DNA of 50,811 nt from Candidatus Woesearchaeota archaeon (lineage in GTDB: Archaea; Nanobdellota; Nanobdellia; Woesearchaeales; JAAOYA01). Shown here in pieces: positions 1-50,811 of the stretch. The DNA lies in assembly GCA_018221105.1 (NCBI GenBank), contig JAAOYA010000001.1:1-50811 (forward strand). Direction: 5' to 3'. Below the pieces are notes generated by a model. That model worked only from the letters and a program-made list of their open reading frames with translations. It ran no database searches and had not been told where the DNA came from. Numbering within the stretch: position 1 is the stretch's first letter; each line of letters opens with the position of its first letter. Made by a program: the position numbers and the translations under genes.

Positions 1-3000
1 ATTGGCGGTGAAGTAGACCCTACTGCTTGTTGTACTGATGATACTGGTGAGAACAAGGAATTAGAGGTTTCTGGCACTGACGCCCCTGCACTTTTTGATG
101 ATGGTACTGACGCCTGTTGTAATCTTGCTACTGATTGTATTGAAGCAGGAACTTGTTATTCAACAACTGTTACTTTTGGAAGTTTTCCAAACGAAGGCTA
201 TTGTAATGCTGGAACTTGGCAAGGAGGTGACGCTGGTTCAACACAATGCAGTGCAGTTGGAGGGTTTTGGAATATTGGCGGAGAAGTTGACCCAACACTT
301 TGTTGTGAAGATGATACTGGAGAAAACCGTGATATTGAAACGCAGGGTAGTGATGCTCCTGCTTTGTTTGATGATGGTACTGACGCTTGCTGTAATCTTG
401 CTACTGATTGTATTGAAGCAGGAACTTGTTATTCTACAACTGTTACTTTTGGAAGTTTTCCAAACGAAGGCTATTGTAATGCTGGAACTTGGCTTGGTGG
501 AGACGCCAGCCAAACAGCTTGTGATGCAATAATAGGAAGCAGCGGACAATGGAATATTGGCGGTGAAGTAGACCCAACACTTTGCTGTGAAGATGACAGT
601 GGAGAATACTTCAAGCAAAACGCCACATATGGAACTGACGCTTGCTGTGATCAACCAACTGATGAAGTGGATGCTAGCGGCAATTGTGATGGTGGAACAT
701 TACTCATATTAGGTGTTGGCACAAACCTTGCAAACGTCACAGTAAACGATCCAGTATTATTATGGGCTAATTATTCAGATGTAGAATTATTAGCAGAAAT
801 AACAGGAGCTACAGTAATAATAAACATAACATACCTTGCTACGTTGCCAGTAGTAACAGAAGCAGTAATGAACTACAATGCTACAAGCGAGCGCTACGAA
901 TACACTTTTAACCCTCAAAATCTTGGATTGTATGAGTTTACAGTAAAAGCTAACAAAACAGGTTATTCAACAAGGATTGAAACATTGCAGTTTTCTATCA
1001 CTACAGGACAATTGCAAGGTTATTTGAGCGCTTCACCACAAGTAGTAAAAAATGGTGATGCGATAAACTTCAGCTATATTGCATACAAAGCAAACTATAC
1101 GGTGCTTTTGAACACTTCAACAGTCAGCAACGAACTGCTGCCGATGGGCGACATGAACCAAGACGGCATTTACACTGCAAGTACAACAGTAAACAATAAT
1201 GGTGACGAGATAGTAACAGTGGTTGCTACAGTTTACTTCGAGTTAGACACTTGGACTGTTAGCACAACAGTAATCGTTGACAACACCCCTCCAGAAACAG
1301 CCGTTGTATTAATAGATGATGATAATTCAATAACTTATAATCAATTTGTAGAATTAAAATTAAATTATAGTGATACTAATGGTATTAGCGCTTGTCGTTA
1401 CGCAAACAATCTAACAGTTCTAAGCAATACTTTATTCGAAGATTGCACGCCAGTAAAAACGTGGAAGTTAACAGATGGTATTGGAGCAAAAACACTCTTT
1501 TTTGAAGTAAAAGACAACGCTGGAAATACTATAGTAGTAAACGATACCATACTTTATGACAGAGTGGAAGAAGCATTACTGATTATTAGACCAGAACCAG
1601 ATGCTAATCTTAAGGAGACTTACAATGTTGAAATTGTCGCTCCAAGTGACACTACAAAAGTAAGAACAGAATTAATCAATTCTAGTGGCACAGTTGTCAC
1701 AATCAATGATGTTGACTTGTCTGACGGTTGGAACGCAACAATTAACACACTGCTTTACAATGATGGATTGTACAATTTAACAGTCACAAGTTATAGCACG
1801 ATATTATACCTTTTAGAGACTCAGACAGCGCAGCGAACAATCCCAATAAACATTGTTAATTGGGTAACTCTTAGCCAAGCACCACTAGCAGTAGTAGATG
1901 ATGGCAATTACACAAACACTAACACAAGTTTGCACTTTAGCTGGTATAACGCTACATCAAGAACACAAGTAACTTACGAGTATCGATTATGGAATTCAAC
2001 AATTGAGAATCTTACAGGATGGATTATTGCTTGGCAGGATACTGAAGCTAATGTTGCGGGAAGTTACGTTGAAGGCACACAATATATTTTAGAGGTTCGA
2101 TACAGTGACATTTACTACAATTATGTAAACAGCAGTTTTAGTGATGGAATTTATGTTGATGCTACTGCTCCAATAACTTATGCGATAGATAGCACAACTC
2201 ACGTAAACTTAACTTGGGATAGTGATACCACAGGTTTTTTCAATTTCTCAGGCTTTGATGAAACAAGTTTTGCAGGTTTTAGTTACGCTTTCACAGATAA
2301 TGGCATTGCAACTCCTGACAGTATTATGGATGAAGGAATAAATTTCACAATAACTAATCTTGCTGATGGAACACACTATTTATTCGTACGCTCAATAGAC
2401 GAAGCTGGCAATGCTGGTAACGTGCAAAACTTTACAGTTATGGTTGATTCTACAAAACCGTCAACTCCTCAAATGATTCAAGGTAATGCAAGCGGTAGCA
2501 CAAGCGTTACATTCAATTGGACAGAGTCAGTTGACTCTCAATCAGGTGTTGATAATTATTACTTGCAAATAGCTAGTGATCAAAACTTTACAACAATCAT
2601 AGAACAGGGCTGGGTAGGCAATACTTTAGGCAACACTACAAGTTTAGCACAAGGAACTTATTTTGCGAGAGTCAAAAGTCGCAACCGTGCTGGAGTTGAG
2701 AGTTATTGGTCTAGTGACGCGCCACAAGATGTTGACACGACAAACCCTAGTATATTGTTTAACAAGCCTGTTGGAACTGTTAAAAGTGCTACTCCTGTGA
2801 TAGTAGTAATGACTGATGAATGGGCTTATTGTACCTACACTATAAGCGGGCAAACTTATCCTTTCAGATTCACAAACAGCACATATCACGAAGTACAAGT
2901 AAGTGGCAGTGGAGTGGTAAACTATGATGTTGACTGTTATGACAAAGTTAACCGCCAGGCAAGCACAAGTGACGCTTTCACAGTTGACACTGCCTCACAA

Positions 3001-3699
3001 CCTGACGGCCTAACATTAAGCATTAATGACCCGTTTTACATTGGGGAAATCATTGACGTTGACGTTAACGTAACTGATGGCGGAACAAGAATTGGAGATA
3101 TTAACCCGTTAGACTTTAGCTTGTCAATTGATAACTCGCAAGTTTTAGACTTTGCAGTGGTAGACAATGGTAACGGAATATACACTTTAAGCTTTAACAG
3201 TCCTCAAACACCAAAAACTTATTCTATTGAAATAATAGTCTTAGGTTATAGTATAAATGACTCCATGAGTGTGACGCCAATATATTTGACAACACAATAC
3301 GATGCTGCAAGTCCAGCAACACAAAACAAACTAGCATACGTCAAAACCAGTAATTATACAATAGGCGTTGGCAGTGACGCTACAACAACAAACATTGATA
3401 GTGCAACATTAAAAGTGGAGGGTGATAGTCTAGGAAACAATTACATTTTTTTAACACCGCCAAACGCTAACGTCAGACGTCATGACGCTAGACTTGAAGA
3501 AAAAACTTTTTTAGAACTCTCAAATCCACGCTTTGGAACTGCCAGCACTGACGAATATGTTGTGCAAACAATGTTAGATTATGAAAATATAATCCTTAGC
3601 GGCAACCAAAAAGTTGGCAGTGGCTTTTACTCTATTGTAATAACTAATAATGGGTTGACTAGTGATGGCAAAGTCAACATCACAATTAGTATAATATGA
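1..3699 (+). CDS. Giant Cys-rich, Ig/Fn3-like surface protein (5' end outside window)
   Basis: The reading frame is open from base 1, so the N-terminus lies outside the window; the first ATG, at 364, is internal. The first ~200 residues are tandem ~91-94 residue repeats with paired cysteines (IGGEVDPTxCC at bases 1, 274 and 556). After that come Thr/Asn-rich beta-sandwich domains, one of them clearly Fn3-like (about bases 2450-2750), with many N-x-S/T sequons. No C-terminal membrane anchor is visible, since it ends in an ordinary beta-rich stretch. Its stop overlaps the start of the first pilin-like gene (ATGA), so it is translationally coupled to the pilus-like operon. I infer an extracellular adhesin or pilus-associated protein; the exact family is not recognised. 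Confidence 0.85.
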   Translation: MGGEVDPTACCTDDTGENKELEVSGTDAPALFDDGTDACCNLATDCIEAGTCYSTTVTFGSFPNEGYCNAGTWQGGDAGSTQCSAVGGFWNIGGEVDPTLCCEDDTGENRDIETQGSDAPALFDDGTDACCNLATDCIEAGTCYSTTVTFGSFPNEGYCNAGTWLGGDASQTACDAIIGSSGQWNIGGEVDPTLCCEDDSGEYFKQNATYGTDACCDQPTDEVDASGNCDGGTLLILGVGTNLANVTVNDPVLLWANYSDVELLAEITGATVIINITYLATLPVVTEAVMNYNATSERYEYTFNPQNLGLYEFTVKANKTGYSTRIETLQFSITTGQLQGYLSASPQVVKNGDAINFSYIAYKANYTVLLNTSTVSNELLPMGDMNQDGIYTASTTVNNNGDEIVTVVATVYFELDTWTVSTTVIVDNTPPETAVVLIDDDNSITYNQFVELKLNYSDTNGISACRYANNLTVLSNTLFEDCTPVKTWKLTDGIGAKTLFFEVKDNAGNTIVVNDTILYDRVEEALLIIRPEPDANLKETYNVEIVAPSDTTKVRTELINSSGTVVTINDVDLSDGWNATINTLLYNDGLYNLTVTSYSTILYLLETQTAQRTIPINIVNWVTLSQAPLAVVDDGNYTNTNTSLHFSWYNATSRTQVTYEYRLWNSTIENLTGWIIAWQDTEANVAGSYVEGTQYILEVRYSDIYYNYVNSSFSDGIYVDATAPITYAIDSTTHVNLTWDSDTTGFFNFSGFDETSFAGFSYAFTDNGIATPDSIMDEGINFTITNLADGTHYLFVRSIDEAGNAGNVQNFTVMVDSTKPSTPQMIQGNASGSTSVTFNWTESVDSQSGVDNYYLQIASDQNFTTIIEQGWVGNTLGNTTSLAQGTYFARVKSRNRAGVESYWSSDAPQDVDTTNPSILFNKPVGTVKSATPVIVVMTDEWAYCTYTISGQTYPFRFTNSTYHEVQVSGSGVVNYDVDCYDKVNRQASTSDAFTVDTASQPDGLTLSINDPFYIGEIIDVDVNVTDGGTRIGDINPLDFSLSIDNSQVLDFAVVDNGNGIYTLSFNSPQTPKTYSIEIIVLGYSINDSMSVTPIYLTTQYDAASPATQNKLAYVKTSNYTIGVGSDATTTNIDSATLKVEGDSLGNNYIFLTPPNANVRRHDARLEEKTFLELSNPRFGTASTDEYVVQTMLDYENIILSGNQKVGSGFYSIVITNNGLTSDGKVNITISII
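94..493 (+). repeat. Tandem in-frame repeat in the surface protein
   Basis: A 127-bp segment at 94-220 recurs at 367-493 with only three mismatches. It lies inside a longer ~273-bp repeat that encodes the cysteine-pair motif. A third, partial copy begins near 553. Near-identity at the DNA level, including third codon positions, suggests a recent duplication or gene conversion. Confidence 0.9.
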
Positions 3700-4199
3700 A
3701 ATCAAAAAAGAGTCAATTATACATTTTTTCAGTTTTAGTGTTAACAATTGTTGCCGCGGCAGTAATCATAAGTTCAAGTAGGATAGCAAAACCGCAAAGT
3801 ACAAGTTCAAGCCTTGCAAACAATTACGCTCTTGAAAGCGTGCAAACAGTCAATAACGCATTGTACAACAATCAAAACCCTTGGAGTGCACTAAAAAACT
3901 TTAACAATGAATTTACTGTTTTTGCAAGCACAAAAAGCAGTGATTTTAAGAGCGTTCAAATACTAACTTATAATAACAGCATATACTTAAACAATAAATT
4001 ATCAAAAACTATCAGTGTTGTCGTCGGCAATCAAAGCGCAACATTAATAAGTGATCAAGAGCAAACATTTAACAATGCAAAAAACGTGCTAGTAAACTAT
4101 GAAAATAGTGCTTACTCGTTTAAAATTAATCGTCAAGTACAAGTTCACTCTTTGATGATTATAAACTCTCAAAACCAAAAAAGTGTATATTTGAGTTAA
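3696..4199 (+). CDS. Pilin-like / pseudopilin secreted protein
   Basis: This 167-residue protein has a short basic N-terminus (MKSKK) followed by one hydrophobic helix at about residues 8-26, then an Asn/Ser-rich beta domain. That is the shape of an archaeal pilin-like protein. It has no glycine at the expected peptidase cleavage site, so processing by an archaeal prepilin peptidase is uncertain. The start overlaps the preceding stop by 4 bases, and the next gene begins one base after its stop. Role as a minor pilin is inferred from position next to the ATPase and platform genes. Confidence 0.7.
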   Translation: MKSKKSQLYIFSVLVLTIVAAAVIISSSRIAKPQSTSSSLANNYALESVQTVNNALYNNQNPWSALKNFNNEFTVFASTKSSDFKSVQILTYNNSIYLNNKLSKTISVVVGNQSATLISDQEQTFNNAKNVLVNYENSAYSFKINRQVQVHSLMIINSQNQKSVYLS

Positions 4200-4200
4200 A

Positions 4201-4662
4201 ATGAAATCAAAAAAAGCAGTAATGTTATGGATATCCTGGATTTTACTACTGGCCTTTGTTGTGACACTGAGTGTTTTCATGTATGATTGGATGACCAATT
4301 ACACGACTCGCACCACAACACAAATAACAGAGCACGTCTATGATACTGGCGAGTGCGAAAGTGTTTCAGTACATACTGTTAGCTTATGCCAAAACCTTAC
4401 AAGCAAAAAATTACAATTACAAGTACAAAACACTAACGTTCTAAAAATCGATCAGTTAATATTTCGAATGTATGACTATTATGACAACCCATTAGCAATA
4501 CAAAAAAACATTACTATTAGGCCGCAACAAACAGAAAACGTTAATGTGTTTTTGCAATCGCCAGTACAAAACTTTGAATTAATTCCTGCAGTGATAAAAG
4601 GGAAAAAATTACATGTTTGCGAAAACAAAGCAGTAGTGATTGACAGTATTGCAGAATGCTAA
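4201..4662 (+). CDS. Pilin-like / pseudopilin secreted protein
   Basis: The 153-residue product starts MKSKKAVMLW and has one hydrophobic helix at residues 7-27 followed by a beta-rich domain with three or four cysteines (CESVSVHTVSLC and a C-terminal pair). It shares the MKSKK start with the preceding gene and looks like its paralogue in layout. It lies one base after the preceding stop in the same operon. A minor pilin role is an inference from context. Confidence 0.7.
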   Translation: MKSKKAVMLWISWILLLAFVVTLSVFMYDWMTNYTTRTTTQITEHVYDTGECESVSVHTVSLCQNLTSKKLQLQVQNTNVLKIDQLIFRMYDYYDNPLAIQKNITIRPQQTENVNVFLQSPVQNFELIPAVIKGKKLHVCENKAVVIDSIAEC

Positions 4663-4722
4663 AAAAATTAGAAAACTTTAAAAAGTATTTTGCACAAAAT
4701 TAAGTTTAGAGGTGACCAAAAA

Positions 4723-5013
4723 GTGGTGAAAACTACTGGAGCACTAGTAGAATTAGAATTAGAAAAAAGTCGTTTGAACAGAGAAAAAAGCCTGCTAGTA
4801 TTAAACAAAGCAGTAACATTATACTTTGTGTTCTTATTTTTAGGAGTTCTAGGATTCGTAAATCATTATATTAACCAAGCACTTTTTAACACCGCAGTAA
4901 TACTAGGATTATTAGCTCTTATTACAGGAACTGTTCCTTATGTTAGAACAATGCACTTCGAAGAAAAAAATATCGAAGCATTAATAAACAAGTTAAAAAA
5001 TAAAAAAGTATAA
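4723..5013 (+). CDS. Small two-helix membrane protein
   Basis: About 96 residues with a charged N-terminal coiled segment (LELEKSRLNREK), two membrane helices (about residues 31-50 and 56-75) and a lysine-rich C-terminal tail. I chose GTG at 4723 because a good Shine-Dalgarno sequence, GAGGTGA at 4709-4715, sits 7 bases upstream; the next codon is also GTG. A TTG at 4690 would extend the protein but has no ribosome site. It lies inside the pilus-like operon; function is unknown. Confidence 0.65.
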   Translation: MVKTTGALVELELEKSRLNREKSLLVLNKAVTLYFVFLFLGVLGFVNHYINQALFNTAVILGLLALITGTVPYVRTMHFEEKNIEALINKLKNKKV

Positions 5014-5022
5014 GATATTAAA

Positions 5023-5517
5023 ATGAATAAAAAAGGGGTATCACCACTTATTGCAACTGTTTTACTGATAGCTTTTGCAGTAGCACTAGGCGCAATTGTC
5101 ATGAATTGGGGTAGAACTTATGTTGAAGAACAAACCGATAACGCGCAAGAATTAAGCGATCAAAAAACAACTTGTTCTTTTGATGTCAACATTAAAATTT
5201 TAGAAATATCAAACCAAAAAAAACTCTGTTATAACAGCACTGCGGGCACACTAGATTTAACAGTTGATAATCGCGGTCGCAAAACAATTGAAAGTTTTGA
5301 AGTGCTAGTATACAATTCAACTGAAGATATTGCTGTAGTGCAAGTCAACCAATCAATAAATATTGGCAGGCCCCTAAAACAAACAATCACTCACGGTCTT
5401 GGCGGAGACTTAGACTTTATACGTGTAACACCGCAAGTGCGATTAGTCACAAACGGCGCGTTAATTACTTGTACGGAATCTGAAATCAAAGACGATGATC
5501 TTTCACCATGCACCTAA
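5023..5517 (+). CDS. Archaeal type IV pilin
   Basis: The start MNKKGVSPLIATVLLIAFAV is a textbook archaeal class III signal peptide: a basic stretch, glycine before the predicted cleavage site, then the hydrophobic helix that builds the filament core. The rest is a ~130-residue beta-rich head with four or five cysteines. This is the best pilin candidate of the operon and probably the major subunit of the filament assembled by the downstream ATPase and platform proteins. Confidence 0.85.
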   Translation: MNKKGVSPLIATVLLIAFAVALGAIVMNWGRTYVEEQTDNAQELSDQKTTCSFDVNIKILEISNQKKLCYNSTAGTLDLTVDNRGRKTIESFEVLVYNSTEDIAVVQVNQSINIGRPLKQTITHGLGGDLDFIRVTPQVRLVTNGALITCTESEIKDDDLSPCT

Positions 5518-6220
5518 ATCGAAACTTGGTCAAATTTGGGTATCGGCAGTATTATATCTTCTAGTCACAGTAGTGATTATGATGCTTTTAGTGCAAACTG
5601 GAGTGCCACTTTTAGATAAGATGCGCGACAAAAGCATCAGCACAACAACAATTGATAGTGTGGCAACATTATCAGAGCACATCCAAGAAGTGGCAAGTGA
5701 AGGTGAGGGTAGTCGTCGAACAGTTTCTTTTGATGTTAAAAGAGGTCATTTAGCAGTACATGACGATCAAGTAGTTTGGAGTTTAGAGACTGAAGCGAAA
5801 ATTATTGAGCCGCGAAGCAAAATAGAGCTTGGAGACTTAATAATAGCATCAAATATTGACGCTAGCGCAACAGAATACTCTAACTCGTACATAATAGAGA
5901 ATGCTTACTTGCAAGTCAACATTTCAAAATATGGCAATGCAAGCAGTCAAGTCACCATTAACACTACTGATTTGGTAAACAATATTTATCATAAAAGTGT
6001 TGGAGCAAACGTTAGCGGAGGCTTTAATTTTTATTTGGGAGACTCGCAAAACAATGAAGGCTCAGGCTACACAGAACTATTAGAAGAAGGTTCACTGCTT
6101 GATAAAGCAGTAGTCATTGTACACTTAGACACGCCAGATTTCTATTATGATTTATACTTAATTCTGGACTCTTCAGCTGATTATTTAAGAACACAAGCTA
6201 AAAACATTCAAAGAAAATAA
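5495..6220 (+). CDS. Pilin-like secreted protein with class III signal
   Basis: 241 residues. The N-terminus carries KSKLGQIWVSAVLYLLV, a class III-like signal with glycine before Q-I and a long hydrophobic helix, followed by a large extracellular beta domain. The start at 5495 overlaps the end of the pilin gene by 23 bases, and no other ATG, GTG or TTG occurs before the signal sequence, so this start is forced. Larger than the pilin, it may be a tip or minor subunit; this is inference. Confidence 0.75.
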   Translation: MIFHHAPKSKLGQIWVSAVLYLLVTVVIMMLLVQTGVPLLDKMRDKSISTTTIDSVATLSEHIQEVASEGEGSRRTVSFDVKRGHLAVHDDQVVWSLETEAKIIEPRSKIELGDLIIASNIDASATEYSNSYIIENAYLQVNISKYGNASSQVTINTTDLVNNIYHKSVGANVSGGFNFYLGDSQNNEGSGYTELLEEGSLLDKAVVIVHLDTPDFYYDLYLILDSSADYLRTQAKNIQRK

Positions 6221-6224
6221 TAAG

Positions 6225-6234
6225 CTTTAAATAC
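6225..6234 (+). promoter_or_regulatory. TATA-like box upstream of the secretion ATPase
   Basis: CTTTAAATAC lies just after the preceding stop codon and ~83 bases before the ATPase start, so this part of the operon could be separately transcribed with a leader. The leader holds GGGAGGT at 6270-6276, too far from the ATG at 6317 to act as its ribosome site. Confidence 0.4.
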
Positions 6235-6316
6235 CCTTTAGTCGACTATAATAGTATTGCATGCAAAAAGGGAGGTAGCAACACGACATAGTAATGTCTA
6301 GACAAAAATAGTTAAT

Positions 6317-7918
6317 ATGCCGGCAGAACAAGATAGTAACAATATAGTGCCAGTAGCGCCTAGAACACCAGACAGTGATAAGTTCTACATTGACACAACG
6401 CCGCAAATAATTGACATACCGAAGTTTTCACGTAAAGAAGATGTTAACCTTCGCTACCCGTTGCTGCCCCCTTACGCTTACGCTAATATTTATTGGGACG
6501 CGCAAAATAATGAATTAATATATTATGTTGAAGAACCAATACTTACTGATACTGAAAAAGAAATATTAAACCTTGTAAAAACAGGCTTGGAAGAAATGCT
6601 TAACGTGAGTTTTGTGAGAGCAGCAAAAAGCAATCTAATTCTTGACTATTTAGAAAAAAACATTCGTTCAATACTGACAGAGCTTGGCACTAAACTATCA
6701 AAAGAATCTTATAATAAAATAATTTATTATGTTTACCGTGACAGTGTAGGATTAAACGAGATAGAACCACTATTAAAAGATTATTACATCGAAGACATTG
6801 AATGCAATGGAACAAACTTTCCACTCTACATAGTGCACAGAAAGTTTGAAAACATGCGCACAAACGTAATTTTTAAAGAAAGCCAAAGATTAACTGACTT
6901 TGTTGAAAAACTAGCACAAAAAAGCGGACGCTACGTGAGTTATGCCAAACCTCTACTTGATGGTACACTACCAGACGGTTCACGTGTTAACGCAACATAC
7001 ACCGATGATGTTACCACCCGAGGACCAACGTTTACTATTCGAAAATTCACAACTGACCCGTGGACTCCAATACACCTAATCAATTTTGGCACAGCAGACC
7101 CCTTCATGTTTGCATACTTATGGCTCGCAATAGAGCACAAGTTTAACATTGTAGTAATTGGCGAGACCTCAAGTGGAAAAACAACCTTTCTAAATAGCAT
7201 TGCAAACTTTATACCACCAGAAGCACGCATTTGTTCAATCGAAGACACTAGAGAATTAAACCTAGCACACATTAACTGGTTGCCAGCAGTGACAAGGGAA
7301 GGTTTTGGAATTCCAAACCTTGCAGGACAAAGCTACGGTGAAATAACACTATTCGACCTTTTAAAAGAAACATTCAGGCAAAACCCTGATTACGTGATTG
7401 TTGGAGAACTGCGAGGCGAAGAAACTTACGTGTTATTTCAGGGAATGGCCTCAGGACACCCCTCATTTGGAACTTTTCACGCTGGAAGTGTTCAAACACT
7501 AATAAAACGTTTAGAAACACCTCCAATAAACCTTTCACCATCACTTGTCGAAACACTTGATATTGTAGTAATAGTAACACACATAAAAATGCAGGATAAG
7601 GCAATGCGGCGAGTAAAAGAAATTGATGAAATATTAAAAGTCACAGAACAATTAGGAAAAGTTGATTTTAACAAATTATTTGCTTGGAACCCTATAAATG
7701 ACAGCTTTGAATATAATCAACAATCAGCAGTTCTTGACAGGATTGTAGCGCGCACAGGACTATCAATTAATGATTTGATGAGTGAATTACAAACTCGCGC
7801 GGCACTACTATCAAAACTTGCACAATCAAACATCACTGACTTTAAAGAAGTCTCACAAATCTTTAATACTTATTACAAAAATAAACAAGCTATACTAACA
7901 CAATACGGTCTACAATGA
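6317..7918 (+). CDS. Type II/IV secretion (VirB11/PilT/CpaF-like) ATPase
   Basis: The 533-residue protein is the motor of a type IV pilus or secretion machine. It has the family's Walker A (GETSSGKTT, about residue 281), an acidic Walker B region with VGELRGEE (about 361), and a His box (GHPSFGTFHAGS, about 380). The N-terminal domain resembles archaeal ArlI/TadA-type ATPases (IECNGTNFPLYIVHRKF). It is followed with a 4-base overlap by a small gene and then two platform genes, the usual ATPase-platform order. Archaellum versus adhesion pilus cannot be settled: other archaellum genes are not seen. Confidence 0.92.
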   Translation: MPAEQDSNNIVPVAPRTPDSDKFYIDTTPQIIDIPKFSRKEDVNLRYPLLPPYAYANIYWDAQNNELIYYVEEPILTDTEKEILNLVKTGLEEMLNVSFVRAAKSNLILDYLEKNIRSILTELGTKLSKESYNKIIYYVYRDSVGLNEIEPLLKDYYIEDIECNGTNFPLYIVHRKFENMRTNVIFKESQRLTDFVEKLAQKSGRYVSYAKPLLDGTLPDGSRVNATYTDDVTTRGPTFTIRKFTTDPWTPIHLINFGTADPFMFAYLWLAIEHKFNIVVIGETSSGKTTFLNSIANFIPPEARICSIEDTRELNLAHINWLPAVTREGFGIPNLAGQSYGEITLFDLLKETFRQNPDYVIVGELRGEETYVLFQGMASGHPSFGTFHAGSVQTLIKRLETPPINLSPSLVETLDIVVIVTHIKMQDKAMRRVKEIDEILKVTEQLGKVDFNKLFAWNPINDSFEYNQQSAVLDRIVARTGLSINDLMSELQTRAALLSKLAQSNITDFKEVSQIFNTYYKNKQAILTQYGLQ

Positions 7919-8133
7919 AAGAATTAAAAACTATTGATTTGTTAGAGGCTAACACTCACAAACTAGTAATTCTAAAAGACTTATACGAAAAAACATCAGC
8001 ACAAAACACAACCGATCAGCTAATACTAGAAAAAAATAAGCTTAAAATGAAGTATGCAAAAGAGCAAATGCTAAAATTATTGATTGAAAATAACAAGTTA
8101 TTTGACAAGTTATTATTGCAAGAGGAACCATAA
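7915..8133 (+). CDS. Small coiled-coil protein in the pilus operon
   Basis: 72 residues, nearly all helical and charged (KNKLKMKYAKEQMLKLLIENNKLFDKLLLQEE), with no membrane segment. Its ATG overlaps the ATPase stop codon (ATGA), and its end carries the ribosome site of the next gene. Probably a cytoplasmic accessory of the ATPase or platform; the family is not recognised. Confidence 0.65.
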   Translation: MKELKTIDLLEANTHKLVILKDLYEKTSAQNTTDQLILEKNKLKMKYAKEQMLKLLIENNKLFDKLLLQEEP

Positions 8134-8134
8134 A

Positions 8135-9970
8135 ATGATAGTGCATGAGAACAGCGCGAAAATATTAGCACTACTTGATGAAGTCAGGCAACAATTAAAT
8201 TATAAAGCACAAGCAAAAAAAGATTTGGACGCTCTTTTTAAAAAATATCAATCTGGAAAACTCAATTATTTAGAGTATGAAACAACAGTCAAGAACAATT
8301 ATGAAAGCAGAACTCCCGCTGAAGTAATAGAATATTATAATGCTATAATCTATCAAACACTAAAATACGCACAACACTACAATGACGATATTTTCACTAA
8401 AGTATTTGAAGATATTGCTTACACAAAATTATCTATTAAACCAATTGAAAAACCAAAAGCTGTAGTGGCACCAGTGATTGAGCCAGAGCCCAAAAAGCAT
8501 AAAATAGTAAAAAAGTATGAAAAAGATGTCTTAACAGAACTTGACGGCCTAGAGGCTATTAAAGAGCAAGCAAAAACTCAAAAACCAAAACCAGCGACCG
8601 CTAAAACTTTTAAACTGCCAAAACTAACACTATCAAAAAGACCAATAGTTTTGCCAACAAGAAAACCTCAAAGGCCAACAGCTCAAATAACGCCCGCGCA
8701 GGCCCTAAAAGCTCAAAAGCCGCCAACGCCACGTCCACAGCCAACACAACCAATTAGCACTCAAAAACATAAATTATCTTTTAGTGAGCGCGTAAAAATG
8801 TTTTTTTCTCACAAAAAAATTCCAAAACCATTAAAGCCTGAAGCAACAATACAAAAAAAAAGGTTTTTTGCATCTATTAAGAATACTATTAGAATGCTTT
8901 TAACAGGCGGCAAAGAACTAATAACTGATCAAACAGCAGTATCGCACGCTGCTAAAGAACTAGAAAAATTACAGCATAAAGCGAAAATAGGAGCTTCTGA
9001 CAAACTAGCGGGAACACTACTAAGCCAAGAAGTAAAACGCATCAAAAGCATTATGGTAAAACGCTCTGACATGAAAATATACCAGCCAACACTTTTTGGA
9101 GAAATATCAAACTTACTAACCAGAAAAATAAGCTTTTATATGATTGACAGCATGCCAGAAGTTTTCAAAAGATTATACAATAATATGCGCTATGCTAACA
9201 TCAAAATTTTATCTAACACTTACGTCAACATGCTAGTACTAGTTTCTATAATGGCAGGATTTGTAACCTTTTTTATTGCTGGACTGTACAACTTTTTTAC
9301 AAAAAAAGCATTAGTGATGATACTATTTAACACATTTGCAATAACATTTTTATTCATACTACTTACTGGAGCATCATTTTTTTGGTATCCAATAATAAAA
9401 CTCAAAGACCGCAAAAAAAGCATCAACACAAACCTGCCATTTGTCATCACTCACATGGCAGCAGTAGCTAACAGCGGAGTGCCACCAGCAAAAATGTTCA
9501 GGCTAATAAGCGAAAGCCAAGAGTACGGTGAGATAAGCGTTGAAGTAGAAAAAATTGTTGAATACGTAGAATTATTCGGCTATGATATTGTAACAGCAGT
9601 GCGCTCTGTTGCAAGCACAACACCAAGCCCGGATTTTAGAGAATTTTTTGAGGGAATGGTATCAACAATTGAAAGTGGCGGAAACCTAAAAGATTACCTT
9701 GGACAAAAAGCAGACGAGACAATGCTAACCTACGAATTAGAAAGACAAAAATACAATGAAACAGTTGCAACATACTCCGACATTTACACTGGCATTTTGA
9801 TTGCAGCACCATTATTTTTCATTGCAGCACTATCATTAATTAGTTTGCTCGGAGGAACAGTAGCAGGCTTTGAAATAAACACTATAGTAGTGTTTGGAAC
9901 TTACTTGGCAGTACCACTGTTAAACATTTTATTCATAATATTTTTAGAGTTAACACAACCAGACGTATAA
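8135..9970 (+). CDS. Pilus/secretion platform protein with long basic N-terminal extension (TadC/ArlJ-like)
   Basis: 611 residues. The first ~300 are cytosolic, Lys/Pro/Gln-rich and partly disordered. The C-terminal half has four membrane helices and a T2SSF-type cytoplasmic loop (LPFVITHMAAVANSGVPPAKMF), as in the integral membrane platform of type II/IV filaments. I start at ATG 8135 because AAGAGG lies 10-15 bases upstream and the previous gene stops at 8133; an in-frame ATG at 8084 lies inside that gene. It should partner with the ATPase and the next platform protein. Confidence 0.88.
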   Translation: MIVHENSAKILALLDEVRQQLNYKAQAKKDLDALFKKYQSGKLNYLEYETTVKNNYESRTPAEVIEYYNAIIYQTLKYAQHYNDDIFTKVFEDIAYTKLSIKPIEKPKAVVAPVIEPEPKKHKIVKKYEKDVLTELDGLEAIKEQAKTQKPKPATAKTFKLPKLTLSKRPIVLPTRKPQRPTAQITPAQALKAQKPPTPRPQPTQPISTQKHKLSFSERVKMFFSHKKIPKPLKPEATIQKKRFFASIKNTIRMLLTGGKELITDQTAVSHAAKELEKLQHKAKIGASDKLAGTLLSQEVKRIKSIMVKRSDMKIYQPTLFGEISNLLTRKISFYMIDSMPEVFKRLYNNMRYANIKILSNTYVNMLVLVSIMAGFVTFFIAGLYNFFTKKALVMILFNTFAITFLFILLTGASFFWYPIIKLKDRKKSINTNLPFVITHMAAVANSGVPPAKMFRLISESQEYGEISVEVEKIVEYVELFGYDIVTAVRSVASTTPSPDFREFFEGMVSTIESGGNLKDYLGQKADETMLTYELERQKYNETVATYSDIYTGILIAAPLFFIAALSLISLLGGTVAGFEINTIVVFGTYLAVPLLNILFIIFLELTQPDV

Positions 9971-9971
9971 A

Positions 9972-10883
9972 ATGCAAAAACTAAAAACAGAACACATTGC
10001 AGGAGCAATCATGGGCCTTTTAATGATAGGTGGAGCCATAATCTTTTTTCGTGGCAAACCATACTTTATGCCATTAATCTTTTTAGGAGTTTTGCTTGCA
10101 GTATTTCAATTCTTGTGGGACATGTACTTAGAAAACCAACGACAAAAAGAAATTGAAGAAAAATTTCCAGAATTCGTGCGCAACCTAACAGGAGCCATAA
10201 AAAGTGGCATGCCAGCACCAAAAGCAATACTGCACGTCGCACACACTGATTACGGAGCATTATCACCACACGTCAGAAAACTAGCCAATCAAGTAGAATG
10301 GTCAATACCACTGCACAAAGCACTACTAACTTTTTCTACAGAGACAGCTAACAAAGTGATAAATCGTGCAATAAGCACAGTGATAGAAGCAGAACTATCA
10401 GGTGGCAACATGGAAGACGTTTTAGGAAGCGTCACAAAAAGCGTTATTGAAATCAAAAAAATAAAACAAAAACGTAAAGCAACAGTTTTTGCTCAAATAA
10501 TACAGTCATACATCATATTCTTTGTGTTCTTAGGCATTATGATAGTGATTCAAAACATGCTAATACCCTACGTCACAAGTGTTAGCTCTGGAGCGCTTAG
10601 TGGTTTGACTGCTGCAAACGTACAATTCGCGCCAACAGGCGACACCACACTCTTAAACGAAGTCACTATTCAATTTTATTCTTTTAACGCATTTTATAAT
10701 AGTTTCAAACTATGGCTTATAAGTTTTCAAGGAGTACTACTAATGCTGGCATTATTGCAAGGACTCTTTGCAGGAGTAATACTTGGAAAACTCTCAGAGG
10801 GAGACCTCAAAAGCGGCCTAAAACACTCATTTGTACTAATGACAGTAGCTTTTATGGTAATCACTTTCAGCCAAGGATTCTAA
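9972..10883 (+). CDS. Second pilus/secretion platform protein (TadC-like, T2SSF domain)
   Basis: 303 residues with two N-terminal membrane helices, a cytoplasmic T2SSF-type helical domain (FPEFVRNLTGAIKSGMPAPKA and ELSGGNMEDVLGSV), and three further helices at the C-terminus. One base separates it from the preceding platform gene. Two platform subunits beside one ATPase is the TadB/TadC-like arrangement. The end overlaps the convergent gene by 4 bases. Confidence 0.88.
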   Translation: MQKLKTEHIAGAIMGLLMIGGAIIFFRGKPYFMPLIFLGVLLAVFQFLWDMYLENQRQKEIEEKFPEFVRNLTGAIKSGMPAPKAILHVAHTDYGALSPHVRKLANQVEWSIPLHKALLTFSTETANKVINRAISTVIEAELSGGNMEDVLGSVTKSVIEIKKIKQKRKATVFAQIIQSYIIFFVFLGIMIVIQNMLIPYVTSVSSGALSGLTAANVQFAPTGDTTLLNEVTIQFYSFNAFYNSFKLWLISFQGVLLMLALLQGLFAGVILGKLSEGDLKSGLKHSFVLMTVAFMVITFSQGF

Positions 10884-11278
10884 GACATACTATCAAGTTT
10901 TAGTAAAACCTGCTCAAAACTCTTTTTAACATTATTTTTTTGTTGTTGTGCAACCATAGCCTCAACAGCTTTTCTATTTACAAGTTTAATAGGCAAACCT
11001 CTTAACAAATGCTCACTAAAAGAAGTTCCAACATCAAAATAGCTTCCCCTACTTTTAGAATTCCAAAAAACATGAACTTGATCAGCATTTTTTACAGCAT
11101 TACAACTATCAACAAGAATTTGATAACCTCCGGAAGGATCTGATTGTTCTGTATCGCGATGAGGATAGTAAACCTTATAACCTTTAGCTTCTAAACTTTT
11201 AACGTAAGAATCAAGAAATTCTTTTTCTTCTTTAGTAACATTATTAACTGGGCACGCCAAAAAAACTTTTTTATTCAT
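10880..11278 (-). CDS. Nucleoside 2-deoxyribosyltransferase-like protein
   Basis: About 132 residues with the Rossmann-like layout of the family: KKVFLACPVNN at the N-terminus, GYKVYYPHRD, then VKNADQVHVFWNSKSRGSYFDVGTSF with the typical late Asp/Glu region. Known members exchange bases between deoxynucleosides, but distant relatives have other nucleotide roles, so the substrate is open. ATG 11278 (MNKKVF) fits the fold better than the ATG at 11290. Confidence 0.7.
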   Translation of the reverse strand: MNKKVFLACPVNNVTKEEKEFLDSYVKSLEAKGYKVYYPHRDTEQSDPSGGYQILVDSCNAVKNADQVHVFWNSKSRGSYFDVGTSFSEHLLRGLPIKLVNRKAVEAMVAQQQKNNVKKSFEQVLLKLDSMS

Positions 11279-11350
11279 AAAAAACAACATTTATCTCTTA
11301 TTTAAAAAAATTACTAAAACCTTTATAAAAAAACAATAAAACACAACATT

Positions 11351-12115
11351 ATGGAATTAACACTACGCTATGACAAAACAGTCGAAGAAAACGCTGCAGC
11401 ATACTATGATAAAGCAAAAAAAGCAAAGAAAAAATTAGACGGCGCTCGTAAAGCATTAGAAGCACAACAAAAAAAAGTTTTAAAACTAGAAAAAGATGCT
11501 CCTTTGCAAGAAGAGATTGTCATAAAAGCTCCAGTTAAACGTGAATGGTTTGAAAAATATCATTGGTGTTACTCATCAGACAATGTTTTAATTGTTGCTG
11601 GCCGTGACGCTACAACTAATGAAATAATCATTAAGAAAAATACTGAAAAAACTGACGTTGTATTGCACACTGACATGGCGGGAAGTCCATTTGCCGTCAT
11701 CAAGACAGATGGCAAAAAGTCAAGCGAACTGACTTTACTTGAAGCTGCTCAATTAGTCGCTATTTTTAGTAAGGCTTTCAAGCGTGGCATGGGAAGTATT
11801 GAAGTTTTCTGGGTCAACCCGGAGCAGGTTACTAAGGATGCTAATCCTGGAGAATTCTTGCCAAAAGGCGCTTTTATGATACGAGGCAAAACAAACTACC
11901 TATCGCCAACAATGAGCTACGCCATTGGAAATTATGGTGGCAGGGCTATGGGTGGACCGCTAACGGCTATTAAAAAGCATTGCAAAGAATACATTGAACT
12001 AGTGCAAGGGGATCAAAAAATTAGTGACATTGCAAAGCAGGTAGCAAAAAAAATCAGTATCAGTGATGTTGACGAAGTAATGAGAACAGTGCCGCAGGGT
12101 AGCAAAATCAAATAA
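11351..12115 (+). CDS. Stand-alone NFACT-R (DUF814) protein, Rqc2/RqcH/NEMF C-terminal homologue
   Basis: 254 residues: an N-terminal basic coiled coil (about residues 15-60) followed by an NFACT-R domain (WCYSSDNVLIVAGRDATTNE, then DVVLHTDMAGSPFAVIK). In RqcH/NEMF this region binds ribosome-nascent-chain complexes. Full-length members have a large NFACT-N and HhH region before the coiled coil; here it is missing although the start is clean, with an AT-rich promoter region upstream. A split or reduced ribosome quality-control factor is likely. Confidence 0.8.
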   Translation: MELTLRYDKTVEENAAAYYDKAKKAKKKLDGARKALEAQQKKVLKLEKDAPLQEEIVIKAPVKREWFEKYHWCYSSDNVLIVAGRDATTNEIIIKKNTEKTDVVLHTDMAGSPFAVIKTDGKKSSELTLLEAAQLVAIFSKAFKRGMGSIEVFWVNPEQVTKDANPGEFLPKGAFMIRGKTNYLSPTMSYAIGNYGGRAMGGPLTAIKKHCKEYIELVQGDQKISDIAKQVAKKISISDVDEVMRTVPQGSKIK

Positions 12116-12177
12116 CGACTAGTTAGTAGTAATAAAAGAAACTTTTTTAAATAACTTTTTTTTATTAAGCAACTAAA

Positions 12178-12903
12178 ATGGTGTTAGAACAATTAAATTC
12201 AGAAGAAGTTATAGAAGTTCTTGATGAAACACTGGCAGGTTTTGAAGTATTAACAGAGGATAACTTAATATTTGCAGATCTTCAAAATATAGAGCCTTTT
12301 AAACAAATACCTGGCAAACCTTACACTGCAAGAATGAGCATTCCAGCAACTTATCACGGTCATGATGCTGGAGAACTAGTTGTTGTAGCATTCAGGCCAG
12401 GTGATGGAACAGGAGATGATAGTGTTTTTAGGCCAGGACAACTAATTATTCCCAAGCATTACCGCCATAAAGAAAATCCTCAAAGAGTTTTTCCAAGAAA
12501 AAAAGGTGGTTTGCGTGCAGAGCTATTTTTTCCATTATTTTCTCTTTACCCTAACGGAGCACCTTTTTTAGGAGGTGTATCACTAGAAGAATTAGTGGTT
12601 GACGATCCACAAAATCCTATGAGCTTAGTTAAAGGATGGGATTTAGGACTACCTAGCGAAAATTATGCTGATTCAGTATTAGGACACGTTTTAATAGATA
12701 GCATGCCAGACATTGAACTAACAACAGGTCACGTTGACCATAGTCCTGTAGGGGGACGCTTTGGCGATCCACACGCTATTTATTTTGGCGCACCTGTTGA
12801 GATGACACAAGTTGCAGGGTTTTTGGCAATACCAGAAAATAGACCAGACCTTTATGATCTGAAACTTCATGCAAAAATGCCAGAACAACTAAAAGAAAAA
12901 TAA
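12178..12903 (+). CDS. Conserved-looking hypothetical protein
   Basis: 241 residues, no membrane segment or signal peptide, rich in Gly/Pro loops (SIPATYHGHDAGELVVVAFRPGDG) and His/Asp (GHVDHSPVGGRFGDPHAI). The mix suggests a compact beta-rich cytoplasmic enzyme or binding protein, but I do not recognise the family. A TATA-like TTTAAATAA lies ~30 bases upstream, and the next gene starts two bases after this one, forming a two-gene operon. Confidence 0.7.
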   Translation: MVLEQLNSEEVIEVLDETLAGFEVLTEDNLIFADLQNIEPFKQIPGKPYTARMSIPATYHGHDAGELVVVAFRPGDGTGDDSVFRPGQLIIPKHYRHKENPQRVFPRKKGGLRAELFFPLFSLYPNGAPFLGGVSLEELVVDDPQNPMSLVKGWDLGLPSENYADSVLGHVLIDSMPDIELTTGHVDHSPVGGRFGDPHAIYFGAPVEMTQVAGFLAIPENRPDLYDLKLHAKMPEQLKEK

Positions 12904-12904
12904 A

Positions 12905-13279
12905 ATGACAAGACAAGAACAATTAGAAAAAGAACATATGGGTAGGTGCACTATGTTAGTTCAGGAGTCTTTAATGTTTCGAACTCCTCCACGAGGAACA
13001 ACTCATGCTTACGTTGTATCTAATACTCGATTTAATAGAGTTTCTTTAGGAGTTACTACTGCAGTGAACATTGATGCTCAAGGAAAAGAAATACCTGGTG
13101 ATGATCTAGAGGCTTTTATTGAAGAAAAACTAACAGAGCCAGAATGTGCAGGGGTAGTTCCAATAACACAAGAAGGAATTGATTTATTAAAAAATAAATT
13201 CAAGCTTGAACAACCTATAACTATAGGGGTTGGTGTAGGCGGAAATTATCGAGCAGCATTATTTGGTTATGAAGGCTAA
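12905..13279 (+). CDS. Hypothetical protein
   Basis: 124 residues, soluble, alpha/beta, with no recognisable motif. It sits immediately after the preceding unknown gene (TAA-A-ATG) and is probably co-expressed with it. Its end overlaps the convergent membrane protein gene by 4 bases. Confidence 0.65.
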   Translation: MTRQEQLEKEHMGRCTMLVQESLMFRTPPRGTTHAYVVSNTRFNRVSLGVTTAVNIDAQGKEIPGDDLEAFIEEKLTEPECAGVVPITQEGIDLLKNKFKLEQPITIGVGVGGNYRAALFGYEG

Positions 13280-13518
13280 TTTTTGCCCCAGCGCCATTTG
13301 AAACCGCCTTCTGTTTTATAGGCTACGAAAAAGATAAAAACTGTTAACATGAAAACAAATTCTATTAAATAACTGCTAGCGTTATTGTCGCGTGCTAGAA
13401 TAGTGCCTCGCCACAAAATAAGTCCTATAAAAGCAAAAGTTGTTGCCCAGCCCTGCCAAGTAATGGGAGTGGCTCCCAACCCATAAGTTTTTTGTTTAAA
13501 CCAAGGCTTGTCTTTCAT
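13276..13518 (-). CDS. Small two-helix membrane protein
   Basis: 80 residues: a polar N-terminus with the pattern KxYGLGATPITWQGW, then two membrane helices and a basic C-terminus. Similar small proteins with a G-x-G-x-x-P-x-x-WQGW signature occur in many bacteria with unknown function. Its start overlaps the stop of the methyltransferase gene (ATGA), making it the last gene of the polB operon. Confidence 0.65.
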   Translation of the reverse strand: MKDKPWFKQKTYGLGATPITWQGWATTFAFIGLILWRGTILARDNNASSYLIEFVFMLTVFIFFVAYKTEGGFKWRWGKN

Positions 13519-14333
13519 TTTCTTATTAAATAGATTATTTCATCACCAATTTTTATTGTTTTGTATTTGATGTTTAGCCTGCCAAGCATTAATTGCAAGT
13601 AACGCCTGTAAGGTAAGTTCATAGCTTTGTTTTTGATTGTTTTCGTGCTAAAAGTTGCGACAAACCATTTATAATTAAGATTTGTGATTAATCTCTCAAC
13701 TTGTTTTTTATCAATCATATCCAATACTTTAAACGCGAATACCACATTATATTTTTTAGTGTTGGAGTATTTGTTAAGGTCTGCTTTTAATGCAACACCT
13801 TTGATTTTTGCTATTTTAAAATACTCGTTTAATAATAAAACATCAGCTTTGTTAATCTCAACCGCTGTGTAATTGACGTTATCCAAAAACATCCATTGAT
13901 ATGTTAAAGGGTTTAAACCGCAGCCTAAGTCTAGTATTGTTTTTGGGTCTTTGGTGACTGAAAATATTATTTCGTAAAACTTGTTAAGATTTGGTATTCT
14001 TTCAAGAGTGCTCTTGTGAGTTTTTAATAATTCAATCAATATTTTTTCGTTTGAGGGAGTCTTTTTTAATTGTTCGAAAAGTTTTTGGCGATTAGGTTCT
14101 AAATTAAAGATTCCGTAGGTTTTGTTAAAGTAATCGCGCAATGTTTTGACTGTTTTCTTGTAAATCTTATTTTTTTTATTGATTGTTTCAAGTGCTAATA
14201 ATTTTTTCAAATCACCACTGTTTTTTTTGAAGTGTTCAACGAGTTTTTCTTCAATTATATTATTATCAATTGATTGTAATGTTTTTTTTTCTTTAATAGA
14301 ATTAATGATTTCTTTAAATATTTTTTTTTGCAT
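13515..14333 (-). CDS. ArmA/Rmt-like 16S rRNA (guanine-N7) methyltransferase homologue
   Basis: 272 residues: an N-terminal helical domain, then an S-adenosylmethionine Rossmann fold. The pattern HKSTLERIPNLNKFY followed by ILDLGCGLNPL and VNYTAVEINKADV closely matches the layout of ArmA/Rmt/Sgm (FmrO) enzymes, which methylate G1405 of 16S rRNA and confer aminoglycoside resistance. This family is best known from actinomycete producers and resistance plasmids. Here it is chromosomal, AT-rich like its neighbours and translationally coupled to the next gene. The substrate in an archaeon is inference. Confidence 0.78.
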   Translation of the reverse strand: MQKKIFKEIINSIKEKKTLQSIDNNIIEEKLVEHFKKNSGDLKKLLALETINKKNKIYKKTVKTLRDYFNKTYGIFNLEPNRQKLFEQLKKTPSNEKILIELLKTHKSTLERIPNLNKFYEIIFSVTKDPKTILDLGCGLNPLTYQWMFLDNVNYTAVEINKADVLLLNEYFKIAKIKGVALKADLNKYSNTKKYNVVFAFKVLDMIDKKQVERLITNLNYKWFVATFSTKTIKNKAMNLPYRRYLQLMLGRLNIKYKTIKIGDEIIYLIRK

Positions 14334-14334
14334 T

Positions 14335-15051
14335 TTAGAATAGTTGATTTAGTATTTCTGTAGTGTATAGGATGATTGCGTGTGCTTGGTTTTGTGTTGG
14401 CATGAAAGGCTCTTTTTTCTTGTGAACGCTGAAGATTCTTACTTGATTGATTAAATGTATTTGTTGTGTTATTGCAGGGTCGAAACTCACGTTTTTTTCT
14501 TTTAGTCTGGCTATTAGATTTCCTAGTCCTATTCCAGGGCTTTTTTCTAGTATGTCTACATTTGTTATGTCGTAGTACTTGCGATGCAGTGCTGTCTCAA
14601 TTATTCGACCGCAAAGTATTACTGCGCTGCGATAAAGTCCTCCATCAAAACAGTTTTGTAGTTCTGTCATGTCAGCTTGTACTTCGTTTTTGATGTCTGC
14701 TGGAATTTTTTGCGGTATTGAAAAATTAATAATTGTTTTTTTTTCAGTAGTCTCACTTTTTAGCTCTGACGCGACTTCTGCTATTTCTTCTAAGGCTTGT
14801 GTTATGGTGTTCTTTGCAGTTTTGTCAATCAATGTTAGTAGTTCTAATACTTTTTTGCGTTGTTTTATGCTTGCGCTTGCTGCAATATTCCATGCTGCAT
14901 TGTCAAGTTGCACTAACGCGCTTTTTAATCGTTGTGTGTTATAGTTTGCACTAGTGCCTATTTTTAGTTTGTAGCCTTTTGGCTCTTTGGCTTGCTCTGC
15001 TAGTATTTTTGATAAATTGTTAATTTCACGTTTTAGCATTTCATAACTCAT
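14335..15051 (-). CDS. HEPN/DUF4145-like helical protein
   Basis: About 238 residues, all helical. The C-terminal ~100 residues look like a DUF4145/HEPN-type domain (CFDGGLYRSAVILCGRIIE, then INQVRIFSVHKK). The segment RIFSVH gives the R-x4-H pattern used as an RNase active site by many HEPN proteins. ATG 15051 follows the polB stop by 4 bases; an in-frame TTG at 15066 is less likely. Position between polB and the rRNA methyltransferase suggests an operon, but no partner nucleotidyltransferase is nearby. Confidence 0.6.
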   Translation of the reverse strand: MSYEMLKREINNLSKILAEQAKEPKGYKLKIGTSANYNTQRLKSALVQLDNAAWNIAASASIKQRKKVLELLTLIDKTAKNTITQALEEIAEVASELKSETTEKKTIINFSIPQKIPADIKNEVQADMTELQNCFDGGLYRSAVILCGRIIETALHRKYYDITNVDILEKSPGIGLGNLIARLKEKNVSFDPAITQQIHLINQVRIFSVHKKKEPFMPTQNQAHAIILYTTEILNQLF

Positions 15052-15055
15052 TTTT

Positions 15056-17338
15056 TTAGTACCCAAATAGTGTTTTTTGCGTTCCTTTTTTTAATAATTC
15101 TTCAAAACTAGTGTTATAGAACACTAGCACTCCGTCAGCTAATGGCTTGATTTGTTTTTCTATGTAGTGCTCGTAATCAATAGTGCTTTTTAATTCTGAT
15201 TCTGGCTCTGGACCATTTACTGTTATGTAATAGCGTATGATGTTAGAATCTAATTTTTTAAGTTTGCGTGCTGCTTTGACATGCGGCGGTGTTGTTTTAG
15301 TGTAATCATCAGGGTGTTTTCGCAGTGCTTTAGTGTAGATTAGTTCTTTGTCAAACTTTGACGCTCTTACGTTCTCAACATATTTTTTTACAAAAGTTGT
15401 GACTTCTTCTTTATGAAAAATTTTATCTAATAGTTCTAATTGAAAGTTTTTGGCCAGTTCTGTCCAATCACGGCGCACAAACTCTAAGCCTGTAAAATCA
15501 AGTTTTTCCTTACCATTTTTTACTAGTAAGCCTGCATAACGCTTTTTCGCTCCTTCTTCACTATGACGCAGTTTTGGCATTAAGAATCGCTTGTATAATT
15601 TTTCAAATTCTATTTCAATAAAGCTTTTTCTCTTATAGTCTTTTTTTATTAACTTGCTAAAATAATTGTTAAGTTCTAATTCTAATTTCTTGCCTAAAGC
15701 TTGTCCTTCTTTTTCATTTTTTATGTTAGTATTAATGAACACGCTGTCAGTATCGCCATAAATTACTTCAAAGCCTTTATCTTCTAATACTTTCGCACTA
15801 GTTTTGAGTGTTTCTCTGGCAAAGCTTGTTATTGCATTGGCCATTTCCATACTAAAAAACCTGAATGTCGGGTTTGCTATGACGCCCCAGAAGCTCAATA
15901 GTGTTGTTTTAATGGCGAAATCTGCTGTTTTATCACCTGTTTTTTTAACTTTTTCACGTTCTTTCCACATATAATCAATAAGTGCTGGTAGTATTCCTTC
16001 TTCTTCGCTAAATCGCGCTCCGTTTGGAGCTTCTATTGTGCCATCTTTTTTGAATGTTAATGGATCAATATTGTATGTTTTAATAACTGACGGGTACAAA
16101 CTCTTAAAATCCAGCACTAGCACCCAATCATAGATTCCTGGCTTGGAAGTCATCACATAACCGCCTTTTATTGGCTCTTCTTTGATGTTGTGAGCAATTG
16201 ATGGGCACACAAGGCCTCTTTTGCGCGCTTCTCGCAGGTATAAACTATCAAATGATGCAATGCTTGCTTTAACCCGTTCCATTGTCATACCAGTAATTAG
16301 CGAGCGTGAGAGTGTTAATGCTAAAACATTGCTTTTTTCTAGTATGTCAAGTACTAGTTTGGCGTCTTGCAGGTTGTAATCGATTAGTTTTTGTGGTTGT
16401 TTCTCATAATATTCTTGTATTGTAATGTGTCTGTTTGGGCCTGTTATTAGTTTACCTTGGTCTAAATAGGTCTTGGCTGCTGTTTCTAGTTTGTAATCTG
16501 TTAATCGCACAAAATTTGCGCGAAATAATTGTATGCCATCAAGAACTAATCGTCCTTCAATAGTTGCTGAAGAATCTTTTAGAAATCCTTCGGTTATTGT
16601 GATGCGTGATTGTGCTAGCGTGCGACCTAGCTTGAATATTAGCTTGTTTTTTTCAAAACGTTTTTTTAATATTTGCAAATCAAAATCTATAAAGTTCCAA
16701 CCAGTTACGATGTCAGGGTCTAACTCGATAATTTTTTGCTCGAAAGCTTGAAGTAACGCTTTTTCATCCTGATAACATTCTGCGTTTTTATAGCGACCAC
16801 TCTTTTTTAGCAAAACTTTTTTGTAATCATCAGCGTAAATTGCTATAGAATAAAGTTCTGTGGCATTGGGGGATGTTTCAATATCTATTGAAACAACTTT
16901 TAGTTTAATATCGAATGGTGTTGCTGGCAATATTCTTGGATTGTTGTATACTCTGTCAACAAAATCTCCTTTTTTGTAATCACCATCAACTTCTATGACT
17001 CCTTTGATGTCCTTGTCTATTAGATAGCGTTGTGCGAATCGAATATCAGCTTCATACGCTTGTATTCCAACATCTTCAAATTCTCGACGCATTGGCGGCA
17101 CATCACTTGGTAGTGTAGCCCAAACTTTAACAACAGGCTCGCCATCAAAAGTTTTCAAAGTTGTTTTTTCTGCTTGCGCCTTGACTTTTTTTGCATGTTC
17201 TTCTTTTATGAAAAAATATGGTTTAGAACTATTATCAATAACTTCGAATGATTCACCATTCTCTAATCTTCCAAATAAGTGTATTACTGGCCTATTATTT
17301 TCTAGTTTGTAGGTTGGGTAGACAATGTAGCCTCTCAT
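15056..17338 (-). CDS. polB: Family B DNA polymerase
   Basis: 760 residues, normal for archaeal replicative PolB. The 3'-5' exonuclease motif SIDIETS is near residue 153. Polymerase motif A (DFKSLYPSV) is near 408 and motif C (YGDTDSVF) near 526. The last seven residues, QKTLFGY, resemble a terminal PCNA-interacting peptide. It heads a four-gene minus-strand operon and is divergent from lgt, with its own TATA-like element at 17361-17370. Confidence 0.96.
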   Translation of the reverse strand: MRGYIVYPTYKLENNRPVIHLFGRLENGESFEVIDNSSKPYFFIKEEHAKKVKAQAEKTTLKTFDGEPVVKVWATLPSDVPPMRREFEDVGIQAYEADIRFAQRYLIDKDIKGVIEVDGDYKKGDFVDRVYNNPRILPATPFDIKLKVVSIDIETSPNATELYSIAIYADDYKKVLLKKSGRYKNAECYQDEKALLQAFEQKIIELDPDIVTGWNFIDFDLQILKKRFEKNKLIFKLGRTLAQSRITITEGFLKDSSATIEGRLVLDGIQLFRANFVRLTDYKLETAAKTYLDQGKLITGPNRHITIQEYYEKQPQKLIDYNLQDAKLVLDILEKSNVLALTLSRSLITGMTMERVKASIASFDSLYLREARKRGLVCPSIAHNIKEEPIKGGYVMTSKPGIYDWVLVLDFKSLYPSVIKTYNIDPLTFKKDGTIEAPNGARFSEEEGILPALIDYMWKEREKVKKTGDKTADFAIKTTLLSFWGVIANPTFRFFSMEMANAITSFARETLKTSAKVLEDKGFEVIYGDTDSVFINTNIKNEKEGQALGKKLELELNNYFSKLIKKDYKRKSFIEIEFEKLYKRFLMPKLRHSEEGAKKRYAGLLVKNGKEKLDFTGLEFVRRDWTELAKNFQLELLDKIFHKEEVTTFVKKYVENVRASKFDKELIYTKALRKHPDDYTKTTPPHVKAARKLKKLDSNIIRYYITVNGPEPESELKSTIDYEHYIEKQIKPLADGVLVFYNTSFEELLKKGTQKTLFGY

Positions 17339-17360
17339 AAAAAAAACAGTATTATTGGAT

Positions 17361-17370
17361 TATTTAAAGC
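17361..17370 (-). promoter_or_regulatory. TATA-like box for polB
   Basis: On the minus strand this reads GCTTTAAATA, centred ~27 bases before the polB ATG, the spacing expected for a leaderless archaeal transcript. Confidence 0.5.
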
Positions 17371-17404
17371 TTGCCCGCGTGTGTCCAGTCAAAGCTAGCA
17401 AAAA

Positions 17405-17415
17405 CTTTATAATAA
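17405..17415 (+). promoter_or_regulatory. TATA-like box for lgt
   Basis: CTTTATAATAA lies ~25 bases before the lgt ATG at 17435, which fits a leaderless transcript. It shares the 96-bp divergent intergenic region with the polB promoter. Confidence 0.5.
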
Positions 17416-17434
17416 TCAATACTACAAAGCTAGT

Positions 17435-18187
17435 ATGTTCGTGCACACTATTGACCCTGTAGCTTTCAGTATTGGACCATTGCAAGTTTACTGGTATGGT
17501 ATTATTTGGGCTTTGAGTTTTCTAATAACATACTTTTTTTTCAAAACACTTGCGAAAAACAAAAAACTCGAAATAACTATTGATGATATTGACAGTTTTT
17601 TCTTATGGTTAATACTTGGAATTGTTTTAGGAGCAAGACTAATTTACGTGTTAGTGTACAATCCAATTTTTTATTTTAATAATCCTTTGCAAGTGTTTGC
17701 TGTCTATAATGGAGGTTTATCATTTCATGGCGGAATGTTAGGAGCTGTTTTTGTTGGCTGGAAATTTAGCAAAAAGCACAAACTAAAATTTTACCAACTA
17801 GCAGACCTGCTAGTGATACCTTTAGCTTTAGTTTTAGGTCTTGGAAGAATTGGAAATTTTATTAATGGAGAACTTTACGGCATCATAACTAGTGTTCCAT
17901 GGGCTTTTAAGTTTAGTGGAGTTGATGGTTTTAGGCATCCGTCACAACTCTATGAAAGTGCTAAAAACTTTTTGATATTTGGCGTTTTATACTCACTAAA
18001 AGACAAAAAATTCAAAGATGGTACTCTATTTTGGCTTTTTATCATGATGTATGGGTTGTTGCGCTTTAGCATAGAATTTTTTAGGGTTCCAGACTACTTG
18101 TTTTTAGGTTTTAGTCCTGGCCAATGGCTCTCTGCAGCAATGTTTATAGCTGCAATAACATATTTTATTAAAAACAATAAAAAGTAG
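17435..18187 (+). CDS. lgt: Prolipoprotein diacylglyceryl transferase
   Basis: 250 residues with seven or so membrane helices. The bacterial enzyme moves diacylglycerol from phosphatidylglycerol to the lipobox cysteine of prelipoproteins at the membrane. The signature LGRIGNFINGELYG (residues 136-149) with the key Arg and Asn, the histidine motif GGLSFHGG (His98), and the C-terminal Arg/Glu region (LRFSIEFFRVPD) are all present. Archaea usually lack Lgt and have ether lipids, so the gene was probably acquired from bacteria and the donor lipid may differ. Several lipobox proteins are encoded in this window. Confidence 0.93.
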   Translation: MFVHTIDPVAFSIGPLQVYWYGIIWALSFLITYFFFKTLAKNKKLEITIDDIDSFFLWLILGIVLGARLIYVLVYNPIFYFNNPLQVFAVYNGGLSFHGGMLGAVFVGWKFSKKHKLKFYQLADLLVIPLALVLGLGRIGNFINGELYGIITSVPWAFKFSGVDGFRHPSQLYESAKNFLIFGVLYSLKDKKFKDGTLFWLFIMMYGLLRFSIEFFRVPDYLFLGFSPGQWLSAAMFIAAITYFIKNNKK

Positions 18188-18194
18188 TGATAAA

Positions 18195-18419
18195 ATGAAA
18201 AAAGCTCAAATGACATTGATACTGTTGATTTTTCTCACCCTAATATTTATTTTCACAATGATTGCGCTTACAAACACAGAACTGCAAGAGCAAAAAGTTA
18301 ATGCTCAAGTAATAAATAATTGCAAAGCATTAAATGATAATTGCACTGAGAGTGCAGAATGTTGCAGCAGTTTTTGTCAAGGAATTTGCAAAACACAACC
18401 CAAAGTTACGATAAGTTAG
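18195..18419 (+). CDS. Membrane-anchored knottin-like cysteine peptide
   Basis: 74 residues: a short MKKAQ start, one hydrophobic helix (about residues 7-26), a short linker, then six cysteines spaced C-x6-C-x5-CC-x3-C-x3-C (residues 43-65). This is the spacing of inhibitor cystine knots (knottins). The N-terminus also resembles an archaeal class III pilin signal, so it may instead be a tiny pilin-like protein. It follows lgt by 7 bases and ends by overlapping the convergent gene. Confidence 0.7.
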   Translation: MKKAQMTLILLIFLTLIFIFTMIALTNTELQEQKVNAQVINNCKALNDNCTESAECCSSFCQGICKTQPKVTIS

Positions 18420-18832
18420 TGTTCGACTTTTTTCTTAACAAACCTTAAAGAACCAAATTCACTGCTTGCTTTACTATATTCAGGGTTGGCTGCCTCAATA
18501 AGACTAAGTAGCCTAGCATAGATTTCTGATCGAAAGCAATCGTCACTGAAAAAAAATGCTAAGCCGGAATCATAAGGTAGGCCTGCAGAACCCTTATCAT
18601 ATTCCGCTTCACTATTAGTTGGAGTAGTATATGTTGGCGCAGGATCTTTATTATCCATTTGCTCTTGCAATCTTGCAATAAGCCCTTTTGTTTCTGGGTG
18701 AACAATCGCGCTTAGAACTATTTGTGCTTCTTCAACAGAAGCTTCTTTGCCTTTCGCAGTTATTTCACCATACTTATCTAGTTGTTTAGTTGTTGCGCTT
18801 TCTCCAAAAACTAATGTTCCTAATGTTGACAT
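18416..18832 (-). CDS. Hypothetical soluble protein
   Basis: 138 residues without membrane segment or signal. The N-terminal half has an HTH-like rhythm (GEITAKGKEASVEEAQIVLSA), but no family is recognised. It stands alone, with TATA-like TTATTTATAA just upstream on its strand. Confidence 0.6.
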   Translation of the reverse strand: MSTLGTLVFGESATTKQLDKYGEITAKGKEASVEEAQIVLSAIVHPETKGLIARLQEQMDNKDPAPTYTTPTNSEAEYDKGSAGLPYDSGLAFFFSDDCFRSEIYARLLSLIEAANPEYSKASSEFGSLRFVKKKVEH

Positions 18833-18891
18833 CCGAGAATCATAATAGAACTTATTTATAAAATTAACGATTAATTACTACTTATTAGGAG

Positions 18892-19539
18892 TCACGATAA
18901 GTTAGAAAGCATTTCTTTCAGGGTATTATAAGGATCTTTTGCTTTTACTATACTGCTAGCCACTAGAATACCTTGCGCTCCTAGTTTGTGAGCGATTCTG
19001 ACATCATCATGGTTTTTTATTCCCGCGCCAACAAGAACAGCTGAATGAATTTTTTGTGCAGATTTACTAATAAGATCAGGGGTTGCTGTTGAAACACTAA
19101 CGTCACCACCTATCAATTCTGGAGGCTCTACAGCTATATAGTTTGGCTCATACTTTTTTGACAATTTAACACCTTCACGAGTGTTTTTAGCACAAATCAC
19201 CACTTTTAATCCTGTAGCCCTGGCTTCTAAAACACTAGCTTTTAATTCTTTTTTTGATAAACGCCTCTCAGAGTGATTGAGCAGTGTTCCTTTAGCGCCA
19301 GCTGCAATGATGGCGTTTGCACTAACATATCCTGTGTGCGCTCCAGCCCCATACTGGTCAATATGCTGTGAAAATACTGGAATAGAAACCGCTTTTGCAA
19401 CTGTTGCAATGTCTGTTGCTTGCACTGCCACAACAATTGTTTTTTTAAGCTCAATTGACACTCTCTCACAAGCTTTAGCTAGAAGCACTGCTTTTTTACC
19501 AGTGCTCTCGGGATAAGCTTTAAAATTAATAATATACAT
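18892..19539 (-). CDS. tpiA: Triosephosphate isomerase (archaeal type)
   Basis: 215 residues, the short archaeal form of this TIM-barrel enzyme, which interconverts dihydroxyacetone phosphate and glyceraldehyde-3-phosphate. Catalytic elements are visible: Asn5/Lys7 (INFKAY), His in FSQHID near residue 58, and Glu in AVEPPELIGG near 136, followed by the phosphate-binding GAGIKN and GILVASS loops. It indicates that lower glycolysis or gluconeogenesis is retained. Confidence 0.93.
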   Translation of the reverse strand: MYIINFKAYPESTGKKAVLLAKACERVSIELKKTIVVAVQATDIATVAKAVSIPVFSQHIDQYGAGAHTGYVSANAIIAAGAKGTLLNHSERRLSKKELKASVLEARATGLKVVICAKNTREGVKLSKKYEPNYIAVEPPELIGGDVSVSTATPDLISKSAQKIHSAVLVGAGIKNHDDVRIAHKLGAQGILVASSIVKAKDPYNTLKEMLSNLS

Positions 19540-19563
19540 AAAAAAGTTTATTGAATGTGTTGT

Positions 19564-20508
19564 TTATAAAGTTTTGCAGTAATCATCAAACAACTTTTTT
19601 ACTTGACTAACATTTTTTGTTTTAAGTATTCTCGAGCGCAATTGTGTTGCTTTTGGCAAACCTTTAGAAAAATACATTGCTTGATTTTTTAGTATTGGAA
19701 ATTCTTTAATACCATACTTTTGAGCTAGTTCTAAATATTTATAGAAATCATTAATTTTTTGTTTGGGTGTTTGAGAAGGCAACAAATCTCCTGTTTTTAA
19801 ATAATGAGTTATTTGTTTGAAAAGGTATGGATTGCCAATTGCAGCCCTGCCAATCATTATGGCATCACAACCAGTAGTCTCAAACATTTTTTTAGCACTT
19901 GGCCCGTCAACAACATCCCCGTTGCCAACAACAGGGATTTTGACAATATCTTTTATTTTTTTAATCCAACTCCAATAAACTTCACCACTATAACCTTGAT
20001 CTGTTGTTCTAGCGTGCACTACTAACATGTCAGCGCCTGCAATTTCAATAATTTTAGCGTTCTCTAAGCAATTAATGCTTTTCTTGGTAAGCCCCAAGCG
20101 TATTTTAGCACTAACAATTTTTTTAGAAGATTTTAATGCTTTAATTATAACCTTAATTTTCTCTGGTTCTTCTAATAGTGCGCTGCCAGCACCCTGCTTT
20201 AATATTTTGTTGACTGGACAACCAAAATTAAAATCTACAATTTTACTCTCGACAAAGTTAACTGCTTTTTCTATTGTTTGCACATTCGAGCCAAACAATT
20301 GTACGACTAAAACTTTCTCGTTTTGTGCTTTTTGCATTAACCCAACTGTTTTATTATTATCGCGCATTAATGCTTCTACACTAATCATTTCAGTAAAAGT
20401 CAAGCCCGCACCATAAGAAATGCATAATTCTCTAAACGCTGCGTCACTAACTCCTGCCATTGGAGCCAAAAAAATATTATTTTGACTGATCAATTGTTTT
20501 AAGTTCAT
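19564..20508 (-). CDS. dus: tRNA-dihydrouridine synthase
   Basis: 314-residue FMN-dependent enzyme of the Dus family, which reduces uridines in tRNA. The start ..NIFLAPMAGVSDAAFRELC, the motif FNFGCPVNKILKQGAGSALL with the catalytic cysteine, the FMN phosphate-binding GNGDV and IGRAAIGNPYLF, and a helical C-terminal recognition domain are all present. It lies upstream of tpiA on the same strand. Confidence 0.93.
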   Translation of the reverse strand: MNLKQLISQNNIFLAPMAGVSDAAFRELCISYGAGLTFTEMISVEALMRDNNKTVGLMQKAQNEKVLVVQLFGSNVQTIEKAVNFVESKIVDFNFGCPVNKILKQGAGSALLEEPEKIKVIIKALKSSKKIVSAKIRLGLTKKSINCLENAKIIEIAGADMLVVHARTTDQGYSGEVYWSWIKKIKDIVKIPVVGNGDVVDGPSAKKMFETTGCDAIMIGRAAIGNPYLFKQITHYLKTGDLLPSQTPKQKINDFYKYLELAQKYGIKEFPILKNQAMYFSKGLPKATQLRSRILKTKNVSQVKKLFDDYCKTL

Positions 20509-20534
20509 AAAAGTTAAAGAAAAAGAATTAATAT

Positions 20535-20942
20535 TTATATTAATGTGATGTAGCGGTGTCGCACTTGCCTATCATAATCGTTTGAGACAGTAATTCTGAC
20601 AACGTAATCTTGCTGTTTTGCATTGTGCAAGTCTAAAAATAATCTGTCGCTTTCACTTTGAGTGTCAGGCAATCTACCATCATCACCGATTAATGTGCTG
20701 CGCCTAATGCCTAATTCAGGAATTGTAACGTAAACCCTGACAAATTTTAGTGTGTCATCAGCGGCGTTATCCGCGCTTACAAAAACTGGCAGTACATCAT
20801 TAACACTGCTTTGATATGGTAGTGCCGTTCTAGAAACTTGCAGTCCTTCACCGTAAATAGTGCGTGTGATAAAATGTGCTGCACTAGCAGTGCTTGCAAA
20901 AACTATAATTAATATTGTTAGTAGGATGACTAATTTTTTCAT
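20535..20942 (-). CDS. Small exported beta-rich protein
   Basis: About 135 residues beginning MKKLVILLTILIIVFASTASA, a Sec signal peptide with a likely cleavage after ASA, then a ~110-residue beta domain (VRVYVTIPELGIRRST, YVVRITVSNDYD) like a domain of larger surface proteins. I start at 20942; an upstream in-frame start at 20999 would place 19 polar residues before the signal. Family not recognised. Confidence 0.65.
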   Translation of the reverse strand: MKKLVILLTILIIVFASTASAAHFITRTIYGEGLQVSRTALPYQSSVNDVLPVFVSADNAADDTLKFVRVYVTIPELGIRRSTLIGDDGRLPDTQSESDRLFLDLHNAKQQDYVVRITVSNDYDRQVRHRYITLI

Positions 20943-21034
20943 AATATTTAACCCCGAAGTGTTTGAATCGAATATCTTCTTATATTTAAAACTTGTCACT
21001 ATTATAAAATGAGAATAACGTTTTTTTTCGAAAA

Positions 21035-21046
21035 CTTTTTAAATAA
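21035..21046 (+). promoter_or_regulatory. TATA-like box for the S19e-L39e-L31e cluster
   Basis: CTTTTTAAATAA precedes the ribosomal protein cluster by ~70 bases, so the transcript has a leader of roughly 40-50 bases that is more GC-rich than its surroundings (21048-21090). It could be regulatory; no known riboswitch is recognised. Confidence 0.45.
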
Positions 21047-21113
21047 ACCGGCTTTTCCCGACAGTGGTTTAGAGGTTCTGTAACATACTAAAACATAGGA
21101 GAACGAATAAAAA

Positions 21114-21665
21114 ATGCCAACAATGCACGATGTACCAATCAATGATTTGATAATCAAGCTAGCAGCAGAACTAAAACAATACAATGAAATAAACCCTCCA
21201 GAATGGGCAAATTACGCAAAAACAGGAGCGCACAAAGAAAGACCTCCAACGCAAGCAGACTGGTGGCACATTAGAAGCGCTGCAATACTGCGCAGCATTG
21301 CAGTACTAGGGCCTGTAGGCGTTAGCAAACTACGACAAAAATATGGTGGCAGAAAAAACCGTGGAACACAACCAGAAACAACAGTCAAAGGAAGTGGAAA
21401 CATCATTCGTAAAATACTACAACAATTACAAGAAGCAAAACTAGTAGATTATAAAGACAAAACAAAACGCAAAGGCAGAATGATAAGCCCAAAAGGACAA
21501 TCACTAATCGATAAAACAGCACAACAAATTTACACAAAACACTCACCTGCAAAAAAAGCAGTAGAAAAAACAGCACAAAAACCTGTAAAAGAAGCAAAAA
21601 AAGAAGAAAAAGCTGAAGTTAAAACAGAATCAAAAGAACCTGCAAAAAAAGAGGTTAAGTTATAA
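21114..21665 (+). CDS. rps19e: Ribosomal protein S19e with acidic/basic tail
   Basis: 183 residues. The first ~145 are the winged-helix ribosomal protein S19e of the archaeal small subunit head (DWWHIRSAAILRSIAVLGPVGV, then KYGGRKNRG and GSGNIIRKILQQLQ). The last ~40 residues are a Lys/Glu/Ala-rich extension not found in typical S19e. Part of that tail is identical in DNA to the tail of L31e two genes on. The next start overlaps this stop. Confidence 0.95.
   Translation: MPTMHDVPINDLIIKLAAELKQYNEINPPEWANYAKTGAHKERPPTQADWWHIRSAAILRSIAVLGPVGVSKLRQKYGGRKNRGTQPETTVKGSGNIIRKILQQLQEAKLVDYKDKTKRKGRMISPKGQSLIDKTAQQIYTKHSPAKKAVEKTAQKPVKEAKKEEKAEVKTESKEPAKKEVKL
21591..21629 (+). repeat. 39-bp exact direct repeat, copy 1 (S19e tail)
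   Basis: Identical at all 39 bases to 22155-22193 in the L31e gene and encoding the shared tail AKKEEKAEVKTE. Perfect identity over mixed codons argues for recent copying rather than chance low complexity. Confidence 0.9.
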
Positions 21666-21838
21666 TGTCACGGCACAAACACCCAAATCAAAAAAAACGC
21701 TTAGCAAAGCTAGGACGCCAAACAAGGTGGGCGCCATTTTGGATAATTCCAAAAATCTTTGGCAAAAACAGACAATTACACCCGTCAGTTGCCACAACAA
21801 AAAAACGCACTTGGCGCAGATCAAAAACAAAAGCATAA
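21665..21838 (+). CDS. rpl39e: Ribosomal protein L39e
   Basis: 57 residues, translated from the sequence; ATG 21665 overlaps the S19e stop. The pattern RLAKLGRQTRWAPFWIIPK followed by the terminal KKRTWRRSKTKA is characteristic of L39e, a small basic protein lining the large-subunit exit tunnel. Clustering with L31e is typical of archaea. Confidence 0.93.
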   Translation: MSRHKHPNQKKRLAKLGRQTRWAPFWIIPKIFGKNRQLHPSVATTKKRTWRRSKTKA

Positions 21839-21848
21839 GTGAACTAAA

Positions 21849-22295
21849 ATGGCAGAAACAAAAAAACGCACTTATAATGTTCCACTAAGACGAAAAACTC
21901 AAAAAAGCCCAACACGAAAAAGGGCAAAAAAAGCTTCTAAAGTGCTTAGAGAATTCTTACAAAAACATATGAAGACAGAAAATGTCAAAATCGGTGTTAA
22001 AGCTAACGAACAAATTTGGGCTCGAGGGATTAAAAAACCTCCACATCACATAAAAGTTGATGTAGAACTAAAAGATGGTGTAGCAGTTGCAGAATTACAC
22101 GGCATAAAAACAGAAGAAGTTTTGCCTGAGCCAACAAAAGCTGATAAAAAGGCAGAAGCAAAAAAAGAAGAAAAAGCTGAAGTTAAAACAGAAACAGTTG
22201 AGAAAAAAGAAAGTCCAAAAACTCCTGCAGAAAAAACCGTCAAAAAAACAATTTCTAAAAAGAAAATAGTAAAAAAAGCTGTTAAGAAAAAATAA
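21849..22295 (+). CDS. rpl31e: Ribosomal protein L31e with lysine-rich extension
   Basis: 148 residues. The first ~90 are L31e, a large-subunit protein near the exit tunnel (TYNVPLRRKTQKSP, KASKVLREFLQKHM, NEQIWARGIKKPPHHIKV). The C-terminal ~55 residues are a Lys/Glu/Pro-rich tail ending in KKKIVKKAVKKK, sharing a 39-bp exact repeat with the S19e tail. Typical L31e is ~90 residues, so the tail is an added feature. Confidence 0.94.
   Translation: MAETKKRTYNVPLRRKTQKSPTRKRAKKASKVLREFLQKHMKTENVKIGVKANEQIWARGIKKPPHHIKVDVELKDGVAVAELHGIKTEEVLPEPTKADKKAEAKKEEKAEVKTETVEKKESPKTPAEKTVKKTISKKKIVKKAVKKK
22155..22193 (+). repeat. 39-bp exact direct repeat, copy 2 (L31e tail)
   Basis: Second copy of the repeat at 21591-21629, in the same reading frame relative to its gene. 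Confidence 0.9.
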
Positions 22296-22401
22296 TTATT
22301 TTTTTATAATTTCAAACAATTAATTATGCTAATTTTTTTTAGAATTAAACATTAGGAAACCTATTGTCGGTCCCTAAAAAAATCAAAGTATTTTAGAAGA
22401 A

Positions 22402-22740
22402 TTACCTTTTTTTGCGTTTTGCAACTTTTTTCTTTTTAGCAGGCTTTTTCTTCGCGACTTTTTTCTTAGTTGCCTTCTTTTTTACTGCCTTTTTTTTCTT
22501 AGCAGGTTTTTTCTTCACTGCTTTCTTTTTAGCCGGCTTGCGCTTCGTGGCCTTTTTTTTGGTTGCTTTTTTCTTCACTGTTTTCTTTTTCTTAGTAGCT
22601 TTCTTTTTAGCAGCCTTTTTCTTCACTGTTTTTTTCTTTGCAGCTTTCTTTTTAACTACCTTTTTTTTCTTGACAGGTTTTTTCTTCACAGCCTTTTTTT
22701 TAGCAGGCTTTTTCTTTGCAGCTTTTCGCTTTGCAGCCAT
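22402..22740 (-). CDS. Lysine/alanine-repeat histone H1-like protein
   Basis: 112 residues made almost only of K, A, P, T and V in repeats of the type KKKxAKKKx with no other domain. Such tails bind DNA or RNA by charge and resemble bacterial H1-like Hc1/AlgP repeats. The start has a clear ribosome site (GAGGTGA on the minus strand, 6 bases before ATG), and codon choice varies between repeats, supporting real translation. The opposite frame is also open, as expected from low complexity. A chromatin or ribosome-associated role is inference. Confidence 0.8.
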   Translation of the reverse strand: MAAKRKAAKKKPAKKKAVKKKPVKKKKVVKKKAAKKKTVKKKAAKKKATKKKKTVKKKATKKKATKRKPAKKKAVKKKPAKKKKAVKKKATKKKVAKKKPAKKKKVAKRKKR

Positions 22741-22862
22741 TGTATTTCACCTCAACTGAAACTTTAATTAAATAGGTTTTATACAATACTTGTTAATTCG
22801 GTATTTAAACCTTTCTAAAAAAAAACAATTTTTTTAAACATTTTTTAATTAAAAAATAAAAA

Positions 22863-22873
22863 GTTTTATAAAC
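22863..22873 (+). promoter_or_regulatory. TATA-like box for the CBS protein
   Basis: GTTTTATAAAC lies ~38 bases before the GTG start at 22907 in an AT-rich intergenic region. Confidence 0.4.
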
Positions 22874-22906
22874 GTCATAACACAAAAAAATATTGGTGTA
22901 ACAAAA

Positions 22907-23413
22907 GTGGAATCAAATAGTCAAAGCCCGCAATTCGTTCGTGACATTATGACAACAGATGTCGCAACAGTTGATATTGGAGCAACAATTTTTGACGCTG
23001 ATCAGATAATGGCACAAAAGCATATTAGTTGTGTTATAATAACAGAATCTAAAGAGCCACTAGGCATTATTACAGAGCGTGACATGATAAGAGTCATGCT
23101 GACGCGCGAGGACCCTGCAACGATAAACGTTACTGATTACATGAGCACTCCACTGCTTTCTATTAGAAGTGAAGATGACTTGTTTCATGCTGTGAACCTT
23201 ATGAAAGACAAAAACCTTCGACGTTTCCCAGTAATCGATAACGGAATACTGGTTGGTCTTGTCACACAGTCAGATTTACTTAAAGGTTTAATCAAACTAA
23301 TAAAACATTTAAACCATCAATTGGTAAAAGGAGAAATCAACCTAAAAACTTATGAGCAACAAATCAGCAACATGAAACATTTATCAATACCAAAAAATCC
23401 TCCTGCAGAATAA
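22907..23413 (+). CDS. Two-CBS-domain protein
   Basis: 168 residues, GTG start. Two CBS motifs (about residues 10-65 and 75-130) form one Bateman module that usually binds adenosine nucleotides: VRDIMTTDVATVD, GIITERDMIRVML, VTDYMSTPLLSI, GLVTQSDLLKGL. The C-terminal ~35 residues are a helical extension. No catalytic domain is attached, so it probably acts as an energy-sensing regulator; its target is unknown. Confidence 0.9.
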   Translation: MESNSQSPQFVRDIMTTDVATVDIGATIFDADQIMAQKHISCVIITESKEPLGIITERDMIRVMLTREDPATINVTDYMSTPLLSIRSEDDLFHAVNLMKDKNLRRFPVIDNGILVGLVTQSDLLKGLIKLIKHLNHQLVKGEINLKTYEQQISNMKHLSIPKNPPAE

Positions 23414-23418
23414 ACAAA

Positions 23419-24906
23419 ATGAAACTTTTTCTAAAAGCAACTTTTTTATTATTGCTTATTAGTTTAGCTTGCAATGCGCAATTATCAAAACAATTACCGC
23501 AACACACTATAGGCAGCGAGTTTTTGTTTGTTAATTATGATAGTAGTAATTACAAACAGACTTTCAATATTCCCCCAAGAGTCATACCATTATTTGATAA
23601 CACAAACATTTACGTTGACTTAAACAATGATGGATTGTGGGATTATACTTTTTTAAAAGACCAATTTGAAGTTCTTATTTTAAAACTTGATCAAGCAACA
23701 ATTAATCGTGGTGCTAGATTGCAAGCTGACAAGCCAATAATATATTATGATCAATCGACAGGCTATGATTTGATAGTTCACAGTCCAACAAACGCTTACA
23801 AAAAAGATCAGTACTTGGTAGGACATTCTGACATTGCATATTTTGTAGCACCGCAAAACACTGTTGTAGAGGTTGATGACGACCTTGATGGAGATACTGA
23901 TTTTGAGATAATTGTTCAAAAAGGCAAAAGCATATCACAATATATTAGATCAACTAGTCATTTAACAAGTGACAAACCATTTTATGCTTATAATGCATTA
24001 GGCACCACTAGTAATAAAGCAAAAACTTTTTACACTATTGGACGATATGTGCGATTGCAAGTTTTAGAAGATGACACAGAAGTTTTTATTGATTTTAATG
24101 CTGATGGACTAAAAGATTACAATTACAGTTTTGATGCTGGAGCGCAAGATTTAGTTTTAGAGACAATCGGAGCATTAATAAAAAGTGATAAAGAAATACT
24201 GGTTTTTAACAATGACCGGTATTCTGGTACTGGCTTTAATACTATTGATTTGATGCCTTGCGAAATGTTAAACAATGAAGTGTACACTTTTAGCGGTAGT
24301 AGAGTGCTAGGACTTTTCGGGCCTAATAATAGTGAGTATGACAACACTATTTTAGAGGTTGATGACCAATTTGAAAGCATTAATCCTAATACTTATGCTG
24401 TAGTTGAAGGTAGCGGGTTAAAACATGTTGTTCTCAATAGTCCGGCAAATGTTTACTTTTATCACACAACTGAAAAGTTTATTCAGTATTCTGCTTACGC
24501 TAGCATTTTCGCGACAACTTATCCTAAAACTAAGTACATGCAGACAGATGAAACTATTGAATTAGTCACGCGTGTTTTCAACACTTTTTCAAATACTGTT
24601 GCTAATGATTTTATTATAACCCAACCTATTAATCCATTATTCGCAACTGACAATAAGGTTTTAGTGACGGTTATTCTAAAACGACTGGTTGATGACAGTA
24701 TTGTTGACAGTGACACTTTCTCAAAAGAAGCTGCACCAGGAGCACCATTAATAATTGATGATGGCGATAGTAAACTGTTTGATGAACTACCAGCACTACA
24801 CTATTATGATATTATTTTTGAACTATTAAGCCCGAGCGAGTACGGATTATATTCTTTTGGCAGTGCTAGCATAACTTTTGATGCTAACACTTGGCAATGC
24901 GAATAA
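23419..24906 (+). CDS. Large exported, possibly lipid-anchored protein with calcium-like loops
   Basis: 495 residues. The N-terminus MKLFLKATFLLLLISLACNAQ is a signal peptide with a lipobox-like LAC before cysteine 18. The mature part is beta-rich and contains Asp-rich loops (DLNNDGLWDY, DDDLDGDTDFE, DFNADGLKDY) resembling dockerin or EF-hand calcium loops. The repeated pattern of displaced values and 'AYNALGTTSN' is reminiscent of IgGFc-binding-type surface modules, but this is not firm. It follows the CBS gene by 5 bases. Confidence 0.7.
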   Translation: MKLFLKATFLLLLISLACNAQLSKQLPQHTIGSEFLFVNYDSSNYKQTFNIPPRVIPLFDNTNIYVDLNNDGLWDYTFLKDQFEVLILKLDQATINRGARLQADKPIIYYDQSTGYDLIVHSPTNAYKKDQYLVGHSDIAYFVAPQNTVVEVDDDLDGDTDFEIIVQKGKSISQYIRSTSHLTSDKPFYAYNALGTTSNKAKTFYTIGRYVRLQVLEDDTEVFIDFNADGLKDYNYSFDAGAQDLVLETIGALIKSDKEILVFNNDRYSGTGFNTIDLMPCEMLNNEVYTFSGSRVLGLFGPNNSEYDNTILEVDDQFESINPNTYAVVEGSGLKHVVLNSPANVYFYHTTEKFIQYSAYASIFATTYPKTKYMQTDETIELVTRVFNTFSNTVANDFIITQPINPLFATDNKVLVTVILKRLVDDSIVDSDTFSKEAAPGAPLIIDDGDSKLFDELPALHYYDIIFELLSPSEYGLYSFGSASITFDANTWQCE

Positions 24907-24936
24907 TTTAAATAAAGCAAGCAATTGAGCTTTAAA

Positions 24937-25518
24937 ATGCGTTTTTCACAAATTGAAATAGAACACCTTGTTAAGGCATGGCTTGCGATAAGCATAGCCT
25001 ACACTATTTTAATTGCTCGCACTCAAGGATTATCAAACATCATATTAGTGTTTTTTGTTTCACTTTTTACAATAGGAGCAGGATTTTTATTGCACGAGTT
25101 AGCACACAAGTTTGTAGCACAACATTATCGTTTGTGGGCTGAATTTCGCGCTGACATGAACATGCTATTATTAGCAATAGTGATTTCTTTTGCTGGAGTG
25201 TTGTTTGCGGCTCCTGGAGCTGTAATGATTGGCGGAGGCCATGTTAGCAGAAAACAAAACGGCATAATAAGTGTTGCAGGAGCACTAACAAACATTGGAC
25301 TAGCACTAATTTTTTTATTACTAGCATTAGTCGCCACTAACGATTTCATATTATTCTTTGCAAAAACAGGATTATTCATAAATGCATTACTAGCAGTTTT
25401 TAATATGATACCCTTTGGCATTCTGGATGGGAAAAAAGTTTTTAATTGGAATAAAACAGTTTGGGCAAGTGTTGTAATAACTAGTGTTTTATTAATAGGC
25501 AGTAATTTTTTGTTTTAG
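24937..25518 (+). CDS. M50-like (site-2 protease type) membrane metalloprotease
   Basis: About 193 residues with five or six membrane helices. HELAH (zinc ligands and catalytic Glu) lies in a membrane segment near residue 53, and NMIPFGILDGKKVFNW near the end supplies the third-ligand LDG motif. This is the layout of small archaeal site-2-protease relatives that cut membrane-embedded substrates. ATG 24937 is preferred to the TTG at 24925. Confidence 0.85.
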   Translation: MRFSQIEIEHLVKAWLAISIAYTILIARTQGLSNIILVFFVSLFTIGAGFLLHELAHKFVAQHYRLWAEFRADMNMLLLAIVISFAGVLFAAPGAVMIGGGHVSRKQNGIISVAGALTNIGLALIFLLLALVATNDFILFFAKTGLFINALLAVFNMIPFGILDGKKVFNWNKTVWASVVITSVLLIGSNFLF

Positions 25519-25519
25519 A

Positions 25520-25573
25520 AAAAATGTCAAAATTATAAGAAATTTTGAGCATTTCCAAAAACTATGTTTTTGA
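25520..25573 (-). repeat. Two-hairpin intergenic repeat, copy 1
   Basis: Read on the minus strand: a CAAAAAC/GTTTTTG stem, the spacer GAAATGC, a TCAAAATT/AATTTTGA stem, then CATTTTT. The copy at 42401-42454 has the same stems and spacer, but the loop bases differ. It lies 3' of the lipoprotein operon and between convergent genes, so it may serve as a terminator or 3' UTR element. Confidence 0.75.
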
Positions 25574-25605
25574 AAAAGAAATAAAAAAAGAAAAAAATAA
25601 TTTCT

Positions 25606-25824
25606 TTAAATGTTTGCTAAGTCTGCGTCAATGCCTTCTAGCGCGTCTAAGTCTGCTGTTAGCTGGTCAAGTTCATCTAAATCATCTTGAGCGTCAGCAA
25701 TGACTGGCTCGTCAACTTGCACGCCACTACTGCCGCCATCAACAACAGTGTTTTCTTGGCTGCAACCAGCAAACAATCCTGCCATTAATACTAGCAAGAC
25801 AATTGAAATTATTGTTTTTTTCAT
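25606..25824 (-). CDS. Small acidic lipoprotein
   Basis: 72 residues: MKKTIISIVLLVLMAGLFAGC is a signal peptide with a good lipobox (LFAGC, cysteine at residue 21). A short, very acidic mature part follows (DDLDELDQLTADLDALEGID), probably a surface helix. Its ATG overlaps the stop of the upstream coiled-coil gene, so the two are co-translated. Confidence 0.75.
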   Translation of the reverse strand: MKKTIISIVLLVLMAGLFAGCSQENTVVDGGSSGVQVDEPVIADAQDDLDELDQLTADLDALEGIDADLANI

Positions 25825-26954
25825 TGTTGGTCACCTGTTGTTGAATTATCCTCATCAGAGTCTTCACATTCACTTTCAACGCATGTTTCGTCACTGTCAC
25901 AGTCATCATCTGTTGTGCATTCTATTTCGTCAACGTCATCATCTTCATCGATTTCGTCGTCATCGTCTGCTTCGTCTTCAACTTCGTCTGACAAGTCAAC
26001 ATCGTCGCTTCCAGCTGCTTGACGTGCTGCAACATAGGCTTTTCGCAATGCTTGATGTGCTAGTTTTAGTTCTTGATGAATTTGTCGAACTTTACTGTCA
26101 GCTGCACTTGCTAGCCTGTTAAATTCAGCTTTGTTTTCTGCGTTGTCGTATGCGTCTTTTGTTTCTAAGTACATGTCTCGAGCGTTGTCTAAGTGTGTGT
26201 CAACTTGTCCTAATGCATTTTCGAATTCTGTTGTGTCTAGGCCTTGCTCTTGCATTACTTCTAGCTTGTGTTGCATTCTCTTTTGGATGTTGCGCTCTTT
26301 ATTGTAAGCGTTTCGTAGTTTTACAACTACTACTTTTCCTGCGGCGACTTTTGCAGTTTTTTGTGCTTGAACTGCTGAAGTTTTAATTGTTTTGACTGCT
26401 TCTTGCAAGTCTTCTTCGTCGCTGTTCTCGTCAAGTTCTCCGACTGTTTCTTTTGCGCTTTTGACTTCTGCAATTTTTGCTTCTAGTTTTGCTACAAGTT
26501 CTGTGTTGTTGTTTTCTTCTGCTTTAGCCTTGATTTTTTCTAAAGCTTCTATAATGCGGTCTGCAGTGTTTTCTAAGTGGTCTTTGGCTTTTGAGCGGTA
26601 TTCTGCTCTTATTGCATCGCAAGTTGCTGTGTCGTCACTGCCACAATCTTTAACTTGTGTTCTAACACGAGTTAATTGCGTTTTAGTACTCTCATAATCT
26701 TGTTTTGCTTGCTCGTAGCGCTCTCTTGCCGCCATATAATCTTCTTTAGCAGTTTGATAGCGTTCTTGAGCTTGCTCTAAGCGAGCTTTTTGCTCTGCTG
26801 TTAGCGTTGTTGTTTTAGCTTCAATAGTTGTCGCTTCTAATTTTTGAGTGTCAACCTTGTCAGCTTCATACAATTCAGGATGTGGAGCTATGATTGCTGG
26901 CACAGTCGCTAAAAACATCAATACTACAACAAAAAGTGCTACTGTTCTTTTCAT
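25821..26954 (-). CDS. Exported coiled-coil protein with acidic, cysteine-containing tail
   Basis: 377 residues. A signal peptide (residues 1-22) is followed by ~280 residues of alpha-helical coiled coil (AEQKARLEQAQERYQTAKED). Then comes a highly acidic stretch (DDDDEIDEDDDVDE) and a final motif CTTDDDCDSDETCVESEC, a small disulphide-rich or metal-binding cap. The ribosome site GGAGGT lies before the ATG. Extended surface stalk is the likely shape; the function is unknown. Confidence 0.8.
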   Translation of the reverse strand: MKRTVALFVVVLMFLATVPAIIAPHPELYEADKVDTQKLEATTIEAKTTTLTAEQKARLEQAQERYQTAKEDYMAARERYEQAKQDYESTKTQLTRVRTQVKDCGSDDTATCDAIRAEYRSKAKDHLENTADRIIEALEKIKAKAEENNNTELVAKLEAKIAEVKSAKETVGELDENSDEEDLQEAVKTIKTSAVQAQKTAKVAAGKVVVVKLRNAYNKERNIQKRMQHKLEVMQEQGLDTTEFENALGQVDTHLDNARDMYLETKDAYDNAENKAEFNRLASAADSKVRQIHQELKLAHQALRKAYVAARQAAGSDDVDLSDEVEDEADDDDEIDEDDDVDEIECTTDDDCDSDETCVESECEDSDEDNSTTGDQQ

Positions 26955-26979
26955 GTTTGTAAACCTCCAAAGAGTTTAA

Positions 26980-26995
26980 TATACACTTTTGTATA
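26980..26995. promoter_or_regulatory. Inverted repeat at the expected start site of the coiled-coil operon
   Basis: TATACACTTTTGTATA has 6-bp arms (TATACA/TGTATA). It lies ~20 bases downstream of a TATA-like element and just upstream of the ribosome site, where a bound repressor would block initiation. Confidence 0.4.
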
Positions 26996-27001
26996 CTGCC
27001 T

Positions 27002-27012
27002 GGTATTTAAAG
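27002..27012 (-). promoter_or_regulatory. TATA-like box for the coiled-coil/lipoprotein operon
   Basis: On the minus strand this reads CTTTAAATACC, ~50 bases upstream of the ATG at 26954, giving a short leader that includes the 26980-26995 inverted repeat and the GGAGGT site. Confidence 0.45.
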
Positions 27013-27034
27013 CTTGTGATAAATTTAGAAGCAG

Positions 27035-28297
27035 TCATAAGAATTGGTTTAGTCCTTTTTGATAATCAGGGCTTGTTGATGCCACAGGCTCTACTGGTTT
27101 AGTTTTTCCTATTAGTGGTACACCGTACACTCCGTCATAACCTGGCTTGACTTTTATTTTGCCTTCACGATTTTTAATTATTAGTTCTGCAAGTTTTTCA
27201 TCAACAGTTTTTATTAATTCTTCTTTAGAAGTTGATAACAAAATATTGTTTTCGTTTTTGAAAGCACTAATTAGTTTATTGTAGGTTTGCCAGACTCCTT
27301 TTGTCGCAATGCCTTTGCCTGATAATGTGCTGATAATCTCTGATAATGGTATTATTGTCCTGTAAGGTACTGCATTTTTTGGTTTGAAGCCTAATTCACG
27401 GTCTGCTAATTGTTCAATGCGATGCTCAACTCCAATGGTTAATGGTTTGCCACATACTGGGCAACGATTATTGTTTTTTAATGATTCTGCAGGGCTTAGG
27501 CAAACATTGCAATTGCGATGACCATCAAAATGGTATTTTCCATAATTTGGGTCTACTTCAATTGTTTCTTTTAATCCTTGGCGTGTCCTAATAGCTTTTA
27601 GAACGTCTTGATATGTTAGTTTTGTCTCAAATACTGTTGCTTCACGGCCAATACGCCAGGGCCAAAAAGAGTGACTATCACTAAAACTTACTAGTTGGTA
27701 ATCATCTAATTGTGATAATCGCCAATTCATTGCAGGATCGCTTGACATTCCAGTCTCTAAAGCATTGATGTGTTTTGTTTGATCTTTAAAACAATCTTCA
27801 ACTTTGTTGTATTGATTGTAATCGCCAAAAAGGCTAAAGTGCGGCGTCCAAACATGCGCTGGGATAACCTCTATATCAGTGCTGATTTGTCGCAGCATTT
27901 CTACAAAATCAGGGCCTGGAAGTTTAAATATTGGTCTGCCATCATAATCAACACGACCACGCTTTAACAAGGCCTCGGTAATTTGTTCTACAACATCGAG
28001 CGATGGTGCTAGCACAACATTATGGATTCTTCGTCCTTTGCCATCGGCAGAGTAGATAAGGCTTATTTCTGTTTGTAGCATAAAAGGATAATCAGTAGAA
28101 GTATAGTAAATGCCGTCTTGTTCTCTTACTAGTTCTGTTTTTAGTTCTTCAAACCATTGTGGGTGAGTAAAATCTCCACTTCCCAAAAGCCCTAAGCCTT
28201 TTATTCGGCCCCACTTTTCTAAATTCTGTATAGTAAGAGCTGTCGAACAACCTCTTGAGAATCTTCCGTGCAAGTGCAGGTCAGCAATAAAACTCAT
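27035..28297 (-). CDS. Endonuclease Q (PHP-domain DNA repair nuclease)
   Basis: 420 residues. A PHP-type metal-dependent N-terminal domain (FIADLHLHGRFSRGCS, GSGDFTHPQW, VIPAHVWTPHFSLFG, SFSDSHSFWPWRIGREAT) is followed by a zinc finger (CNVC...CPVC, about residues 260-285) and a C-terminal helical region. This is the domain order of EndoQ, which nicks 5' of deaminated bases (uracil, hypoxanthine) and abasic sites in Thermococcales and some other archaea and bacteria. Confidence 0.88.
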   Translation of the reverse strand: MSFIADLHLHGRFSRGCSTALTIQNLEKWGRIKGLGLLGSGDFTHPQWFEELKTELVREQDGIYYTSTDYPFMLQTEISLIYSADGKGRRIHNVVLAPSLDVVEQITEALLKRGRVDYDGRPIFKLPGPDFVEMLRQISTDIEVIPAHVWTPHFSLFGDYNQYNKVEDCFKDQTKHINALETGMSSDPAMNWRLSQLDDYQLVSFSDSHSFWPWRIGREATVFETKLTYQDVLKAIRTRQGLKETIEVDPNYGKYHFDGHRNCNVCLSPAESLKNNNRCPVCGKPLTIGVEHRIEQLADRELGFKPKNAVPYRTIIPLSEIISTLSGKGIATKGVWQTYNKLISAFKNENNILLSTSKEELIKTVDEKLAELIIKNREGKIKVKPGYDGVYGVPLIGKTKPVEPVASTSPDYQKGLNQFL

Positions 28298-28332
28298 CTG
28301 TTCTTTAAAACACTACTTTTTTTTAAGTTTAA

Positions 28333-29535
28333 CTACTCAACAATAATTCTTGAAGAGTCTTCTTCGTAAAGTTGGCCTAATACTTGTGTATTGTACAATG
28401 CTACTGCTGACTTGTCATGTGATATGACATCGCCATAAATTACAGAGTCTTGGACTACAATTCTGACTTCCTCATATGTTTGGACTGTTTGCATATAACT
28501 ATTCTCGATAATTTGTTTAGAATTGCCACTGTTAATTGTTGGACCAGTAAAATTACTGTTAGTGATTATTAAAGTGTTTTCATTGCCGAAAACGTTAGGC
28601 TCCCAACCATAAACTCCGGTGTTGACAAGTCGTAGTTTGGAGTAAACCATATTGTAAGTTTTGTCAGTGTAAAGCTTTTGATTCAAGTCAGTTAGCAACA
28701 CTGTTTCTTTTTCTAATGGTGCTCCAACAATAATGCTGATAGTTACGCTTTCAGTGTCACGAATAGTGATGTCATCGCCAGGTCCGACAGTCACGCCCCA
28801 ACCATCAACTGTGGATTCAGTAATTGCAATGTTTGATTCTACGCCTCGAGCTTTAACATTGTTAAAAACAAAACTTGTAATGTTTGTTGGTAAACTAATA
28901 TCAAGTGTTGTGCCATGAGGATAGCATAATTCTAATTCCATATCATTTGAATTGTTGATTGTTGCACTTGAGCTCTCACAAAAAGTAGCGCCAAAGAAAT
29001 CCCAACCTTCAATGTTAGCACTTGCAGTGTTAGTGAAAAAGTTCCAAGTGTTACAACTTGGCATGATAACATTTTTTGCTATTAGTTTTGAATCATCAAA
29101 AAACTCCCAATTCAAACTCCCTTTGCAATTTGTCAAGATTTTAGAGTTTTCAATAATCACTTGAGCGCTCTCACTGGCCTTTAATGAGTGTTGTCTGGCA
29201 TAACTTTGGCGGTGCTCAAAAATGCTGTTTTTTATTATTAATTGAGCATTATCATCAATTATCAAATCATTATCTAAAACGTAGTGAGTGTCAATAATTT
29301 CAAGTTTTTGAGAACTGCGCAAACTCAAAGGCTGTTCATTAATAATTTTTTTAGAAGGTTGAACAACCAAAACCTCTTCTATGATTTCTGGCTCGATAAT
29401 GTTTTCTATTACTGTAACATCATCTTCTATTACAGGATTTACTGTTGGCTCTTCAATAACTTCTGGCTCTTGAGCTATTTGTTGAGAGCAGCCAAATAAA
29501 AACAATACTAATATTATTGTCACAACTCTTTTCAT
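28333..29535 (-). CDS. Lipoprotein with beta-helix-like repeats
   Basis: About 400 residues starting MKRVVTIILVLFLFGCSQQ, a signal peptide with lipobox LFGC. A Glu/Val-rich linker leads into ~300 residues of repeating I-x-N/T-S patterns (NAQLIIKNSIF, SAQVIIENSKI), typical of a right-handed beta-helix. Many such proteins bind or cut surface polysaccharide, but no catalytic residues can be assigned. An alternative ATG lies two codons upstream. Confidence 0.78.
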   Translation of the reverse strand: MKRVVTIILVLFLFGCSQQIAQEPEVIEEPTVNPVIEDDVTVIENIIEPEIIEEVLVVQPSKKIINEQPLSLRSSQKLEIIDTHYVLDNDLIIDDNAQLIIKNSIFEHRQSYARQHSLKASESAQVIIENSKILTNCKGSLNWEFFDDSKLIAKNVIMPSCNTWNFFTNTASANIEGWDFFGATFCESSSATINNSNDMELELCYPHGTTLDISLPTNITSFVFNNVKARGVESNIAITESTVDGWGVTVGPGDDITIRDTESVTISIIVGAPLEKETVLLTDLNQKLYTDKTYNMVYSKLRLVNTGVYGWEPNVFGNENTLIITNSNFTGPTINSGNSKQIIENSYMQTVQTYEEVRIVVQDSVIYGDVISHDKSAVALYNTQVLGQLYEEDSSRIIVE

Positions 29536-29567
29536 CAACATTTACAAACTCTTTTAGTATTAAAGTT

Positions 29568-30641
29568 TTACCTGTTTTTTTTACTTAAGTTTATTGTTAC
29601 AGTGTAAAGACGGGCTTTAGATTTTGTAATAATTTTTATAGGTGTTTTTTTGTCGATTACTATGTAATCGTTTTTGCTGCATTGTTTTTTGACACCTTTT
29701 GTTGAAATTTCTAGATTGCCTTCTATCACAAAAAAATATTTGTCTGTAGAATATGTTTTTTCTAGTACGTATCCTTTTTTTAATTTTATTATTTCTAATT
29801 GATAATTGTAACTTTTGTCGTGTATTTTGTGGATTATTCTTTCTTTGCCGCTAACGTCTACTTTTATTATTTTGCCTTTTAAAACTTCTCCTTTAGTGTT
29901 TTTTACAGGGTTTAAATTATGCAGTGGCCTCCAATCTTTAAGTGCTGTTGGAAGTTTAACAGTCATATTTCTTGATTTTACATTATCAGGGTTTGATAAT
30001 GTGTGAGGTGTTGTTGCAAAAAAATGCAGTATTTCATTGGAGTTAGCAATTAATTTTTCCTTCTTATTTTTATCAATGATTAACCCATTTGTTTTACCAT
30101 CTAATACAAGGCAATATTCTGAAATTGTGTGATTGTGATAACTTTGCGTGTAATTAGAAGGCATTATAGCAATAGTTATAGAACATCCTTTATCTCTTAA
30201 TGGAGATTTGTGAAGGCCGTAACCCCATCTTTGTTCTTTTCTTCCAATTGCGTCAGTTTCACTGCTGTGAGTGTATCGTACAAAAACGTCTTTAAACTTG
30301 ATAACGTCTAACGGTGGTTTTGACTGTAAAACAATGTTTTCTCTTAGTATCATGTCTGATTTGTGAATGATTTTATCAAGTTTTTTTCTTATTTCATCAC
30401 TTAATTTAAGTTTGTGATGTGTAATATAATTGAATATTTGTTGAACTTCTTCTGTAAAATAACTTCCTATTCTTGATCTTCTATTAGTCTCATATGGTTT
30501 TACTTTTCCTCTCTTTAATTTTTTGATCTCTTTTAATGGCAAATCTAACTCTTTAGACTCTAAAATTAATTTTTTACACTCCACTATTACTTCGGCCTCG
30601 GTCTTGAATGTTAAATGGTGAAAATCTTTACGTATTCTCAT
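29568..30641 (-). CDS. Double-cupin-like protein with helical N-terminal domain
   Basis: 357 residues. The first ~110 are helical and basic. A cupin core follows with the metal-binding pattern SYHNHTISEYCLVLDG (His, His, Glu) and a later histidine in FFATTPHTLSNP. The C-terminal ~90 residues repeat a cupin-like beta pattern (TDKYFFVIEGNLEIST) without the histidines. Possible sugar-phosphate isomerase or dioxygenase relative; the substrate is unknown. Confidence 0.6.
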   Translation of the reverse strand: MRIRKDFHHLTFKTEAEVIVECKKLILESKELDLPLKEIKKLKRGKVKPYETNRRSRIGSYFTEEVQQIFNYITHHKLKLSDEIRKKLDKIIHKSDMILRENIVLQSKPPLDVIKFKDVFVRYTHSSETDAIGRKEQRWGYGLHKSPLRDKGCSITIAIMPSNYTQSYHNHTISEYCLVLDGKTNGLIIDKNKKEKLIANSNEILHFFATTPHTLSNPDNVKSRNMTVKLPTALKDWRPLHNLNPVKNTKGEVLKGKIIKVDVSGKERIIHKIHDKSYNYQLEIIKLKKGYVLEKTYSTDKYFFVIEGNLEISTKGVKKQCSKNDYIVIDKKTPIKIITKSKARLYTVTINLSKKNR

Positions 30642-30736
30642 AACCTAGCAAAAACCATGGTTAGTTTATAAAATGATTGAATAATTATTTTGGAACAAAA
30701 CAATAAAAATTTAAAGAATAAAAAAAACAATTTTTT

Positions 30737-31066
30737 ATGGCTTTTTTTGAAGTGTTCATCATTGCGATAATACTGGTTATTAGCGCGATTCCTTTGAATT
30801 TGGCAGTTAAATTCTTGCGTGGTCGCTCAACACTAGCAAAAGCAATACTAGTGAACTTGCTAGCTGGCCTGTTGGGTGATTTGATACGGCAACGCTACAG
30901 CTTTATAGTTGGCGGGCTATTATCGTTTATTGCGTTATTGTTGATTTACCGTACTCTTTTCGAGCTTGGCTGGACCAAAAGCCTAATTGCGTGGGTATTA
31001 CAATTCATAATAGCAGCGATAATGATAGCATTACTAGTGTTTTTAGGAATCATTGCACTGTTCTAA
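30737..31066 (+). CDS. Small polytopic membrane protein
   Basis: 109 residues with three or four predicted membrane helices and a basic loop (LRGRSTLAKA, DLIRQRYS). No family is recognised. It is convergent with, and overlaps by 17 bases, the end of the MFS transporter gene. Confidence 0.65.
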   Translation: MAFFEVFIIAIILVISAIPLNLAVKFLRGRSTLAKAILVNLLAGLLGDLIRQRYSFIVGGLLSFIALLLIYRTLFELGWTKSLIAWVLQFIIAAIMIALLVFLGIIALF

Positions 31067-32231
31067 TTTTTGTAAAGTATACAATGTTAAACAATACTAA
31101 TGCTGCAAAAAATAGTGTTATGTAGACTGCTAGCACTTGTTGTGCGAGCCAGAAATTCAATAGTATTCCAGCAATGAAAGGCGATATTGTGTTAAAAGTG
31201 CCATCGAATAGTGCGTCAAGACCTAGTATTTCTCCGCGTACTTTTGATTCAACATGATCTGTGAGTATTACTGCTTGCGCTGGGCCGTGTGTTGCTTCAC
31301 CAATAGCAAAGAATGCTGCGCCAATCCAAAAAACTGCAATGTTGTCAGTTAATACTAATGCTATGCCGCTAATTCCAAGAAACAAGAATGATATTGTTGT
31401 TGAGCGAAAAGGGCCTATTTTGTCAACAAGTTTTCCAACAAACAATAACATAAAAAATGCTACAATTCCCATTGTGGCAAAAACACTTCCTGTTATTGTA
31501 TCACTGTTTGTCATGCCATAAATTATTAGTGGCCAAAGCATTGCTTTAATACCCCAATTTAAAGAAAAGGCAGTGTTTTCAATAAAATAAAAAATCAAGG
31601 TTGGTTTTTTGAATAAATATTTTATGCCGTGCAATAATTCTTTTTTTTCAACTTTTTTCTTTAATGGTTTGTCTTTGAATTTGAGTTCTCTGATCGAAAT
31701 AATGGTTGCTAGCGCGAACACTATTGACATTGCAATATATGGCGCGCGTAGCCCGTATGTATCGCTTAACACTCCTCCAAGCAAAGCAGCACCACTGCCA
31801 AGTATTGACTGTGCAGAATACACTAGTCCAATATAATGGCCTTTTTTTGGCAGGTCTTTGAGTATGTCTTGTAAGTATGCCATAAACACTGGACCTGTAG
31901 CTACACTACTGAAAGCCCATGCTACTTTTACACCCATGTATTGAAAAACATTAAATGTTGAAGCGTAAAGCAAAGGGTATACTATTCCAAGTCCTACGCC
32001 AATAATCACTAAACGGTTTCTGCCAATACGATCGGATAATCTTCCAAGCCAAACAGATAACAGTGCAAAAAATATTGTTCCAATGCCAAAAGTAAGACCA
32101 ACAAGGGTGGTGCTAGTGGTTAAAGAACTTATGAATCGTACTTCAACAGGCCCAATAATATAGCCTGCTGTTGTTGCAAGGCTTACAATTATCGCTCCTA
32201 TAATAAATTGTTTAATGTTTTCGCGCATCAA
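31050..32231 (-). CDS. Major facilitator superfamily transporter
   Basis: 393 residues with 12 predicted membrane helices. The MFS signature between helices 2 and 3 (WLGRLSDRIGRNRLVIIG) is present, and a similar one follows the central loop (FVGKLVDKIGPFRS). The central cytoplasmic loop is Lys-rich (KDKPLKKKVEKKEL). It is probably a proton-coupled drug or metabolite exporter; the substrate cannot be told. Confidence 0.9.
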   Translation of the reverse strand: MMRENIKQFIIGAIIVSLATTAGYIIGPVEVRFISSLTTSTTLVGLTFGIGTIFFALLSVWLGRLSDRIGRNRLVIIGVGLGIVYPLLYASTFNVFQYMGVKVAWAFSSVATGPVFMAYLQDILKDLPKKGHYIGLVYSAQSILGSGAALLGGVLSDTYGLRAPYIAMSIVFALATIISIRELKFKDKPLKKKVEKKELLHGIKYLFKKPTLIFYFIENTAFSLNWGIKAMLWPLIIYGMTNSDTITGSVFATMGIVAFFMLLFVGKLVDKIGPFRSTTISFLFLGISGIALVLTDNIAVFWIGAAFFAIGEATHGPAQAVILTDHVESKVRGEILGLDALFDGTFNTISPFIAGILLNFWLAQQVLAVYITLFFAALVLFNIVYFTKIRTVQ

Positions 32232-32255
32232 ACTATTTTTTTAAGAAATGATTAT

Positions 32256-32927
32256 TTAATACTTTAGGTTGTATTTGTCTTTGTACCATAACAGTATTAT
32301 GAAATTTATTGTTGTTAGTAGTGCGAACTCGCATAGAACGCTTGCGAACTGAACGTAGAACATTGGCAAAAAAATCAAGAATATTCCTGTTGGAACTGTA
32401 AATACTAGCATTGACAACATTCCAAGATTGAAAAGCCCAGGCTCTCCTTTGATTTTAGTGTTGTGTGCTGCAAAATAAAATAGTATTATTGTTCCTAAAA
32501 CATAAATGGCGTAGTATAGGGCGAAAAACTCTCCTAGAATTCCTATGGCGGGGTATTGTATGAACACTGTGTCACATGTTGTCGGATTTGAATATTGTTT
32601 GTTAATTGAGAACATTACAATAAAAAATAGTGCTGGTGAATAAATTAGGGCAGTCCAGTATTTTGATAGTTTTTTGCGCCACATGATTAAAGCCATGCTA
32701 ACGCCTAACGCTGGCAAAATTGCAGTGGTACTTAATGCCAAGCGAGTAAAAACTGTTAGTTGTGTAGTGCATATCAAAAATTCGTTGAGTTGGTAAAAAC
32801 CTAAAAGAAATGTTAGTGCTGCAATTATCCTGTTAAGCTTGTCTTTAGGACTTCGCATTAGAAAATAAAACGCTAGCAAGAACTCTATAACAAAAGTACT
32901 CATTGAAATGTACGGTGCAAAACACAT
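32256..32927 (-). CDS. Seven-helix membrane protein of the MCFS-start (DUF6629-like) type
   Basis: 223 residues with about seven membrane helices. The N-terminus MCFAPYISMSTFVIEF matches the MCFSxxxSF-type start of a family seen in bacteria and DPANN archaea with unknown function. No kinase or output domain follows. The ATG directly begins this signature, supporting the start. Confidence 0.65.
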   Translation of the reverse strand: MCFAPYISMSTFVIEFLLAFYFLMRSPKDKLNRIIAALTFLLGFYQLNEFLICTTQLTVFTRLALSTTAILPALGVSMALIMWRKKLSKYWTALIYSPALFFIVMFSINKQYSNPTTCDTVFIQYPAIGILGEFFALYYAIYVLGTIILFYFAAHNTKIKGEPGLFNLGMLSMLVFTVPTGIFLIFLPMFYVQFASVLCEFALLTTINFIILLWYKDKYNLKY

Positions 32928-33068
32928 AATAAAAAACGTTATTTAAATGCTTTATAAATATTTTGTTAGCAACATTTATTAATAAGAAAAATTTGCAATT
33001 TACTGAGTGTATAACATGAATAAGACAATTGCAATATTTACAAAAAAGAAAAAAACAAAAAAATAATT

Positions 33069-33278
33069 TTAGAAAAACATTTTTTTCAAAAGCGGAACTG
33101 ATAGTAATACCCAAAGTATCAAATACCAATACCAATCAATTAACAGCACGAAATTTCTAAAGCCAGTCCACGCAACAACTAAAAAAAGCGTGAAGAAAAA
33201 AACACTTGACTTTAACAATGAAAAATCATACCATTTCATTTTCTTAGCAAAATCTTCTACTAAAACAAACAAATTCAT
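33069..33278 (-). CDS. Small membrane protein
   Basis: 69 residues: MNLFVLVEDFAKKMKWYDFS then two membrane helices ending LLKKMFF. ATG 33278 is chosen because a strong ribosome site (AAGGAGGT on the minus strand) sits 9 bases upstream. It is the second gene of a pair with a zinc-ribbon gene. Unknown function. Confidence 0.65.
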   Translation of the reverse strand: MNLFVLVEDFAKKMKWYDFSLLKSSVFFFTLFLVVAWTGFRNFVLLIDWYWYLILWVLLSVPLLKKMFF

Positions 33279-33291
33279 TTTTTTTACCTCC

Positions 33292-33444
33292 TTAGCTTGT
33301 CCACTTGCCGCGACTAATACCAAGAATGCTTTGGCAGTGCGGGCACGAGTACATTATTTCTTGCTTTACAAAACCAACACCTTTTTTGTCAGTGTGTAGC
33401 TCAGTTAGTTTGACTTCTAATTTACAAAAAGGACATTTAGCCAT
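33292..33444 (-). CDS. 50-residue zinc-ribbon protein
   Basis: Translated from the sequence: MAKCPFCKLEVKL... then MYSCPHCQSILGISRGKWTS. The two CxxC pairs 30 residues apart form a zinc ribbon. The stop is 13 bases before the next ATG and overlaps its ribosome site region, so the two are an operon. Likely a small nucleic-acid or protein-binding factor. Confidence 0.75.
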   Translation of the reverse strand: MAKCPFCKLEVKLTELHTDKKGVGFVKQEIMYSCPHCQSILGISRGKWTS

Positions 33445-33525
33445 AAAAAACTTATTGATTGATGATTATAAAAAATTATTGATTAGAAAGTTAAATTTAA
33501 TAATATAAACTTTTATTATAGATTA

Positions 33526-33834
33526 ATGAAAGGTAAACTTGCTACTTTAAGAATTGATGATTTGCTGCTTGATCAAGAAGTTGTTAACAAGAAAAAAGTT
33601 GGTCGTTTGGTAAAAAAGCTTTCAGAGAAAAAATCTATTAAGGCAATAAGAGTCTTTTACTGCGTTCACGAAGCAATGTACAATATTGTTGACGGACATC
33701 ACAGAGTGTTCGCGGCTTACAATTTAGGCATAACTTCTATTTTATCAATAGTTGAACCATGTTACACCTATGAATGCACTGGCAACACTCCTGACTGGGA
33801 TTTCTTTCACGTGCGAAACGTTAGAGCAGCTTAA
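33526..33834 (+). CDS. ParB/sulfiredoxin-fold (ParB-N-like) protein
   Basis: 102 residues carrying only a ParB-N-like core: LRIDDLLLDQEVVNKKKVGRLVKKLSE and the nucleotide-binding-type motif NIVDGHHRVFAAYNLG. No HTH DNA-binding domain follows, so it is not a full chromosome-partitioning ParB. Stand-alone members can be CTPases, kinases or nucleases. The end overlaps the convergent gene by 4 bases. Confidence 0.75.
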   Translation: MKGKLATLRIDDLLLDQEVVNKKKVGRLVKKLSEKKSIKAIRVFYCVHEAMYNIVDGHHRVFAAYNLGITSILSIVEPCYTYECTGNTPDWDFFHVRNVRAA

Positions 33835-34397
33835 AAAAATGTTATTCCCCTTGCTGCTAAGAAAGTAACTGTTAGGGCAAAAGTAATGTCGCCCAAAATT
33901 ATTGGAGCGTAAACCTTTTTTTGCGGGTATTTGATAGCTGCCAGTGAAAGAATTAATAGGTCGTTTGGAAACGGCGTCAGACCAATGTAGACGTACGCGA
34001 TGAACGGAATGAACTTTTCAACTTTTCCTTTTAAAAACTTTGAGAATTTACTGATTTTTTTGTCAATTTTGCCTTTTATTAAGTCCCTGCCTTTAGAGCC
34101 TGCAATAAACATTATCACATCACCAATTGCCAAAGCAACACCAGCAGTGATTCCAAGATACAGTGGGTTCAAACCAGCAACAGCAAAAGTTATCAAAGTA
34201 GCAATAAAAGTTGCAGAGCCACCAGCACTAAAACCGCCAAAAAAACTGATAACAAAAGTAAGCAAGTAAGCGTTGCGAACACCAAGATTTTCAACAACAG
34301 TCTTAGGATCAAAAAAGAATAATAACGTAATTAACAATATTATAAATAATGCTAAAGCACAAAAAATTAAAACTTTTTTTTCATACTTTTTTTTCAT
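33831..34397 (-). CDS. Small DedA/VTT-like membrane protein
   Basis: About 188 residues with five or six helices. The pattern SFFGGFSAGGSATFIATLITF, the loop GSKGRDLIKGKIDKKISKFSK and YIGLTPFPNDLLILSLAA fit a YqaA/SNARE-associated (VTT) type protein. ATG 34397 is favoured, because a TATA-like AGTATTTAAA on the minus strand lies ~25 bases upstream; the in-frame TTG at 34418 is too close to it. Confidence 0.7.
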   Translation of the reverse strand: MKKKYEKKVLIFCALALFIILLITLLFFFDPKTVVENLGVRNAYLLTFVISFFGGFSAGGSATFIATLITFAVAGLNPLYLGITAGVALAIGDVIMFIAGSKGRDLIKGKIDKKISKFSKFLKGKVEKFIPFIAYVYIGLTPFPNDLLILSLAAIKYPQKKVYAPIILGDITFALTVTFLAARGITFF

Positions 34398-34450
34398 ATT
34401 CTCATTATTAAAAAACAAGTTTTAAATACTTTTGCTCACAAAAAGCTTTT

Positions 34451-34669
34451 ATGGCAGCAAAAAAGAAAAAACAACCTAAGACTTGTTGTGACAAAAACAC
34501 TAACATGTGCAGTGGAGGCGGAGGAATGTACTTTCTTGGCATTATCGGCGCAGCCATTTACTACATTTCCAACGCCACAAGCTTTTGGAGCGGGGCATTA
34601 GGACTCTTAAAAGCTCTGGTCTGGCCTGCATTTCTAGTGTTTGAAGCACTAAAGTTTATAGGAGCATAA
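34451..34669 (+). CDS. Small two-helix membrane protein of a CPR/DPANN-wide type
   Basis: 72 residues: lysine-rich start, CCDKNTNMCSGGGG, then YFLGIIGAAIYYISNA and a second helix ending LVWPAFLVFEALKFIGA. This looks like a family common in candidate phyla radiation bacteria and DPANN archaea, function unknown. Its stop codon lies inside the first attC-like core box (GCATAAC at 34664), so the cassette array begins exactly at its 3' end. Confidence 0.7.
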   Translation: MAAKKKKQPKTCCDKNTNMCSGGGGMYFLGIIGAAIYYISNATSFWSGALGLLKALVWPAFLVFEALKFIGA

Positions 34670-34864
34670 CATTGCGGTTTGCCGAAGTTCTTAGGGTGGA
34701 CTTAAAAGTCAGGTTAGGGAGTAACACTTTGTGTTAAGGTAGAATGTGGACGAACGAGAGCGCGAGTGATTCGTATAATCGCTGTTATGCGAGGGTCGAC
34801 TGACAAGGAGGAGAGCGCAGCGAGGCAAGGATTTTCGTAGAAAATCCGCAGAGTTGTTTGGTGG
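34664..34864. repeat. Cassette-boundary element A (attC-like, long variant)
   Basis: A GC-rich folding element. Arms GCATAACATTGCG (34664-34676) and CGCTGTTATGC (34780-34790) pair, with a two-base bulge on one side, enclosing ~100 bases of further hairpins. A second part (34791-34864) holds the perfect hairpin GGATTTTC/GAAAATCC and ends in TTGTTTGGTGG, whose reverse complement opens element B across the next gene. On the minus strand the core box reads GTTATGC. Confidence 0.7.
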
Positions 34865-34902
34865 CGCGAAATATTTATTAAGTTGTGAAATATTTTAAGA
34901 AT

Positions 34903-35571
34903 ATGTTATCTAAAGCAGACAATTTAATATTATTAACTAAAAGAATTTCAGAATTAAATCTCAAAAGCAATGTTGTTTTAGCTTTTGATTTTGATGAACT
35001 TGTTGTTCCAATTCATCTGACAAGAGAAGTTGCTCAAAGAGTATCAAAACCACTTGACAAGAAATTATTGAAAAATCTTGGTTCATGTTCATTTGAAGGT
35101 ATAATATATCTTCAAAGCTTAATCTATGAATATAATTTTGAAGAATATGAACAAATAAGAGATAGGATTGTAGAAAAAACAAGTTGGACAAATGGATTCA
35201 ATAAGTTACTAGGAAAGCTACAAGAAAAATATTCAGTAATTTTTATCAGTAGTGGAATAAAAAATATATGTGAAGCAAAACTTAAAGAAATTGATTTTGA
35301 TATGAAAAATATATTAGCATGTGAGTTTAGAATTGAGAACAACAAAATTACTGGATCTAACCTAATAATTTCAGATGAACTAAAAGGATTTATAGCAAAA
35401 ACACTTAAAAAAAAATATAAGGTTATAGCTATAGGACATGGATTAGGAGATAAAATAATGTTAGATAATTCGGATGTAAGTATATCTGTAAATTCTGAAA
35501 TTCCAAATTTGGCAAAATATAATCTTAAATCAGCTGAAGAAGTTCTAAAAATAATTGAAAAGGAAGCTTAA
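34903..35571 (+). CDS. HAD-superfamily phosphatase-like protein (cassette 4 cargo)
   Basis: About 222 residues. AFDFDELVVPI carries the HAD nucleophile motif DxD, SSGI gives motif II (the Ser of FISSG), and GHGLGDKIMLDNSDVSI gives the distal Asp motif. It is similar in layout to small phosphoserine-phosphatase-like enzymes. ATG 34903 lies ~25 bases after an AATATTTATTA box, so it may be leaderless; GTG 34885 is an alternative. The gene is flanked by the TTGTTTGGTGG/CCACCAAACAA inverted repeat, so it is one cassette. Confidence 0.75.
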   Translation: MLSKADNLILLTKRISELNLKSNVVLAFDFDELVVPIHLTREVAQRVSKPLDKKLLKNLGSCSFEGIIYLQSLIYEYNFEEYEQIRDRIVEKTSWTNGFNKLLGKLQEKYSVIFISSGIKNICEAKLKEIDFDMKNILACEFRIENNKITGSNLIISDELKGFIAKTLKKKYKVIAIGHGLGDKIMLDNSDVSISVNSEIPNLAKYNLKSAEEVLKIIEKEA

Positions 35572-35576
35572 AAGTA

Positions 35577-35721
35577 CCACCAAACAATTAGACATAACAT
35601 TGGAATTAAAAGAAGGCGGCTTTAGCCGATTTGGACGAGTGATTTTTCACGAGTCTTTTAATTCCTGATTAGTCGAACCGAACATTTTTTGCGAGGGAAG
35701 TATGACGCAAGCTTAAACTAC
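35577..35721. repeat. Cassette-boundary element B (attC-like)
   Basis: 145 bp. Core arms 35591-35613 and 35654-35674 pair with small bulges, enclosing a CGGC/GCCG hairpin and a second hairpin with a tandem G-A mismatch (35634-35655). The conserved AGTATGACGCA follows at 35699-35709. The left end (CCACCAAACAA) pairs with the end of element A, and the right end (AGCTTAAACTAC) pairs with the start of element C. Minus-strand core box GTTATGT. Confidence 0.85.
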
Positions 35722-35774
35722 GCCGATTGCAGTAAATACTAATCTTTATAAATAATATTACGAATAAAAATAAA

Positions 35775-36329
35775 ATGAACAAATTATTTGTATTTATCTT
35801 AATAGCGTTTTTAATCATCGTTAGTGGGTGTACCGAGAAAATTTCTGAAAAAAAGTTTAGTATCGATGGAAAAGATTGTACAAGTATTGAACCTGAAGAT
35901 TTAGAGAGTTATAAATCAAAATTAACTGGACCATTTGGTATTTGTGAGCTATATCCTGCAGTTGATACTAAATTTGATACGGAAAATCCTGTAAACAATG
36001 ATGGCGAGCAATTAAATGGTTTAAGATGTGCAGGAGATATTTGGATGTCTGTATCAGCAAAACACAATGGAGATTTCATATCATGTTCTGATTTTATTGA
36101 GTATCAATCATCAAGTAAAATACAATTTGAAAAAATCAAGACAATTTACGGAAGAGATATTTATAATTATACTGCACAGACAGTTCCTGATTATCTTTTA
36201 GCTGCAGGTATTAAACCAGACATAGTAACTTTTTATTATTTTTGTGATTATACAAATAATATTGAAATCAAAACACACTCTTTAGAAAGTGTTGATAAAT
36301 ATTTTAATAAATTCATTTCTTGTGAGTAA
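35775..36329 (+). CDS. Predicted lipoprotein (cassette 3 cargo)
   Basis: 184 residues starting MNKLFVFILIAFLIIVSGC, a signal peptide with lipobox VSGC at cysteine 19. The mature domain has six further cysteines, which suggests disulphides, and no recognised family. A TATA-like CTTTATAAATAA lies ~28 bases upstream, so the cassette carries its own promoter. The gene points toward the recombinase, opposite to the usual integron direction. Confidence 0.78.
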   Translation: MNKLFVFILIAFLIIVSGCTEKISEKKFSIDGKDCTSIEPEDLESYKSKLTGPFGICELYPAVDTKFDTENPVNNDGEQLNGLRCAGDIWMSVSAKHNGDFISCSDFIEYQSSSKIQFEKIKTIYGRDIYNYTAQTVPDYLLAAGIKPDIVTFYYFCDYTNNIEIKTHSLESVDKYFNKFISCE

Positions 36330-36374
36330 AATCTCATTTATTTAGAATAACAGTTCTTATATCGACATTAGTTA

Positions 36375-36531
36375 GTAGTTTAAGCTGAGTAATATCGCGC
36401 GTAACATCGGAATTAAACGAGGTTGGCGTAGCCAATCTGGATGGAAGCGCTCGCGCTGGAATCGTTTAATTCCTGATTACGCGCGCCGAAACCGTTTCAG
36501 GTGAGGGGAGTATGACGCAGAGGAGCACTTA
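36375..36531. repeat. Cassette-boundary element C (attC-like)
   Basis: 157 bp. Core arms 36396-36420 and 36462-36485 pair over ~22 bp, including CGCGCGTAA and GGAATTAAACGA. The inner hairpins TTGGC/GCCAA and AGCG/CGCT differ in sequence from those of elements B and D but keep the fold. Conserved GAGTATGACGCA at 36508-36519. The left end pairs with the right end of B, and the right end (AGGAGCACTTA) with the left end of D. Minus-strand core box GTTACGC. Confidence 0.88.
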
Positions 36532-36589
36532 AAAAAAATTATTATAAATTCATAAAATTTATATAACAACAGTTTAAATATAGTCTTAA

Positions 36590-37000
36590 ATGAGAAAAAT
36601 ATTATTTATTATTTTATTATTGGTATTAATTGTTGGATGTACTAAAGAAATAATCAAAGAGGATGCAGGATTAAATAATAGTACAAATATCATAGATGAA
36701 CAAGATATGGTAGAAGATTCAAAAGAAATTGAAAATAACGAAAAACAAAATTCTGAAAGAGTATGTGCTAAAGACGTCCAAAGTCAATTTGTGGGTCCGC
36801 ATGTGTGTAATGGATATTGTAAAACAGATGAAGATTGTAAACTAAGTTGTTGTGGTTCTATTAATAAAAATGAATTTTGTATTGATGATGACAAAGGATT
36901 AGATTGTATAATCAATGGCGATGAAATCCCCGGGAGAATCTATAAAGCAGTTTGCGCTGGTACTTGTGTATATAAAATAAGTCCTATAAAAAATTCTTAA
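36590..37000 (+). CDS. Predicted cysteine-rich lipoprotein (cassette 2 cargo)
   Basis: 136 residues: MRKILFIILLLVLIVGC is a signal peptide with lipobox IVGC at cysteine 17. An acidic Asn-rich spacer is followed by a compact domain with ten cysteines (VCNGYCKTDEDCKLSCC and a later CAGTC), a disulphide-rich fold of the small-knot type. Its own TATA-like AATTTATATAAC lies ~28 bases upstream. It points toward the recombinase. Function unknown. Confidence 0.78.
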   Translation: MRKILFIILLLVLIVGCTKEIIKEDAGLNNSTNIIDEQDMVEDSKEIENNEKQNSERVCAKDVQSQFVGPHVCNGYCKTDEDCKLSCCGSINKNEFCIDDDKGLDCIINGDEIPGRIYKAVCAGTCVYKISPIKNS

Positions 37001-37030
37001 TTTCAATTTTTTCCGCTACCTAATAAATGA

Positions 37031-37175
37031 TAAGTGCTCCTGAGTAATATCGCGCGTAACATCTGAATTAAAAGAAGTACGCGAAGCGTATTTGGACGAG
37101 TTTTTAACGAGTCTTTTAATTCCAGATTACGCGCGCCGAACGAATGCGAGGAGAGTATGACGCAAGGAGCACTTA
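37031..37175. repeat. Cassette-boundary element D (attC-like)
   Basis: 145 bp. The arms 37051-37075 and 37112-37135 pair over ~23 bp; hairpin TACGC/GCGTA and a second hairpin with the same tandem G-A mismatch as in B lie between. Conserved GAGTATGACGCA at 37153-37164. The ends TAAGTGCTCCT and AGGAGCACTTA pair with the neighbours' ends. A 30-bp block (37030-37059) is identical to the start of site E (38227-38256). Minus-strand core box GTTACGC. Confidence 0.88.
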
Positions 37176-37235
37176 ATAAAAATGCAAAGCATGAACTAGT
37201 TTTAAGAATAAAAGGCAAGAAAACAAAAAATAAAA

Positions 37236-37952
37236 TTAGTTTGGAATTGAAGGGGGTGGTGGAATCGTTTGAACAGTTCCTAATTTACACACATCGCCAA
37301 CCTTTACAATTAATCCCAATCCAACAATCTCTGAGGGGATGTTGAAGTCTAAGGGGATGCCCTTCCAATTTGTACCTCTTTGAGTCTCATCAGGCTCAGC
37401 ATTATAAAAATATACGCTTTGGATATTGCATGTGCCTTTAATATCCTCAAGAGAATTACCCTCGAAATGAGGATTAATAGCAACAAAATTCCATCCAGGC
37501 AATAGCTTTATGTCTTCTAGTGGGGGGATGCTTGGTGCGAAATATTCAATATCATATTCCTCTCGGACATAAACCCAGCTAGCATAATTTACCATATAAG
37601 TATTTTCGCCTAATGTATTTTCAGGAAACATTTCTATATAACCTTTTGTTTCTGGATTATATAAGTAAACAAAGACTGGGGAATCTGCTTTTTTTCTATT
37701 TAAACCTGGTATCTGTATATATTCCATAACTTCTTCATACAATGGAATGGCCCTCCCAACATAATTTTCAGACATGTAAAAAGGAAAATTTTCACCATAT
37801 GAAATTAGATTCCAGCCTTTGTATAGATGGATAGAATACTGGAAATCATATAACCCGCTATTAGTTGCCGGTTCATTAATTATTTGTCCACCAGCTATAA
37901 CTATTGCGGAAGTAATTATTATGCTTATTAGAAATATTAATATTTTTTTCAT
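37236..37952 (-). CDS. Exported protein with GWNLIS-type repeats (cassette 1 cargo)
   Basis: 238 residues. A signal peptide (MKKILIFLISIIITSAIVIA) is followed by two domains that each begin with a GWN motif (LYKGWNLISYG and LLPGWNFVAIN), a repeat found in secreted proteins of archaea and bacteria. It ends with a proline-rich tail. This gene and the lipoprotein before it are the only cassette genes transcribed away from the recombinase, the canonical integron direction. Attachment D lies just after its stop. Confidence 0.72.
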   Translation of the reverse strand: MKKILIFLISIIITSAIVIAGGQIINEPATNSGLYDFQYSIHLYKGWNLISYGENFPFYMSENYVGRAIPLYEEVMEYIQIPGLNRKKADSPVFVYLYNPETKGYIEMFPENTLGENTYMVNYASWVYVREEYDIEYFAPSIPPLEDIKLLPGWNFVAINPHFEGNSLEDIKGTCNIQSVYFYNAEPDETQRGTNWKGIPLDFNIPSEIVGLGLIVKVGDVCKLGTVQTIPPPPSIPN

Positions 37953-37956
37953 TTTT

Positions 37957-38151
37957 TTATTCCTCCGGTAGTGCTGGAGGTTGCGGTATCGAATTAGTTC
38001 CAGCGTCTTGGTTTTGTTGTGGCTCAGCAGTCTGAGTATTTAATGTATCTGTTTGCGTGTTTGAATCCTGAACGGTAGTTGTCGAACAACCACTAAGAAC
38101 AAACAAACCCAACATTAAGATAAGGGTTAAGATTAATATTTTTTTCATCAT
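37957..38151 (-). CDS. Small lipoprotein (cassette 1 cargo)
   Basis: About 64 residues: MMKKILILTLILMLGLFVLSGC with lipobox LSGC, then a Gln/Thr/Asn-rich unstructured mature part ending in PPALPEE. ATG 38151 is set by GGAGGT seven bases upstream; the in-frame TTG at 38166 overlaps that ribosome site. It sits 4 bases before the exported GWN protein, so the two form the cargo of one cassette. Confidence 0.72.
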   Translation of the reverse strand: MMKKILILTLILMLGLFVLSGCSTTTVQDSNTQTDTLNTQTAEPQQNQDAGTNSIPQPPALPEE

Positions 38152-38226
38152 GATATAAACCTCCAATAACTATAAAATTCTATTTAAACTTTAAAAAACT
38201 TTTTGTTTCTTGCCCATAAAAAAAGA

Positions 38227-38313
38227 ATAAGTGCTCCTGAGTAATATCGCGCGTAATCATCTATTATACGAAAGTTAATGGATGATTGACCAGTGGCATC
38301 GTCGGCACTGGTC
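38227..38313. other. attI/dif-like site E next to the recombinase
   Basis: A half element: 38227-38256 is identical to the left part of element D up to CGCGCGTAA, then the sequence diverges. AATCATC/GATGATT (38255-38261, 38281-38287) pair. Next is a 26-bp inverted repeat at 38288-38313: GACCAGTGGC, spacer ATCGTC, GGCACTGGTC, with 9 of 10 arm positions matched. Two ~10-bp arms around 6 bp is the geometry of a tyrosine-recombinase core site. Confidence 0.6.
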
Positions 38314-38334
38314 ACTGGACAAGCACGCGTGACT

Positions 38335-38343
38335 GTTATAAAG
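38335..38343 (+). promoter_or_regulatory. TATA-like box for the recombinase
   Basis: GTTATAAAG lies 20 bases after the inverted-repeat site and ~50 bases before the preferred start at 38386. It implies that the site E sequence is upstream of the transcript, not coding. Confidence 0.45.
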
Positions 38344-38385
38344 AAAAAACACCCTAAGCATTCTAACGAAAATGAGGTGATAAGT

Positions 38386-39192
38386 TTGTTTGAAGTCATG
38401 AAAACAGAATTAATATTGTCAAACGTTTCAAAAAGCACAATCAAAGCCTACTTGTATCAAAACCAGAAATTCATTGATTTTATTAATAAAAAACCAGAGC
38501 AAATCAAAAAAAGTGATGTAGTAGAGTACTTACTTGAATTACACACTAGAAATAATAGTCCAAGAACAATAAGATTGGCGATTGCAGCACTAAATTATTA
38601 TTACACAAAAATATTGCGTCGCAACATACTGAAACACATTAGGCAACCAAAAATACCAAAAAATCTTCCCAGAATTTTGGATAAGGAAGAAATTAAAAAA
38701 ATGATATTGGTGACTTGCAATCAAAAACATCGATTACTCATAAGTTTGATTTACTCTTCAGGAATGAGAGTCTCGGAGGCATTAAAAATTCGAAAACAAG
38801 ATATATATCAAGAAAAGAATATTGCGATTGTTCGCTCGGGTAAGGGAAACAAAGATCGTGTTGTTACGTTATCCAAAAACTTTGTTAGTGACTACCTCGA
38901 TTTTGAAAACAGTGTTTATGATTACTTATTTGTTGGCCAAAACAGTAAAACCTTAACTGTTAGGACTGCGCAAGAAATAATAGCTCAAGCAGCAAAAAAA
39001 GCCGGGCTTTCTAGCCACGCACATCCTCATAAGTTAAGGGCTAGTTATGCTACTCACTTATTAGACCAAGGTGTTGGCATTGAAACAGTCGCAAGCTTGT
39101 TAGGTCATTCTAGTGTTAACACAACAAGAAATTCTTACATAAAACTGAGCACTAAACGTTTAGAGCAATTACAGAATCCTTTAGATTGTTAG
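38386..39192 (+). CDS. XerA-like tyrosine recombinase of the cassette array
   Basis: About 268 residues: an N-terminal SAM-like core-binding domain (VSKSTIKAYLYQNQKFIDF) and a catalytic domain with Arg in SGMRVSEAL, Lys in GKGNKDR, HKLR, His in LLGHSS, and the Tyr nucleophile in RNSYIKLST. The ~67 residues from GKG to HKLR leave no room for the extra segment of integron IntI, so it resembles XerA/XerC. I prefer TTG 38386, with GAGGTGA 5 bases upstream; an in-frame GTG at 38293 would translate the inverted-repeat site. It faces away from the cassettes. Confidence 0.85.
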   Translation: MFEVMKTELILSNVSKSTIKAYLYQNQKFIDFINKKPEQIKKSDVVEYLLELHTRNNSPRTIRLAIAALNYYYTKILRRNILKHIRQPKIPKNLPRILDKEEIKKMILVTCNQKHRLLISLIYSSGMRVSEALKIRKQDIYQEKNIAIVRSGKGNKDRVVTLSKNFVSDYLDFENSVYDYLFVGQNSKTLTVRTAQEIIAQAAKKAGLSSHAHPHKLRASYATHLLDQGVGIETVASLLGHSSVNTTRNSYIKLSTKRLEQLQNPLDC

Positions 39193-39552
39193 TTATTCTA
39201 ACTGGCAACCTGTTAGTTCTGATAGTGTTTCTAGTTCTTGCAATCCTACTAGTTGTTGATCATTGATGATCCATGTTGGATAAGCTGTTATTTCTTTTTC
39301 TTCACAGTACTCTTCTGCTGTTGTGCACTCAATGTAGACAATGTTACTGAAAGCGTTTTTTCCAAACATGTTTTTTTGGTCTTGACAATTGTGACACCAG
39401 TACGTGCCATACATTTCAACACCTTGACTTGTCAAACACTCTGCGAAAGCTGTTCTGTCTGGTGAAAAACTGATCACTGTCAGTATAATGCCTGCGATTG
39501 TTATTGCAACGATTGCCGCGTACAACGCGTTTTTATGTTTTTTCAAATTCAT
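39193..39552 (-). CDS. Membrane-anchored thioredoxin-like protein
   Basis: 119 residues: one N-terminal membrane helix (about 10-30), then a thioredoxin-like domain with the redox pair CHNC (YGTYWCHNCQDQKNMFG), further cysteines (CTTAEEYC) and the cis-proline region TAYPTWI. This is close to the thioredoxin domain fused to some VKOR proteins, here without VKOR. It probably forms or rearranges disulphides outside the cell, fitting the many cysteine-rich exported proteins. It lies next to the reductase gene in the same direction. Confidence 0.82.
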   Translation of the reverse strand: MNLKKHKNALYAAIVAITIAGIILTVISFSPDRTAFAECLTSQGVEMYGTYWCHNCQDQKNMFGKNAFSNIVYIECTTAEEYCEEKEITAYPTWIINDQQLVGLQELETLSELTGCQLE

Positions 39553-39557
39553 TTTTT

Positions 39558-40478
39558 TCAGAAGTTTTTGTTAATGTACTCGAATGCTGAGTGTGAGGCG
39601 CTAACACCTTGTGCTACTCCTGTTATTGCTTGTTTGAAAGTGCTGTTAGTAACATCTCCTGCACCGTAAAAGCCTTCAATGTTTGTCTTGCCTACTTTGT
39701 CTACTATTACTTGATTGTGTTCATCTAACTCGACACCGGCGTCTTTTGCTAAACTGCTTAATGGTATGCGACCGATTTCTACAAATAAACCGTCAAACTC
39801 TAATTCTGTTTTTCCACCAACAGGGTTTTGTAATACTACAGATGTTAATTTTTTACCATCACCTTTTATTTCAACAATAGTGTTATTGGAAATGGTGCTA
39901 ATATTGGTGGTTTCTTTCATTTTTTTAACATTGATTGGTTCTCCGCGAACATCATCGTGCAAGTGTATTACTGTAACTTTGTCTGCGTGTTGTGCTACAG
40001 CGACTGATTCTTTTACAGCGCCGTCACCACCTCCTACCATTGCAACGTTTTTACCCTTATACAAAGGAGCGTCGCATAATGCGCAAAAGTGTACTCCGCG
40101 TGCTAGATATTCTTTTTCTCCTGGCACTCCTAGTTTTCTGTAGTCTGTGCCGGTGGCAAAAATAATTGTTTTAGCATTTACCACTTCACTTTTAGTATTA
40201 GTAGTTGCAAACATTTTATCATTTTTTTCAATTTTTTCAATAGAGCCCATAGTCACTTCAGCGCCTGATGTTTTGGCGTGAGCTGTTAATTTGTCAACTA
40301 ATTCCATGCCACCAATTTTTTCAAATCCTGGATAGTTTTGAATGTCATCTGTTAGCATTGTAGCGCCGCCTGGTTCTTTGCCAACAACTAATGTTTTTAG
40401 ATTAAAGCGTCCTGAGTACATTGCAGCGGCCAGTCCTGCCACGCCGCCCCCGATTATTAGAACATCGACTTCTGTCAT
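39558..40478 (-). CDS. trxB: Thioredoxin reductase
   Basis: 306-residue FAD/NADPH enzyme: FAD-binding GGGVAGLAAAMYSGR at the N-terminus, redox pair in HFCALCDAP, NADPH-domain GGGDGAVKESV and the C-terminal FAD motif GFYGAGDVTNS. It normally reduces thioredoxin in the cytoplasm; here it is 5 bases upstream of the membrane-anchored thioredoxin-like protein. Confidence 0.94.
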   Translation of the reverse strand: MTEVDVLIIGGGVAGLAAAMYSGRFNLKTLVVGKEPGGATMLTDDIQNYPGFEKIGGMELVDKLTAHAKTSGAEVTMGSIEKIEKNDKMFATTNTKSEVVNAKTIIFATGTDYRKLGVPGEKEYLARGVHFCALCDAPLYKGKNVAMVGGGDGAVKESVAVAQHADKVTVIHLHDDVRGEPINVKKMKETTNISTISNNTIVEIKGDGKKLTSVVLQNPVGGKTELEFDGLFVEIGRIPLSSLAKDAGVELDEHNQVIVDKVGKTNIEGFYGAGDVTNSTFKQAITGVAQGVSASHSAFEYINKNF

Positions 40479-40554
40479 CTAAAAAGCGATTACTTCATTG
40501 TTTATTAAGTTTTTGTCAAAAGCTTTTTAAAGAATAAACCTGTTTGAAACTTCT

Positions 40555-41364
40555 ATGCTAAAGAGGGGGTTAAACAGTATTATTGTTGATTGTAAAAATG
40601 CTAGTTTGCAAGTTAGATTACATTATGAAAAGTTTTTTTTGATAGTGTTGGCTGATTTATTGTTCTTTTTTAATATTGGATTTTTTAGTTTTTTAGTAAA
40701 AGAACAAATACTAAAACATGCTTTTGCGGCTAGTCAAGCTATTGGCAGCGCCACGCGTCAAATAACTGCTGATGAAGTATTAACTAGTGGATTGTTTAGC
40801 GGTTTTAGTAGTGGCAGCGCACAATTTAATATTATACTACTCTGGTTTTTGTTTTTGGCAATTGGATTGTACTTATTGTTTGTCTTATTTCAAGGTTTTA
40901 GTTTTAAACAAGCAGTGTTAATAACTGATCAAAAACCAAAAAAGTGGTTTTCAAAGTTCGCTTTTGTTAACTTGTACTGGTTTGGACTTTTTATTGCAAT
41001 ATGGTTTTTGTTTCGCTTAAGACATTTCTTATTAGTCATTAATAAGCAGGCAACAGTAGGAGTTTATAGCTTGGCAGACCCTATAGTTTGGCTTTTCTTC
41101 ATATTATACGCAGTGCTGTTTTATGTTGCGCTAATAAGTTATCATTTGTTAATAACCACAAAAAAACCAAATGTTTTCAAAGAAAGTTTCAAACAAGCTT
41201 TTACTAATATTAAATACTTAAAAGCGTTAACGCCATTGCTTGTTAGCGGATTTATCATTTTTATTATTGACTCTTTACTTGGAGCGAACTTTTTATTTCA
41301 ATTATTAATAGTGCTGCCATTTTTTGCGTGGGCACGAATAAACTTTTTTAACACAGTAAAATGA
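40555..41364 (+). CDS. Polytopic membrane protein
   Basis: 269 residues with about six membrane helices and an amphipathic N-terminus. The family is not recognised. The stop overlaps the next start (ATGA), and the product is similar in length and layout to that of the next gene, so the two look like paralogues or subunits of one membrane complex. A TATA-like CTTTTTAAAG lies ~28 bases upstream. Confidence 0.7.
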   Translation: MLKRGLNSIIVDCKNASLQVRLHYEKFFLIVLADLLFFFNIGFFSFLVKEQILKHAFAASQAIGSATRQITADEVLTSGLFSGFSSGSAQFNIILLWFLFLAIGLYLLFVLFQGFSFKQAVLITDQKPKKWFSKFAFVNLYWFGLFIAIWFLFRLRHFLLVINKQATVGVYSLADPIVWLFFILYAVLFYVALISYHLLITTKKPNVFKESFKQAFTNIKYLKALTPLLVSGFIIFIIDSLLGANFLFQLLIVLPFFAWARINFFNTVK

Positions 41365-42101
41365 AAAACTTAATCAACATAGTAAAAAAAGATTATAAAA
41401 CACTTTTAGAAGTAGGAGTTTATGACTTGCTAGCCTTAAGTACACCTTTTATTGTAGCACTATTTTGGAGCGGCATTTTACAAGTCAATCAAGAATTAAT
41501 AATCAGTCTAGTAACACGTCACATATTCTTTTTTATTATTTTTCTAGCATTGTTCATAGTATATATTTTAACGCTTTTACTGCCTTATTCACTGTTCAAA
41601 CTTTTTAGCACTCAAGTATTACTCAAAAAACAGGGCAGTGTTAAAGATTATTCAAAGTTTTACTGGTTAAACACTGGCATTGCATTAATTGTTAGCTTTT
41701 GGGCTCTGCTAATCACCGCAATACTTTTTTTGATTATTAAAGTTCAATTCAGACAGCACACAGCACTAATACTATTTTCACTATTAGCATTTTACTCTTA
41801 TATTTACTTAAACAAAGCACAACAAAGTAATTTGTTAAAAAAACAAAGCATTAAGAAAACATTATTTGAAAGTTGTAAAATCTCAAAAGATTTTATGTTG
41901 CAATTAAAAGTTTTAACAACACTAGTAACCGGACTAATAACTTTTTTTGCTCTTTACTACCTGCTAGTTTTTATTGCAAAACCACTACTAGTAAAAAGCA
42001 TAATATTACAATACGCTTTATTTACTATTATTGGAGGCACATTATTTCTTTTTACTAGCATACTGGCAAAATTGTTAATGCGCCACGACCAAAAAACTTA
42101 A
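41361..42101 (+). CDS. Polytopic membrane protein, partner of the preceding gene
   Basis: 246 residues with about six membrane helices, starting in a 4-base overlap with the preceding gene. Lys-rich loops face one side. Unrecognised family; possible paired membrane complex. Confidence 0.7.
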   Translation: MKNLINIVKKDYKTLLEVGVYDLLALSTPFIVALFWSGILQVNQELIISLVTRHIFFFIIFLALFIVYILTLLLPYSLFKLFSTQVLLKKQGSVKDYSKFYWLNTGIALIVSFWALLITAILFLIIKVQFRQHTALILFSLLAFYSYIYLNKAQQSNLLKKQSIKKTLFESCKISKDFMLQLKVLTTLVTGLITFFALYYLLVFIAKPLLVKSIILQYALFTIIGGTLFLFTSILAKLLMRHDQKT

Positions 42102-42127
42102 AAACAACTTGCGATTACTAAATAATA

Positions 42128-42322
42128 ATGGCTTACAAGATAACAATTGACGCTGATGCTTGCATTGGCTGTGGTGCTTGCGCCGCAGTATGCCCTGACG
42201 TTTACGAAATGGCTGATAATGGCAAAGCAATAGCGAAAACAGAGACAGTAGAAGATCCAACGTGCGCACAACAAGGAAGCGATGGCTGCCCTGTAACGTG
42301 CATAAAAATAGAGCAGGTGTGA
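42128..42322 (+). CDS. Single [4Fe-4S] ferredoxin
   Basis: 64 residues. Three cluster cysteines sit in CIGCGACAAVCP and the fourth in the C-terminal GCPVTC, with CAQQG between. This is the small archaeal single-cluster ferredoxin, a soluble one-electron carrier. A 20-codon gene follows directly. Confidence 0.93.
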   Translation: MAYKITIDADACIGCGACAAVCPDVYEMADNGKAIAKTETVEDPTCAQQGSDGCPVTCIKIEQV

Positions 42323-42324
42323 AA

Positions 42325-42387
42325 ATGGGATGCAAACCAAGAAAGAAGTGTGGTACAACAAAGAAAAAGACTGTTAAGAAAAAATAA
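42325..42387 (+). CDS. 20-residue Lys/Cys microprotein
   Basis: Translated from the sequence: MGCKPRKKCGTTKKKTVKKK. ATG 42325 lies two bases after the ferredoxin stop, with a weak AGGTGT ribosome site inside the ferredoxin end. Its KKKTVKKK tail resembles the H1-like protein repeats. Spacing and composition suggest it is real, but 20 codons is little evidence. Confidence 0.4.
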   Translation: MGCKPRKKCGTTKKKTVKKK

Positions 42388-42400
42388 TCAATTCTTTTTA

Positions 42401-42454
42401 TCAAAAACAATGTTTTTGGAAATGCTCAAAATTCATAAAGAATTTTGACATTTT
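42401..42454 (+). repeat. Two-hairpin intergenic repeat, copy 2
   Basis: CAAAAAC/GTTTTTG (42402-42418), spacer GAAATGC, TCAAAATT/AATTTTGA (42426-42448), then CATTTTT. Stems and spacer are identical to the copy at 25520-25573; the loops differ. It lies 3' of the ferredoxin gene in the same relative orientation, ending in a T-run, as for a terminator. Confidence 0.75.
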
Positions 42455-42495
42455 TAATTAATTTTATAAACAATTAATGAATTCTACTCGAGAAA

Positions 42496-42873
42496 ATGAC
42501 TGAAGATAACATACCTTGTACAATGTGTGGAAAGTGCTGTGAGTATGTGTGCTTGCAAATTGACGAACCGCAAGACTATGATGACTTTCAAAATATACAA
42601 TGGTATGTTGCACACAAAAACGTCAAAGTATTCGTAGATGACGATGATGGCAATTGGTACTTACAATTCTACAGTCCATGTAAGTACTTGACTGATGACA
42701 AAATGTGTTCGTTGCACTCTGAAAACGGCAAGGATGCTAAATTTGACATTTGCAAAAAACATGATTCTGAAACTTGTGACAATCACGGTGAAGTTGAAGG
42801 CGAAAGGTTCGCCTTTACAGAAGTGGACCAAGTACTAAAATACATGGAATTAAAAAACATAAAAAAAGAATAG
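42496..42873 (+). CDS. YkgJ-type cysteine-cluster protein
   Basis: 125 residues. CTMCGKCCEYVC, then SPCKYLTDDKMCSLH and CKKHDSETC give the eight-cysteine pattern of YkgJ/UPF0153 proteins, which are thought to bind zinc or an Fe-S centre. Rich in Asp and aromatic residues. Function of the family is unknown; proximity to ferredoxin suggests redox chemistry. Confidence 0.82.
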   Translation: MTEDNIPCTMCGKCCEYVCLQIDEPQDYDDFQNIQWYVAHKNVKVFVDDDDGNWYLQFYSPCKYLTDDKMCSLHSENGKDAKFDICKKHDSETCDNHGEVEGERFAFTEVDQVLKYMELKNIKKE

Positions 42874-42883
42874 TTTCAAAAAA

Positions 42884-42894
42884 CTTTAAATATA
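42884..42894 (+). promoter_or_regulatory. TATA-like box for the DapB-like gene
   Basis: CTTTAAATATA lies ~70 bases before ATG 42961. The leader contains GAGGTGAA directly followed by TTTCACTTC, a small inverted repeat around a ribosome-site-like sequence. Confidence 0.45.
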
Positions 42895-42960
42895 ACTTAG
42901 CCACAATTTCTTTTGAAGAGGTGAATTTCACTTCAAGACTAATTCTTGAAGATTAAAAAA

Positions 42961-43953
42961 ATGCATACTGTAATGATTAATGGACTGCCAGGAAGTATGG
43001 CAACAAAAGTGCATGAGCACGTACTAGCCAACCCGCAGTTTTTTGCTATACCCTATTCTTTAACAGGGCCAGAAATAAGTAAAGAAGGTCTGTACTATGA
43101 ACTTTTAAAACCTTGGAATAGGGAAGGAATGATGAATGTTCTAAAAAAAGAACACGAATCAGTTGTTGCTGTTGATTACACACTGCCCGATGCAGTTGAG
43201 GATAACGTTGACTTATACAGTCGTTACCGTATTCCTTTTGTTATGGGAACAACAGGTGGTAATCGTGATGCTTTAGAAGCAAGAGTTCAACGCTCTGTTA
43301 TTCCTGCAGTTATTGCTCCTAACATGGCAATGCCGATAGTAGCACTTCAAAAATTTATAGAAGATTTTGCAGCCGAAAATCCTGGAGGATTAGAAGGTTG
43401 CACTTTAAAGATTGTTGAAAGTCATCAAGCAAGCAAAAAAGATACTAGTGGCACAGCTAAAGCAATGATTAAGTATTTTAAACAACTAGGAATACCTTAT
43501 AATATTGAACAATTACACAAAAATAAAATTCGTGGTAGAGAAGATAGCTTAAATTTTGGCGTGCCAGAAGAACACTTAAGCGGTCACGGATATCACACTT
43601 ATGCTCTTAGAGGTGATTCTGGTCACCCTGGAATTGTTTTATTAGGACAATTATACCATGATTTTTTGATGAACAACGCTGTTTTTGAAGGTTATGATTT
43701 TGGAGATGATGATGACAGTGAAACGTTAAAATTTTATAGGACATCGCCAGATGCTACTGTCTTTTTTAGTATAGAAAGTAGTGGTGATGGACAAGTGTTA
43801 AATCTTACACACAATGTTGATGGCCGTGACGTTTATGCTCTTGACACGCTCGAAGCTGTTAAGTTCTTGCAAGAACAAATTGACGCTGGAGTGAAAGGTA
43901 AGGCTTTCTCTATGATTGATGTTTTAAACTGGGCTGCTGATAAACAAGAATAA
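42961..43953 (+). CDS. Dihydrodipicolinate reductase-like protein (DapB family)
   Basis: 330 residues. An N-terminal Rossmann fold (VMINGLPGSMATKV; VVAVDYTLPDAVEDN; FVMGTTGG) and the substrate-binding motif SHQASKKDTSGTAKAM match DapB, which reduces a dihydrodipicolinate precursor in lysine synthesis. It is ~60 residues longer than usual and no other lysine gene is nearby, so a plant-type or divergent role is possible. ATG 42961 is preferred over TTG 42946. Confidence 0.82.
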   Translation: MHTVMINGLPGSMATKVHEHVLANPQFFAIPYSLTGPEISKEGLYYELLKPWNREGMMNVLKKEHESVVAVDYTLPDAVEDNVDLYSRYRIPFVMGTTGGNRDALEARVQRSVIPAVIAPNMAMPIVALQKFIEDFAAENPGGLEGCTLKIVESHQASKKDTSGTAKAMIKYFKQLGIPYNIEQLHKNKIRGREDSLNFGVPEEHLSGHGYHTYALRGDSGHPGIVLLGQLYHDFLMNNAVFEGYDFGDDDDSETLKFYRTSPDATVFFSIESSGDGQVLNLTHNVDGRDVYALDTLEAVKFLQEQIDAGVKGKAFSMIDVLNWAADKQE

Positions 43954-43955
43954 TG

Positions 43956-45512
43956 TTATTCTAGCATTTTCTTGCTTCTTTTTAGTTTGTGATAATTTAT
44001 TGCAAAACGGTGAGCTTCATCACGAATTCTCTGTAATAACTTTAACGCTTCACTTTTTTTGTTAAATTTTATAGCTTGTCGTAGTCCTGGAACAAAAATT
44101 TCTTCTTCGCGCTTAGCAATACTGATAATAGGAATTCTCAAGCCAAGTTTTCTAAGCTCTGCTAGTGCAGCGTTTAATTGTCCTTTACCGCCATCAATTA
44201 TTATCAAATCAGGCAATAATAAGTTGTACTCTTTTAGTCTCAAATAACGACGCCTGACGATTTCAGCAATCATCGCGTAATCATCCACTCCACTAACTGT
44301 TTTAATTGCAAAACGACGATAATTGTCTTTTTTTGGCTCGCTACCAACAAATTGTACCATTGCGCCAACAGAACTAGTGCCAGCGATGTTTGATACGTCA
44401 AAGCATTCGATGACTTGTGGGGCGCTTGGCAGAACAAGTTTTTCTTCTAATTGTTTTAATGCGTTATTAGCTCCTGACAAACTTAGTTGCGCATTTTTTA
44501 GTGCTAGTTCTACAAGTTTTTTCTTATCGCCTTTTTTTGGTGTTGTAATCTTGACTTTTTTGTTTTTCAGTTTTGCAAGAAATTTTTCAATATTTTTTTT
44601 ATCCAACACTTCTTGCGATGTTATAATTTCATCAGGCACAACACCACTATCATAGTAGAGTTTGATAAAAGTGTCAAGTAATTCTCTGTTGTACTCGTCA
44701 AAGCGGTATTCTTTTCGCGAGCTAATAACACCTTTTTTGATTTTGAATAATGTGATGACTGTTTCTTGTTCGCCCTGCGCTAGTCCTATAATGTTTTCAT
44801 CATGGTGTTTTATTGCTTCAACGTTCTGCTCTATTGCAGCGTGATCTAGGGCGCTTATTTGTTCTCTTAAATCAAGCGCTAGTTCATAGTCTTGAGTTTT
44901 TGAAGCAACACTCATCTCACCTTTTAGTGTTTTGATTAATTCTTTGTCCTTATTTTTTAGCAAAAGCTTTGCTTTTTCAATGTTAGTAGCATAACCTTCA
45001 ATTGATATGAATCCTTCGCATGGACCGTAACACTTTCCAATATGATAATTAAGACAAACTTTTTTTGGCATTGTCTTACAACTTCGTATTTTGAACATGT
45101 TACGACACAATCTAATTAAAGCATGACGACTGATGCCTTCAGTGTAAGGGCCAAAGTATTCACCTTTTAATTTTTTGTTGCGAGTAGAAAAAATCCTTGG
45201 GTATTTTTCGTCTGTTATTATAATGTATGCGTATGGAGTGTTATCTTTTAATGTTAAATTATAAATTGGACGATGTTTTTTTACTAGATTGTTCTCAAGC
45301 AGTAACGCTTCAACTTCATTGTTTGTGATAATAAATTCTGCATCATAAATGTTACCTATTAACAATTGGTTTTTTAGGGAGTGTGTTTTGCTCTGAAAAT
45401 AACTAGCCACGCGTTTTTTAAGATTTTTGGCTTTGCCAACATAAATAATCTTGCCACTAAAATCTTTAAACAAATAACAACCAGGATTTGTTGGCGGGTT
45501 GAAGTCTTTCAT
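43956..45512 (-). CDS. uvrC: UvrC excinuclease subunit, lacking C-terminal HhH region
   Basis: 518 residues. The GIY-YIG nuclease domain (PGCYLFKDFSGKIIYVGKAKNL), a UVR-like segment with cysteines (CLNYHIGKCYGPC), and the RNase H-like second nuclease domain (IECFDVSNIAGTSSVGAMVQF; PDLIIIDGGKGQLNAAL) are present. Bacterial UvrC is ~600 residues and ends in two helix-hairpin-helix motifs; this one stops after HRFAINYHKLKRSKKMLE, without them. UvrA/UvrB are not in the window. Confidence 0.94.
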   Translation of the reverse strand: MKDFNPPTNPGCYLFKDFSGKIIYVGKAKNLKKRVASYFQSKTHSLKNQLLIGNIYDAEFIITNNEVEALLLENNLVKKHRPIYNLTLKDNTPYAYIIITDEKYPRIFSTRNKKLKGEYFGPYTEGISRHALIRLCRNMFKIRSCKTMPKKVCLNYHIGKCYGPCEGFISIEGYATNIEKAKLLLKNKDKELIKTLKGEMSVASKTQDYELALDLREQISALDHAAIEQNVEAIKHHDENIIGLAQGEQETVITLFKIKKGVISSRKEYRFDEYNRELLDTFIKLYYDSGVVPDEIITSQEVLDKKNIEKFLAKLKNKKVKITTPKKGDKKKLVELALKNAQLSLSGANNALKQLEEKLVLPSAPQVIECFDVSNIAGTSSVGAMVQFVGSEPKKDNYRRFAIKTVSGVDDYAMIAEIVRRRYLRLKEYNLLLPDLIIIDGGKGQLNAALAELRKLGLRIPIISIAKREEEIFVPGLRQAIKFNKKSEALKLLQRIRDEAHRFAINYHKLKRSKKMLE

Positions 45513-45524
45513 AGAGTGCGATAA

Positions 45525-46241
45525 TTAACTATTATTTTTAATGATTTTGAAACTTGTCAGTTCACCGTTTTGTTCTGTCATGAAAGCATTTGTTACATCT
45601 GCTTTATGATATAGTTTGTTGGTTATTAACCAATAATCAGAAGGAATAATTTCTTTTTTATTCAATTCATCAAGTGCGAACCATTGTAGTCTGCCATGGT
45701 TTGTTGCTTTTGGCTGTGTTGTTGTTGCTTTAACTGTTGTCAAAAAAAGTATGAAACTGTGTTTTAGAATGTCATCGCCCCTAACGTGTTCTTGCAAAAC
45801 AGCATTGACATTATCATATTCTACTTCAAGACCTGTTTTTTCTTTTGCTAATCTTAGACTTGCTTGCTCAAAGTTTTCTTCGAGTAGCATTTTGCCGCCA
45901 ATCAAGCTCCAATAATCTTTGTAAGGGCGCTTGTTGCGCTGTATCAATAACACTTCACCGTTATGAACTACTGCTACTAGTATTATTGGCAGAGGACTTT
46001 GTTCTTGGCCAGTAACATGCTCAAATACTGGAATGTATTTTTCTGCATTGCTTGTTAGCTTGTAATTATCATCTTTTTTTTCTAAAAGCCCTTGTTTGAT
46101 CATTTGCTCCAGATGATAAGCTACCATATTAGAGCGAATACTGAGAGCTTTTTCTATATCGCTGAATTTTAGTTTTGTTTTATCTAAAAATAATTCAAAT
46201 ATTGCTTCGCGTTCCTTTTTAACAAGTGTTTTTTGCGCCAT
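45525..46241 (-). CDS. wHTH-Nudix fusion, probable transcription regulator
   Basis: 238 residues. An N-terminal winged helix (FSDIEKALSIRSNMVAYHLEQMIKQGLL, about residues 20-65) precedes a Nudix domain. The Nudix box, GGKMLLEENFEQASLRLAKEK, keeps the first Glu and Arg but has lost most of the REUXEE core, so catalysis is doubtful and the domain may sense a nucleotide ligand. The domain order is the reverse of bacterial NrtR. It is divergent from an intact-looking Nudix hydrolase. Confidence 0.8.
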   Translation of the reverse strand: MAQKTLVKKEREAIFELFLDKTKLKFSDIEKALSIRSNMVAYHLEQMIKQGLLEKKDDNYKLTSNAEKYIPVFEHVTGQEQSPLPIILVAVVHNGEVLLIQRNKRPYKDYWSLIGGKMLLEENFEQASLRLAKEKTGLEVEYDNVNAVLQEHVRGDDILKHSFILFLTTVKATTTQPKATNHGRLQWFALDELNKKEIIPSDYWLITNKLYHKADVTNAFMTEQNGELTSFKIIKNNS

Positions 46242-46295
46242 TACTCGAATTGAATCGAGCGATTATTTAAAAAAACTACTAAAACTGGTTGTTTG

Positions 46296-46751
46296 ATGAA
46301 AGAAAAAACTCATTATATTGCTGTTACTGGTATAATAAAAAAAGACGGTAAGTATCTTATTTGTAAGCGCTCACCCAATGAGAAAGTTTTCCCGTCTAAA
46401 TGGTGTGTTCCAGGTGGAAAACTAGAACAACACGATTTTGTCAACGATGCCAATGACGTTGGCGCTTACTGGCTTGACGTATTCGAAAAAGTCCTAAAGC
46501 GAGAAGTATATGAGGAAACTGGCCTTGAAATTGACAATATTGGCTATGTTAGTAACTTAGCGTTTATGCGCCCTAACGAGTATACAACAATCATTATCAG
46601 TCTCTTCGCCGATTATGCTAGTGGAGAGATAAAACTTCACGAGAAAGAATTAGTTGATCACGCTTGGGTCACACTGTCAGAATTAAAAGATTATGATTTA
46701 TTAGACACTTTATACGAGCAAATTGAGAAAGTACACAAGCGAGAATGCTAA
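46296..46751 (+). CDS. Nudix hydrolase
   Basis: 151 residues. PGGKLEQHDF begins the Nudix box and REVYEETGLEI ends it, with a ~20-residue insertion between, so the metal-binding REVYEE core is intact. Such enzymes cleave nucleoside diphosphate derivatives; the substrate cannot be told. ATG 46296 follows an in-frame TTG. It shares a 54-bp divergent region with the wHTH-Nudix gene, which may regulate it. Confidence 0.85.
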   Translation: MKEKTHYIAVTGIIKKDGKYLICKRSPNEKVFPSKWCVPGGKLEQHDFVNDANDVGAYWLDVFEKVLKREVYEETGLEIDNIGYVSNLAFMRPNEYTTIIISLFADYASGEIKLHEKELVDHAWVTLSELKDYDLLDTLYEQIEKVHKREC

Positions 46752-46782
46752 AATTTATTAATAAGATTGTTCTATTAGCGAA

Positions 46783-47184
46783 ATGACAATTTATGATGGA
46801 ACTATTCAACCATTAGGTAGCCTCAATGAATTAGCCAAACGTCCAGATGCTTATGTATCTGCTGCTAATATCGCAATTTCAATTGTTAAAAGAGCAAGCT
46901 CGCCCTCAGATTTTATTCCTGCTTATAAAACTTTGATATCAACTTGTTGTAGTGATTTTGGTATTACTGATACTGAAAAGTTTAAAGAAGGACTTCCAGT
47001 TTTTTGGCAGAACATACAGGAGATTACTGGAAAGTTATTTAATCCTTTAGAAGCGTTAGTTGTTGAGCATGATATTGAAATGCCGTATTTTCTTTTGCAA
47101 GTTTTTATAACTTGGGGAATTGATAAATCAGACTTTGCTACTGTAGATGATTTAACAAACATCAGAGCTACGTTATATGATTGA
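46783..47184 (+). CDS. Hypothetical helical protein
   Basis: 133 residues, soluble, mostly helical (SAANIAISIVKRASSPSDFIPAYKTLISTCC). No recognised motif. It lies 31 bases after the Nudix hydrolase, on the same strand, and ends against the convergent fusion enzyme gene. Confidence 0.6.
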   Translation: MTIYDGTIQPLGSLNELAKRPDAYVSAANIAISIVKRASSPSDFIPAYKTLISTCCSDFGITDTEKFKEGLPVFWQNIQEITGKLFNPLEALVVEHDIEMPYFLLQVFITWGIDKSDFATVDDLTNIRATLYD

Positions 47185-47190
47185 AGGTAC

Positions 47191-48750
47191 TTATCTGAGT
47201 ACTGCTTTTTTTACTATTAGTTTTGCTGTGTTTTCGTCTTCTTCAATTATTTCGCTTTCTTTGATGCTTAATTCTTTTTTAAAATTTGGACCGTTCAATA
47301 CCAGGCTTTCGAATTCTCCGCCTTCTCCTGCGATGTTGATGCCGATTTTCTTGTTGAGTTCTTCAAGTTTTGTAACGTCTTCGAGTGTTATGACTCGCCC
47401 AAGCCATGATTTGTCAAGACCATATGCTGCAATTGAGGAGAAAATGATTTTAAAGCCTGTGTTGATGACTTCTCGCATTTCTGTTGCTTGGTCTTTATGC
47501 CAAAGTGGAGAATACACTTTTAGGTTTAGTTCGCTAGCAATTTTTTCAATGCGCTCACGCTGATAATTACTAAATAATGCTCCTGTGATAATGCCTTCAA
47601 GTTGGTATTCTTTTTTTGCTCTTTGCAAAACTGTTTTTAAGTCTTTTAGCTCGCTTTCTTTTTTGCCGCTGGTTTTTTGTTCTATTAGTGGAATGCCTAA
47701 AGCTTTTGCTTGTAAGCTAGTAAGGTTTATGTTTGGCGTGTGAAACATGTAACTGTCAGGATTACTGCTTTTTATTGTTATTAGACAATTAACATCATAT
47801 TTTTGTTGTGCTAAGTATAGCGCGTAGGTGCTGTCTTTTCCACTGCTAAAAAGCGCTCCATATTTTTGTTTTGGCAAAAAACTATTTAAGTAATCTGCTT
47901 TGTACTTGAAACCATTCTTTTTTGCAAGTTTTGTTATTGCTTTGTCAAAACCACTGCCATATTGTGCTGCTCTTTTAGGACGCCACGCCAAAGCTTTTGG
48001 AATTTGAAAAGTTTCTTGGGCAACTTCACGTAAAATGACTTTTTTGTGTTCTCTCACTATTTTATATTTTGAGGGAATCTTCAAAGCATAATCTATTAGT
48101 TCTTCATCGAGTAGTGGAGCGCTTACACATTGATTGTGTGCTTTTGTTATTGCAAAGTCGCGTTTTAGGTCTCGCTCGTCCATTGTTTTTAATCCTGTAA
48201 GGCATTCTTTGTTGATATTCTTGCTTTTATCGTGGCGCTCGTATCCTGCGAAGATTTCTTCACTTCCAAGACCACTAAAAACTGTTTTCACACCATCTTT
48301 TTTTGCAGTCTCACAAGCCAGGTATAATGGTAGCGCCACTCCGACTTTTACAACGCTCGCATCATCGATTGTTTGAATGATTTTTTTGATGTGTTTTGGT
48401 ACGTCTTTTAGTGTTATAGTATTGATTTTTAGTTTGAAGCCTAATTGGTTTGCTGCTTTTTTTGCCCAGATTAAATCTTCGCTAACTTTCAGATTTGGCT
48501 CTGTTAGTGCTGCAGTATAGCACGTGAAGTCTACTCTTAAATCTTGCAATATTTTTGCAATCAAAACAGAGTCTATTCCCCCAGAAAATAATACTCCTAT
48601 TTTCGTGTTAGGCACTCTTTTTGCTACAGCATTAGCTATTAATCCCGCAAGCTCTTTTTTAATTAATTCTTTGCTTTTTTTGTTTTCTGGCAGTATTTTG
48701 TGTTTGCTCATAAGTTTTTGCCAGTCATCAATAGTTTGTTGTGTTAACAT
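47191..48750 (-). CDS. Asparagine-synthase-like / diphthine-ammonia ligase (Dph6) fusion
   Basis: 519 residues with two PP-loop ATPase domains. The first (~1-290) looks like the asparagine synthetase synthase domain (GVLFSGGIDSVLIAKIL, FSGLGSEEIFAGYERH) without the glutaminase part. The second (~295-519) matches Dph6 (ALFSSGKDSTYALYLA; NIAGEGGEFESLVLNGP), which amidates diphthine on EF2. Such a pairing could deliver ammonia-dependent amidation, or the first domain may be a repurposed partner. No frameshift is seen between them. Confidence 0.85.
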   Translation of the reverse strand: MLTQQTIDDWQKLMSKHKILPENKKSKELIKKELAGLIANAVAKRVPNTKIGVLFSGGIDSVLIAKILQDLRVDFTCYTAALTEPNLKVSEDLIWAKKAANQLGFKLKINTITLKDVPKHIKKIIQTIDDASVVKVGVALPLYLACETAKKDGVKTVFSGLGSEEIFAGYERHDKSKNINKECLTGLKTMDERDLKRDFAITKAHNQCVSAPLLDEELIDYALKIPSKYKIVREHKKVILREVAQETFQIPKALAWRPKRAAQYGSGFDKAITKLAKKNGFKYKADYLNSFLPKQKYGALFSSGKDSTYALYLAQQKYDVNCLITIKSSNPDSYMFHTPNINLTSLQAKALGIPLIEQKTSGKKESELKDLKTVLQRAKKEYQLEGIITGALFSNYQRERIEKIASELNLKVYSPLWHKDQATEMREVINTGFKIIFSSIAAYGLDKSWLGRVITLEDVTKLEELNKKIGINIAGEGGEFESLVLNGPNFKKELSIKESEIIEEDENTAKLIVKKAVLR

Positions 48751-48782
48751 ACACTGCGAGAATACTGTGTATTATTTAAGAA

Positions 48783-48977
48783 TTATTTTTTTAGTGGCCT
48801 GCCAGCTTTGTATTTGTTATAACGTCCTTTCTCGCGTTGGCTTGAGCGGTACTCTGGAGCTTCTTCTAAGTCATCACGCTCGTCATAACCGCAATCAGTA
48901 CAAACCACTACCTCAATGCCTTGATACAGGACAGTTTTGACTTTATCAGAATTGCATTTTGGACAAACTTGATTCAT
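48783..48977 (-). CDS. Small zinc-ribbon protein
   Basis: About 64 residues: NQVCPKCNSDKVKTV then VVVCTDCGYDERDD, two CxxC pairs 20 residues apart, followed by a basic Arg/Lys/Tyr tail (REKGRYNKYKAGRPLKK). The fold resembles transcription-factor zinc ribbons; it is probably a nucleic-acid-binding protein. An ATG two codons upstream (48983) is also possible. Confidence 0.8.
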   Translation of the reverse strand: MNQVCPKCNSDKVKTVLYQGIEVVVCTDCGYDERDDLEEAPEYRSSQREKGRYNKYKAGRPLKK

Positions 48978-49048
48978 AAACATAGTATGTTTTAAGCATT
49001 TATATTCTTTTTCGAAAACTTTAAAATTGATAACAGCACATTATTATA

Positions 49049-49477
49049 ATGAGAAAAAGATTGTGCGCTCTTGTTGCTGGCCTGTTGTTTCTTTCACAAG
49101 TTGCAAGAGCTGAAGAATTTCCTTTGACTAAAGATTATACTACTAAAAAATCATTTGAAGTTATTCAATACTTTGGAGAACAACTCTTTCACAATACTTT
49201 ATATGATGTAAACGATGATGGATCTTTTAATGTTAGTGAATTGAGAGTTGTAGTAGGAAAAATTAGTGTAAATGGTCTTGTAAATTATTTTGTGTGGAAT
49301 GGCAAGCCATTATTTTATTCTTTTGACATTAATAATAATGGAAATTTGAACAATATAGGCGTGTATAATAATGATATGGATTTAAGTGAAACACTTGTTG
49401 ATTTTAAAGAAGACGGTTTTAACGGTAATGAAACTAGAGCTTCAGATCTGGTAACAGGTGTTAAAAGATTATTATAA
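49049..49477 (+). CDS. Exported EF-hand-like protein
   Basis: 142 residues. The signal peptide MRKRLCALVAGLLFLSQVARA is followed by ~120 residues containing a near-consensus EF-hand loop, DVNDDGSFNVSE, with a further DINNNGNLNN loop and a DFKEDGFNGNE loop. Calcium-dependent surface protein is inferred. Its 3' end abuts the convergent gene. Confidence 0.75.
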   Translation: MRKRLCALVAGLLFLSQVARAEEFPLTKDYTTKKSFEVIQYFGEQLFHNTLYDVNDDGSFNVSELRVVVGKISVNGLVNYFVWNGKPLFYSFDINNNGNLNNIGVYNNDMDLSETLVDFKEDGFNGNETRASDLVTGVKRLL

Positions 49478-49484
49478 AAAAGTT

Positions 49485-49877
49485 TTATGCTGTAGCGCTT
49501 AGTGTTGCCCTGACACGTTTTGTTAGGTCACGAGCAAGTTTTTTGTCTACTTGAAATTTTAAGTCTTCTAGCACCCTGTGAACTGTTAGTACTGCTCCCC
49601 AATCGTGCTCTATAGCACTGTAGCGACCATTGCTTGTTGTTAGGCTTGCACTGCAGGTCATCATTTCAACATTTCGAAATTTTTGCTTTGCTTTTTTGAG
49701 TCGTATGTTCAAATACATTTCTCCAAGTCTTTGCGAGTAATCCAGCAAAAAATCATTGATTAACCTGTTGATTAATCTTTTCTGATAAACTCCTAGTTTG
49801 TGCACTAGGCCGTTGGCTTTTATATGATAATCTACTTCTTTTAAGAATTCGGGATTTTCAACCATTAATTCGGTCAT
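49485..49877 (-). CDS. Hypothetical basic helical protein
   Basis: About 130 residues, helical and basic (QKRLINRLINDFLLDYSQRLG, KKLARDLTKRVRATLS), no signal. ATG 49877 is set by the strong ribosome site GGAGGTGG 4 bases upstream; a start at 49892 would translate the ribosome site. The repeated Arg/Lys helices suggest nucleic-acid binding; the family is unknown. Confidence 0.65.
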   Translation of the reverse strand: MTELMVENPEFLKEVDYHIKANGLVHKLGVYQKRLINRLINDFLLDYSQRLGEMYLNIRLKKAKQKFRNVEMMTCSASLTTSNGRYSAIEHDWGAVLTVHRVLEDLKFQVDKKLARDLTKRVRATLSATA

Positions 49878-49985
49878 ATTACCACCTCCCATATTATACG
49901 CTTTTGAAACTTATAAATTTTAGTATATGCTTATTATACCATTAGAGAGAGGGACTTGTAATTATTAAGAAATCTTTTTAGTGCT

Positions 49986-50138
49986 TTAATCTTTTAATTC
50001 TATGAATTCTTCACTGCCAGCACCGCATCGAGGGCACATGTCAGGTTCGTCTTCACTTTCTAGCACGTTGCCACACTTTTCGCACTTGTAACGTTTCAAT
50101 TCAACGTCTTCTTCTGGTGTTTTCTCTTCTTCTTCCAT
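49986..50138 (-). CDS. Rubredoxin/rubrerythrin-like zinc-ribbon protein
   Basis: 50 residues translated from the sequence: acidic start MEEEEKTPEEDVE, then YKCEKCGNVLES and DMCPRCGAGSEEFIELKD. Two CxxC pairs with a C-terminal aromatic resemble the rubredoxin-like domain of rubrerythrins, which binds iron or zinc. No ferritin-like domain is attached. Confidence 0.78.
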   Translation of the reverse strand: MEEEEKTPEEDVELKRYKCEKCGNVLESEDEPDMCPRCGAGSEEFIELKD

Positions 50139-50189
50139 TTTTTTAACCTAATAAAAAAGTTGTTTTGAATGTTTATAAAGATTATGCTA

Positions 50190-50567
50190 TTAAGAACGCT
50201 GTTTTTGAACTACCATATCCCACTGTTCGTCTAACAACGCAGCAGTAACTTCATCGTCCTCAACAAAAACTTTGGCGTTGTGCTCTGTTATGACTTGCGC
50301 TAGTATTTGACCACTGCGATCACCATAACCCGCTGCGCGACTGTCAAAACGTATTTCAAACAACCAACAATTTTTGCACTTGCTAAGACTAACTACTGGT
50401 CCAACAGTTAGGGTTTCTTCTATTCCATCAAATACAAAAGTTGGACTGTTCTTTACAAACTCCAAAGCAGTAGTTTGACTGCTCTCAAAAAGCTCTTCTT
50501 GTGAAGGAGTAGAACAAGCTGTAAAAACTAATAAAATCGTAATGCTAAAAAAAATTATTTTTTTCAT
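50190..50567 (-). CDS. Predicted lipoprotein
   Basis: 125 residues: MKKIIFFSITILLVFTAC is a signal peptide with lipobox FTAC, cysteine 18. The mature domain is alpha/beta with one CKNC pair (SKCKNCWLFEIRFD) and a PepSY/cystatin-like layout, but no family can be named. It stands alone on the minus strand. Confidence 0.75.
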   Translation of the reverse strand: MKKIIFFSITILLVFTACSTPSQEELFESSQTTALEFVKNSPTFVFDGIEETLTVGPVVSLSKCKNCWLFEIRFDSRAAGYGDRSGQILAQVITEHNAKVFVEDDEVTAALLDEQWDMVVQKQRS

Positions 50568-50668
50568 TAATTTTTGTTATTATTATAACAATATTTAAAA
50601 CTATTTTTTTAACAACACTCAAAAGTTACTACCAACTTGTGTCTACTCTTTCGTAATTAAAAACAGTA

Positions 50669-50680
50669 CTTTTAAATATA
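50669..50680 (+). promoter_or_regulatory. TATA-like box at the right edge
   Basis: CTTTTAAATATA precedes a ~70-base leader containing the perfect hairpin ACAAGCGTTT/AAACGCTTGT (50713-50737). Confidence 0.45.
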
Positions 50681-50712
50681 ACAAAACCATAAAAAAGAGC
50701 TTCAGAAGATTA

Positions 50713-50737
50713 AACAAGCGTTTAACGAAAACGCTTG
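50713..50737 (+). promoter_or_regulatory. Hairpin in a leader or small RNA
   Basis: Ten perfect base pairs (ACAAGCGTTT, loop AACGA, AAACGCTTGT) just after a TATA-like element and before a ribosome-site-like GGGGTGGT. It could be a leader regulatory hairpin or the 5' end of a small RNA. Confidence 0.4.
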
Positions 50738-50771
50738 TAATAGACTTAGATTCCTCTGTGGGGTGGTATTG

Positions 50772-50811
50772 ATGAAACCTAGCAATAGCTATAAAAAATT
50801 AAATACTTTAC
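50772..50811 (+). CDS. Start of a gene cut by the window edge
   Basis: ATG 50772 preceded by GGGGTGGT opens 13 codons (MKPSNSYKKLNTL) that run off the window. Too short for a family call. The leader contains a strong hairpin. Confidence 0.35.
   Translation, partial: MKPSNSYKKLNTL

Follow-up and report, generated by a model that had tools for sequence, protein, structure and literature searches.

A probable integron-like cassette platform with a XerA-clade recombinase in DPANN archaea

The window, the initial 50.8 kb (50,811 nucleotides) of a 286-kb contig from a Candidatus Woesearchaeota archaeon (source genome 1.15 Mb, 92% complete), very probably carries a chromosomal platform by which DPANN archaea capture cassettes; it is integron-like and uses a XerA-clade recombinase instead of IntI. 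The original prediction named a divergent integron or a separate Xer-based cassette system, and both halves of it stand: the workings appear integron-like, and the enzyme belongs to the XerA clade. The comparisons below are based on single genomes, mostly MAGs.

The array and its hairpin elements

Four gene modules, the folding elements A–D, a half-site E, a 26-bp inverted repeat and a recombinase had been described in this region, and each of these parts is found in the window where it had been placed (Table 1), with elements A–D at 34.6–37.1 kb followed by E, the palindrome and the recombinase. On the minus strand, the core boxes read GTTATGC in A, GTTATGT in B, GTTACGC in C and D, and ATTACGC in E. 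All lie at their expected places, and those of A–D agree with the integron core GTTRRRY at 6 of 7 positions, as claimed. Elements D and E have a common block, AAGTGCTCCTGAGTAATATCGCGCGTAA, which stops precisely at the predicted crossover (37059 and 38256). Besides the four elements of the array, the source genome contains one lone loop-less copy on contig C2.

Table 1. Features of the cassette array in the window
Feature	Position	Strand	Details
Element A, attC-like hairpin, distal array end	34647..34803	+	TAA|C boundary 34669/34670; GCATAAC/GTTATGC arms; 30.0 bits, outside model training
Cassette 4 (A–B)	34670..35597		ORF 34885–35571 +, SerB/HAD-like phosphatase by sub-threshold NCBIfam match; ends complementary 3/6
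Element B, attC-like hairpin	35578..35685	+	Boundary 35597/35598; 65.8 bits, training sequence
Cassette 3 (B–C)	35598..36404		ORF 35775–36329 +, lipoprotein-like start; ends complementary 3/6
Element C, attC-like hairpin	36383..36493	+	Boundary 36404/36405; 81.9 bits, training sequence
Cassette 2 (C–D)	36405..37059		ORF 36590–37000 +, lipoprotein-like start; ends complementary 6/6
Element D, attC-like hairpin	37038..37143	+	Boundary 37059/37060; 77.6 bits, training sequence
Cassette 1 (D–E), adjoins attI	37060..38256		ORFs 37236–37952 − and 37957–38166 −, secreted/lipoprotein-like; ends ACGCGC/GCGCGT, complementary 6/6
Element E, attI-like site	38246..38274	+	ATCGCGCGTAA, TCATCTA, TTATACGAAAG; dif-like arms; left of 38257 is the cassette 1 end
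Palindrome	38288..38313		26 bp, GACCAGTG..CACTGGTC, then CACTGGACA; putative conserved accessory or operator motif, ~65–80 bp before the recombinase
XerA-clade tyrosine recombinase	38383..39192	+	Catalytic R-K-HxxR-H-Y present; IntI-specific insertion absent

C, D and one relative share a 22-base motif, GAGTAATATYGNNNNTAACATC, which occurs in 40 stretches among 84,980 genomes searched. Some 23 of these have archaeal titles, nearly all DPANN, and the same hairpin lies downstream in many. We aligned 19 elements from several genomes on sequence alone. The alignment contains a stem of 15 pairs, 9 of which show double compensatory changes; 97.9% of cells are paired, and the double-change cells number 47 versus 12.4 ± 2.6 in shuffles, a signal that is lost once one arm is shifted by 1 base. 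The position of AAC and GTT is constant across the aligned elements except for B, C and D of the window, in which the right arm reads GATT. Around and in the hairpin, GAGTAATATTGC, GAAGT and ATTTGG are conserved.

A covariance model (R1), with B, C and D among its training sequences and A left out, recovers the untrained element A in a search of the window (30 bits, E = 1e-4). The original prediction had proposed such a search of DPANN genomes, and R1 finds relatives in 107 of the 279 genomes of the phylum sample (E ≤ 0.001) and in 57/117 of the order sample (E ≤ 0.01). It also matches 14 of 194 genomes from the phylum of a Thermoplasmata MAG (E ≤ 0.01), as well as Aenigmarchaeota and Nanohaloarchaeota MAGs. 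At E ≤ 0.01 there is no match in 143 gammaproteobacterial genomes, 58 of them with a true IntI, or in 17 other bacteria. Since R1 matches archaea and none of the 143 Gammaproteobacteria, the element is, by this model, archaeal, DPANN-centred and distinct from bacterial attC. A scan of IMG/VR for the left arm of the element returned seven stretches, none of which scores well with the model (best 22 bits).

The elements are tied to the recombinase in position and direction. In 20 loci selected for holding both, every one of the 68 elements is located upstream of its recombinase and shares its strand. When the unfiltered lists were intersected by eye, one exception appeared, a weak element 13 kb downstream of the recombinase in G090. 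The original prediction had taken elements scattered without a recombinase as evidence against it; their placement is not random. Some elements do stand alone, and some arrays are on a contig that holds no recombinase. The prediction had likewise pointed to the same genes in fixed order in related genomes, which is not what we see: the genes differ between arrays, and ORFs from different arrays are almost never homologous.

The interval from element to element has a median of 819 bp and usually contains one ORF. An array of genes separated by attC-like folded sites, as in an integron, is present. Recognizable cassette genes encode Fic, TrmB, nucleotidyltransferase/HEPN, GmrSD and XcyI nucleases, NUDIX proteins and deaminases. 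TATA-like boxes precede 36 of 99 cassette ORFs, compared with 4 of 99 at a control distance. The facing of three of the four window cassettes towards the recombinase had been regarded as an oddity (cassette 1, with genes at 37236–38166, faces away), and it proves to be general, as about half of the cassette genes do so. Among 62 genes, 30 read away from the recombinase and 32 towards it, and the integron pattern, in which most cassette genes share an orientation and are read from Pc, is therefore not seen.

Cassette ends and the attI-like site

If circles are joined at TAA|C, matching arms are expected at the two ends of one cassette. We compared these ends for 64 neighbouring element pairs, using six positions in model-based columns. 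The ends of the same cassette are complementary at a mean of 5.42 of 6 positions, with at least five in 55 of 64 cassettes. The outer arms within one element reach only 2.98/6 (at least five in 8 of 58; Wilcoxon p = 1.7e-9 against same-cassette ends), and non-neighbour end pairs reach 2.86/6 (at least five in 29 of 292). Because same-cassette ends are complementary and the arms of one element are not, the hairpin is whole only once the cassette has closed into a circle at TAA|C, in the manner of integron attC. The left arm of attI also matches the first cassette, at 6/6 in locus L036. Hybrid array sites, with the whole site in the circular cassette, are thus the overall pattern, and the window follows it in two of its four cassettes (Table 1). 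Elements A, C and D of the window pair well within themselves. Cassettes 3 and 4, whose ends agree at only 3/6, make up the distal half of the array, which may either be old or have undergone repair.

These results bear on whether the elements are static repeats (REP/MITE-like sequences, terminators or RNA motifs) that just happen to be located between genes. The hairpins do sit in intergenic DNA and loop-less lone copies occur, as such repeats would; however, an Rfam search with the elements matched no family, and the strict strand and position bias, the complementarity of cassette ends and the break points at attI described below are unexpected for passive repeats. We ruled out this explanation on the strand bias and the cassette-end complementarity and give it almost no credence.

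Upstream of the array recombinases lies a motif, ATTGnnnnTAA-CAnCTA-TTARACGAA, with a 6-bp spacer. It is found within four substitutions at 15 of 27 loci, compared with 3 of 2700 shuffled stretches, a contrast that is partly circular because these loci also served to derive the motif, and it is unclear before about half of the array recombinases. The site in the window has one extra spacer base (TCATCTA). The motif resembles the dif site of P. abyssi, ATTGGATATAA-TCGGCC-TTATATCTAAA (PMC2958812).

A comparison of related arrays, which had also been proposed, places a synteny break at this site in two close pairs. In G486 and G487, which are 97% identical over the recombinase region, 35 of 40 positions are identical to the right of TAA|C and 13 of 40 to the left. 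In G018 and G096 (84%), the corresponding values are 36/40 and 20/40, the latter including the site consensus. In both pairs, the similarity spans the recombinase and attI and ends at TAA|C, the pattern that would be expected from cassette turnover at attI. For three further pairs (G036/G104, G110/G052 and G040/G107), the contigs end at the attI junction or the similarity stops inside the recombinase gene. The integron arrangement of an attI beside the integrase gene, with cassettes inserted there, thus has its counterpart in the dif-like motif and in the synteny break of two pairs. As to the palindrome region before the recombinase (Table 1), CACTGGWCA (at most one mismatch) occurs upstream of 12 of 29 array-type and 19 of 29 further recombinases, and before none of 20 XerA genes without an array.

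That the common sequence stops at one boundary alone (TAA|C) counts against duplex Xer/dif shuffling of the pdif kind, in which each element would be two inverted dif-like sites recombined by the array recombinase or the host XerA through the ordinary two-strand route. In favour of this reading are the likeness of attI and of the outer arms to archaeal dif (ATTGnnnATAA-6-TTA) and the enzyme itself, which belongs to the XerA clade and is without the I2 helix that turns IntI towards single-strand exchange. However, the left arm has a spacer of about 8 nt and the right arm one of 6 nt, both unlike the CAnCTA of attI, so the overlap homology for a duplex exchange is missing. Moreover, the stem covaries over 11 pairs, arm positions included, and what the cassette ends restore is a single hairpin instead of two duplex sites. 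Duplex shuffling is weakened by the unlike spacers and the arm covariation, and we consider it unlikely.

The recombinase

The best solved relative of the window recombinase is P. abyssi XerA (147 bits), followed by T. acidophilum XerA (121) and IntI4 (105). The archaeal XerA profile NF040815 is its best family match at 206.7 bits, yet under the cut-off of 220, and the IntI profile TIGR02249 reaches 160 bits, under its cut-off of 265. The alignment contains the catalytic R-K-HxxR-H-Y of archaeal XerA. Positions 178–238 of the IntI profile have no counterpart in the window recombinase, which confirms the predicted lack of the IntI-specific insertion; in the alignment, this insertion (the I2 helix near patch III) is missing in every array recombinase examined.

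The placement against IntI and XerA that had been called for was made in a tree of 68 rows, with IntIs from outside the archaea. The IntI proteins form a 100/100 clade with a long stem, and the window recombinase falls outside it, with the XerA clade. The 20 DPANN XerA-like proteins that have no array beside them form a 96/92 clade separate from the array-type recombinases, which fall in three other sets. Both kinds occur together in G011, G036 and G041, each of which carries one no-array and one array-type recombinase. Constrained trees fit with all array types together (AU p 0.45) and with array types and IntI together (AU p 0.52). Monophyly of the array recombinases is thus neither supported nor rejected by the AU test. 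Since a clade of array types with IntI fits like the free tree, bacterial IntI integrons may share an origin with the array recombinases.

A canonical IntI integron taken from bacteria would explain the integron-like core boxes and the layout of attI, attC and integrase, and Archaea have been reported to carry canonical IntI integrons (PMC9668308). We rejected it, and hold it to be highly improbable, on the missing insertion, on the position outside the IntI clade of a tree with non-archaeal IntIs, and on the lack of a match to the site model in 58 IntI-bearing genomes.

Proposed capture and relation to known systems

In the XerA-clade platform that we propose, attI would be the double-stranded dif-like site immediately before the recombinase gene. 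Each cassette would consist of a gene, in most cases with a TATA-like promoter of its own, and the two cassette ends would meet in the circle and so form a single hairpin site. On the strand that corresponds to the integron 'bottom' strand, this site would read AAC-ATC-stem...stem-T-GTT. The folded strand that carries AAC, the plus strand of the window and the equivalent of the attC bottom strand, would be joined to the duplex attI at TAA|C by the neighbouring recombinase, and replication would resolve the product. New cassettes would enter beside the recombinase; each insertion would leave a half-hairpin on either side, and every array element would therefore be a hybrid of two cassettes. The unpaired ATC opposite T at the crossover could act like the extrahelical bases of attC, with no I2 to read them.

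The architecture, covariation, hybrid junctions, break at the crossover base and tie to particular recombinase clades are read from sequence. From the covariation and the one-sided crossover we infer single-strand recombination, in which the folded single strand would be the substrate, the neighbouring recombinase the enzyme and replication the means of resolution. Given the absent I2 helix, the single-strand step may differ from the IntI route. We lean somewhat towards a wider reading, an IntI-less, I2-less integron lineage widespread in DPANN, with a XerA-type enzyme that takes up cassettes as folded single strands into a dif-like attI; I2 would then be no prerequisite for cassette capture, and bacterial IntI integrons may share its origin.

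As in bacterial integrons, the recombinase reads away from the array and adjoins attI, each cassette site is an imperfect hairpin in which one strand has AAC at the crossover, array sites are hybrid and most cassettes hold one short gene. Unlike in bacterial integrons, the recombinase is of the XerA clade without I2, attI is dif-like, conserved motifs lie within the hairpin and around it, about half of the cassette genes face the recombinase and these genes often have their own TATA-like box. In pdif modules (Acinetobacter Xer modules), genes are also bounded by Xer-like sites. The pdif sites are duplex and alternate in orientation, whereas the elements here are covarying hairpins in a single orientation. 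Archaeal XerA/dif, which resolves dimers at one site away from xerA (PMC2958812), has the same recombinase family and the same ATTGnnnATAA-6-TTA arms; here, in contrast, a separate set of recombinases lies beside its own site and array, and some genomes carry a no-array XerA as well.

Ghaly et al. (2022) likewise described cassette arrays in archaeal genomes, in 75 MAGs (PMC9668308). They reported six IntIs, which have the IntI-specific domain; most of their arrays lack an integrase, and attC sites occur in Nanoarchaeota among others. Their six integrases are IntI-type, and a XerA-type recombinase with a dif-like attI is absent from the main text. A XerA-type enzyme may be the missing recombinase for archaeal attC arrays without IntI. 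According to Escudero et al. (2020), I2 is necessary for cassette capture and is found in no other protein (PMC7790495). No XerA-type cassette system was found in the literature on integrons in Woesearchaeota, DPANN and Nanoarchaeota, in a survey of published work with few subscription papers. On these grounds, we place the system with the integrons, though not among the IntI integrons.

A phylum-wide XerA-clade integron-like system at a dif-like attI would be a plausible intermediate between Xer/dif and integrons, one that makes the origin of integrons testable. For reduced, host-dependent DPANN archaea, it would provide a dedicated route for the exchange of accessory genes. The accessory genes in question include those for surface proteins, restriction-modification, Fic and nucleotidyltransferase/HEPN, among others.

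Compact and variant elements

Loop-less compact elements resembling the copy in the window's own genome (92% complete) are also present in the extracted stretches L250–L258. Such elements stand singly or within arrays, and their appearance is that of cassette sites from which the inner hairpins have been lost. In the window lineage, the right arms carry GATTACG or GATTAGT in place of GTTA, and the attI spacer is the 7-base TCATCTA, as if cassette site and attI might have been altered jointly. Beyond the phylum, a second archaeal phylum, the one to which a Thermoplasmata MAG belongs, has elements in 14 of its 194 sampled genomes (L241–L245), and this presence suggests spread between phyla.

Coordinates of features in the window, its genome and compared genomes
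Feature	Location	Detail
Loop-less compact element	Window's genome, contig C2:42654-42706 (L202:4655-4707), minus strand	TAACATCGGAATTCCTGTTA plus usual flanks
Extra residue before catalytic tyrosine	Window 39120-39160 and L006	TTRNSYIK, TTRKAYIN
Second tyrosine recombinase	Window's genome, contig C4:109263-110453 (L203:4263-5453)	396 aa
72-aa ORF, distal array end	Window 34451-34669	Stop TAA at 34667-34669
CACTGGWCA motif	Window 38288-38320	Also 5' of many array recombinases
~130-bp hairpin insertion	L236, about 1318-1449	Genome G486, between attI and recombinase
Window-lineage variant sites	Window 35650-36490, 37120-37135, 38257	

Recombinases and their upstream region

In the protein alignment, a C-terminal SPLD-like motif is common to IntI and the DPANN XerA and array recombinases, and is missing from E. 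coli XerC/XerD. One added residue directly ahead of the catalytic tyrosine is confined to two proteins, the recombinase of the window and the one most closely related to it (L006). The second tyrosine recombinase of the window's genome, which has a zinc-ribbon-like motif (CPKC..CYSC) at its C-terminus, is far from XerA. That genome, at 92% completeness, yielded no close XerA of the no-array kind.

CACTGGWCA lies ~55–135 bp ahead of array-type recombinase genes, frequently in two copies, and is absent from the 20 no-array XerA genes examined; it may serve as an operator or as an accessory site for the recombinase. The hairpin insertion of G486 is MITE-like, and G487, 97% identical to G486 across the recombinase region, does not carry it.

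Array end and cassette products

The TAA of the element A crossover doubles as the stop codon of the 72-aa ORF; thus, the array directly abuts this ORF. Several ORFs of cassettes 1–3 (at 35775 and 36590, and at 37957 and 37236 on the minus strand) open with lipoprotein-like or secretion signals, and these N-termini suggest cell-surface products.
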